Shown here: in pieces, positions 1 to 40,925 of the stretch
How positions within the stretch are numbered: the stretch's first letter is position 1
Layout: the number at the start of each line of letters is the position of its first letter
Assembly (NCBI GenBank): GCA_013215685.1
Contig: JABSQU010000003.1
Coordinates: 1-40,925 of the forward strand
Length of the DNA: 40,925 nt
Direction: 5' to 3'
DNA from: Mycoplasmatales bacterium
GTDB taxonomy: Bacteria > Bacillota_I > Bacilli_A > Mycoplasmatales > Metamycoplasmataceae
Position numbers and translations under genes: made by a program
The notes under the pieces: generated by a model
Seen by the model: the letters and a program-made list of their open reading frames with translations, nothing else
What the model was told of the DNA's origin: nothing
Databases searched by the model: none

Positions 1-137
1 TAAACTGTGAATTAATTTTAAAAAAAATAGCTAAATTTTCTGTAAATTACTGCACTCACTAAGAAATATCTTTATCAAATATTAAGTTAACCTATAGGCC
101 ATAAAGTTTAAAATAAAAAACAGATTAATCTAAAATA

Positions 138-1265
<1,128 letters not shown>

Positions 1266-1342
1266 TCATTAATATTTAAAACAAATATTACTAATGAGTA
1301 ATAATTTAAGCTGTGTTTTTTCTCTTAAAAAAGAAATAAAAA

Positions 1343-1445
1343 AAACAGCTACTACCTATCTTCCCATACGGTATTGTCGGCGTGGCCAGGCTTAACTACT
1401 GAGTTCGGGATGGGATCAGGTGGACCATGGCGCTATGGTAACCAT
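1343..1445 (-). rRNA. rrf: 5S ribosomal RNA, isolated from 16S/23S
   Basis: The minus strand has the conserved 5S core CCCATCCCGAACTCAG, then GTTAAGCC, and ends in GGTAGTAGCTG. GGTTAC at the 5' end pairs with GTAGCT at the 3' end as helix I. A run of T follows at once and probably ends transcription. Neither 16S nor 23S lies beside it: the upstream neighbour is a transporter gene 19 bases away. Ends are accurate to a few bases. It has its own promoter (TATAAT at 1450-1455). Confidence 0.93.
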
Positions 1446-1449
1446 TAAT

Positions 1450-1479
1450 ATTATAACCAAAAAATTAATTTGTTGTAAA
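1450..1479 (-). promoter_or_regulatory. Promoter of the 5S rRNA gene
   Basis: TTTACA (1474-1479) and TATAAT (1450-1455) on the minus strand, 18 bases apart. The predicted start falls on the first bases of the 5S RNA. The -35 element lies in the last codons of the upstream transporter gene. Confidence 0.6.
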
Positions 1480-2517
1480 ATTTTCTATATTTTTTTCTAA
1501 TTCTTTATTATCGTTGTACTTGAGGACTATTGAAGTTCCTATAATTATAGGTATTATGAGTAATCATGACCATCAAATAATGGGCTCAAAAAGTGGCATT
1601 CCATCTGGATTAACTAATTGAGTTGAATAAGCTAAAAAGATCGATAATAATGGCGTAATTAGGAAGTTATTAGAATCAATAACAGCTGAATTATGTAGTC
1701 CTGCATATTCAATTGAAATATTAAAGACATATCTAAGAATAATGACATTAAGAGCAAAGGCAATTAATATTAAAAGTGATTCTCAATGAATTAATAATTC
1801 GGAAAAATAATAGAAAGAATTACCTCAAATATAAGTAAAAGGCATAATAAAAATCAATGTAGATATTAATGATGATGATGTTCTTGCAACGATTTTCTCT
1901 TTATCATTAAAATTATTTTCTTTTAATTTAGAAGCTTTAGAAATAAAAATTCCTTCAATAGCCCAAAAAAGAGCTGCTAAACCTCCTATAATCATTCCCA
2001 CAATTTGAGATGGCCCAACGCCTGAGCCACTAATCAATGAAGGAAGAAGAATAAACAAAATACTTCCAATAATAGATATAGTAACACCCACTCAAACCAT
2101 TTTATTAGTTTGTTTCTTCAAAACAAATTTTATAAGAAGTAATGAAAATATCGGATATAGACCAGTTAAGATAATTCCATATCCTGTACCGCCAACATTT
2201 ACTGCCAAAATATACAAAGCATTACCTAATGTTGTTCCGATTGATCCAGAAAGAAAATAATATAATCCTGCTTTGGACTTAATTTTTTTTAGAACATTTT
2301 TATATACTTTTGGACCAAAAATTAAAAATGTCAAAATGACTCCAAAAATTTCCTTCCCAAGCAAAGTTGCCCCAGAAAATGAAGGATTTTCTGAAATTGA
2401 TGAAATAAAAACCAATCCAATTAAAGCAACAAAAATACCTTCAAATCCTTGAAGGGTCATTGTCAAAAATGCAGATACAATACCTATTTTTTTTCTTCTA
2501 CTTGTGATATTTTTCAT
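1465..2517 (-). CDS. DMT-superfamily (EamA-like) transporter
   Basis: A 350-aa integral membrane protein made of about ten hydrophobic segments with short charged loops, in two halves separated near residue 140; this is the EamA duplicated five-helix pattern of the drug/metabolite transporter superfamily. Glycine-rich helices such as SGSIGTTLGNALYI and KFVLKKQTNKMVWVG support it. Substrate cannot be told from sequence. The ATG at 2517 is six bases after a TATAAT box and has no Shine-Dalgarno, so the mRNA is probably leaderless. Several TGA codons encode Trp. The gene runs into the 5S promoter. Confidence 0.82.
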
Positions 2518-2523
2518 AAATCT

Positions 2524-2529
2524 ATTATA
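2524..2529 (-). promoter_or_regulatory. -10 box of the EamA-like gene (leaderless arrangement)
   Basis: TATAAT followed by six bases (AGATTT) and the ATG on the minus strand; no Shine-Dalgarno sequence. Confidence 0.6.
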
Positions 2530-2696
2530 TAGATTAATGTAATAATAATAAATAAAGTTTTTTTGGGAAAAAACACTATATCAAGACAAATAAAACATTC
2601 AAGAAAATCTATCTGTTTTCTGATTGAATGAAATACATTATGAGTAAATTATATTTATAATAGTGGTTTTAAATTTAATTCTTACTATCAAAATAA

Positions 2697-2720
2697 AAAA
2701 AGCAAGCTTATTTAGCTGCT
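2697..2720 (-). terminator. Terminator overlapping the end of the YneF-like gene
   Basis: The minus-strand sequence AAAGCAGC-TAAATAA-GCTTGCTTT, one bulged base, is followed by a T run. The stem includes the last codons and the stop codon of the upstream gene. Confidence 0.6.
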
Positions 2721-2935
2721 TTCATAGATCTCATAACCGATTTAATTTGTGATTCAGAAGGTTTTCTTCCCATTTGAAGAAACATAGCTCTAATCATTTT
2801 TTCACTTACTGGTGGATTTTCTCTCAATTGTTTTTCAAACATTTTTTTAGTTAATCAAAATGTTATTGCTGCTGCTGTAAGGCCAACAATAATTGAAATA
2901 CCTATAATTAATCCAACGCCTAATCCTACTGACAT
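2708..2935 (-). CDS. YneF-family (UPF0154) small membrane protein
   Basis: 75 aa with one N-terminal transmembrane helix (about residues 4-27) and a basic cytoplasmic tail. The tail carries the family pattern ENPPVSEKMIRAMFLQMGRK and ends in SQIKSVMRSMKAAK, which is typical of the UPF0154/YneF family found in Firmicutes and Mollicutes. Function is unknown. The start is well set by AAAGGAGAT seven bases upstream of the ATG. It stands alone: a terminator overlaps its stop codon, and the gene upstream on the same strand is the HNH nuclease of the restriction system, whose stop is 67 bases away. Confidence 0.9.
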
Positions 2936-3002
2936 ATAATCTCCTTTAAAGTAATATGATAATTATACAATAATTAGAATAAACAAATTTTCAAATTAAT
3001 AA

Positions 3003-4100
3003 TTAAAATAAATTAGCAATATTTAAATTTCTCATTTCAATATATTTTTTTCTTTTTTGATTCAAAAAATCTTTAGGTATTTTTTTGAATTTTTCTTCAA
3101 CATAGTTATTAATAAATTTTTCTCCTTTAAAACATATAGGTTGAATTATTCCATCTTGATTATATGTAAAATAATTAGCATCAAATTTTCTATGTATTGA
3201 TTCTGGAAGTGGAATAAAATTATCTTCATCCTCAATCATTAATTCATATTTTTTTGTTGATTTATTTGAACGTAAAGCTTCAATTATTTTATCTCTAAGA
3301 TCATGAAATTCATATATATGACATTTTTGAAATTGATCAGAAGATTTGTATCCAAATGGAAATTTACTTATATTATTTATGTTTTTAGAAAATTTATTTC
3401 TAGATTTATTTGCAATAGAATGAGCTTTTCTTAAATCACTATTATATTTATTGAAATATCTTTTTATGTTCGAAAGATAATGGATTCAAGAATCCTGGTT
3501 TTTATTTTTTTGCATAAAAACAAAAGCAGATTCTAAATTTTTATTTAATTTTAAATAATCTTCAAATGATTTTTCTTCAGAAGAAATTACTAATACATCA
3601 AAATCAATTTTATATTTAGCGGTTAAATCATCAAAAAGAATGACAAAATTTTTGCCATTATTAAACAAGTTATTTATTACCATTTCTGCGGAGTTTGGTT
3701 TTTTTGCTTCCCCTCCTGGATTATTACCTTTTAAAACTGGCAAAATATTTTTTAGTGTTGAATTATATTGATTTCTATCGTTGAAATATTCTTCAACAAT
3801 TCTCATTTGCATCTCATTTAGAATTATTATTTTGTTTCTTATTCCTTTTTTAGGCCTTACTATTTGTTTGATTTTTAATTTATTAAATAATTCTTCTCTT
3901 CTTTTAAAATTTTTATTTTTGCTTTTGAATCAACTTTCAGTAGTATATTGATCAATTTGTAAGTTTGTAAATTTTATTTTTCAATTATATATAACACCAT
4001 ATTTATTAGATATAAATTCAATTTCTCCTTTAAATTTTGCTGCTTTTGTAGTTAAAAAGTTTGATCTAATAATTGGCATTCTAATCAAATATGATTCCAT
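3003..4100 (-). CDS. HNH restriction endonuclease, partner of the CpG-type methyltransferase
   Basis: 365 aa. The C-terminal third has an HNH (beta-beta-alpha metal) nuclease pattern: CHI at 260-262, then DEDNFIPLPESIHRKFD at 291-307 (Asn294 and His303) and an FTYNQDG turn. No clear PD-(D/E)XK motif was preferred, although DFDVLVISSEEK near residue 165 has that flavour. The gene is translated from AAAGGAT just upstream of ATG 4100, and its ATG overlaps the stop of the preceding frameshifted ORF (TAATG). Position downstream of a C5-methyltransferase makes a type II restriction enzyme the natural reading. Recognition site is not deducible here. Seen: motifs and linkage. Inferred: cleavage role. 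Confidence 0.72.
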
Positions 4101-4421
4101 TATTTAATCCTTTCCTGGTTTGCATTCAAAATAATTGCATAAATATCAAAAATTTCTTTTGTAGAAATATTACATTTTTCAATTATTTTAATATCGAATT
4201 TTTTTAATCTTTTTATTTATTTTTTTAAAGTCGGAAATGTTCTTAGCTTTAGCGATAACATTTCCACCGCCTTCTAGTCTCCTTATTCATATTATTGTGT
4301 CATTATCAATTTGATATTCTGTTCAAAAATTTTTGTAAATATCCCAAACACAAAAAATTATCATTTTTATTATTGAATAATTCTTTTCTATTTTTCTTTT
4401 TCAATCCAATTAAATAATTTG
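4100..4421 (-). pseudogene. Frameshifted small ORF between methyltransferase and nuclease genes
   Basis: Three overlapping minus-strand reading frames look like pieces of one protein of about 110 residues. The first covers roughly 4350-4416 (KKKNRKELFNNKND). The second is a 58-aa ORF at 4188-4364 (WTEYQIDNDTIIWIRRLEGG). The third runs from about 4205 to a TAA at 4100-4102 (KCNISTKEIFDIYAIILNAN) and overlaps the ATG of the nuclease gene as TAATG. The breaks lie near runs of A. The protein is not recognised. It could be a decayed third component of the restriction-modification operon, or an ORF with sequencing errors or phase-variable tracts. Confidence 0.5.
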
Positions 4422-5591
4422 TTATCTTATTTCCTTAAAAATTGCTTCTAAAACTTCAACCGATATTGAATTTCCGCAGGTATATATCATTTTAGTTTCA
4501 CTAAGATAATTCAATGAATTGACTTTATCATAATCTATTTTATTAAAACCCATATATCTATATGCTTCTCTTGGATTTATTCGCCTAATTTTTCCTTTTC
4601 AATTAATTTTTATTCTTGAATTTGCACCAGAGGCAGTTAATGTTGGTCCTGTGAAATTAGGATCATAAACATAAGCTTCTGAATTAAAAGATGAGTAATC
4701 GATTAATTTTGTTTTATTTATGTTTGATTTTGTTTTTTTGTATCCGCCAGGATCAATATCATATTTATCCAATGAAGGCATAAAATATTTTAAATTGGGC
4801 TCTTTATCTAATATTCTTTTGATAGGCTTGGGTTCAGATGTTTTGATTGGTAATTTTATTTCTTTTTCTAGTGATGAAATCATAAAAACTCTTCTTCTTG
4901 CTTGTGAAGAACCAAAATCACCTGCATTAAGAATTCCTATATTATTTTTATAGCCATATGATTCAAGTTTTTTTATTCATTTATTTCTATCTTTTTCAAA
5001 AGTTTTATTCATTAAAGCCGTAACATTTTCCATCAATAAATATTTAGGTAATTGATTTTTAGGTGTAAAATCAAGAGCTTTTTCAATTTCTCAAAGAAGT
5101 CCTGATCTTGTTCCAGATTTCATTCCTCTTTGTTTTCCTTGTTGAGATAAATCTTGACATGGAAATGAATATGTTAATAAATCCACATCTTTTAGATTTC
5201 TTTTATATAAATTTTGAACATCAAAAATATTTCCTTCTTCTTCAGAAGATTTAACAGCCTTATAAACAATTCTTAATTCATTAAGTCTTAATCTTTTTCA
5301 ATATCCCTTAGTAACTAGTTTTTTGGAATCCATTGATAGCGGCTTTGACTCAAGATAAGATATCATAATCTCTGAATTTATCTTATGGTCTATTGGTTTA
5401 ATTTTTAAATTATTATGTATTGCTTGATATGAAATTATTGCTGGAACATATCATTCTGCCATCCCAACAACTTTGTAATCTTTTTTTATATTATCTAATG
5501 CTCTCCTTTGTGCTCCTATTCCAGCAAAAGCTTCAAACAGTTTTAATTTATTTCCATTAAACTTAGTTTTATCCATCTTATTATTGCTCAT
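4422..5591 (-). CDS. C5-cytosine DNA methyltransferase, M.SssI-like (probable CpG specificity)
   Basis: 389 aa with all C5-methyltransferase landmarks: SAM-binding FEAFAGIGAQR (19-29), catalytic PCQDLSQQG with Cys145, MENV (187-190), FGSSQARRRVF, and C-terminal CGNSISVEVLEAI. It matches remembered M.SssI of Spiroplasma closely over its whole length, including the target-recognition region (KTKSNINK, VYDP-FTGPTLTASGANSR). M.SssI methylates CpG, so CpG specificity is a reasonable inference. A TATAAT box lies ten bases before ATG 5591; there is no Shine-Dalgarno. Followed by a frameshifted ORF and an HNH nuclease gene, and divergent from a recombinase gene. Residue identity is from memory and should be confirmed by alignment. 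Confidence 0.92.
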
Positions 5592-5679
5592 ATCTACTAT
5601 AATTATACCTTTTATATTTTTTAATTCGAATGTTTTGTCTGTTAAATTTATACAAAACTAAGTTTATATCTATTTTTTT

Positions 5680-5685
5680 TATTAT
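5680..5685 (+). promoter_or_regulatory. -10 box of the recombinase gene
   Basis: TATTAT exactly six bases before the GTG start at 5692. This supports the GTG as start and a leaderless mRNA. Confidence 0.45.
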
Positions 5686-5691
5686 TTAATT

Positions 5692-6423
5692 GTGACATAT
5701 AAAAAATATTTAGAAAAAATAAAAAACCATTCGCATAGAACGGTAGAAATTTACATAAAATATGCTTACAGATTAGAAAGGTATGGATTAGATTATAAAA
5801 GCATGTTAATAGATAGCCATGAAATATCAATTAATTCCAGAAGATTGATGATTTCTGCAATAAAAAGTTATTATAAATTTTTAAATGATAAGCGCCATAA
5901 AGAACTTGAGTTGCCAAAAAAAGAGATAATTGTTAAAGATTTTGTTTCATACGAAGAATATAAAGGTTATCTTTTAAAAATAAATAGAAAAACAAGAATG
6001 GGCTTTCAAAAAAGAATTATTATTCGCTTACTTTTTGAAACAGGAATCAGATCTTCAGAATTATTAAATTTAAGAAAAATAAATATCAAAGAAAATGAAC
6101 TTCATATATTTGGGAAAGGAAGAAGACAAAGAAAAGTGAAAGTATCTGCATGACTAAGAGAAGAATTGGAAGAATACACAAAAAATATTGATGATGTTCT
6201 TTTTAAATTTGGATATAAAAACCTATACAACAAAATAAATATTCTGGATGATACAAGAAAATTATCACCTCATATGTTCAGAAGAGGTTATGCTAAATAT
6301 TGTTTTGAAAAGAATATTAGTATTTATGACATATCTCTCTCAATGGGACATAGTAATATTGAAACAACAGCAGGTTATATAAAAAGAAGCAGTGAAGATG
6401 TTGAAATATATAAAATTTTTTAA
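5692..6423 (+). CDS. Tyrosine recombinase / integrase (XerC/D-like)
   Basis: 243 aa, reading through one TGA (Trp154). An N-terminal SAM-like DNA-binding domain (about 1-75) precedes a catalytic domain with the full set of active-site residues: Arg120 in ETGIRSSEL, Lys142 in GKGRRQRK, His194 and Arg197 in SPHMFRRGY, His220 in MGHSN, and nucleophile Tyr229 in TTAGYIK. It should be active. Start is GTG, six bases after TATTAT; an in-frame TAA at 5659 excludes a much longer protein. It sits between the methyltransferase (divergent) and the nuclease-helicase (convergent), so it could be a resident recombinase of the island or a phase-variation invertase. No att sites or inverted repeats were identified. 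Confidence 0.9.
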
Positions 6424-6441
6424 GATGGCTTAAGCTATCTT
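6422..6441. terminator. Bidirectional terminator between recombinase and helicase genes
   Basis: AAGATGGC-TTAA-GCTATCTT, an 8-bp stem with one G-U pair, flanked by T-rich DNA on the plus side and by A/T-rich DNA on the other. It includes the stop codons of both convergent genes. Confidence 0.75.
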
Positions 6442-8337
6442 TTCTTTTATATATTTGTTTAAATTTTCATCTTGCGCAAACACATGAGTTGATTTTGTTC
6501 CTCTTGTTAGCATGACTTTAATTCTATTCAAAAAATATCTTCGATTTAATTTATATGGATCTCTTCCTTTTAAATTTTTTGCTTTTGAATTTGGAGCTCA
6601 AGTTTGTGAGATGATAACTTCCTTAGCAAGTCTTTCTCTATGGAAAACAATTTCTCCATTATTAAATGTAAATACATTCGGTATATAAACAAAAATATTC
6701 TCAAATTCATAGCCTTGAATATGATTAAAGTAAGCAATAAATGATTTATGAGGCTTTCCAGTTAAAAATAACTTCCTGTCTGAAGAATATTTTTTAATTT
6801 TTTTACTATAAGTTGAAAAATTTTCTAAATTATTTTTTTTGACTTCGTCTGCTCAACTTTGATTTGGATTCCAGATAAAACCTACATCTCCTATTTTTAG
6901 TGTTGCTTTAGGCATTCCATTTTCATTGGCAGGTCCAGTATAATAACCATTAGACCATAAAGATGCTATTCTTGTAGAAGGATTTTTACTTCTTAGATTA
7001 AAATATCTATCTGTAAATTTATTTGCATGATTGTAACCTCTTAATTTATATTCTTGATTTTTATTTATGTACATTTTTTGTTCATATTCAATATCTCCTG
7101 AAATTGTGCTCTTCATGTAAAAAGTATGGTCTATTCAATCCAATAAGGATCTTTCACCTAAATTTCTAAAATTTTCGTGAATTTTATATTCTCTAACAAA
7201 ATGACCATGTTCGATTGCAATATCTTTAATTTCATCTTTAGTTATACCTTTTTTATTTATCACTTGGTCATCGTCAATAAAAATAATTGCAAATTTTATT
7301 TTTTCGTAGTTTCTTGAATAATTAATATTGCCGCTATCACGTCCAATTGCTTTATGCGCTTCATCAATAACAACTGCATCGTAATTTTTTCACATAGTTG
7401 CACCTGAAATATTTTGAGAAAGTGCATTTGAAGCTAAATTTTCTTTAAATGCAGCTCTTACTTCTTGACCAGGAATCATCATTTGCATAGACAATTCTAG
7501 TTCCGAAACAAATAAATGCATTAATTTAAAGGCAATAATAGTTTTTCCAGAACCAGGGTCTCCTGATATTAAAAACGTCATTTTTTCTTTTTTGTCTCAT
7601 TTTCTGATGTATCTTTCAATTTTTTCATAGATTATTTTTTGACTGCCTACTAATGTTAAACTATTAAAGTCCTCCATAACTAATTCTTTAAATTTTTTAG
7701 TTGGCATTCATTTTGCATTTTTAAAAAATTCAAATGCTTGATCACCATTTTTAATTATTGTTTGCTTTTCGATTGCTTTTGAAAGTTCACTTTCATCCAA
7801 AGAAGAATAGAGCTTTGCTCTATTAAGAATATCATAATATTCTCCTTTAAATAATGGAGAATGAGTATCTGTTAAATTATGTAAATATGCGGAAGATTTT
7901 ATATCTATTTTCCCATTCATTCCCATTTCATGATCTAATCTGAATTTATAATCAATAGCTTGTTCTGAAGGATGAGAATCAACGTATCTTCCAACTCTAA
8001 ATGAGTTGTATTCTTCTTCCGTTACATCTGATCATTGTTTAAGTTCTAATAACCATGCAGATGGTATTCCTTTTTTATTTTTACCTAATATAATAAAATC
8101 AATTCTTTTTTTAGATGTTGGGATATTAAATTCAATAAGAATTCTTCTATGATCATGTTCAGATTCTAAAAGTAAATTAGCAACCCTTGGCAAAGAATTA
8201 GCTCAAGAATTTTGCTCACTTTTTCCAACTTTTATTCCGAATTTTTTTATTAAATTTGAATTAATTTCAGCAACTAGTTTTCTAGGGTATTTTGAAGTGT
8301 TGATAAAATCTTGAACAGATGCATCATATATTACCAT
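6430..8337 (-). CDS. PD-(D/E)XK nuclease fused to DUF2075/Schlafen-type helicase
   Basis: 635 aa, using several TGA-Trp codons. The N-terminal part has a nuclease-like core with Asp80 (KKRIDFII) and Glu98-x-Lys100 (WLLELKQW). A helicase-type ATPase follows: Walker A GDPGSGKT at 259-266, Walker B VVIDEAH ending at residue 328, a FIDDDQ sensor, and a C-terminal motif VI-like VMLTRGTKSTHVFAQ. This is the DUF2075 architecture. Such nuclease-helicases occur in restriction and phage-defence islands, and this one lies beside a restriction-modification operon and an integrase. Defence is inferred, not shown. The ATG is six bases after GATAAT with TTAACA at -35, and has no Shine-Dalgarno. Confidence 0.85.
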
Positions 8338-8343
8338 ATATAA

Positions 8344-8371
8344 ATTATCGCAGATAGTCATTAGCTGTTAA
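8344..8371 (-). promoter_or_regulatory. Promoter of the nuclease-helicase gene (leaderless)
   Basis: TTAACA (8366-8371), 16-base spacer, GATAAT (8344-8349), six bases, ATG 8337. Its -35 overlaps TAACAT (8369-8374), which lies six bases before the divergent Nudix ATG, so the two promoters may compete. Confidence 0.65.
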
Positions 8372-8380
8372 CATTAAATT

Positions 8381-8779
8381 ATGAAGAAATTAATAAAAGT
8401 TGTAGCTGCAATTATTGAAAAAGATGACAAAATATTATCAATGCAAAGAAATAATAAAGGATTTCTTAAAAATAAGTGAGAATTCCCAGGAGGAAAAATT
8501 GAAAAGGGAGAAGAAATTAGTGAAGCAATAATAAGAGAAATAAAAGAGGAGCTAGATGTTGAAATAAAAGCTAAAAATATAGTTCACAAAACAAATTATG
8601 AATATCCTAGTTTTAATATTGAATTAACTTTTGTTGAATGTGAATTAATCGATAATGAGAAAAATATAAAACTCAATGTACACAAAAATCTTAAATGATT
8701 AAATAAATATAACCTTAAAGAAGTTGATTGAGCTCCGGCTGATGTTGAAATGGTTGATAAATTAATAAAAATTAAATAA
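8381..8779 (+). CDS. Nudix hydrolase, MutT-like
   Basis: 132 aa. The Nudix box starts at Gly38 and contains Glu44, Arg52-Glu53 and Glu56-Glu57 (GGKIEKGEE then REIKEEL), the metal-binding and catalytic residues that cleave nucleoside diphosphate linkages. The usual Gly after EEL is Asp here. The short single-domain form, N-terminal KVVAAIIEKDDKILSMQR and C-terminal WAPADVEMV resemble MutT / CTP pyrophosphohydrolases, which sanitise oxidised nucleotides; exact substrate is open. Two TGA codons near the end encode Trp. TAACAT six bases before the ATG may be its -10, on the opposite strand to the helicase promoter. Confidence 0.9.
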
Positions 8780-8796
8780 ATTTATAAATCATAATT

Positions 8797-8802
8797 TATA
8801 AT
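8797..8802 (+). promoter_or_regulatory. -10 box of the IMPACT-family gene (leaderless)
   Basis: TATAAT, six bases, then ATG 8809; no Shine-Dalgarno sequence. Confidence 0.55.
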
Positions 8803-8808
8803 CTATAT

Positions 8809-9138
8809 ATGTATATTCATGAAATAAAGAAATCTAAATTTATTGCATATTCTTTTAACATTGATTCAAAAAACGAAATAAATGAAATATTAAATACTTT
8901 TTATAAGGAACATAAAAAAGCTTCACATTTTACTTATGCTTTTATTGCAAAAGATGGAAGTGGTTTTTCAGATGATGGAGAACCATCAGGAACAGCAGGA
9001 AAGCCACTTTTTAATTTACTCAATCTTAAAAAACATGAAAACAAGTTAGTGGTAGTAATTAGATATTATGGTGGAAAAAAATTAGGAGCAAGTGGTCTTA
9101 TAAGAGCATATATTAATGCAGGAAAAAATGTTTTATAA
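8809..9138 (+). CDS. IMPACT/YigZ family protein, short form
   Basis: 109 aa corresponding to the N-terminal domain of the YigZ/IMPACT (UPF0029) family. The signature DGEPSGTAGKPLFNLL and VVVIRYYGGKKLGASGLIRAY is complete, preceded by SKFIAYSFNI and ASHFTYAFI. Bacterial relatives are about 200 aa with a second ferredoxin-like domain, which is absent here; the end at TAA 9136-9138 looks natural, and short forms are plausible in reduced genomes. Biochemical role is unclear; eukaryotic IMPACT affects translation control. It starts six bases after TATAAT. Confidence 0.85.
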   Translation: MYIHEIKKSKFIAYSFNIDSKNEINEILNTFYKEHKKASHFTYAFIAKDGSGFSDDGEPSGTAGKPLFNLLNLKKHENKLVVVIRYYGGKKLGASGLIRAYINAGKNVL

Positions 9139-9224
9139 ATTTATTAGTATGAAATTAAATATTTTACTCTTGTATAGACATCTTAAAATTTTATGTATAA
9201 TTATAGGAATTAATAAGGAGAAAA

Positions 9225-9761
9225 ATGAACATACTAGAAAAAGCCAAAAATGATAAAGCTGCTATTTATTTAGAAGGAGAAATAGGTCTTCAAAAACCAG
9301 ACAATGATATTTTTGAAAAAATTGGAGAAAGAGTTAAAAATGATCAAAAAGTATTACTTCTATTAGCAACAAAATTAATTGTTGGAAAGCCCGGTAGTGA
9401 AGAATTGCCTTTTGGGGATAACGGAGCTGATGGAGCTATAGCAGTTTTAAATGATGGATTCGTTTTTGTAGGAAAAGATGCTTTTAATATAACAAATCCA
9501 TATAAATATTTACAAGACGATTCAAAAAATATTCAAAATATAAAAGCAATAGAATCATTCGCTAATGATTTTGTTATTATCGAAGGAAATAAAAATTACT
9601 TTTTAACTTATTTAAACAAGGGAAATATTGATGATATTACTTATCAATTGAAAAAAATGCAAGAATGAAAACCCGAAAAGAAACATCATCATCACCGTCA
9701 TGGATTCAATCCATTCCCATTTTTTCCAGATTCAGAAGATCAAAATGATGAAGAGGAATAA
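9225..9761 (+). CDS. Uncharacterised protein with His-rich and acidic C-terminal tail
   Basis: 178 aa, starting seven bases after AAGGAG and reading through a TGA at 9666. Residues 1-147 look like a small alpha/beta domain (LEGEIGL, KVLLLLATKLIV, GAIAVLNDGFVFVG, KNYFLTYL) that could be PH-like, but this is not certain. The tail then runs WKPEKKHHHHRHGF, an aromatic/Pro stretch FNPFPFFP, and an acidic end (DSEDQNDEEE). The His cluster suggests metal binding. No signal peptide or membrane segment is visible, so it is probably cytoplasmic. I do not recognise the family. A bidirectional terminator starts at its stop codon. Confidence 0.8.
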
Positions 9762-9786
9762 AAAATAACCATGCAGGTTATTTTTT
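9760..9786. terminator. Bidirectional terminator
   Basis: Perfect 11-bp stem AAAAAATAACC / GGTTATTTTTT around a 5-base loop, ending in T runs on both strands. It lies between the stop codons of the convergent His-tail and LRR genes. Confidence 0.9.
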
Positions 9787-11236
9787 ATTTGTAGACAATT
9801 TTAAATCTAAAATATTTTTGTTCTAAATGGAATCAATCATTTATATTTGACTTGTCGACATTTTTAGATAAAATAATTTTTGTTTTTTCATTATTTACTA
9901 TACTTTGAAATGCAGAAATTCCTATATTTCGTATCTTTGGAAGATGGAGTGAAGTTATTTCGGAATATCTAATACCAAAAACACCTACTGATATTAAATT
10001 AGGAAAAAAAACATTTGTAAGTTTAGCGCCAGCGAAAGCACTATCGCTAATTATTTTAATACTTGGAAGATGAAGCACATGCATATATGAACAAGTAAAA
10101 GAATAAGGTCCAGCCTCCTCTAAAAGGGGAGCGTCTAAATTAAAAATGTTCGCTGTTTCAAATGCGCCTCGGCCAACTTTTATTGCTTTAGGAAGAGAAA
10201 GATCATATATTTCAGATTTTGCAAAAGCACTATCTTGAATTTCAACAGCTTTTGGAAGAGAAATTGTTTTTATGCCAGATGATAAAAATGCAAATGGTTT
10301 AATAATTTTTGCTTCTGGCAAATCAAGTGAAACTATTTTAGAACTGTAAAATGCTCCCGATCCTATAGTTTTAACTTTAGGTAAATAGACTTTCTTAAAT
10401 CTAAAATTTCTAAATGTATTGTCACCAATACTTACTGCATTTGGTAATTCCAATTTATAAATAGTTAAATTAGGATCTGTTCCATAAACATTTCCATTTT
10501 GTTTATATTTATTTAAATTTTTAGCAATACCGTCTGTATCATCTTTTGTAACTGAAGTAGCAAATGAAATTAGAGTGAATTTTATTTTGTCTCAATTTCC
10601 ATTTCCAAATATTCTATTTTTTTCATCTATGCTATTGAATTTTAAAGGCATTTTTACTTTTGTTGCTCTTTCATTCAAAATGTTTTTAAATGCATTGTCG
10701 TTTATTGTTTCTGCATTTGAAACATCCAGTGTTCCAATTTTTTCATTTTCATATTTATTTCCAATTACTTTATCAGCGATAACAAAAGTTTTACCTTCAG
10801 AAACGACACTGTCATCTACATATTCATCGTCAAGTTTCCAAGGTTCATTATGACTACCGTCATCTCCAGAACTTCCATCGCTTTGGCTGCCGCCTCCAGA
10901 GTCTCCTCCACCTTGGCTTCCGCCTCCAGAATCTCCTCCGCTTTGGCTTCCGCCTCCTGAATCTCCTCCAGAACTACTTCCACCACCAGAGTCTCCTCCA
11001 CTTTGGCTTCCGCCTCCAGAATTTCCTCCGCTTTGGCTTCCGCCACCAGAATCTCCTCCGCTTTGGCTTCCGCCTCCAGAGTCGGTTTTTTCTCCTTTTT
11101 CACTATTTCCGTTTTGATTCTTATCATTGCTATTAGTATTACTTGAATTGCTTCCGCATGATATGACTACCATTGATGAAGCAAAAGATGTTAAAATACC
11201 CAAAGATGTGACCATCATTTTTTTAGTTTTTTTCAT
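9785..11236 (-). CDS. Surface lipoprotein with Gly/Ser repeats and BspA-like leucine-rich repeats
   Basis: 483 aa. A lipoprotein signal with basic start (MKKTKK), hydrophobic core and lipobox VISC (Cys27) should anchor it outside the membrane. Residues about 50-125 are a Ser/Gly linker of some seven copies of a decapeptide close to GGGSQSGGDS. A module follows with DVSNAETINDNAF and KMPLKFNS...RIFGNGNW. The C-terminal half is BspA/TpLRR-type leucine-rich repeats of about 23 residues (LPKVKTIGSGAFYSSKI pattern), a fold used for host binding. It reads TGA as Trp at 10590 and 9833. AGAGGG precedes the ATG. It is the downstream paralogue of the gene at 11524-12657. Binding partner unknown. Confidence 0.9.
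10871..11083 (-). repeat. 30-bp coding tandem repeat, about seven copies
   Basis: Imperfect 30-bp units encode the Ser-Gly-Gly-Gly-Ser-Gln-Ser-Gly-Gly-Asp decapeptide in the lipoprotein. The units are much richer in G+C than the surroundings and differ mainly in third positions. Copy number could change by slippage or recombination, altering stalk length in frame. Confidence 0.9.
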
Positions 11237-11436
11237 TTAACCCTCTATTCTTTGAAATTAATTTAAAATTTTACTTATAAAGATTTTAATGATAATTAAT
11301 AAAATGAATTAAATAGAATATAAATCTACATTAATTCGCTTAAATTTAAATTTACAAAATTCAAATCCCCTTGCCTTAATTTTAACTTAATTAAATGAAT
11401 AAATAAATATTATTAACTTTGATATTTATATCCAAA

Positions 11437-11465
11437 AAATAATTAAACATAACGTTTAATTATTT
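11437..11465 (-). terminator. Terminator downstream of the second LRR lipoprotein gene
   Basis: Perfect 12-bp stem AAATAATTAAAC / GTTTAATTATTT around a 5-base loop, followed on the minus strand by a T run. The rest of the 287-base gap (11237-11523) is AT-rich and shows only the Shine-Dalgarno of the next gene. Confidence 0.8.
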
Positions 11466-11523
11466 AATGTTTTTATCTTGTTTTACAAGAGTTAAAGATA
11501 ATATTTTAATTAAAATTCATATT

Positions 11524-12657
11524 TTATATATATCTAAATGATATCTTTGATCAATTTCCTTCGCCAAATATGCTGTTTTTTTGTATTTTATTATCAAAAA
11601 TTTTAGGAATTATAACAATTGTGGTTTTTTTATTTATGATGTTTCTAAAGGCATGCCTTCCTATTTTTTTTACTCTGGATAAATGAAGTTTGGAAATTGG
11701 TGAATTTGCAAATGCACCTCTTCCTATATGCAATACTTTAGGCAAAAAAATATATTCAAGTTTGCTATTGTAAAATGCATTTAAATGAATTTCTTTTACT
11801 TTAGGGAGCGACAATTTCAATAAACTAGAGAATTCAAAAGCAGAAGATTGAATTTCAGTAACATTAGGGAGATTAAGGCTAGAAAGATTAGAATTTTCGA
11901 AGGCAAAATTTGATATTTTTTTAACTTTAGGAAGTGATAGGTAAGTCAACTTTGAATTATTAAAAGCTTTAATTCCTATTATTTTAACTTTAGGAAGTGA
12001 TAAGGAAGTTAGTGAAGAATCAAAAAAAGTATTGTCTTCTATAATTTTTACTTTTGGAAGATAAAGAAAATTTAAAGAAGAATTCTTGAATGCAGAATCA
12101 CAAATTTTTTCAACTTTAGGAGAAAAAAGAGAATTAACATATAAATTCTTAAAGGAATTTTCATTTATTTTTTTTGCTAGTGGAAGAGCAATTTTAGAAA
12201 TAGGATTATAAAATGAATTAAATTCCATCATATTATTTTTGAAATAATTTTCATTTTTAATGTCTCTTTTAAAAGAAATAACTGTAAATTTAATTTTGTT
12301 TCAATTATTTTTTCCAAATATTCTGTTTTTATGATATTCTAAATTAAATTTTAGAGGCATTATAACTTTTGTTTTGAATGAGTTTTTTATATTTTCAAAA
12401 GCTCCATCAGATATTTTTTCAGCAGACGAAATATCAAGATAATTCATTTTCATCTTTTTGTAAGAATTTTCAAGAATTTTCTTTTGATGAATAATAATTC
12501 TATCCAAATTAAATTTATACTCTTCTTTTAATTTTTCTCTAGAGTTTTTAAAAGATATTTTATTAAAATTATTCCCACAAGAAACAATTAATAAAATTCT
12601 ACTTGCACTTATAAACAAGCTTGATGATGACATTTTGATTCTATTAGTTTTTTCCAT
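11524..12657 (-). CDS. Surface lipoprotein with BspA-like leucine-rich repeats
   Basis: 377 aa. Lipobox IVSC with Cys27, the same position as in its neighbour. It shares the module DISSAEKISDGAF and IMPLKFN...RIFGKNNW with the gene downstream but lacks the Gly/Ser linker. About eight 23-residue LRR units follow (for example LSLPKVKIIGIKAFNNSKLTY), and the end WSKISFRYI echoes the inner module. AAAGGAG lies six bases before ATG 12657, so this start is preferred to the in-frame ATG at 12675. TGA is Trp at 12301 and 11551. The pair probably arose by duplication. Likely a cell-surface adhesin or ligand-binding protein; this is inference from the fold. Confidence 0.88.
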
Positions 12658-12741
12658 GAATTCTCCTTTTGGCACATTTTTATTATATTACTTTTATCAA
12701 TATATGTTTTAATATGATACAAAAAATTAATTGTGAATAAA

Positions 12742-12767
12742 AAAATAACTATTATGATAGTTATTTT
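12742..12767 (-). terminator. Terminator of the ATP synthase operon
   Basis: Perfect 11-bp stem AAAATAACTAT / ATAGTTATTTT with a 4-base loop, then a T run on the minus strand, just after the DUF1146 stop codon. Confidence 0.88.
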
Positions 12768-12770
12768 AAT

Positions 12771-12974
12771 TTATATGGATTTTAAATAATCTCCAATTTG
12801 TACAAATAAACTTCCTAATAAATATCCAAGTGCAAGGGATATGATTAATCATAGTAATATTGAAAATTCTTTTCTACCGATTCTCATGAATTTATTGAAA
12901 TCAACTTGATACACTGCAAAACTTGCAATAGAAATGGTAAATATATAAATAATTAATTTGACATATACTGGCAT
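12771..12974 (-). CDS. DUF1146-family small membrane protein (YwzB-like)
   Basis: 67 aa with two transmembrane helices (about 5-22 and 38-58) joined by a basic loop containing FMRIGRKEFS. This is the pattern of the DUF1146/YwzB family, whose gene often follows the atp operon in Firmicutes and Mollicutes. Its ATG begins four bases after the atpC stop, so it is almost surely co-transcribed and is the last gene of the operon before the terminator. Function is unknown; location suggests a link to the ATP synthase or membrane energetics. Ribosome-binding site is weak, so translation is probably coupled to atpC. Confidence 0.8.
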
Positions 12975-12978
12975 AAAA

Positions 12979-13385
12979 CTATCTATTTCTTATTGATAAT
13001 CGATTAAGAGCCTTTTTAAGAGATCTTTTTGCTAATTCGTAGTCAACTGAACCTTGCTTGGTTTTAAGAATTTGTTCAGCATGTCTTTTAGATCTCTCTG
13101 CTCTTGCTATATCAATTTTTCCTTTTTCTTCAAAAGCATCAGTAATTATATCTACAGTGTTGGGCGTTACATACAGTAATCCACCTGCAATTGCTCCTTC
13201 AACACATTCAGGAGTTCCTCTTTTATTGATTATAATTTCGTCAATTTCAAGAGCTGAAACAATCGGTGATTTCCCATGTAAAATTCCAACATATCCTTCT
13301 GTAGTTTTTACAGTTACAATGTCAACTTCTTTATTCCAAAGAACTCCATGAGGTGTAATTATTTTTAATAATGTTTTATTTCCCA

Positions 13386-13386
<1 letters not shown>
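12979..13386 (-). CDS. atpC: ATP synthase F1 epsilon subunit
   Basis: 135 aa. The N-terminal beta-sandwich is recognisable from KIITPHGVLW, VDIVTVKTTEGYVGILHGKSP and AIAGGLLYVTPN; the C-terminal two-helix hairpin is ARAERSKRHAEQILKTKQGS to LKKALNRL. Epsilon links gamma to the c-ring and can inhibit ATP hydrolysis. The ATG overlaps the atpD stop by one base (TAATG), so translation is coupled. Confidence 0.96.
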
Positions 13387-15641
<2,255 letters not shown>

Positions 15642-15642
<1 letters not shown>

Positions 15643-17306
15643 TATTTTTTATTTTTCGTCTCTGTTTTTTTAGTTACTTTTGATTTTTTAGTTACTTTTG
15701 ATTTTTTAGGATTTTGCTTTTTTTCTACTTTAACTTCAACTTTTGCAACTTCTGGTAATTCTTGATTCTCTTTAGGATCATAATTTTTAATTGTTTTTAT
15801 AAATGTTTTTACAAATAATGATATTTCATAAATGAAATTATTTTTTAAAGTATCATCAAATGCTAATTCTTTTTCTAATATTCTTTTTAGTTCGTTTGCT
15901 GTTTTATTTCTTTTAAAATGTTCAATTAATTCCATTTTAAATCTATTAATATCTTTAAATGGAATTGGGTTAGTCATTCTTGAATTAATTGCAAGTAAAA
16001 TAATTGTTTGATCAATTTGAGAAAGTGGGGCATATTGTTTTTGCTTAATAACTTCTAAAACTTTTTTCCCATGAGAAAGAATTTTTTGAGTTGCAGAATC
16101 CAAATCTGAGCCAAATTGAGCAAATGCTGCCATTTCATTATATTGTGCTAACTCTAATTTAAGTGAAGAAGAAACTTGCTTCATTGCTTTAATTTGAGCT
16201 GTAGAACCAACACGAGAAACTGAATAACCAGGATCAACAGCAGGTCTTTGACCAGAATTAAATAAATGAGACATCATAAATATTTGGCCATCTGTTATTG
16301 AAATAACATTAGTTGGTATGTATGCTGATATATCTCCAGCTTGAGTTTCAATTATTGGAAGTGCAGTAATTGACCCGCCACCATATTCATCATTAACTCT
16401 AGCTGCCCTTTCTAGTAATTGTGAATGTAAGTAAAATACATCACCAGGGAACGCTTCACGTCCTGGCGGTCTTCTTAAAAGTAATGAAAGTGTTCTATAA
16501 GCTACGGCGTGTTTTGATAAATCATCATAAACTATAAGAACATCTTTGCCATTTTCCATTCATTCTTCTGCGATAGTTACTCCTGTATATGGAGCAATAT
16601 ATTGTAATGGAGCAAGTTCAGATGCTGTTGAAGTAACAATTGTTGTATATTTCATTGCACCGGCTTTTTTAAGTTTTTCAACAATTTGAGCTACAGTGGA
16701 ATTTTTTTGTCCAATTGCTACATAAACACAAAGAACATCTTTGCCCTTTTGATTAATTATGGCATCAACTGCGATAGCAGTTTTACCTGTTTGACGATCT
16801 CCTATAATTAGTTCACGTTGTCCTTTACCAATTGGAATCATTGAATCAATTGCTATAATACCTGTTTCAAGAGGCTGATTAACTTCTTCACGACTCATAA
16901 CTCCAGGAGCAACTCTAAATATTTCTCTTTTCTTTGTGGAAGAAATTTTGATTCCTCCATCTTGTGGTTCACCAATAGCATTAACTACACGGCCAATAAG
17001 AGAATCTCCTACAGGAACCGAAATAACTTTATCAGTTCTTTTAACAGTATCTCCCTCTTTAATTGTTGAAGATCCGCCCATAAGAACAACACCAACAGCA
17101 TCTTCCTCAAGGTTTAATGCCATTCCAAAAACTTTATTAGGAAATTCTAGAAGTTCACCTAACATTGCATTATCAAGTCCAGAAACTAAGGCAATACCAT
17201 CACCAACAGTGATAACTTGACCTATTTCGTCTGTTTTAATTTTCATACCAAAATTCTTAATTTGAGATTTTAGTATTGCAGAAATTTCATTTGCTTTAAC
17301 TGACAT
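15642..17306 (-). CDS. atpA: ATP synthase F1 alpha subunit with Lys-rich C-terminal extension
   Basis: 554 aa including one TGA-Trp at 16560. P-loop [14 protein letters not shown] near residue 170, [19 protein letters not shown] and the arginine-finger region [10 protein letters not shown] identify alpha. Usual length is about 500-515; the last 45 residues are an extra tail rich in Lys ([14 protein letters not shown], then SKVTKK twice and TETKNKK). The tail contains a duplicated 18-base DNA segment near 15670-15712. The start overlaps the end of atpH by 11 bases. Confidence 0.97.
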
Positions 17307-17844
17307 TTAATTCCTTTCTAAGTAATTGCTCTTTCATTTCCTCTATTCTAGAAGTGATGCTATCTTCAATTAATTCATCGCCAACTTCTATTCTAAATCC
17401 TGAAATTAATGACTTATCTACTTTATTCACTAAAGAAATTTTAGTTTTTAAAATCTTTTCTGTTTTTAAGCTTATTCCTTTAATTTCTTTTTGAGTTAAT
17501 TTCCTTGCAGAATAAACAATTCCTTCATTTATATTAAAGTCATTATTTATTAATTTTACTAATTTTTTTAATACTGGCAAAATTATTTTAACTTTGTTTC
17601 TTTTGACTATTAATAGCAAAAAATTGTATAAATTTTTATTAATTTTTTTATCAAAAGATTTTTTTATAACTTTGTTTTTAATTTCAGTATCAATAGATCT
17701 AGAATCTAAAAATACTTCAAATTCTTCTGTTTTAATTATTGATTCCATAATTAAAAGGGCCTCATCTTTGTACTTCGTAAGTTTTTTTTCGTCTTTTGCT
17801 AGTGAAAATAAAGCCAGAGAATATCCATTGATATATTCTGTCAT
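17296..17844 (-). CDS. atpH: ATP synthase F1 delta subunit
   Basis: 182 aa. N-terminal helical bundle starts [14 protein letters not shown] (family YA.AL..lA pattern) and the C-terminal part has [12 protein letters not shown] and [18 protein letters not shown], diagnostic of delta, the OSCP-like link between the F1 crown and the b stator. It overlaps atpF (TAATG) and atpA. Sequence is diverged, as usual for delta, but position and C-terminus settle it. Confidence 0.95.
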
Positions 17845-18398
17845 TATTTTTTAGCCTCAATATAATCGGAAACAATTTTTCTGTTTGTTTCATTGTCTAC
17901 TTCTTTTTCAATTATTTTAGAAGCAGCTTTAAGAGCAACATCTACTATAGCTTTTTTAGATTCTGCTTCAAATCTTAATTGTTGAGCAGCCATATTAGCT
18001 TTAGCATCTGAAATAACTCTTTGTGCAATTTCATGAGCTTTTGAAACTTCTTTTTCTTTTACTTCAATAGCTTGCATTTTCGCTTGTTTGATTAGATCAG
18101 CAGCTTTCAAACGAGCATTAATTAACTCATCATTTGCTTCTTCTCTATCATTTGCAGCTTCTTTATTTTGCATTTCAGCTGAATCTATATTATTTTGAAT
18201 GTATTTTTTTCTTTCGTCATGATACTTTTTAACTGGCTTATAAAAAAGTTTTGTTAAGACAATAAGAAGTACCAAAAGAGAAATTAAAGTAGCTAGAACT
18301 GCAGGTCAAGTAGGAAACAGAGATTCAAATTTTTCAGTAAGATCATCTGTTATTGAACTTTGAGCTACTATTTGCAATCCTTCATTAATTGATGCCAT
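17844..18398 (-). CDS. atpF: ATP synthase F0 b subunit
   Basis: 184 aa: one transmembrane helix (about 30-53, PAVLATLISLLVLLIVL) followed by a long charged helix (residues 58-180) typical of the dimeric peripheral stalk. A TGA-Trp at residue 31 hides the true start from standard-code gene finders; ATG 18398 follows the atpE stop by two bases. There is no lipobox, unlike some mycoplasma b subunits. Confidence 0.95.
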
Positions 18399-18400
18399 TT

Positions 18401-18652
18401 TTATTGTACTTTAAATACGAATAGTAAAAGAATTGAGACTATAAGTGCATAGATAGCTGCTGATTCAGCAATACCCATACCAATAATTAACATTTTTAAA
18501 ATTTTAGATTCTGCTTCAGGGTTTCTTCCGACTGCTTCAGCAGCCCTTCCGGCTGCAACACCTTGTCCGGCTCCAACACCTGATGCACCAATCATAGCTA
18601 GTCCGGCTCCAATTCCAACTAAACCTTTTCCAATTGCTACACTATCTGCCAT
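18401..18652 (-). CDS. atpE: ATP synthase F0 c subunit, with Na+-type ligand set
   Basis: 83 aa forming a two-helix hairpin with the polar RNPEA loop (43-47). The ion-binding carboxylate is Glu63 in GMGIAESAAIYAL. Gln30, Ser64 and Tyr68 correspond to Gln32, Ser66 and Tyr70 of the sodium-binding Ilyobacter tartaricus c subunit with a constant offset of two, so the ring may bind Na+; this is inference. A strong AAGGAG site lies before ATG 18652, which fits the high copy number needed for the ring. A 14-base palindrome sits just upstream. Confidence 0.97.
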   Translation of the reverse strand: MADSVAIGKGLVGIGAGLAMIGASGVGAGQGVAAGRAAEAVGRNPEAESKILKMLIIGMGIAESAAIYALIVSILLLFVFKVQ

Positions 18653-18666
18653 ATTATTCTCCTTCT

Positions 18667-18680
18667 GATCATTAATGATC
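18667..18680 (-). other. Palindrome between atpB and atpE
   Basis: GATCATTAATGATC, a perfect 14-base palindrome just downstream of the atpB stop codon, with which it shares one base. As RNA it could form a short hairpin (5-bp stem). It may influence relative expression of subunits a and c, but the stem is short. Confidence 0.35.
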
Positions 18681-19534
18681 TATTTGCTTATTACAATTTT
18701 ATCTTTTTTTAATAATTTTTTATCAGCTTTTTTTGCTTCTTTTTCTTCTTTAGTTAATTTTACCTTTTTTACCGGCACTTCTGCTTCTAGTGTTCAATAT
18801 ACCATTGTTAATAGAGAGAACACAAATGCTTGTATTAGTCCATCAAAGAGATCGAAATATAAATGAAAGGCAAACATAAACGTTGATGAAAGTAAATTCA
18901 GTTCTCCAACGACTGGTATAAATGACCAAATTCACCCAGTGAAATAGTAAAGTAAGTAAATGACTGTTGATCCACCTATCATATTACCAAATATCCTAAA
19001 TGATATTGAAATAAGTGGCGCAAATTGACCTATTCACTCAACTGGATTAAGATATTTTTTGAAAAATCTAAATTTTTTATACATTAAACCTACTACATAT
19101 ATTCCTATTCATGAAATCAAACCAAGCGTTAATGTTGTTGAATAAGAAGTCGAAGGGGGTTCTAGTCCTATTAATCCCATTAAGTTTCCTAATGATAGAA
19201 AAGTTAACAAGGTAAAGATATAAGGTCCCGGCTTACTAATTTTTTCTTCTGTTACATCTTTAAAAAGGTTATCTACACCAACAACATATTGTTCTGCAAA
19301 AAGCAAAACTCCATCGGGTGCTTCATTAACTTTTTGCTTTTTAACTTTTCTATAAACAACTATTGAAAAAATTATCAATATCAATGTTACAAGTAAAGTT
19401 GAAAAAATTTGAGGCTGCAAAGTACTTTGTAAAAATTTATCTAAAAAATTATCATTTGAATTTTTAGTTACTGTTTCAGCAGCTGTAGATAATGCTGCTT
19501 TATTTGCAGTAAGCTCGATTAAATTATTTCCCAT
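18680..19534 (-). CDS. atpB: ATP synthase F0 a subunit
   Basis: 284 aa, with an unusually long polar N-terminus followed by membrane helices. The essential Arg lies in PLISISFRIFGNMIGGS, and the C-terminal helix has FDLFDGLIQAFVFSLLTMVYW; TPSTSYSTTLTLGL also fits subunit a. It forms the ion half-channels against the c-ring. The C-terminus is a Lys-rich tail. ATG 19534 is nine bases after AAAGG and is preferred; an ATG six bases further upstream is possible. TGA codons at several points encode Trp. It overlaps the upstream atpI-like gene. Confidence 0.94.
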
Positions 19535-19967
19535 CGTCATTATCCTTTCTTAAATAAAAATAAGCGATTATAGTGCTAATAAAAATAACACTAACTCCTC
19601 CAATATACGTAAAAATGTTGATTGGAGAAATCATATCACTTAGCCCTCCTGAGGCGAATGAATTTGAATTCATAAAACTATTAAGAGCGATGACTACTAT
19701 GAATATTCCTGCATGAACACCCATAGAGATATAAAATCTCAGTCATCCCATTCAAAATCCTAGAATTCTACTTCTTTTCCTTTTGAAAAATTTTTTTATA
19801 AGGAGGATTCCAATTGAATAAGAGATTAGTGAAGCTGAAACACCAAACGCTCAGCCAATTGATAAAGAATAAGATATTGGTATTAACATCAAAAAAAGCA
19901 ATAACATTATTAAAGAAAATATAATTGCTATTTTATATATTTTGTAAATAACATCTTTCTTTTGCAC
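19524..19967 (-). CDS. AtpI-position membrane protein of the ATP synthase operon
   Basis: 147 aa with four hydrophobic helices and a GFWMGWLRFY segment; three TGA-Trp codons fragment it under the standard code. It is the first gene of the atp operon, in the place of atpI (MG406 in M. genitalium), and overlaps atpB. AtpI proteins help c-ring assembly or Mg2+ transport, but sequence similarity in Mollicutes is weak, so the assignment rests mainly on position and topology. Start is GTG 19967, seven bases after the strong GGAGGA. Confidence 0.75.
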
Positions 19968-20004
19968 TATATCCTCCAGGTATATTTGGAAGTTTATATT
20001 TTAT

Positions 20005-20036
20005 ATAAAAGACCCTTTGGTATCAAACGGTCTTAT
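20005..20036. terminator. Hairpin between lysine permease and ATP synthase operon
   Basis: AAGACC / GGTCTT stem extended inside by TTTG / CAAA across one mismatch, with TTTTAT on the minus strand. It should end the permease transcript. If the atp promoter is upstream of it (a TATACT lies at 20052-20057), it would instead act as an attenuator; the sequence does not decide. Confidence 0.7.
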
Positions 20037-20131
20037 TTACATACATATAAGTATACCCAATGAAATTTTACTCCATTTAACAAAATATTTTAAAATATTT
20101 TATTTTTTTAGGCACTTATTTTTTTTAATTT

Positions 20132-21634
20132 TTAACGATTTTTTGATTCAGCAAGAGATTCTAATTCTGTATTTTTCGTTACCATTTTATGCGATTCGAT
20201 ATTCCAAAAGCGATTTTCAATCAAACCAAAGATAATTGAAAATAAAACTATACCAGCAAAAATAGATAATTGAATAATTGCATCACTTGGATCAGATCCA
20301 TTATATCCAGTTGTATCAACAATTCCAGTAACTAATTGGAATAAAATTCCTGGAATTATAATCATGATTGCAACAATTGCAGAAGGAACAAATAATTTAG
20401 ATTTTTGAACTTTTATTTTATTAGTAAATCTATTTACTACTCCACCTATAATTGAAATAGTTATAATCCCAAAAATAAATGACGATGTATAGTTGACTAA
20501 AATGTCTGCAAATGTGTAAAGAGTTCCAGCTGCCATTCAAGAATAATATTGATTATCATTTCATGCATATATTCCCATTGGGCCAAAAATGGCAAAGAAT
20601 ATTATAGTTGAGATAACAATATATATTCATGCAAGCATTCTTGTGGATATATCTTTTTTTGCATTAAATAATTTTCTATTAATATAATTAAGCGGTTTTG
20701 CTAATAAATACGTTACTGGCGATTCCCCTTCTTCATGTAATGAGGCATTTTGTTCAACTGAACCCATCATGTAACCATTAACAATTCCGACTATACCAAT
20801 TCCTACTAAAATATTTAAAATTCTTTTAGTTTCTGGAGTCATCGGTATGCCATCTATTGTCCCGTCTTTAGAACCAATAGAAAAAGCAATAGTTATTCCA
20901 ATATATATCGCTAGTATTATCGAAACACCAACAACAATTATTGGACCTAAACTTTTAGGTCTTTTTAAATCATTTCTCAATGATGAAACTTCATAAAATC
21001 CATCAAATGCAAATGATATAGCTGGGATTCCTCCTATTAAAATAATTGCAGGAGAAATTCCTAATAATCCAGATTTAGCTTTTATGCCTTTATCAATAAT
21101 ATCTGTAGATCCAATATTAGATATTGCTATTAATGGCAAGACAATTACTGGTAAAAATTTTAGTGCAGTAAGAATTCATTGAGTTACTTCAGATGCTTTA
21201 AGTGATACAAAAGAAATTCCTGCAATTCAGGCAAATACAAAGAATGCCATTGCTAATGAACCTCATGCGCTTATATCCATACCTGCTTCTTGTCATGTTT
21301 CGACGACATATAGTGGCATCGTAAATAATGTTATTGGTATAAAAATAAGTTGAATATAATTTTTTGCTGATGTATTCATTCATTTAGGCAAAAAATTCTT
21401 CGTTCATTCAAGTGTTCCTCGATTAGTTTTTGATGCTGATGAAATTTCAACAACTGCAAGTCCAAGTGCTATCATACCGATTCCTGCAACTAATCATGAG
21501 GATATAACAAGTCACATATTTCCTTGGGCTTGCTTAAATAATTCTCCATTTTTAAAGAATATTCCAGCTCCGATTGTTGAGCCAATAATAATTATTAGCG
21601 CAGACATGTACGAAATTTGTTTTATTTTTTTCAT
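20132..21634 (-). CDS. APC-superfamily amino-acid permease, probable lysine transporter
   Basis: 500 aa with about twelve transmembrane helices. TM1 has the APC motif GSTIGAGIFFKNG, and the unwound TM6 region has SFAFDGFYEVSSLRNDLKRP, typical of the family's amino-acid binding site. Starts at ATG 21634 after AGGAGAG. The preceding leader is a lysine-type riboswitch with terminator, so lysine is the most likely substrate; specificity itself is not read from the protein. About ten TGA-Trp codons split it under the standard code. It is transcribed alone and ends before the hairpin at 20005. Confidence 0.9.
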
Positions 21635-21661
21635 TTTTCTCTCCTATTTTTTAGTGTGATT

Positions 21662-21691
21662 TAACAAAAATAAAGATGGCAAGAGCCATCG
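21662..21691 (-). terminator. Riboswitch terminator
   Basis: GATGGC-TCTT-GCCATC stem (21675-21690) followed by TTTATTTTTG on the minus strand, between the aptamer and the permease gene: the expression platform of the lysine riboswitch. Confidence 0.85.
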
Positions 21692-21715
21692 TATAAATTT
21701 TAAAAAATTTATATA

Positions 21716-21870
21716 ATTCTTAGCTCCTCCGATAATCGGGAGATATATAAGTATTTCCTATATATCCATGACATCACTATACCTAGTAATTCATTCGGCT
21801 TTAACCATTTCATTAACTTCATAGAATGTCTTCTCTGTTAATTACTAATGCTTCAAGCACCTCTATTTAT
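21716..21870 (-). promoter_or_regulatory. Lysine riboswitch (L box) aptamer
   Basis: The minus strand has AATAGAGGTGC then AGTAA, the L-box 5' core, followed by GGTTAAAGCCGAA, CTAGG near the CTGGG position, and CGGAGGAGCTA at the 3' end, all in the expected order over about 155 bases. P1 is short (TAG/CTA plus flanks). Lysine binding would favour the downstream terminator and reduce permease expression. A TATAAT box at 21881-21886 places the transcript start just before the aptamer. Confidence 0.88.
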
Positions 21871-21902
21871 TGTTAAAATCATTATACACAAAAAAATAAG
21901 TT

Positions 21903-21908
21903 TATAAT
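21903..21908 (+). promoter_or_regulatory. -10 box of yaaA (leaderless)
   Basis: TATAAT, six bases, ATG 21915; no Shine-Dalgarno. The divergent lysine-riboswitch promoter lies about 20 bases away. Confidence 0.6.
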
Positions 21909-21914
21909 TTCAAT

Positions 21915-22496
21915 ATGAAAAAAATTATTATTATCTCACCTTCAAAGTATCAAAAAATAGATAAGCCAATTAAAAAAATTGAAACAAGACCAAAGACACT
22001 TCAGCTTGCTAAAAATGTTTTTAAAGAAATCAAAAAATGAAATTTGAAAGAAACTAAAAATATTTATAAACTTTCAGATAAAAAAGCATTAGAAGTGTTT
22101 AAAATGCATCAAAATCATGGAAAAGAAATTTATTATGCTATCGATTGTTTTGATGGAACTGTCTTTAAAGAATTAAATATTGAATCATATGATAAAGAGT
22201 ATCTAAATAATCATTTAAGAATAATTGATCCTCTTTATGGAATACTCAAGCCATATGATACTATCGGAACTTATAGATTAGATTTCATGATTAAATTTCC
22301 TTTTAATTTAAAAGATTATTGAAAAGAAACTGTTAATGAAGAATTGGAAAATTATGAAATTATTAATTTAGCATCAAAGGAATATTCTTCAATTGTTGAT
22401 TTACCTATGAAAGAAATTGAACTAGAGGAAGGAAATTCAATTAAAAAAAGAAGAGGAAAAACTCTTCATAGAATTTTAACTAACAAAGAAATCTAA
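21915..22496 (+). CDS. yaaA: YaaA family (UPF0246) peroxide-stress protein
   Basis: 193 aa, shorter than the usual 250. Family motifs are clear: IIISPSK at the N-terminus, CFDGTVFKEL, LRIIDPLYGILKPYDTIGTYRLDF, NLASKEYSS and the basic KKRRGKTLHRIL near the end. E. coli YaaA lowers intracellular iron and limits DNA damage under peroxide stress and has a DNA-binding fold; in a mycoplasma the role is inferred by family only. Uses TGA-Trp at two sites. It begins six bases after TATAAT and ends before a terminator shared with glyA. Confidence 0.9.
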
Positions 22497-22542
22497 AATT
22501 GATAATTCTAGTTAAAAAACTGAATTTCTTATTTGTTGATTC

Positions 22543-22571
22543 AAAAAACCTATCATTTTGATAGATTTTTT
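22543..22571. terminator. Bidirectional terminator between yaaA and glyA
   Basis: CTATCA-TTT-TGATAG stem flanked by A6 and T6 tracts, between the convergent gene ends. Confidence 0.85.
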
Positions 22572-22581
22572 AATATCTTTT

Positions 22582-23790
22582 TTATTCATCATTTTGTTTG
22601 TATTTTGATAAGAGATTATAAACATCTATTGAAACGTTATCATCATTTTTTAATACTTTATGAATTATTTTAGCAAGAGTTTTAAAATCATCTCCAGTAA
22701 AACCTTTTGTTGTCATAGCAGCTGTTCCAACTCTAATTCCTGAAGTAACAAATGGCGATTCAGTATCAAAGGGAATAGTATTTTTATTAACTGTTATATT
22801 ATTTTTTTGTAAAAGAATTGAAGCTTCTTTACCTGTTAAGCCATAAGATTTTTTAACATCAATTGTAAATAGATGGTTATCAGTTCCATCAGAAATTATT
22901 TTGACTTTCCTTTTTTTGAATGCTTCAGCAAAAATTCTTGAATTATTGACAACATTATTAATATAATCCTGAAATTCTGGCTGTAATGCTTCTCTAAAAG
23001 CAACGGCCTTTCCGGCTATTGAATGCATTAATGGACCACCTTGCATTCCAGGAAAAATTCATCGATCGATCATTTTGGCTGTTTCTTCATTATTTGTCAT
23101 AATTATTCCACCTCTTGCACCTCTTAATGTTTTATGAGTTGTAGAAGTTATTGCATCAGCATATTCAACAGGAGAAGGATGAAGACCAACAGCTACTAAT
23201 CCTGAAATATGCGCAATATCTGCTAGCAATTTTGCTCCAACCGCATCAGCTATTTCTTTAAATTTTTTAAAATCAACAATTCTTGAATATGCAGAAAATC
23301 CACAAATGATAAGATTTGGTTTAAATTTTTTAGCTTTTTCTAAAACTTTTTCATAATCAATAAATCCGTCTGAATTAACTTCATAAGTACTTGACTCATA
23401 AAATGTACCAGAAAAATTAATTTTATACCCGTGAGTCAAGTGACCTCCAGAGTCTAAAGAAAGCCCTAAAATTCTTTCTCCAGGTTTTATTAATGCTGCA
23501 ATTGCAGCAGCATTTGCTTGTGAACCTGAATGAGGTTGAACATTGGCAAATTTTACTTTGAATAATTTTTTTAGTCTATCAATAGCTATTTGTTCAATTT
23601 GGTCAATATATTCGCACCCATCATAATATCTTTTACCTGGATATCCTTCAGCATATTTATTAGTAAGTATTGATCCAGTAGCTTTTAAAACATCTTTTGA
23701 AACGAAGTTTTCTGATGCAATTAATTCTATATGATTATCCTGTCTTTCTTTTTCTTTTTGAATAATTGATTCAATCAAAGTATCTTTCAT
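22582..23790 (-). CDS. glyA: Serine hydroxymethyltransferase
   Basis: 402 aa PLP enzyme that interconverts serine and glycine while charging tetrahydrofolate with a one-carbon unit. [37 protein letters not shown], the PLP lysine in [14 protein letters not shown] and the C-terminal [15 protein letters not shown] are intact. One TGA-Trp lies at 23056. A GGGAGAAAAA site precedes ATG 23790. It stands alone. Confidence 0.98.
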
Positions 23791-23901
23791 TTTTTTCTCC
23801 CTTATTTATTAAATATTATATTACAATAATGATTTTATTTTCTAACAAAAAATAATGAGCAATTCACTCATAATTAATATATTTGTAAAAAATACTTTTT
23901 A

Positions 23902-24405
23902 TTAACTTCTAGATGTAAATATATCAATTAATAAAGATAAGACAACTAAACCAACACCCGTCATAATAATTAAATCTGATAAATTAAATGTTCCTTTATC
24001 AAATCAAGGTGTAAAGATGATGTCTCTTACGAAACCATATGTTGTTCTATCAATAGTATTACCAAGAACGCCTCCAATTGTTATGGCGATAGCAATGACT
24101 CTAAATTTATTTTTAGAAAAAAGCAATCATATTGATAAGAAAATAGCAATGAGATATCCAAAGAGATTATGGATCGAGTCAGGAACAGATAAATTCAAAG
24201 TAGAAAAGAATGTTGAATTAGAATGCGCCAATGATCTAATTCCAAATAAAACAAAATCATGCTGAACTGGACCAGGCCTATCAAAAAAACCAGGATTATC
24301 AAAGAATAATTTCTTATAGAAAAGATCTATTATTACAAGAACAAATATGATTGGGGCTGCGATTAAGGCATTTATTATAAATTGGCGGTTATTAAATTGT
24401 CTCAT
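23902..24405 (-). CDS. lspA: Lipoprotein signal peptidase
   Basis: 167 aa with four transmembrane helices. The aspartyl-protease dyad is present: Asn116-Asp119 in GGVLGNTIDR and Asp144 in FNLSDLIIM. LspA cleaves the signal of prolipoproteins, such as the two LRR lipoproteins in this window. The ATG at 24405 is chosen because TATTAT lies exactly six bases upstream; an in-frame ATG at 24450 would lie inside the end of ileS. ileS ends 22 bases upstream on the same strand, so read-through may also occur. Confidence 0.95.
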
Positions 24406-24411
24406 AAAAAA

Positions 24412-24417
24412 ATAATA
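24412..24417 (-). promoter_or_regulatory. -10 box of lspA (leaderless)
   Basis: TATTAT on the minus strand, six T residues, then ATG 24405, just downstream of the ileS stop codon. Confidence 0.5.
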
Positions 24418-24427
24418 GCACACACCA

Positions 24428-27100
24428 TTACTTTTTAACAACTTTTTCACATCTAGAGCAAATTAAATCGTTATTAATTTCTTCCTTATAAAAATGATTT
24501 CAGCATCTTTGACATTTAGATGATTCAAATTTTGAAACCTTATTTTCGTTTCCGTATTTAACTTTTGCTACCATTAGTAATTTTGATAAATCTAAAGATT
24601 TTATAAATTCTGAATCTGTTTTTACTGTTAGAAGAACTTCATTGCTTCTTCTTATTGTTTGTTCTTTTTTAGCTTTTTCAATTAATTTATATATTTCATC
24701 TTTAAGAATGAAAAATTCTTTTCATTTATTTTTTTGCTCATTGGCATTATTTTCGTTTTTTTCAAATTTTTCTAAGAAGATTGATTCTTTTTTGTTTTTT
24801 ATATTAAAATTTTGATATGCTTCTTCAGCGGTTGTAGGAAGAATTGATGAAATTGCTTTAATTACAAAAGAAACAATATTATAAATATTAGTTTGAGTAG
24901 CTCTTCTGTCGTAATTATTAGCTTTTTCTACATATAATGAATCTTTTGATATTTCAAAATAAAATCCAGACATTTCAATTAAAAAGTGATTGATTTCTTT
25001 GACAACATTAATAAATCGATATTCTTGGAAATATTTATTAATGTTAAATTTAAGGTTATCTAATTTTTCAGCAATTAAGGCATGAATCCCTTTTAATTCA
25101 ACCTTGTTTGATTCTGAAAAATCAAAAAGATTTCCCAACATAAATTTAATTGAATTTCTTATTCTACGATAAATTTCAATATTTTGTTTTAAAATATCAT
25201 CCGATATTGCAACATCGGAAGTGTACTCTGAGTTAGCAGCTCAAAGTCTTAAAATTTCTGCTCCATTTTTATTAATAACATCCAATGGATCAATAACATT
25301 ACCTTTAGATTTGGACATTTTTTGTTGCTTGCCATCAAGAACAAATCCATGAGATATAAGTTTTTTGAAGGGACTCTGATTGTTTTTTGCAACTGAATTA
25401 ATGAGCGAAGAGTTAAATCAACCTCTATATTGATCAGAACCTTCAAAGTAAACATCATATTGAGTTTCCATTTTTAAATCTTCTCCTTCAGTTTGAGGAG
25501 TTAGGAATGATGAACCAGAATCAAATCATACATCCATAATATCCATTTCTCTAGTATATCCTTTGCCTCTATAAGATTCAGGAAGAAGTTCATCCGTTGT
25601 TCTCTTTCATCAAACATCAGTTCCTTCTTTAGAGATAATTTCAATAACATAATCAAACAATTCTTTTTTAATTAAAGGTTTTTCATCTTTATCATAAAAA
25701 ACAATAATTGGAACACCTCATGTTCTTTGACGAGAAATAGTTCATTCACTTCTATTTTCAATCATTTTAATCATTCTTGAAATTCCTCATTCTGGATTGG
25801 ATTTAATTTTTTGTAATTCTGAAATAATTTTTTCTTTTAAATCATTAATAGAAACAAATCATTGCGGAGTTCCTCTATAAATTATTGGTTTATGAGTTCT
25901 TCAATCGTGAGGATATGAGTGTTTTATAAATTTTAGTGAAAGTAATTCTCCTTTTTTATCCAAAAACATACCGATATCTTTATTGGAATCAGCATAAAAT
26001 TTTCCTTCATATTCATCTGCTTCTGAATTTAAATTCCCTTTATCATCAACATGCATAATAGTATCTAAATTGTTAGCTTTTCCTGCTATATAATCATCTT
26101 CACCAAAAAGTGGCGCCATATGAACTAATCCAGTACCATCTTCAGTAGTAACATGATCAGCTAAGACAACAGGACCAGTTAAATGCCTTTTTATTGGTCT
26201 TTTATATTCAATTCCAACTAGTTCATTTCCTTTAAGTGTTTTTAGCACTTCAAAATTTTCTCATTTTAATTGTTTAGAAACATCATCAAGTAGCAATGAT
26301 GAAACAACGTATTTATGATTATTGACTTTAACAATAGCATATTCAATTTTTTTTCCAACAGCAATACCTGAGTTAGCAATAAGAGTTCAAGGAGTTGTGG
26401 TCATGATAAGAAGTTTATCTCCTTCTTTTAAATGTTCATTCCCTTTAGTAATATTAATTGCAACAATAATTTTTGGAGACATATGATCGGCATATTCAAC
26501 TTCTGCATCAGCTAATGCTGATTGAGAAGAAGGAGATCAATAAACTGGTTTAAGTCCTTTATAAATTTTTCCCTCAAGAATCATTTTTGAAAATAATTTA
26601 AGTTGATTTGTCTCAAATTTACTGTTTAATGTGATATATCTGTTTTTCAGATTGGCAAATAGTTGCATTGATTCAAATTGTTTTGCTTGGTTATCAATTT
26701 GACTCATGGCATATTTAGCAGCTTTTTCTCTCAATTCAACTTTATCAAGGTCATCTTTTTTCATGCCTAAGTCATGAAGCATTTTATTTTCAATAGGTAA
26801 ACCATGAGTATCTCATCCATATGTAAAAGGAACTGAAAAACCTAACATAGCTTTATTTCTAATAATAATATCTTTAATAATTTTGTTAAGAGCGTGTCCC
26901 ACATGCAATGATCCATTGGCATAAGGAGGCCCATCATGTAATTGAAATCTTCCATTTTTTTTATTTTGTTCTAATGATTTTTCATAGATTTTATTTTCAT
27001 TTCAAAAATTTCTGAATTCGATTTCTTTTTTTAGTAAATTTGCCTTCATCTCAAAATTTGTTTGAGGCATTAATAATGTATTTTTTCATTCTTTTGCCAT
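24428..27100 (-). CDS. ileS: Isoleucyl-tRNA synthetase
   Basis: 890 aa class I synthetase. HIGH motif appears as [10 protein letters not shown] (after HDGPPYANG), the CP1 editing domain has the [16 protein letters not shown] segment, and [12 protein letters not shown] is the second signature. The C-terminus keeps the zinc-binding end CQRCW ... ICSRCEKVV. More than a dozen TGA-Trp codons break it under the standard code. ATG 27100 follows AAGGAGAACC. An isoleucine T-box lies immediately upstream. Confidence 0.98.
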
Positions 27101-27120
27101 AATTGGTTCTCCTTAAAATA

Positions 27121-27316
27121 AAAAGAGTCAAGATAGGAGGCAAACGTACCACTCCTAAAATGACTCTTTACTCTTAACGTGAGTTATTCGCTTTTATAGA
27201 CTTAAGAGTGATATTTATATTTAAAGTATTTGATCTTTCACCATACATCAAATCGCTGAGTTACTTTTAATAATATAAACTTGTCTCTATCATCGCTAAT
27301 ATTTATTTGTAAATAT
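27121..27316 (-). promoter_or_regulatory. T-box riboswitch, isoleucine specifier
   Basis: On the minus strand the T-box sequence AGGAGTGGTACG (27145-27156) lies in a terminator whose outer stem is AAAGAGTCA / TGACTCTTT (27122-27169), followed by a T run. Stem I contains TATAAATATCACTC, in which ATC (27210-27212) followed by A is the likely specifier codon for Ile. Uncharged tRNA-Ile would favour antitermination and ileS expression. Confidence 0.9.
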
Positions 27317-27322
27317 ATTATA
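27317..27322 (-). promoter_or_regulatory. -10 box of the ileS T-box leader
   Basis: TATAAT about 25 bases before stem I of the T-box leader on the minus strand. Confidence 0.5.
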
Positions 27323-27374
27323 AAGAAAAATTCTATATTTTTAATTCAAAATTATTTTATAACACTTTAAAATT

Positions 27375-28850
27375 CTATTCAAAAGTATTAACGATTACCT
27401 CATTTTGTTCAAATTTCTTAGCAAGAACAAGATTCAAGATTGGGGCTCCTGCAAAAATTGGTATAACTGCTAAAAGAATTGTTCCTAATTGTCAATTTTG
27501 AAGAGCGCCAATACCACTTGGAGCAAATAATCCGGCATGGGAATTTCCATGTGCGTCTAAAAATAATTGTATTGTCATTCCGTATGCAAATTGATATAGA
27601 ACAACGAAAAATATTGATCCTATTGCCATTCAAGACATTGATAAATATAAAATGTTGTTAATTTTTCTATTTGTCATCTCATCTCTTTTACGGTTATATA
27701 GTAAAATGGTTGTTCCGTAAATACCAAAGAAAAATAAGGTTGGGAAATTAGAAAATGCATCGACAATTGTATCTGTATCTAATACAAGAGAAGGGATGGC
27801 GAATACTAAAGTTCAAAATAAAATTGATAATGATAAAATTAAAATTGTTGCTTTTTTATCTCCGAATTTATTTTTTAAAGTTTTTGAGCCGAATAATGTA
27901 TTAACTGAAACTACTTCATTAAATGATATTACTGTGGCAGCAGACATTCCATTTAGAACTCCATATCCTGATATAAATAAGAATAAGAATGTAAAAATTG
28001 TAAGTGGTTCCTGAACATTACTTGGAAGAGAATCACTAAATACACTTCCTATAAACCCTGAATTGTGTAATATTGAAGAAATAGCAATTAATGTATATAA
28101 AACAGTAATTGATAGCATTCCTAAAAATACTACTTTTGAAGTTGTTTTAACCCCACCTTTTATTCTTTTGGACATTGAACCAACATTTAAGAAGGCGTCA
28201 TATGCAAATAATACTAATGGTAAGCTTGCTAATAAGCTAGTAAATGAAAATGAGCCTACTTCAAAAGCATTTTTACCATCCTTTAAATTATGAGTGTTAG
28301 CCATAATCATTCCGATTAAAGCGGCAAGTATTAATGGAATTACTTTTAAAACAGATGTTACTGCTTGAATTCATCCTGAAACATATATAGAGGTGAAATT
28401 AACACCAAGAGCAATTATCATTAGTGTAATTCCTACTAAAATATGGACTCAAACATGAGGCATTGAACTAATTGCTTTTGATACTAATAAAAATTGAAAT
28501 AGAAGTTCCGAAACAAAGACTCCTAATATCGGTGTTAATAATGCAAAGTAGAAAAATGAATAGTTAAATCTAACAAAATAACCTCATTTTTTACCGGCTG
28601 CTTTTTCATTTCAAGCAGCAAGACCAGAAACTTTTCCAGTTTTCATTGAACCTATTTCTGAAAATGAAACAGCAGCAAATAATGATATAAGCCCACCAAC
28701 AATTCATGCTAAAAGAGTTGTCATTCCATTATTATCTGTTGTTCTAAAAATTGATCCGTTTTTGAAAAAAATACCAATTCCCACTACTGACCCAACTAAC
28801 ATTGTTAAGGCAGCAAAGAAACCTAATTTTTTTCCTTCTTTTATTGACAT
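27375..28850 (-). CDS. APC-superfamily amino-acid permease, substrate unknown
   Basis: 491 aa, about twelve transmembrane helices. TM1 has GSVVGIGIFFKNG and the TM6 region LVLFAYDAFLNVGSMSKRIK, both APC hallmarks. It is a paralogue in general design of the lysine-linked permease at 20132-21634 but clearly diverged. AAAGGAG lies seven bases before ATG 28850. The 5' leader has a 9-bp closing stem, an inner hairpin and a terminator, so it is probably controlled by transcription attenuation. TGA-Trp codons occur throughout. Substrate cannot be deduced; identifying the leader ligand would tell it. Confidence 0.88.
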
Positions 28851-28879
28851 AAGTGTCTCCTTTCCTTAAAACTAAATAA

Positions 28880-29025
28880 CTATGAAACTAAATAAAAAGT
28901 ACCTTTCATAGCAAGTACTTTATATATAAATTCTTTAAAATACCAGCATGATAAATAAACTGGATTTAATCCAGATTAATTTTGAAAAAATCAATAAGTG
29001 GTATTTTTTAATATTTTCATAGCAA
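28880..29025 (-). ncRNA. Structured leader of the second APC permease, unassigned class
   Basis: Minus-strand order: a TTGCTATGAAA copy (29015-29025), AAAATACCA (28999-29007), hairpin CTGGAT-TAA-ATCCAG (28960-28974), TGGTATTTT (28937-28945) closing a 9-bp stem, then a terminator AAAGTAC / GTACTTT (28896-28921) with a second TTGCTATGAAA in its loop and a T-rich tail. A TTTCATAG complement follows at 28880-28887. A TATATAATG box lies upstream near 29030. It does not match the T-box, L-box or other classes I can recognise. Confidence 0.6.
28891..28921 (-). terminator. Intrinsic terminator in the permease leader
   Basis: AAAGTAC / GTACTTT, 7-bp stem with a 12-base loop, followed by TTTTTATTT on the minus strand, 40 bases before the permease ATG: an attenuator by position. 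Confidence 0.65.
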
Positions 29026-29076
29026 TAACATTATATATAATTGTTGAAGTAATATTGAATATTATGAAAAAATAAT

Positions 29077-29107
29077 AAAAAGTCCTTGCAATGCAAGAAC
29101 TTTTTTT
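29077..29107. terminator. Terminator downstream of ftsZ
   Basis: CTTGC-AAT-GCAAG stem extended by AAAAAGT / ACTTTTT across one mismatch, with T tracts on both sides. The 117 bases between it and the ftsZ stop contain no supported gene. Confidence 0.85.
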
Positions 29108-29224
29108 CTATCTAGAATCAGATTCTGATTTCCAAAATTTTCAATCGAATAGTTTGTTTTTATCCGGACTTAGCATCTACTTACAAATGTAAGCATCATT
29201 ACATCATCTTCTGATAAAAGCGCC

Positions 29225-30430
29225 TTAGTCTCTTAAAAATGCTGGAAGGTCATCTTCGTCTTCGTCAGCAACGTCAAATGGCGAATTCTGTAATTCAACC
29301 TCTTCATCAATTGTGAATTTTTCTTCCTCTGGTAGTGGGTTATTCATAAGAATTTCCCTAGTTTTTTCATTTTCGAAGTCTATATCCAGTTCTCCAACTG
29401 CATGAGCTGCTTCAATTTTCAATTCTTTTTCTGAAATTTTCTGTTCTTCAGATCTTCCCTGAAGTCCAGTTGCTATTACAGAAACTTGAATATCTTGACC
29501 AATGCTATCAACAATTGAAACACCAAAGATGATGTTTAATTCGTTTCCTGCAGCTTGTCTAATAGTTTCCACAGCTTTGTTAGCTTCGTCTAATGTTATG
29601 TCTCCACCAGAAATATTAATGATTGCATGTGTTGCACCTGAAATAGATGCTTCAAGAATAGGTGATGAGATTGCATGTGTTGCAGCTTTTATGGCTCTGT
29701 CTTCGCCAGTGGCTCTACCGATACCAATAAGAGCTGTACCTCTATCTTTCATAACTGTTGATACGTCGGCAAAATCAAGGTTAATAAGGGCTGGAATGGC
29801 AATAAGGTCGGTAATGGTTCTAACTGTTTGTTTAAGTGTTTTGTCTGCATACATGAAAGAATCTTTTAAAGAGATTCCTCCAAATTGTTGAAGAAGTTTA
29901 TCATTAGATACAACAATAAGAGAATCAACGTTATCTCTTAAATTTTTAAGACCTTCAACGGCATTTTTGTTCCTTTGAGTTCCCTCAAATGAGAATGGGG
30001 TTGTCACGATACCAACGGTTAATATACCCATGTTTTTAGCTAATTTAGCTATAACAGGAGCAGCACCAGTACCAGTTCCACCTCCCATTCCCGCAGCAAC
30101 AATTACCATGTCAGAGCCTTTAATCACATCTTTGATTTTATCTTCAGACTCTAATGCAGCTTTTTTACCTTGTTCTGGGTTAGCTCCAGCACCTAAACCT
30201 TTAACAGAATCTCCTCCAAGAACAATTACATTGTTTGCTATTGAATTATTTAAAACTTGTTCATCTGTGTTAGCCACAATGAATTCAACGCCTTGGATTC
30301 CTTCTTTTACCATGGAGTGGACTGTATTATTTCCACCTCCACCAACTCCTATAACCTTAATATTAACGATTTCATCAGTAGTTAAATTGTTTTCATATTC
30401 TTGTGAATTTGATTCATTAATTTCAGTCAT
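29225..30430 (-). CDS. ftsZ: Cell-division protein FtsZ
   Basis: 401 aa tubulin-like GTPase that polymerises at the division site. GVGGGGNN near the start, the tubulin signature GGGTGTG near residue 118, and FADVSTVMKDRGTALIGIGRATGEDRA (T7-loop area) are intact. The acidic C-terminal tail ends DDLPAFLRD, close to the conserved peptide that binds FtsA in other bacteria. It has a strong AGGAGG before ATG 30430. It is the last gene of the dcw cluster, 34 bases after the ftsA-like gene. Confidence 0.98.
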   Translation of the reverse strand: MTEINESNSQEYENNLTTDEIVNIKVIGVGGGGNNTVHSMVKEGIQGVEFIVANTDEQVLNNSIANNVIVLGGDSVKGLGAGANPEQGKKAALESEDKIKDVIKGSDMVIVAAGMGGGTGTGAAPVIAKLAKNMGILTVGIVTTPFSFEGTQRNKNAVEGLKNLRDNVDSLIVVSNDKLLQQFGGISLKDSFMYADKTLKQTVRTITDLIAIPALINLDFADVSTVMKDRGTALIGIGRATGEDRAIKAATHAISSPILEASISGATHAIINISGGDITLDEANKAVETIRQAAGNELNIIFGVSIVDSIGQDIQVSVIATGLQGRSEEQKISEKELKIEAAHAVGELDIDFENEKTREILMNNPLPEEEKFTIDEEVELQNSPFDVADEDEDDLPAFLRD

Positions 30431-30464
30431 ACTTGCCTCCTATTCTATTCTTGATTATTGCAAA

Positions 30465-31646
30465 TCAATTATTTTTTTGTTTATTCTTTCTCAATAATTT
30501 CAATGAGTTCGGGTTAGTATGGACAATAGTATCAAATTGTTTCCCTAATACATTGTCAATAATTTCTATGTAATTCATAACACCAATTGCATTCTTATTC
30601 TCGGCATTTATATCAATAAATGATAGTGGTTTATAAATAGATACTTTTTCAGTTTGCATATTTTCAATTATGAATTCTGCCATACCTTGAAGATCATTTA
30701 ATTTCCCAGAAAATACTATTGGTAAATTAGTTACCTTTTTTTGCAGCAAGTATTTTCTGACCAATACCATTAATTTAAATAAGTACTTTTGAATAACATT
30801 TGATAAGTCAGAATTTGTGTATGATACATCATCAGACCCAATTTGATTATAATAGATAACACGTTTATTTTTTAATCTAATTGATGCATGTGCTGATATT
30901 ATTTTTTTTGCACGTTCATATGAGCAACCAAATTCATTCATAATTCCTTTAATTAAATACTTATATCCATAATCATAATATGACATGGAAGCAACTATTG
31001 CATTGTTCTTATTTATAGTGACATTAACTTGAGAATCATTAATATTTATATGAATAACTCCTTCAACAAGAGCGTGTTTAGATAAGTTAGCGAATGAAGC
31101 AGTTTGGTTCTCCAACATTATCTGATTAACTTCCACTCCTGATGTTTTTGCTAATTCATGAATAAAATTATATGTTTCTTTAGAAATTGTCGTAATCGCA
31201 GATGTTATAGTTAAAGATTTTCCGGTTTTATGAATTGGTGCTTTTAAGTACGATTTAGTCATAATATCAAAAACATCGAATTTAATTGGTTGTACTGAAA
31301 TTACATTTCTACCATTAACATTATTTTTTTGTTGAATTAATTCTAAAAGATTTTCAACATCAATTTGAGATACAGTTGTCCCAGCTATTTTAATCATTTC
31401 TCTTGATAAGAAGATTTTTTGATCTACTTTCATAGATGGTTCAATCACAAAAGTAACTTTTTTCACTTTACCACCAATCAACTTTTCAACATGATTCAAT
31501 GATGCTTTAATAAAACTGTCCGACTTAGATATTGAAGATTTATTACTAAAAATTTCAACAACGTTAGTCGCTAACTTTTCTATTACTGCAATTGACACTT
31601 TACCAGATGAAAGTGATATGGAAGTTATGATGTTTCTTTTTATGAT
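30465..31646 (-). CDS. FtsA-like actin-fold division protein (MG223 position), ATC start proposed
   Basis: About 393 aa. The N-terminal ITSISLSSGKVSIAVIEKL resembles the phosphate-1 strand of FtsA, and the order of segments with VIHINI, ASMSYYDYG and PIVFSGKL (phosphate-2/adenosine area) fits an actin-like ATPase; the glycines are degraded. It occupies the place of MG223 between rsmH and ftsZ. The first canonical start is GTG 31598, but it would cut the first strand. Upstream codons stay open and the rsmH stop overlaps ATC as TAATC, mirroring the TAATG overlaps in the atp operon, with AAAGGA before it; ATC 31646 is therefore proposed. An ATA at 31643 is the alternative. Confidence 0.8.
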   Translation of the reverse strand: MIKRNIITSISLSSGKVSIAVIEKLATNVVEIFSNKSSISKSDSFIKASLNHVEKLIGGKVKKVTFVIEPSMKVDQKIFLSREMIKIAGTTVSQIDVENLLELIQQKNNVNGRNVISVQPIKFDVFDIMTKSYLKAPIHKTGKSLTITSAITTISKETYNFIHELAKTSGVEVNQIMLENQTASFANLSKHALVEGVIHININDSQVNVTINKNNAIVASMSYYDYGYKYLIKGIMNEFGCSYERAKKIISAHASIRLKNKRVIYYNQIGSDDVSYTNSDLSNVIQKYLFKLMVLVRKYLLQKKVTNLPIVFSGKLNDLQGMAEFIIENMQTEKVSIYKPLSFIDINAENKNAIGVMNYIEIIDNVLGKQFDTIVHTNPNSLKLLRKNKQKNN

Positions 31647-32548
31647 TAATCCTTTCTTCTTTTAAGAACTCTTAATTTAGCTGTTCTTGACCTATTATTA
31701 TTCTCAATTTCATTACGAGAAGGGGTTTTAGTTTTCACAGTTCATTCTTTGGATACGATAATAGGAAGTTTCCCAGTATCGTCTTTTATAAATGTACCGA
31801 ATTTTCTTTTGACGATTCTATCTTCAATAGAATGAAAGGTTATTATTGCCAAAACTCCATTTTTATTAAGAATTTTAGGCGCATAATTAACCAATTTTTT
31901 AAGAGCATCAAGCTCTTGGTTGACAGCAATACGTAAGGCTTGGAATACAGCTTTCGCTGGATTTTTCTTCCTTACAATTGCTGCAGGTAGTGATTCTCTT
32001 ATTATGTTTACAAGTTGAAGTGTTGTATCAATTGGTCGATTAGATATGATACCTTTCGCAACTCTTTGAGGGAGCATTACATCTGCATAATATCTAAATA
32101 TTTCAACTAATTCTACTTCACTTCAATTGTTAACAATAAAATGAGCATCTAGTTTTTGTTTTTGATTCATTCGCATATCAAGTCTTGCATCTTTCGAATA
32201 CGAGAACCCTCTTGCAAAATCATCGATTTGAGGAGAGGAAACACCAATATCTGCTAAAATACCATCAACAGATTTAATTCCATGTTTTTCTAATACATCC
32301 TTTATATTCATATAGTCCGCATGCACTAGCACGTAATTATTATTTATTTTACTAAGACGGGGCTCACTTTCAATAATGGCCTGTTCATCCTTGTCAAAAC
32401 AAATAAGTTTACCTGTTGACAATTTTTTTAAGATTTCTGAAGAATGTCCACCACGACCTAAAGTTAAGTCAAGATAAACACCATCAGGTTTTATATCAAG
32501 AGCTTCAATAGACTCATTAAGCATAACTGGAGAATGTTTATAATCCAC
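31646..32548 (-). CDS. rsmH: 16S rRNA (cytosine-1402-N4)-methyltransferase
   Basis: 300 aa SAM-dependent methyltransferase (MraW). HSPVMLNESIEAL, YLDLTLGRGGHSSEIL, GILADIGVSSPQID, RGFSYSKDARLDMRM and ITFHSIEDRIVKRKF are all diagnostic. It methylates C1402 in the ribosomal P site. Start is GTG 32548, which overlaps the mraZ stop (TAGTG). Four TGA codons are Trp. Part of the mraZ-rsmH-ftsA-like-ftsZ cluster. Confidence 0.97.
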
Positions 32549-32988
32549 TACAACTCAATTCCATCTTTAAGAAGTTTACTTGCTAGATCATCAATTGATC
32601 CTTCATCCTCAAATTGTTTTTGGAAATCTTCAAATCCTGATGTTGGTCAAAGTTCTACCTTATTTCCAACACCAACAAATGTAACTTCTTTGGTAATATT
32701 GGTCTTAACTAGGAAATGTTCAGGAACAGATATACGACCTTGCTTGTCAATTTCCAATTCATGAGTATTCCCAAGAAGCATTCTTGAAAACATTCTTGCA
32801 TTTTTATTTAACAAGTTAGTAGATAACAATTTAGATTTTCAAATATCAAACTCTTTAACATCCCTTATTTCAAGAATATTATCGGGTCCGATAGTAAGAT
32901 ACAAAACACTTCCAAGATCATTTCTTAACTTAGAAGGAATAATGATTCTGTTTTTGTTATCTAGTGATCTTTTAAAGTTACCGAACAT
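32548..32988 (-). CDS. mraZ: Transcriptional regulator MraZ
   Basis: 146 aa with two SpoVT/AbrB-like domains: KRSLDNKNRIIIPSKLR and HELEIDKQGRISVPEHF, the double DxxxR(I/L)xxP motif of MraZ. It binds repeats upstream of its own gene and controls the division cluster. GGGAG lies five bases before ATG 32988. Its presumed operator overlaps this ribosome-binding site. Confidence 0.97.
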
Positions 32989-32993
32989 TTTCT

Positions 32994-33018
32994 CCCACTT
33001 TCCCCCATTAATTACCAC
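32994..33018 (-). promoter_or_regulatory. MraZ operator: three repeats at 10-bp spacing
   Basis: On the minus strand GTGGTAATTA, ATGGGGGAAA and GTGGGAGAAA follow one another with exactly 10-bp periodicity just before the mraZ ATG; this is the known layout of MraZ boxes. The last repeat contains the mraZ Shine-Dalgarno. A TAAAAT -10 candidate lies just upstream (near 33026). Confidence 0.8.
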
Positions 33019-33074
33019 TTATATTTTAGCATACTTATATACCATTTAGGTAAGTTTTTTTAAAAAAGAAAAAT

Positions 33075-33103
33075 AAAAAAGCCCCATATTATGGGCTTTT
33101 TTT
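33075..33103. terminator. Terminator of rpmF
   Basis: AAAAAAGCCC ... GGGCTTTTTTT with an 8-base loop region; T tract on both strands, 50 bases downstream of the rpmF stop. Confidence 0.88.
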
Positions 33104-33151
33104 ATATAAAAAATAACATAAGAATAAAATTTTATATTTAACTAGAAAATC

Positions 33152-33313
33152 TTATTTTTTGTTAGAAAGGTCTTCTCTTTTGTAGAATTTAACAAGTCTG
33201 TGAGGTACTTTTTCACCGTTGACAGTCGCTAGATTAGGAGCAGATAGAGAGTGATGTGCTCTTCTTTTTCTCTTTCTAGCTTTTGATGTTTTTCTCTTTG
33301 GTACTATTGCCAT
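33152..33313 (-). CDS. rpmF: Ribosomal protein L32
   Basis: 53 aa, very basic, with the L32 N-terminus MAIVPKRKTSKARKRKRRAH and the later PHRLVKFYKR segment. It is the cysteine-free (zinc-independent) form. A GGAGGTC site precedes ATG 33313. It is a separate unit upstream of the division cluster. Confidence 0.96.
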   Translation of the reverse strand: MAIVPKRKTSKARKRKRRAHHSLSAPNLATVNGEKVPHRLVKFYKREDLSNKK

Positions 33314-33427
33314 TTTTGACCTCCTTATTATTGCTAAATTATTATATCAAAAAAATATTCTTTTTAAATATATTTTAGAAGTTAGAAACAAAATTTTTGC
33401 TTTGAATTAGGAAAAAAATCGTCAATT

Positions 33428-33456
33428 TTGACAATAAAGTCATTTAATAGTATCAT
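33428..33456 (+). promoter_or_regulatory. Promoter of tmcAL (leaderless)
   Basis: Perfect TTGACA (33428-33433), 17-base spacer, TATCAT (33451-33456), six bases, ATG 33463. This is the clearest promoter in the window and predicts transcription starting at the A of the start codon. Confidence 0.8.
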
Positions 33457-33462
33457 TTTGTT

Positions 33463-34359
33463 ATGTCAGTAGCAATAATAGCAGAGTATAATCCATTTCA
33501 CAATGGACATATATATCAATTAAAAGAAGCAAAAAAAAGATGACCTAATGAAGAAATAGTTATCATTATGTCTGGTAAATACGTTCAAAGAGGAGAAATT
33601 GCTGTTGCTTCTTTTGAAGAAAGATCAAAATTTGCAATTAAGCATGGAGCTAATAGAGTTATAGAGTTGCCTTTTAATTTTGCAACACAAGCTGCACATA
33701 TTTTTGCCCATGGAGCAATTGAAATAATTAATAAGGAAAAAATTGACAAAATTTTTTTTGGATCAGAATCAAATAATCCAAAAAGATTAATGCTTATTGC
33801 CAGAACTATCAAAGATAATGAAGATAAATATAATAAGCTACTAAAAAAATATTTAAAATTTGGATATTCATTTCCAAAAGCTGCTGCCACATCTTTGGAG
33901 CATTTAATCGGAAATCCCATAAAAATGCCTAACGATATTTTAGGGCTTGAATATTGCAAGGCAATAGTAAATAACAATTATGACATTACACCTCACACAC
34001 TAAAAAGAACTATTTCCTTTCACTCTGAAGTTCCAAATATGCAATTTGCAAGCGCTTCATATATTAGAAGTAAAATTTTTAAAAATGAAGACGTTTCAAA
34101 ATATACACCAATGAAATTTGAAATATTGCCAGAAAGAATTGAAAATTATTATGATGAATTTCAAGAAATAGTTAAAAGCACTTCAGCCGAAAAATTAAGT
34201 AAAATAAAATTGATTTCAGAAGGAATGGAAAATTTATTTAAAAAACATATTGATGCCAAAAGCTATCAAGAATTTATTGAAAGAACTAATTCAAGAAGAT
34301 ATACATCATCAAGAATAAAAAGAGTTATGCTCTATGTTTTGCTTGAAATATATGAATAA
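33463..34359 (+). CDS. tmcAL: tRNA(Met) cytidine acetate ligase TmcAL
   Basis: 298 aa, nucleotidyltransferase fold. [12 protein letters not shown] (with the HxGH motif, residues 13-16), [29 protein letters not shown] and [10 protein letters not shown] match TmcAL (YlbM), which acetylates C34 of elongator tRNA-Met using acetate and ATP to keep AUA from being misread. The Bacillus protein is about 400 aa, so this is a C-terminally shortened form. It is expressed from its own strong promoter, divergent from rpmF. Confidence 0.9.
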
Positions 34360-34440
34360 ATATCTTAAATTAATCCAAATCATATTAAAAATAAACGATA
34401 TCCAAAATTAAATTAGATATTGTTTATTAAGATATTTATT
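34355..34440. terminator. Nested inverted repeats at convergent gene ends
   Basis: Outer arms AATAAATATCTTAA / TTAAGATATTTATT are perfect over 14 bp; inner arms AATAAACGATATC / GATATTGTTTATT pair over 13 bp with one G-U. The inner and outer right arms share two bases. It spans the tmcAL stop and ends six bases before the beta-like stop, so it may end transcription from both sides. Confidence 0.65.
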
Positions 34441-34445
34441 CTGTT

Positions 34446-37367
<2,922 letters not shown>

Positions 37368-37368
<1 letters not shown>

Positions 37369-40142
37369 TATTGACCTCCTTTTGTAATTATTGTGTATAT
37401 TATGACAACTATTGAAGCAGTTAGAGCTATAAGTCCCGCAAATGTAGATGTTAATATTAAATTCTTATTTTTTGTGTTCTTTGTTTGATTAAGAGTTTTA
37501 TATTTATTATTTCCAATTAATATTTTAATTGGTATTAGCAGAGCTATAAATGATGCTATACCAATAATTGAAGCTATCAATATAGATGATACAAAATTAG
37601 TTTTTTCAAGATCATTTAGAACGAAAGTATCTTTTATATTTTCTAATTTTTTTGTTAAATCTGATTCAAATAGATTTTCAAAATCGAAATCTGGTATTAA
37701 TTTCCAATCAGGTAAATTTTCATCTTTAAATCAATCATCAATAAATTTATCTAATTCTAAAATTTTCTTGTTTATTTCATCACTTATAGAATCTTCTATT
37801 GCCTTTGCGGTTTTACTTTCTAAATCTTTTAAAAATTGATTTTTATAATTAGTAAATAAATATTTAATAATATTTTTCACCATTCCTTTTTGAGCTTCTT
37901 TTTCTTCGGAAGATAGAAAATGAGCAATAATAAATTCTTTATTTATGGTTTCATTGTCAATTGATAATGAGACGTCTCCAATAAAGTTTTTACTCCCATT
38001 ATAATATTTAAGTATTGAAGTTTCATTGTATATGGTTTCTGAAAGTTCAATGATATATTTTTCTAATTCTTCGGAAGAAATTTTAAATGATTGTGAATTT
38101 TTTATAAAAATATCATTTCAATTTGCTAGCTTTTTGGAAGAAATCGGAAAATTGAGTGTTTTTTGAGAGTTCGACTTAAATTCAAGAGAGACTTTTGTAA
38201 ATTTAGATAAGCTATTAATATCATTCATTAAATTACCTGTAATTTCTTTAAAAGATTCTTCATTCATTTTTGAATTAGGACTAAATCCATCTTTAGTTAA
38301 ATCAATTGGAATTGACGGAGAATTTTCATCTCAAATATTATCAATTTTTTGTAATGCTTTTTTTACTTTGTTTTCAAAAAAATCTTTTGATGAATATTCG
38401 AAATTTGTATTAATAATTTTTGATTGTCCATTTAAAGTTATTTTTATATCAACCTCAACATTTGGATTATTTTCTTCATCAATGGAATTTATTGTAGTAT
38501 CAATAGTTGCTCCATGTTTATTTAAATAATCTAAAAAATTAGTATCAAAATTATCTCAGATTTTTTTCAAAGTGTTTTCGTCTGGATTTATAAATTTCCC
38601 ATTAGAATCCTTAATTTCTTTTAATTCAATTTTATTTGTATTTTCATTTTCTTTATTTGTTGCTTTTTTTAATTTTTCAGCAAGAAAATCCAATGTATTT
38701 ATAAATTTTATATTATCAATTTCTATTTGAAATTTACCTTTAGGACCAAAAGAAATTAATTCTGATGAAGAATCAAAAATTCTTTTATTAAATGAAAAAA
38801 CTTTGTCATAGTCAAATGAATTTGAAGAGATGTTTAGATCAGTGAATTTAAATAATAATTTTTTATTAATTCCATCATCAAAATATTCTATTCCATCAAA
38901 AGTAGTTTTTGGATTAGAATTTATAAATAAATTGATTTCATTTTTTAATGATACAAAATCATATGGTGCATCAAAATCTTTAGAAACTTCAATCAATTTA
39001 TCAAGAGTAATCATGTCTCCGTTTTTTAAATTTAAATCGGATGATAAATTTAAGAAATTTTCATTAATGTGATTATCTTTAAATATACTTATTATTCCAG
39101 TCTCTGAATAATTAAATATTTTTATATTTTTAGAAACAGTTATTTCATTTTTTACTTTATCAAGATTTAATTTAATAATTAAGTCCAAATTACCTTGGGA
39201 AATAAAGTCATCACCAATTAAAATATCTATAAAATCTTTCAAATCAAATTCAATATTATTGAATTTATTATATTTTTCAATAATTGCTTTAATTCCAGGC
39301 AAATAATTTACATCAAAATCATCTAAATCAATAGTAAAGTTTGGATTGTTTTTTATATCATATGCAAGATTCATTATATTTCTGTTTGTAATATCACTTT
39401 TAAAATTAAGTTGTGAAATTTTTTCTTGGATTATCGTTTTTATAACTTCATTAATTGTATTTTTATTCTTTAAAATCACGTCATCAACAATTACACCTAA
39501 AACAACATTAAAATTTGATTTATCTTTAAATTCAGGATATCCTTGATTAAATGGTTTTCCAAATTCTTTATATTTAGTATTTACATTTTGAACTAATTCA
39601 TTTTCAATAGTCAAAATTTCATTTTTGCTATATGAATTTGAATCTATCCCAAGATCTTCCAATTTTATTTTAAATAAATTTATTGCATCACTTTTATTTT
39701 TTAATAGATCATCTGGAATTTGATTTGTTTTCAGAATGAAAAAGCCTTCAATTTTTTTCATTTCATTCATAAAATTTCGATTGATCCATTCTTCTATATT
39801 GACAATTTTTAAAGTGTTTGAATCAATATTTAAATTGCGAATTATTTCAGAATCCTCGTCCATGTCACTCCCTAAAAAGGAAATTAAATCAAATCCTTGT
39901 TCAATTGATTTATTAACAAGTCCATTAAATGCAGGAATTAAAAAATCTAAATTTCTTTGGCTGATTTCTTTACCGATTTCTCCATATAGATTTGTAAAAA
40001 TATTATTTCTTTTAACTTTATTTTTAAATTGTTGAGACAATATTTCCTTATATTTTGAGAAAGTCATTAGAGATATAGATTCATTTTCTAAATTTGGAAT
40101 AACGTCAAAATTATTTTTATTAATTTCACTTGTTAAAAACAT
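37368..40142 (-). CDS. Large membrane protein of the F1-like X0 ATPase cluster
   Basis: 924 aa, spanning several TGA-Trp codons (38554, 38328, 38118, 37731). The long N-terminal part is hydrophilic, Asn/Lys/Asp-rich and mostly extended plus helical segments with no recognised domain (FLTSEINKNNFDVIPNL at the start). The C-terminus has two hydrophobic helices (about 856-876 and 900-922) and ends ITKGGQ, so it is anchored in the membrane at its end. Its place just upstream of alpha-like, with TAATG coupling at both ends, makes it a likely X0 membrane component. No function is shown. Confidence 0.85.
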
Positions 40143-40567
40143 TAGAAACCACCTCCAATATATGGATTAACCTTAGATTTTTCTAATTTCAACGCTTCTA
40201 TTTTTGACTTTGAAATTCCAGCCGCAAAAAATTCATCAATGTTTAAGCCTAAATTCAATTGAGCTTTGAGCTTTTTATTATTTCTTGTTACTTTTTTAAT
40301 ATCTATGTTTTCAGAATATTTAGTTTCCAAAATTGATTGTTTTATTGTTGAATCTGTATAAATATTGATATCGGTTTTTGAATTTACATTAATGATTGGG
40401 GACAGAAATATAAAAGAAGAAATTGTATTTTTATCTTCTATTATTAATTTAGCAGCCTTTGGAACATGCAGAGAATTCTTTTTTAATTTTATATTATAGT
40501 TCAAGGTGAAAAGATAGGATTTTTCAAATTCAAATTCTCTAATACCATCAATTGCATTAATTACTAA
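40142..40567 (-). CDS. Small protein of the F1-like X0 ATPase cluster
   Basis: About 141 aa; strand-rich N-terminus and helical C-terminus (SKSKIEALKLEKSKVNPYIGGGF end, 40142). Not recognised; its place next to a gamma-like gene invites comparison with epsilon, but no epsilon motif is seen. Start is uncertain: TTG 40504 is the first ordinary start, but it lacks a ribosome site, whereas AAAGGGGTGG lies close to 40567, where TTA, then ATT (40561), are the only codons of the code 4 start set. The upstream codons read like protein (REFEFEKSYLFTLNY). The stop overlaps the next ATG as TAATG. Confidence 0.65.
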   Translation of the reverse strand, partial: LVINAIDGIREFEFEKSYLFTLNYNIKLKKNSLHVPKAAKLIIEDKNTISSFIFLSPIINVNSKTDINIYTDSTIKQSILETKYSENIDIKKVTRNNKKLKAQLNLGLNIDEFFAAGISKSKIEALKLEKSKVNPYIGGGF

Positions 40568-40568
40568 T

Positions 40569-40850
40569 TTATTTATTATCCACCCCTTTCTTTAATGTTT
40601 GTGAAACAAAAATTAATTCTTCAGTTTCATTTTTTCTAATTAATTTATTCATTTCTCTAGTTCTAATACTAATTTTCTTGTCAACAGATTTTATTGACTC
40701 TTCATGTCTAATTAATTTCTCTTTTAAATAATTATACTGAGATTCTTTTATCAATCCATAAGTAATTCTATGAATATATGAAATCATTAATGATTCAATT
40801 GCTTCCGAAATTGATGGATAAAAACTATATTTTTTGTTTATTTTATATTT
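40569..40850 (-). pseudogene. C-terminal part of a gamma-like subunit, interrupted upstream
   Basis: The open stretch codes for about 93 residues, ending LKKGVDNK. It aligns without gaps to the C-terminal helix of AtpG from this window: FYPSISEAIESLM matches FEPDPETVLINSL, IKESQ matches LVESK, and TREMNKLIRKNETEE matches LEYNRARQAAITQE. A full gamma would be about 280 residues, but in-frame TAA stops at 40851-40853 and more upstream (TAG, TAA, TAA) end the frame before the window edge. Either the gene is degraded or rearranged here, or the sequence near the edge is imperfect. An ATG at 40787 gives a 72-aa product with no ribosome site. Confidence 0.6.
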
Positions 40851-40894
40851 TTATTTATCACTAACCTAAGTTATTTATTCGATACACTCTATAA

Positions 40895-40925
40895 ATTAGT
40901 ATGTAGTTTTATCACAAATACATAC
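40895..40925. repeat. Inverted repeat at the right edge
   Basis: GTATGTA and TACATAC arms (7 bp) around a 13-base interval, the right arm ending at the last base of the window. On the minus strand it lies just before the stop-filled stretch of the gamma-like gene. It may be a hairpin or a coincidence. Confidence 0.4.

Follow-up and report, generated by a model that had tools for sequence, protein, structure and literature searches.

The CpG methylases M.SssI (Spiroplasma) and M.MpeI (Mycoplasma penetrans) are standard reagents and models for prokaryotic CpG methylation. In published work, the enzymes of mycoplasmas are taken to be orphans or to be directed at the host. In M. agalactiae, the CpG methylase MAG4250/MAG4260 is phase-variable through a poly(G) tract; it is entered in the accompanying table with no restriction enzyme, and is given as an orphan whose flanking genes are unrelated (PMC9465063). 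The literature already describes repeat-based methylase frameshifts in M. agalactiae, M. pulmonis, and M. crocodyli, and the residues that shape the CG contact have been defined in M.MpeI (PMC10899764).

The locus described here lies in the window, a stretch of 40,925 nucleotides (positions 1 to 40,925 of contig JABSQU010000003.1, assembly GCA_013215685.1) from a Mycoplasmatales bacterium. The source genome (925 kb, 72 contigs) is of the mycoplasma type, with TGA read as Trp; translation under table 11 fragments the open reading frames and was rejected in favor of code 4, which fits.

Gene content of the locus

On the minus strand, a methylase gene is followed by a spacer that holds a small frame, and then by a gene for an HNH protein (Table 1).

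Table 1. Features of the methylase–nuclease locus and its neighbors in the window (code 4)
Feature	Position	Strand	Evidence or remark
CpG-type DNA (cytosine-5) methyltransferase, 389 aa	4422..5591	-	M.MpeI full-length match, FPCQ motif, CG-contact residues
MAG4270-family HNH nuclease (putative), 365 aa	3003..4100	-	NF045952 E=7e-96, near-invariant H-N-H, model pLDDT 92.6
Small frame, 73 aa, TTG start, apparently frameshifted	4188..4409	-	Without relatives; no conserved system part
321-nt spacer, methylase stop to nuclease start	4101..4421	-	Peculiar to the window genome
XerA/C-like tyrosine recombinase, divergent neighbor	5692..6423	+	Also adjoins the pair in two close relatives
Schlafen group 3 helicase-domain protein, possible defense gene	6430..8361	-	Neighbor in two close relatives too

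The match between the methylase and M.MpeI (PDB 4dkj, E=1.3e-77) is full-length. The protein contains the C5-MTase fold (PF00145, E=7e-55) and carries the catalytic motif FPCQ at residues 143–146. All of the CG-contact residues (F302, S304, E305, G322, A323, S325, and R326, numbered as in M.MpeI) are kept, and the gene is a single open frame without a long slippery repeat. The intact M.MpeI-type recognition loops suggest that the enzyme places 5-methylcytosine on CG. A first-pass annotation of the window had described this protein as similar to M.SssI along its length and probably CpG-specific; the alignment, made against M.MpeI, bears out the similarity, and the conserved contact residues lend good support to the predicted specificity. 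The window genome also holds a second, split methylase (G000:C48:262-1545; L133), the N-terminal part of which is 43% identical to the window methylase.

The downstream protein belongs to the NCBIfam family NF045952, "MAG4270 family putative restriction endonuclease" (321 bits against a cut-off of 53, residues 4–358), and also matches Pfam HNH_2 at a score just under the curated cut-off (20.4 bits against 21, E=4.8e-4). Residues H261, N294, and H303 form its catalytic triad and are near-invariant among 82 family members; cleavage of DNA by this putative nuclease is probable. A structure predicted from an alignment of 37 sequences is confident (pLDDT 92.6, pTM 0.82) and divides into an N-terminal domain (about residues 1–245) and a C-terminal HNH domain (about residues 246–365). 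The HNH domain is the sole part with a match among solved structures, the best being VcaM4I (PDB 6yex, E=5e-3). The modeled N-terminal domain has no match in the PDB, whether to SRA, EVE, or other modification readers or to PUA, and may represent a new DNA-reading domain. The HNH nuclease that the first-pass annotation had placed downstream of the methylase is therefore upheld by the family match and the H-N-H residues. The same annotation had named homing or phage packaging relatives as the contrary case, and the relatives are not of that kind: a search of phage and viral records gave no match, and the family is named for a putative restriction endonuclease, so that such an origin was rejected.

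The small frame begins at a TTG codon 12 nt past the methylase stop, and has no real relative among 317 mollicute genomes; it was therefore dismissed as a conserved gene that might couple or control the pair. Its own stop falls 87 nt ahead of the nuclease ATG, so that coupling cannot run through it; to be continuous with the frame that terminates at the nuclease start (TAATG), it would have to be shifted by one base at a poly-A run. The spacer itself is peculiar to the window genome, since elsewhere the methylase and nuclease genes abut; the usual coupling of the two genes is here broken by 321 nt. An initial proposal of coupled translation through the small frame is thus contradicted by the gap, by the lack of relatives, and by direct abutment in other genomes.

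The recombinase and the Schlafen-type helicase (5692–8361) recur beside the pair in L038, L068, and L125, which are close relatives, and could mark a defense island. Site-specific inversion by the adjoining recombinase was considered and rejected, the inverted repeats being imperfect and chance-like in AT-rich DNA. Elsewhere in the window are a lysine riboswitch upstream of an amino acid permease (21713–21873; Rfam RF00168, 57.8 bits), observed here in a mycoplasma-type genome, and two BspA-type leucine-rich repeat proteins in tandem (9785–12675).

Linkage of methylase and nuclease across genomes

Across 320 genomes of the order, 88 loci were taken as high-scoring CpG-type methylases (M.MpeI-type profile matches of at least 185 bits). 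By our own count, a MAG4270-family nuclease lies directly adjacent and downstream in 80 of the 88, and the distance from methylase stop to nuclease start is −25 to +10 nt in 76 of 79 loci. Most of the eight loci without an adjacent nuclease have particular features: one (G239) is truncated where its contig ends; four (G060, two copies in G072, and G201) possess recognition loops that are altered or of another kind; and in two (G025 and G296) a nuclease gene lies beside methylase sequence on another contig. Only G210 is a real exception, with a CG-type methylase and no adjacent nuclease. A second sample of 80 named genome records shows the same association, in that the nuclease gene comes after almost every methylase with CG loops and after none of those from other phyla that lack the loops.

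The pairing extends to the best-known members of the group. The gene at L087, which we take to be M.MpeI itself, is essentially identical to the PDB chains and has a relative of the window nuclease directly downstream. In M. agalactiae, MAG4270 is the locus number next after the methylase MAG4250/MAG4260, and strain 14628 (L170) carries the methylase and then the nuclease gene; we found no mention of MAG4270 in the literature searched. In Ca. Hepatoplasma vulgare (L124 / L211), methylase and nuclease are fused in one open frame of 804 aa. The pair also occurs in one Gracilibacteria genome (L202:949-8782, TGA read as Gly), where it sits between cas12a and cas4/cas1.

Nuclease-family genes are also found beside other proteins. 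In L077, L082, L083, L084, and L096, one lies directly 3′ of an otherwise unrecognized protein of 310–350 aa, whose weak likeness to C5-methylases (CQSFS, IENP) may point to a partner methylase of a second type; and in L119 (1965–4988), a diverged member follows directly on a fused Dam methylase–DpnII endonuclease.

The linkage of cognate methylase and nuclease that is expected of a type II restriction–modification system is present. Because it recurs in about 80 genomes, with tight spacing and one fusion, the orphan label for these methylases may be disputed; each such "orphan" mycoplasma CpG methylase has the appearance of one half of a restriction–modification system. A functional link between the two genes, as supposed from the window alone, is well supported by these operon pairs, by the fusion, and by the absence of the nuclease where the loops are altered.

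Nuclease turnover under a constant methylase

The two partners evolve very differently. Within a species group resembling M. ovipneumoniae (G005 and G010–G015), pairwise comparisons give 26–110 nonsynonymous and 6–14 synonymous changes for the nucleases, against 4–14 and 6–17 for the methylases of the same pairs. The corresponding pN/pS values are 1.0–2.5 for the nuclease and 0.15–0.43 for the methylase, with nuclease values above 1 at p<0.05 (uncorrected) in only five pairs. The catalytic residues of these fast-changing nucleases are kept.

Outright replacement was also observed. Four pairs, or at least three separate comparisons once the lineages common to two of them are allowed for, lose DNA identity no more than about 12 nt from the methylase stop; the methylases are 85–96% identical and the nucleases 24–35%, and the replaced nucleases then resemble those of other lineages. 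L092 and L097 are an example of loci with swapped nucleases. The window shows a similar discordance. The methylase closest to its own, from Ca. Mycoplasma mahonii, is 71% identical and has the same Xer and helicase neighbors, and the nuclease that accompanies it is 23% identical to the window nuclease over 275 residues; more distant methylases (60–66%) carry nucleases 41–44% identical to that of the window. The new observation here is that the nuclease changes much more quickly than the methylase and, at the boundary between the two genes, has been exchanged while the methylases stayed nearly identical. Such replacement and rapid divergence under an unchanged methylase favor longer, varying CG-containing sites. 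As for the single site expected to be common to both partners of a type II system, the turnover suggests that nuclease sites may differ between members. The turnover could also reflect escape from anti-restriction proteins or a relaxation of constraint.

Methylase frameshifts and nuclease integrity

In a strict frame test of 84 loci, the methylase was complete in 36, frameshifted in 42 (a class to which L060 may belong), and cut by a contig edge in six. Most of the frameshifts coincide with simple sequence repeats (runs of GA, CT, G, C, or AT), as a rule around methylase residue 105. The nuclease is intact in all 36 loci with a complete methylase and in 39 of the 42 with a frameshifted one. 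Its survival in the latter indicates that it is not lethal there, in keeping with silencing through coupling. Stop and start codons that abut or overlap likewise suggest that methylase and nuclease are expressed together. Such silencing is not certain, because about half of the nuclease genes (42 of 79) are preceded by an SD-like motif.

CG content

The window contains 10.3 CG per kb, with an observed/expected ratio of 0.54 that is compatible with CG methylation and not diagnostic of it. The median ratio is 0.57 across the 15 genomes that carry an intact pair, compared with 0.74 across 18 that lack one (p=0.001, uncorrected for phylogeny), a depletion that may come from deamination alone. A search among NCGN words for a longer depleted CG-containing word found none that stands out.

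Discussion

We consider it probable, on the comparative sequence evidence, that these loci encode a two-gene restriction–modification system, in which a CG methylase is paired with a methylation-blocked nuclease that cuts longer, varied CG-containing sites, and in which both are silenced together by frameshift. The methylase would modify every CG of the cell's own DNA; the HNH nuclease would cut CG-containing sites, and methylation, as the linkage implies, would block this cutting. Since a two-base methylase protects any CG-containing site, the specificity of the nuclease could shift without a matching shift in the methylase and without harm to the cell, and different members would come to read different, probably longer, sites. 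In about half of the genomes, frameshifts of the methylase, mostly at a simple repeat, would through translational coupling silence the nuclease too. The depletion of CG in genomes with the system speaks for this reading; the lack of a prominent longer NCGN word, the G210 exception, and the broken coupling in the window speak against it. A more specific form of this reading, to which we give slightly less than even credence, makes the methylase an "umbrella": a CpG guard for the whole genome under which the nuclease is exchanged as a cassette and its site diversifies freely, with repeat frameshifts to switch both off.

The first-pass annotation had left the site of the nuclease between CG itself, a longer site, and modified DNA. 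A nuclease that cuts any unmethylated CG, with a true two-base restriction specificity, would follow the general pattern in which the partners of a type II pair usually recognize one common site. It would also accord with the tight linkage and the fusion, and with the depletion of CG in system-bearing genomes in which no NCGN context is prominent. Set against this, swaps between nucleases only 24–35% identical, with pN/pS at or above 1, would be unexpected if all members read the same two bases, and at the CG density of the window any gap in protection would be lethal. We therefore regard a two-base cutter as the less likely option, with perhaps a minor share of the probability, and the varied-site model appears to explain the swaps better; of the alternatives first raised, longer and varying CG-containing sites are favored. 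Modification-dependent cleavage of CpG-methylated foreign DNA, such as eukaryotic DNA, in the manner of a type IV enzyme, would fit the fact that VcaM4I, the solved structure nearest to the HNH domain, is a modification-dependent EVE-HNH enzyme. But the N-terminal domain has no modification-reader match in the PDB, and an operon of such a nuclease with an intact CpG methylase, found in 36 genomes and fused once, would be suicidal. This option is accordingly strongly disfavored and nearly excluded; we hold it very improbable.

It is also conceivable, if rather improbable, that the nuclease must be bound to the methylase to act, or that it has some other use, for example to release nucleotides from host DNA while methylation shields the cell's own. 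Mycoplasmas rely on salvaged nucleotides, a natural fusion exists, and the nuclease persists beside frameshifted methylases as if harmless alone. Its harmlessness is equally explained by the coupling of abutting genes, however, and an obligate complex would not easily allow swaps at such low identity. Least credible of all is a chance association of an orphan methylase with an unrelated HNH gene. The published description of the M. agalactiae locus would agree with it, but the linkage survey contradicts it: the pair recurs across several families and in a Gracilibacteria genome, tightly spaced and once fused.

The conserved nuclease partner makes a restriction role for these CpG methylases directly testable. 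If one methylase does serve nucleases with different sites, the arrangement would let new restriction specificities arise in modular fashion; otherwise methylase and nuclease must change simultaneously.

Comparison with known systems

M.MpeI and M.SssI are usually described as orphan or stand-alone enzymes, unlike the methylase of the window pair; yet M.MpeI has CG-contact residues identical to those of the window methylase, and a nuclease relative directly downstream of its gene as well. MAG4250/MAG4260 of M. agalactiae is a methylase of the same type, from which the window enzyme differs in being encoded in one frame without a poly(G) tract. The window nuclease is a full-length member of the MAG4270 family, the name of which gives a putative function only. 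With VcaM4I it has only the HNH part in common, and it is without the EVE domain. There is a parallel in organization with classical type II systems that use HNH nucleases, where, as in the mycoplasma pair, separate methylase and nuclease genes stand in one operon. Unlike these, the mycoplasma pair combines a predicted methylase site of only two bases with a nuclease that is interchangeable and fast-evolving under a constant methylase.
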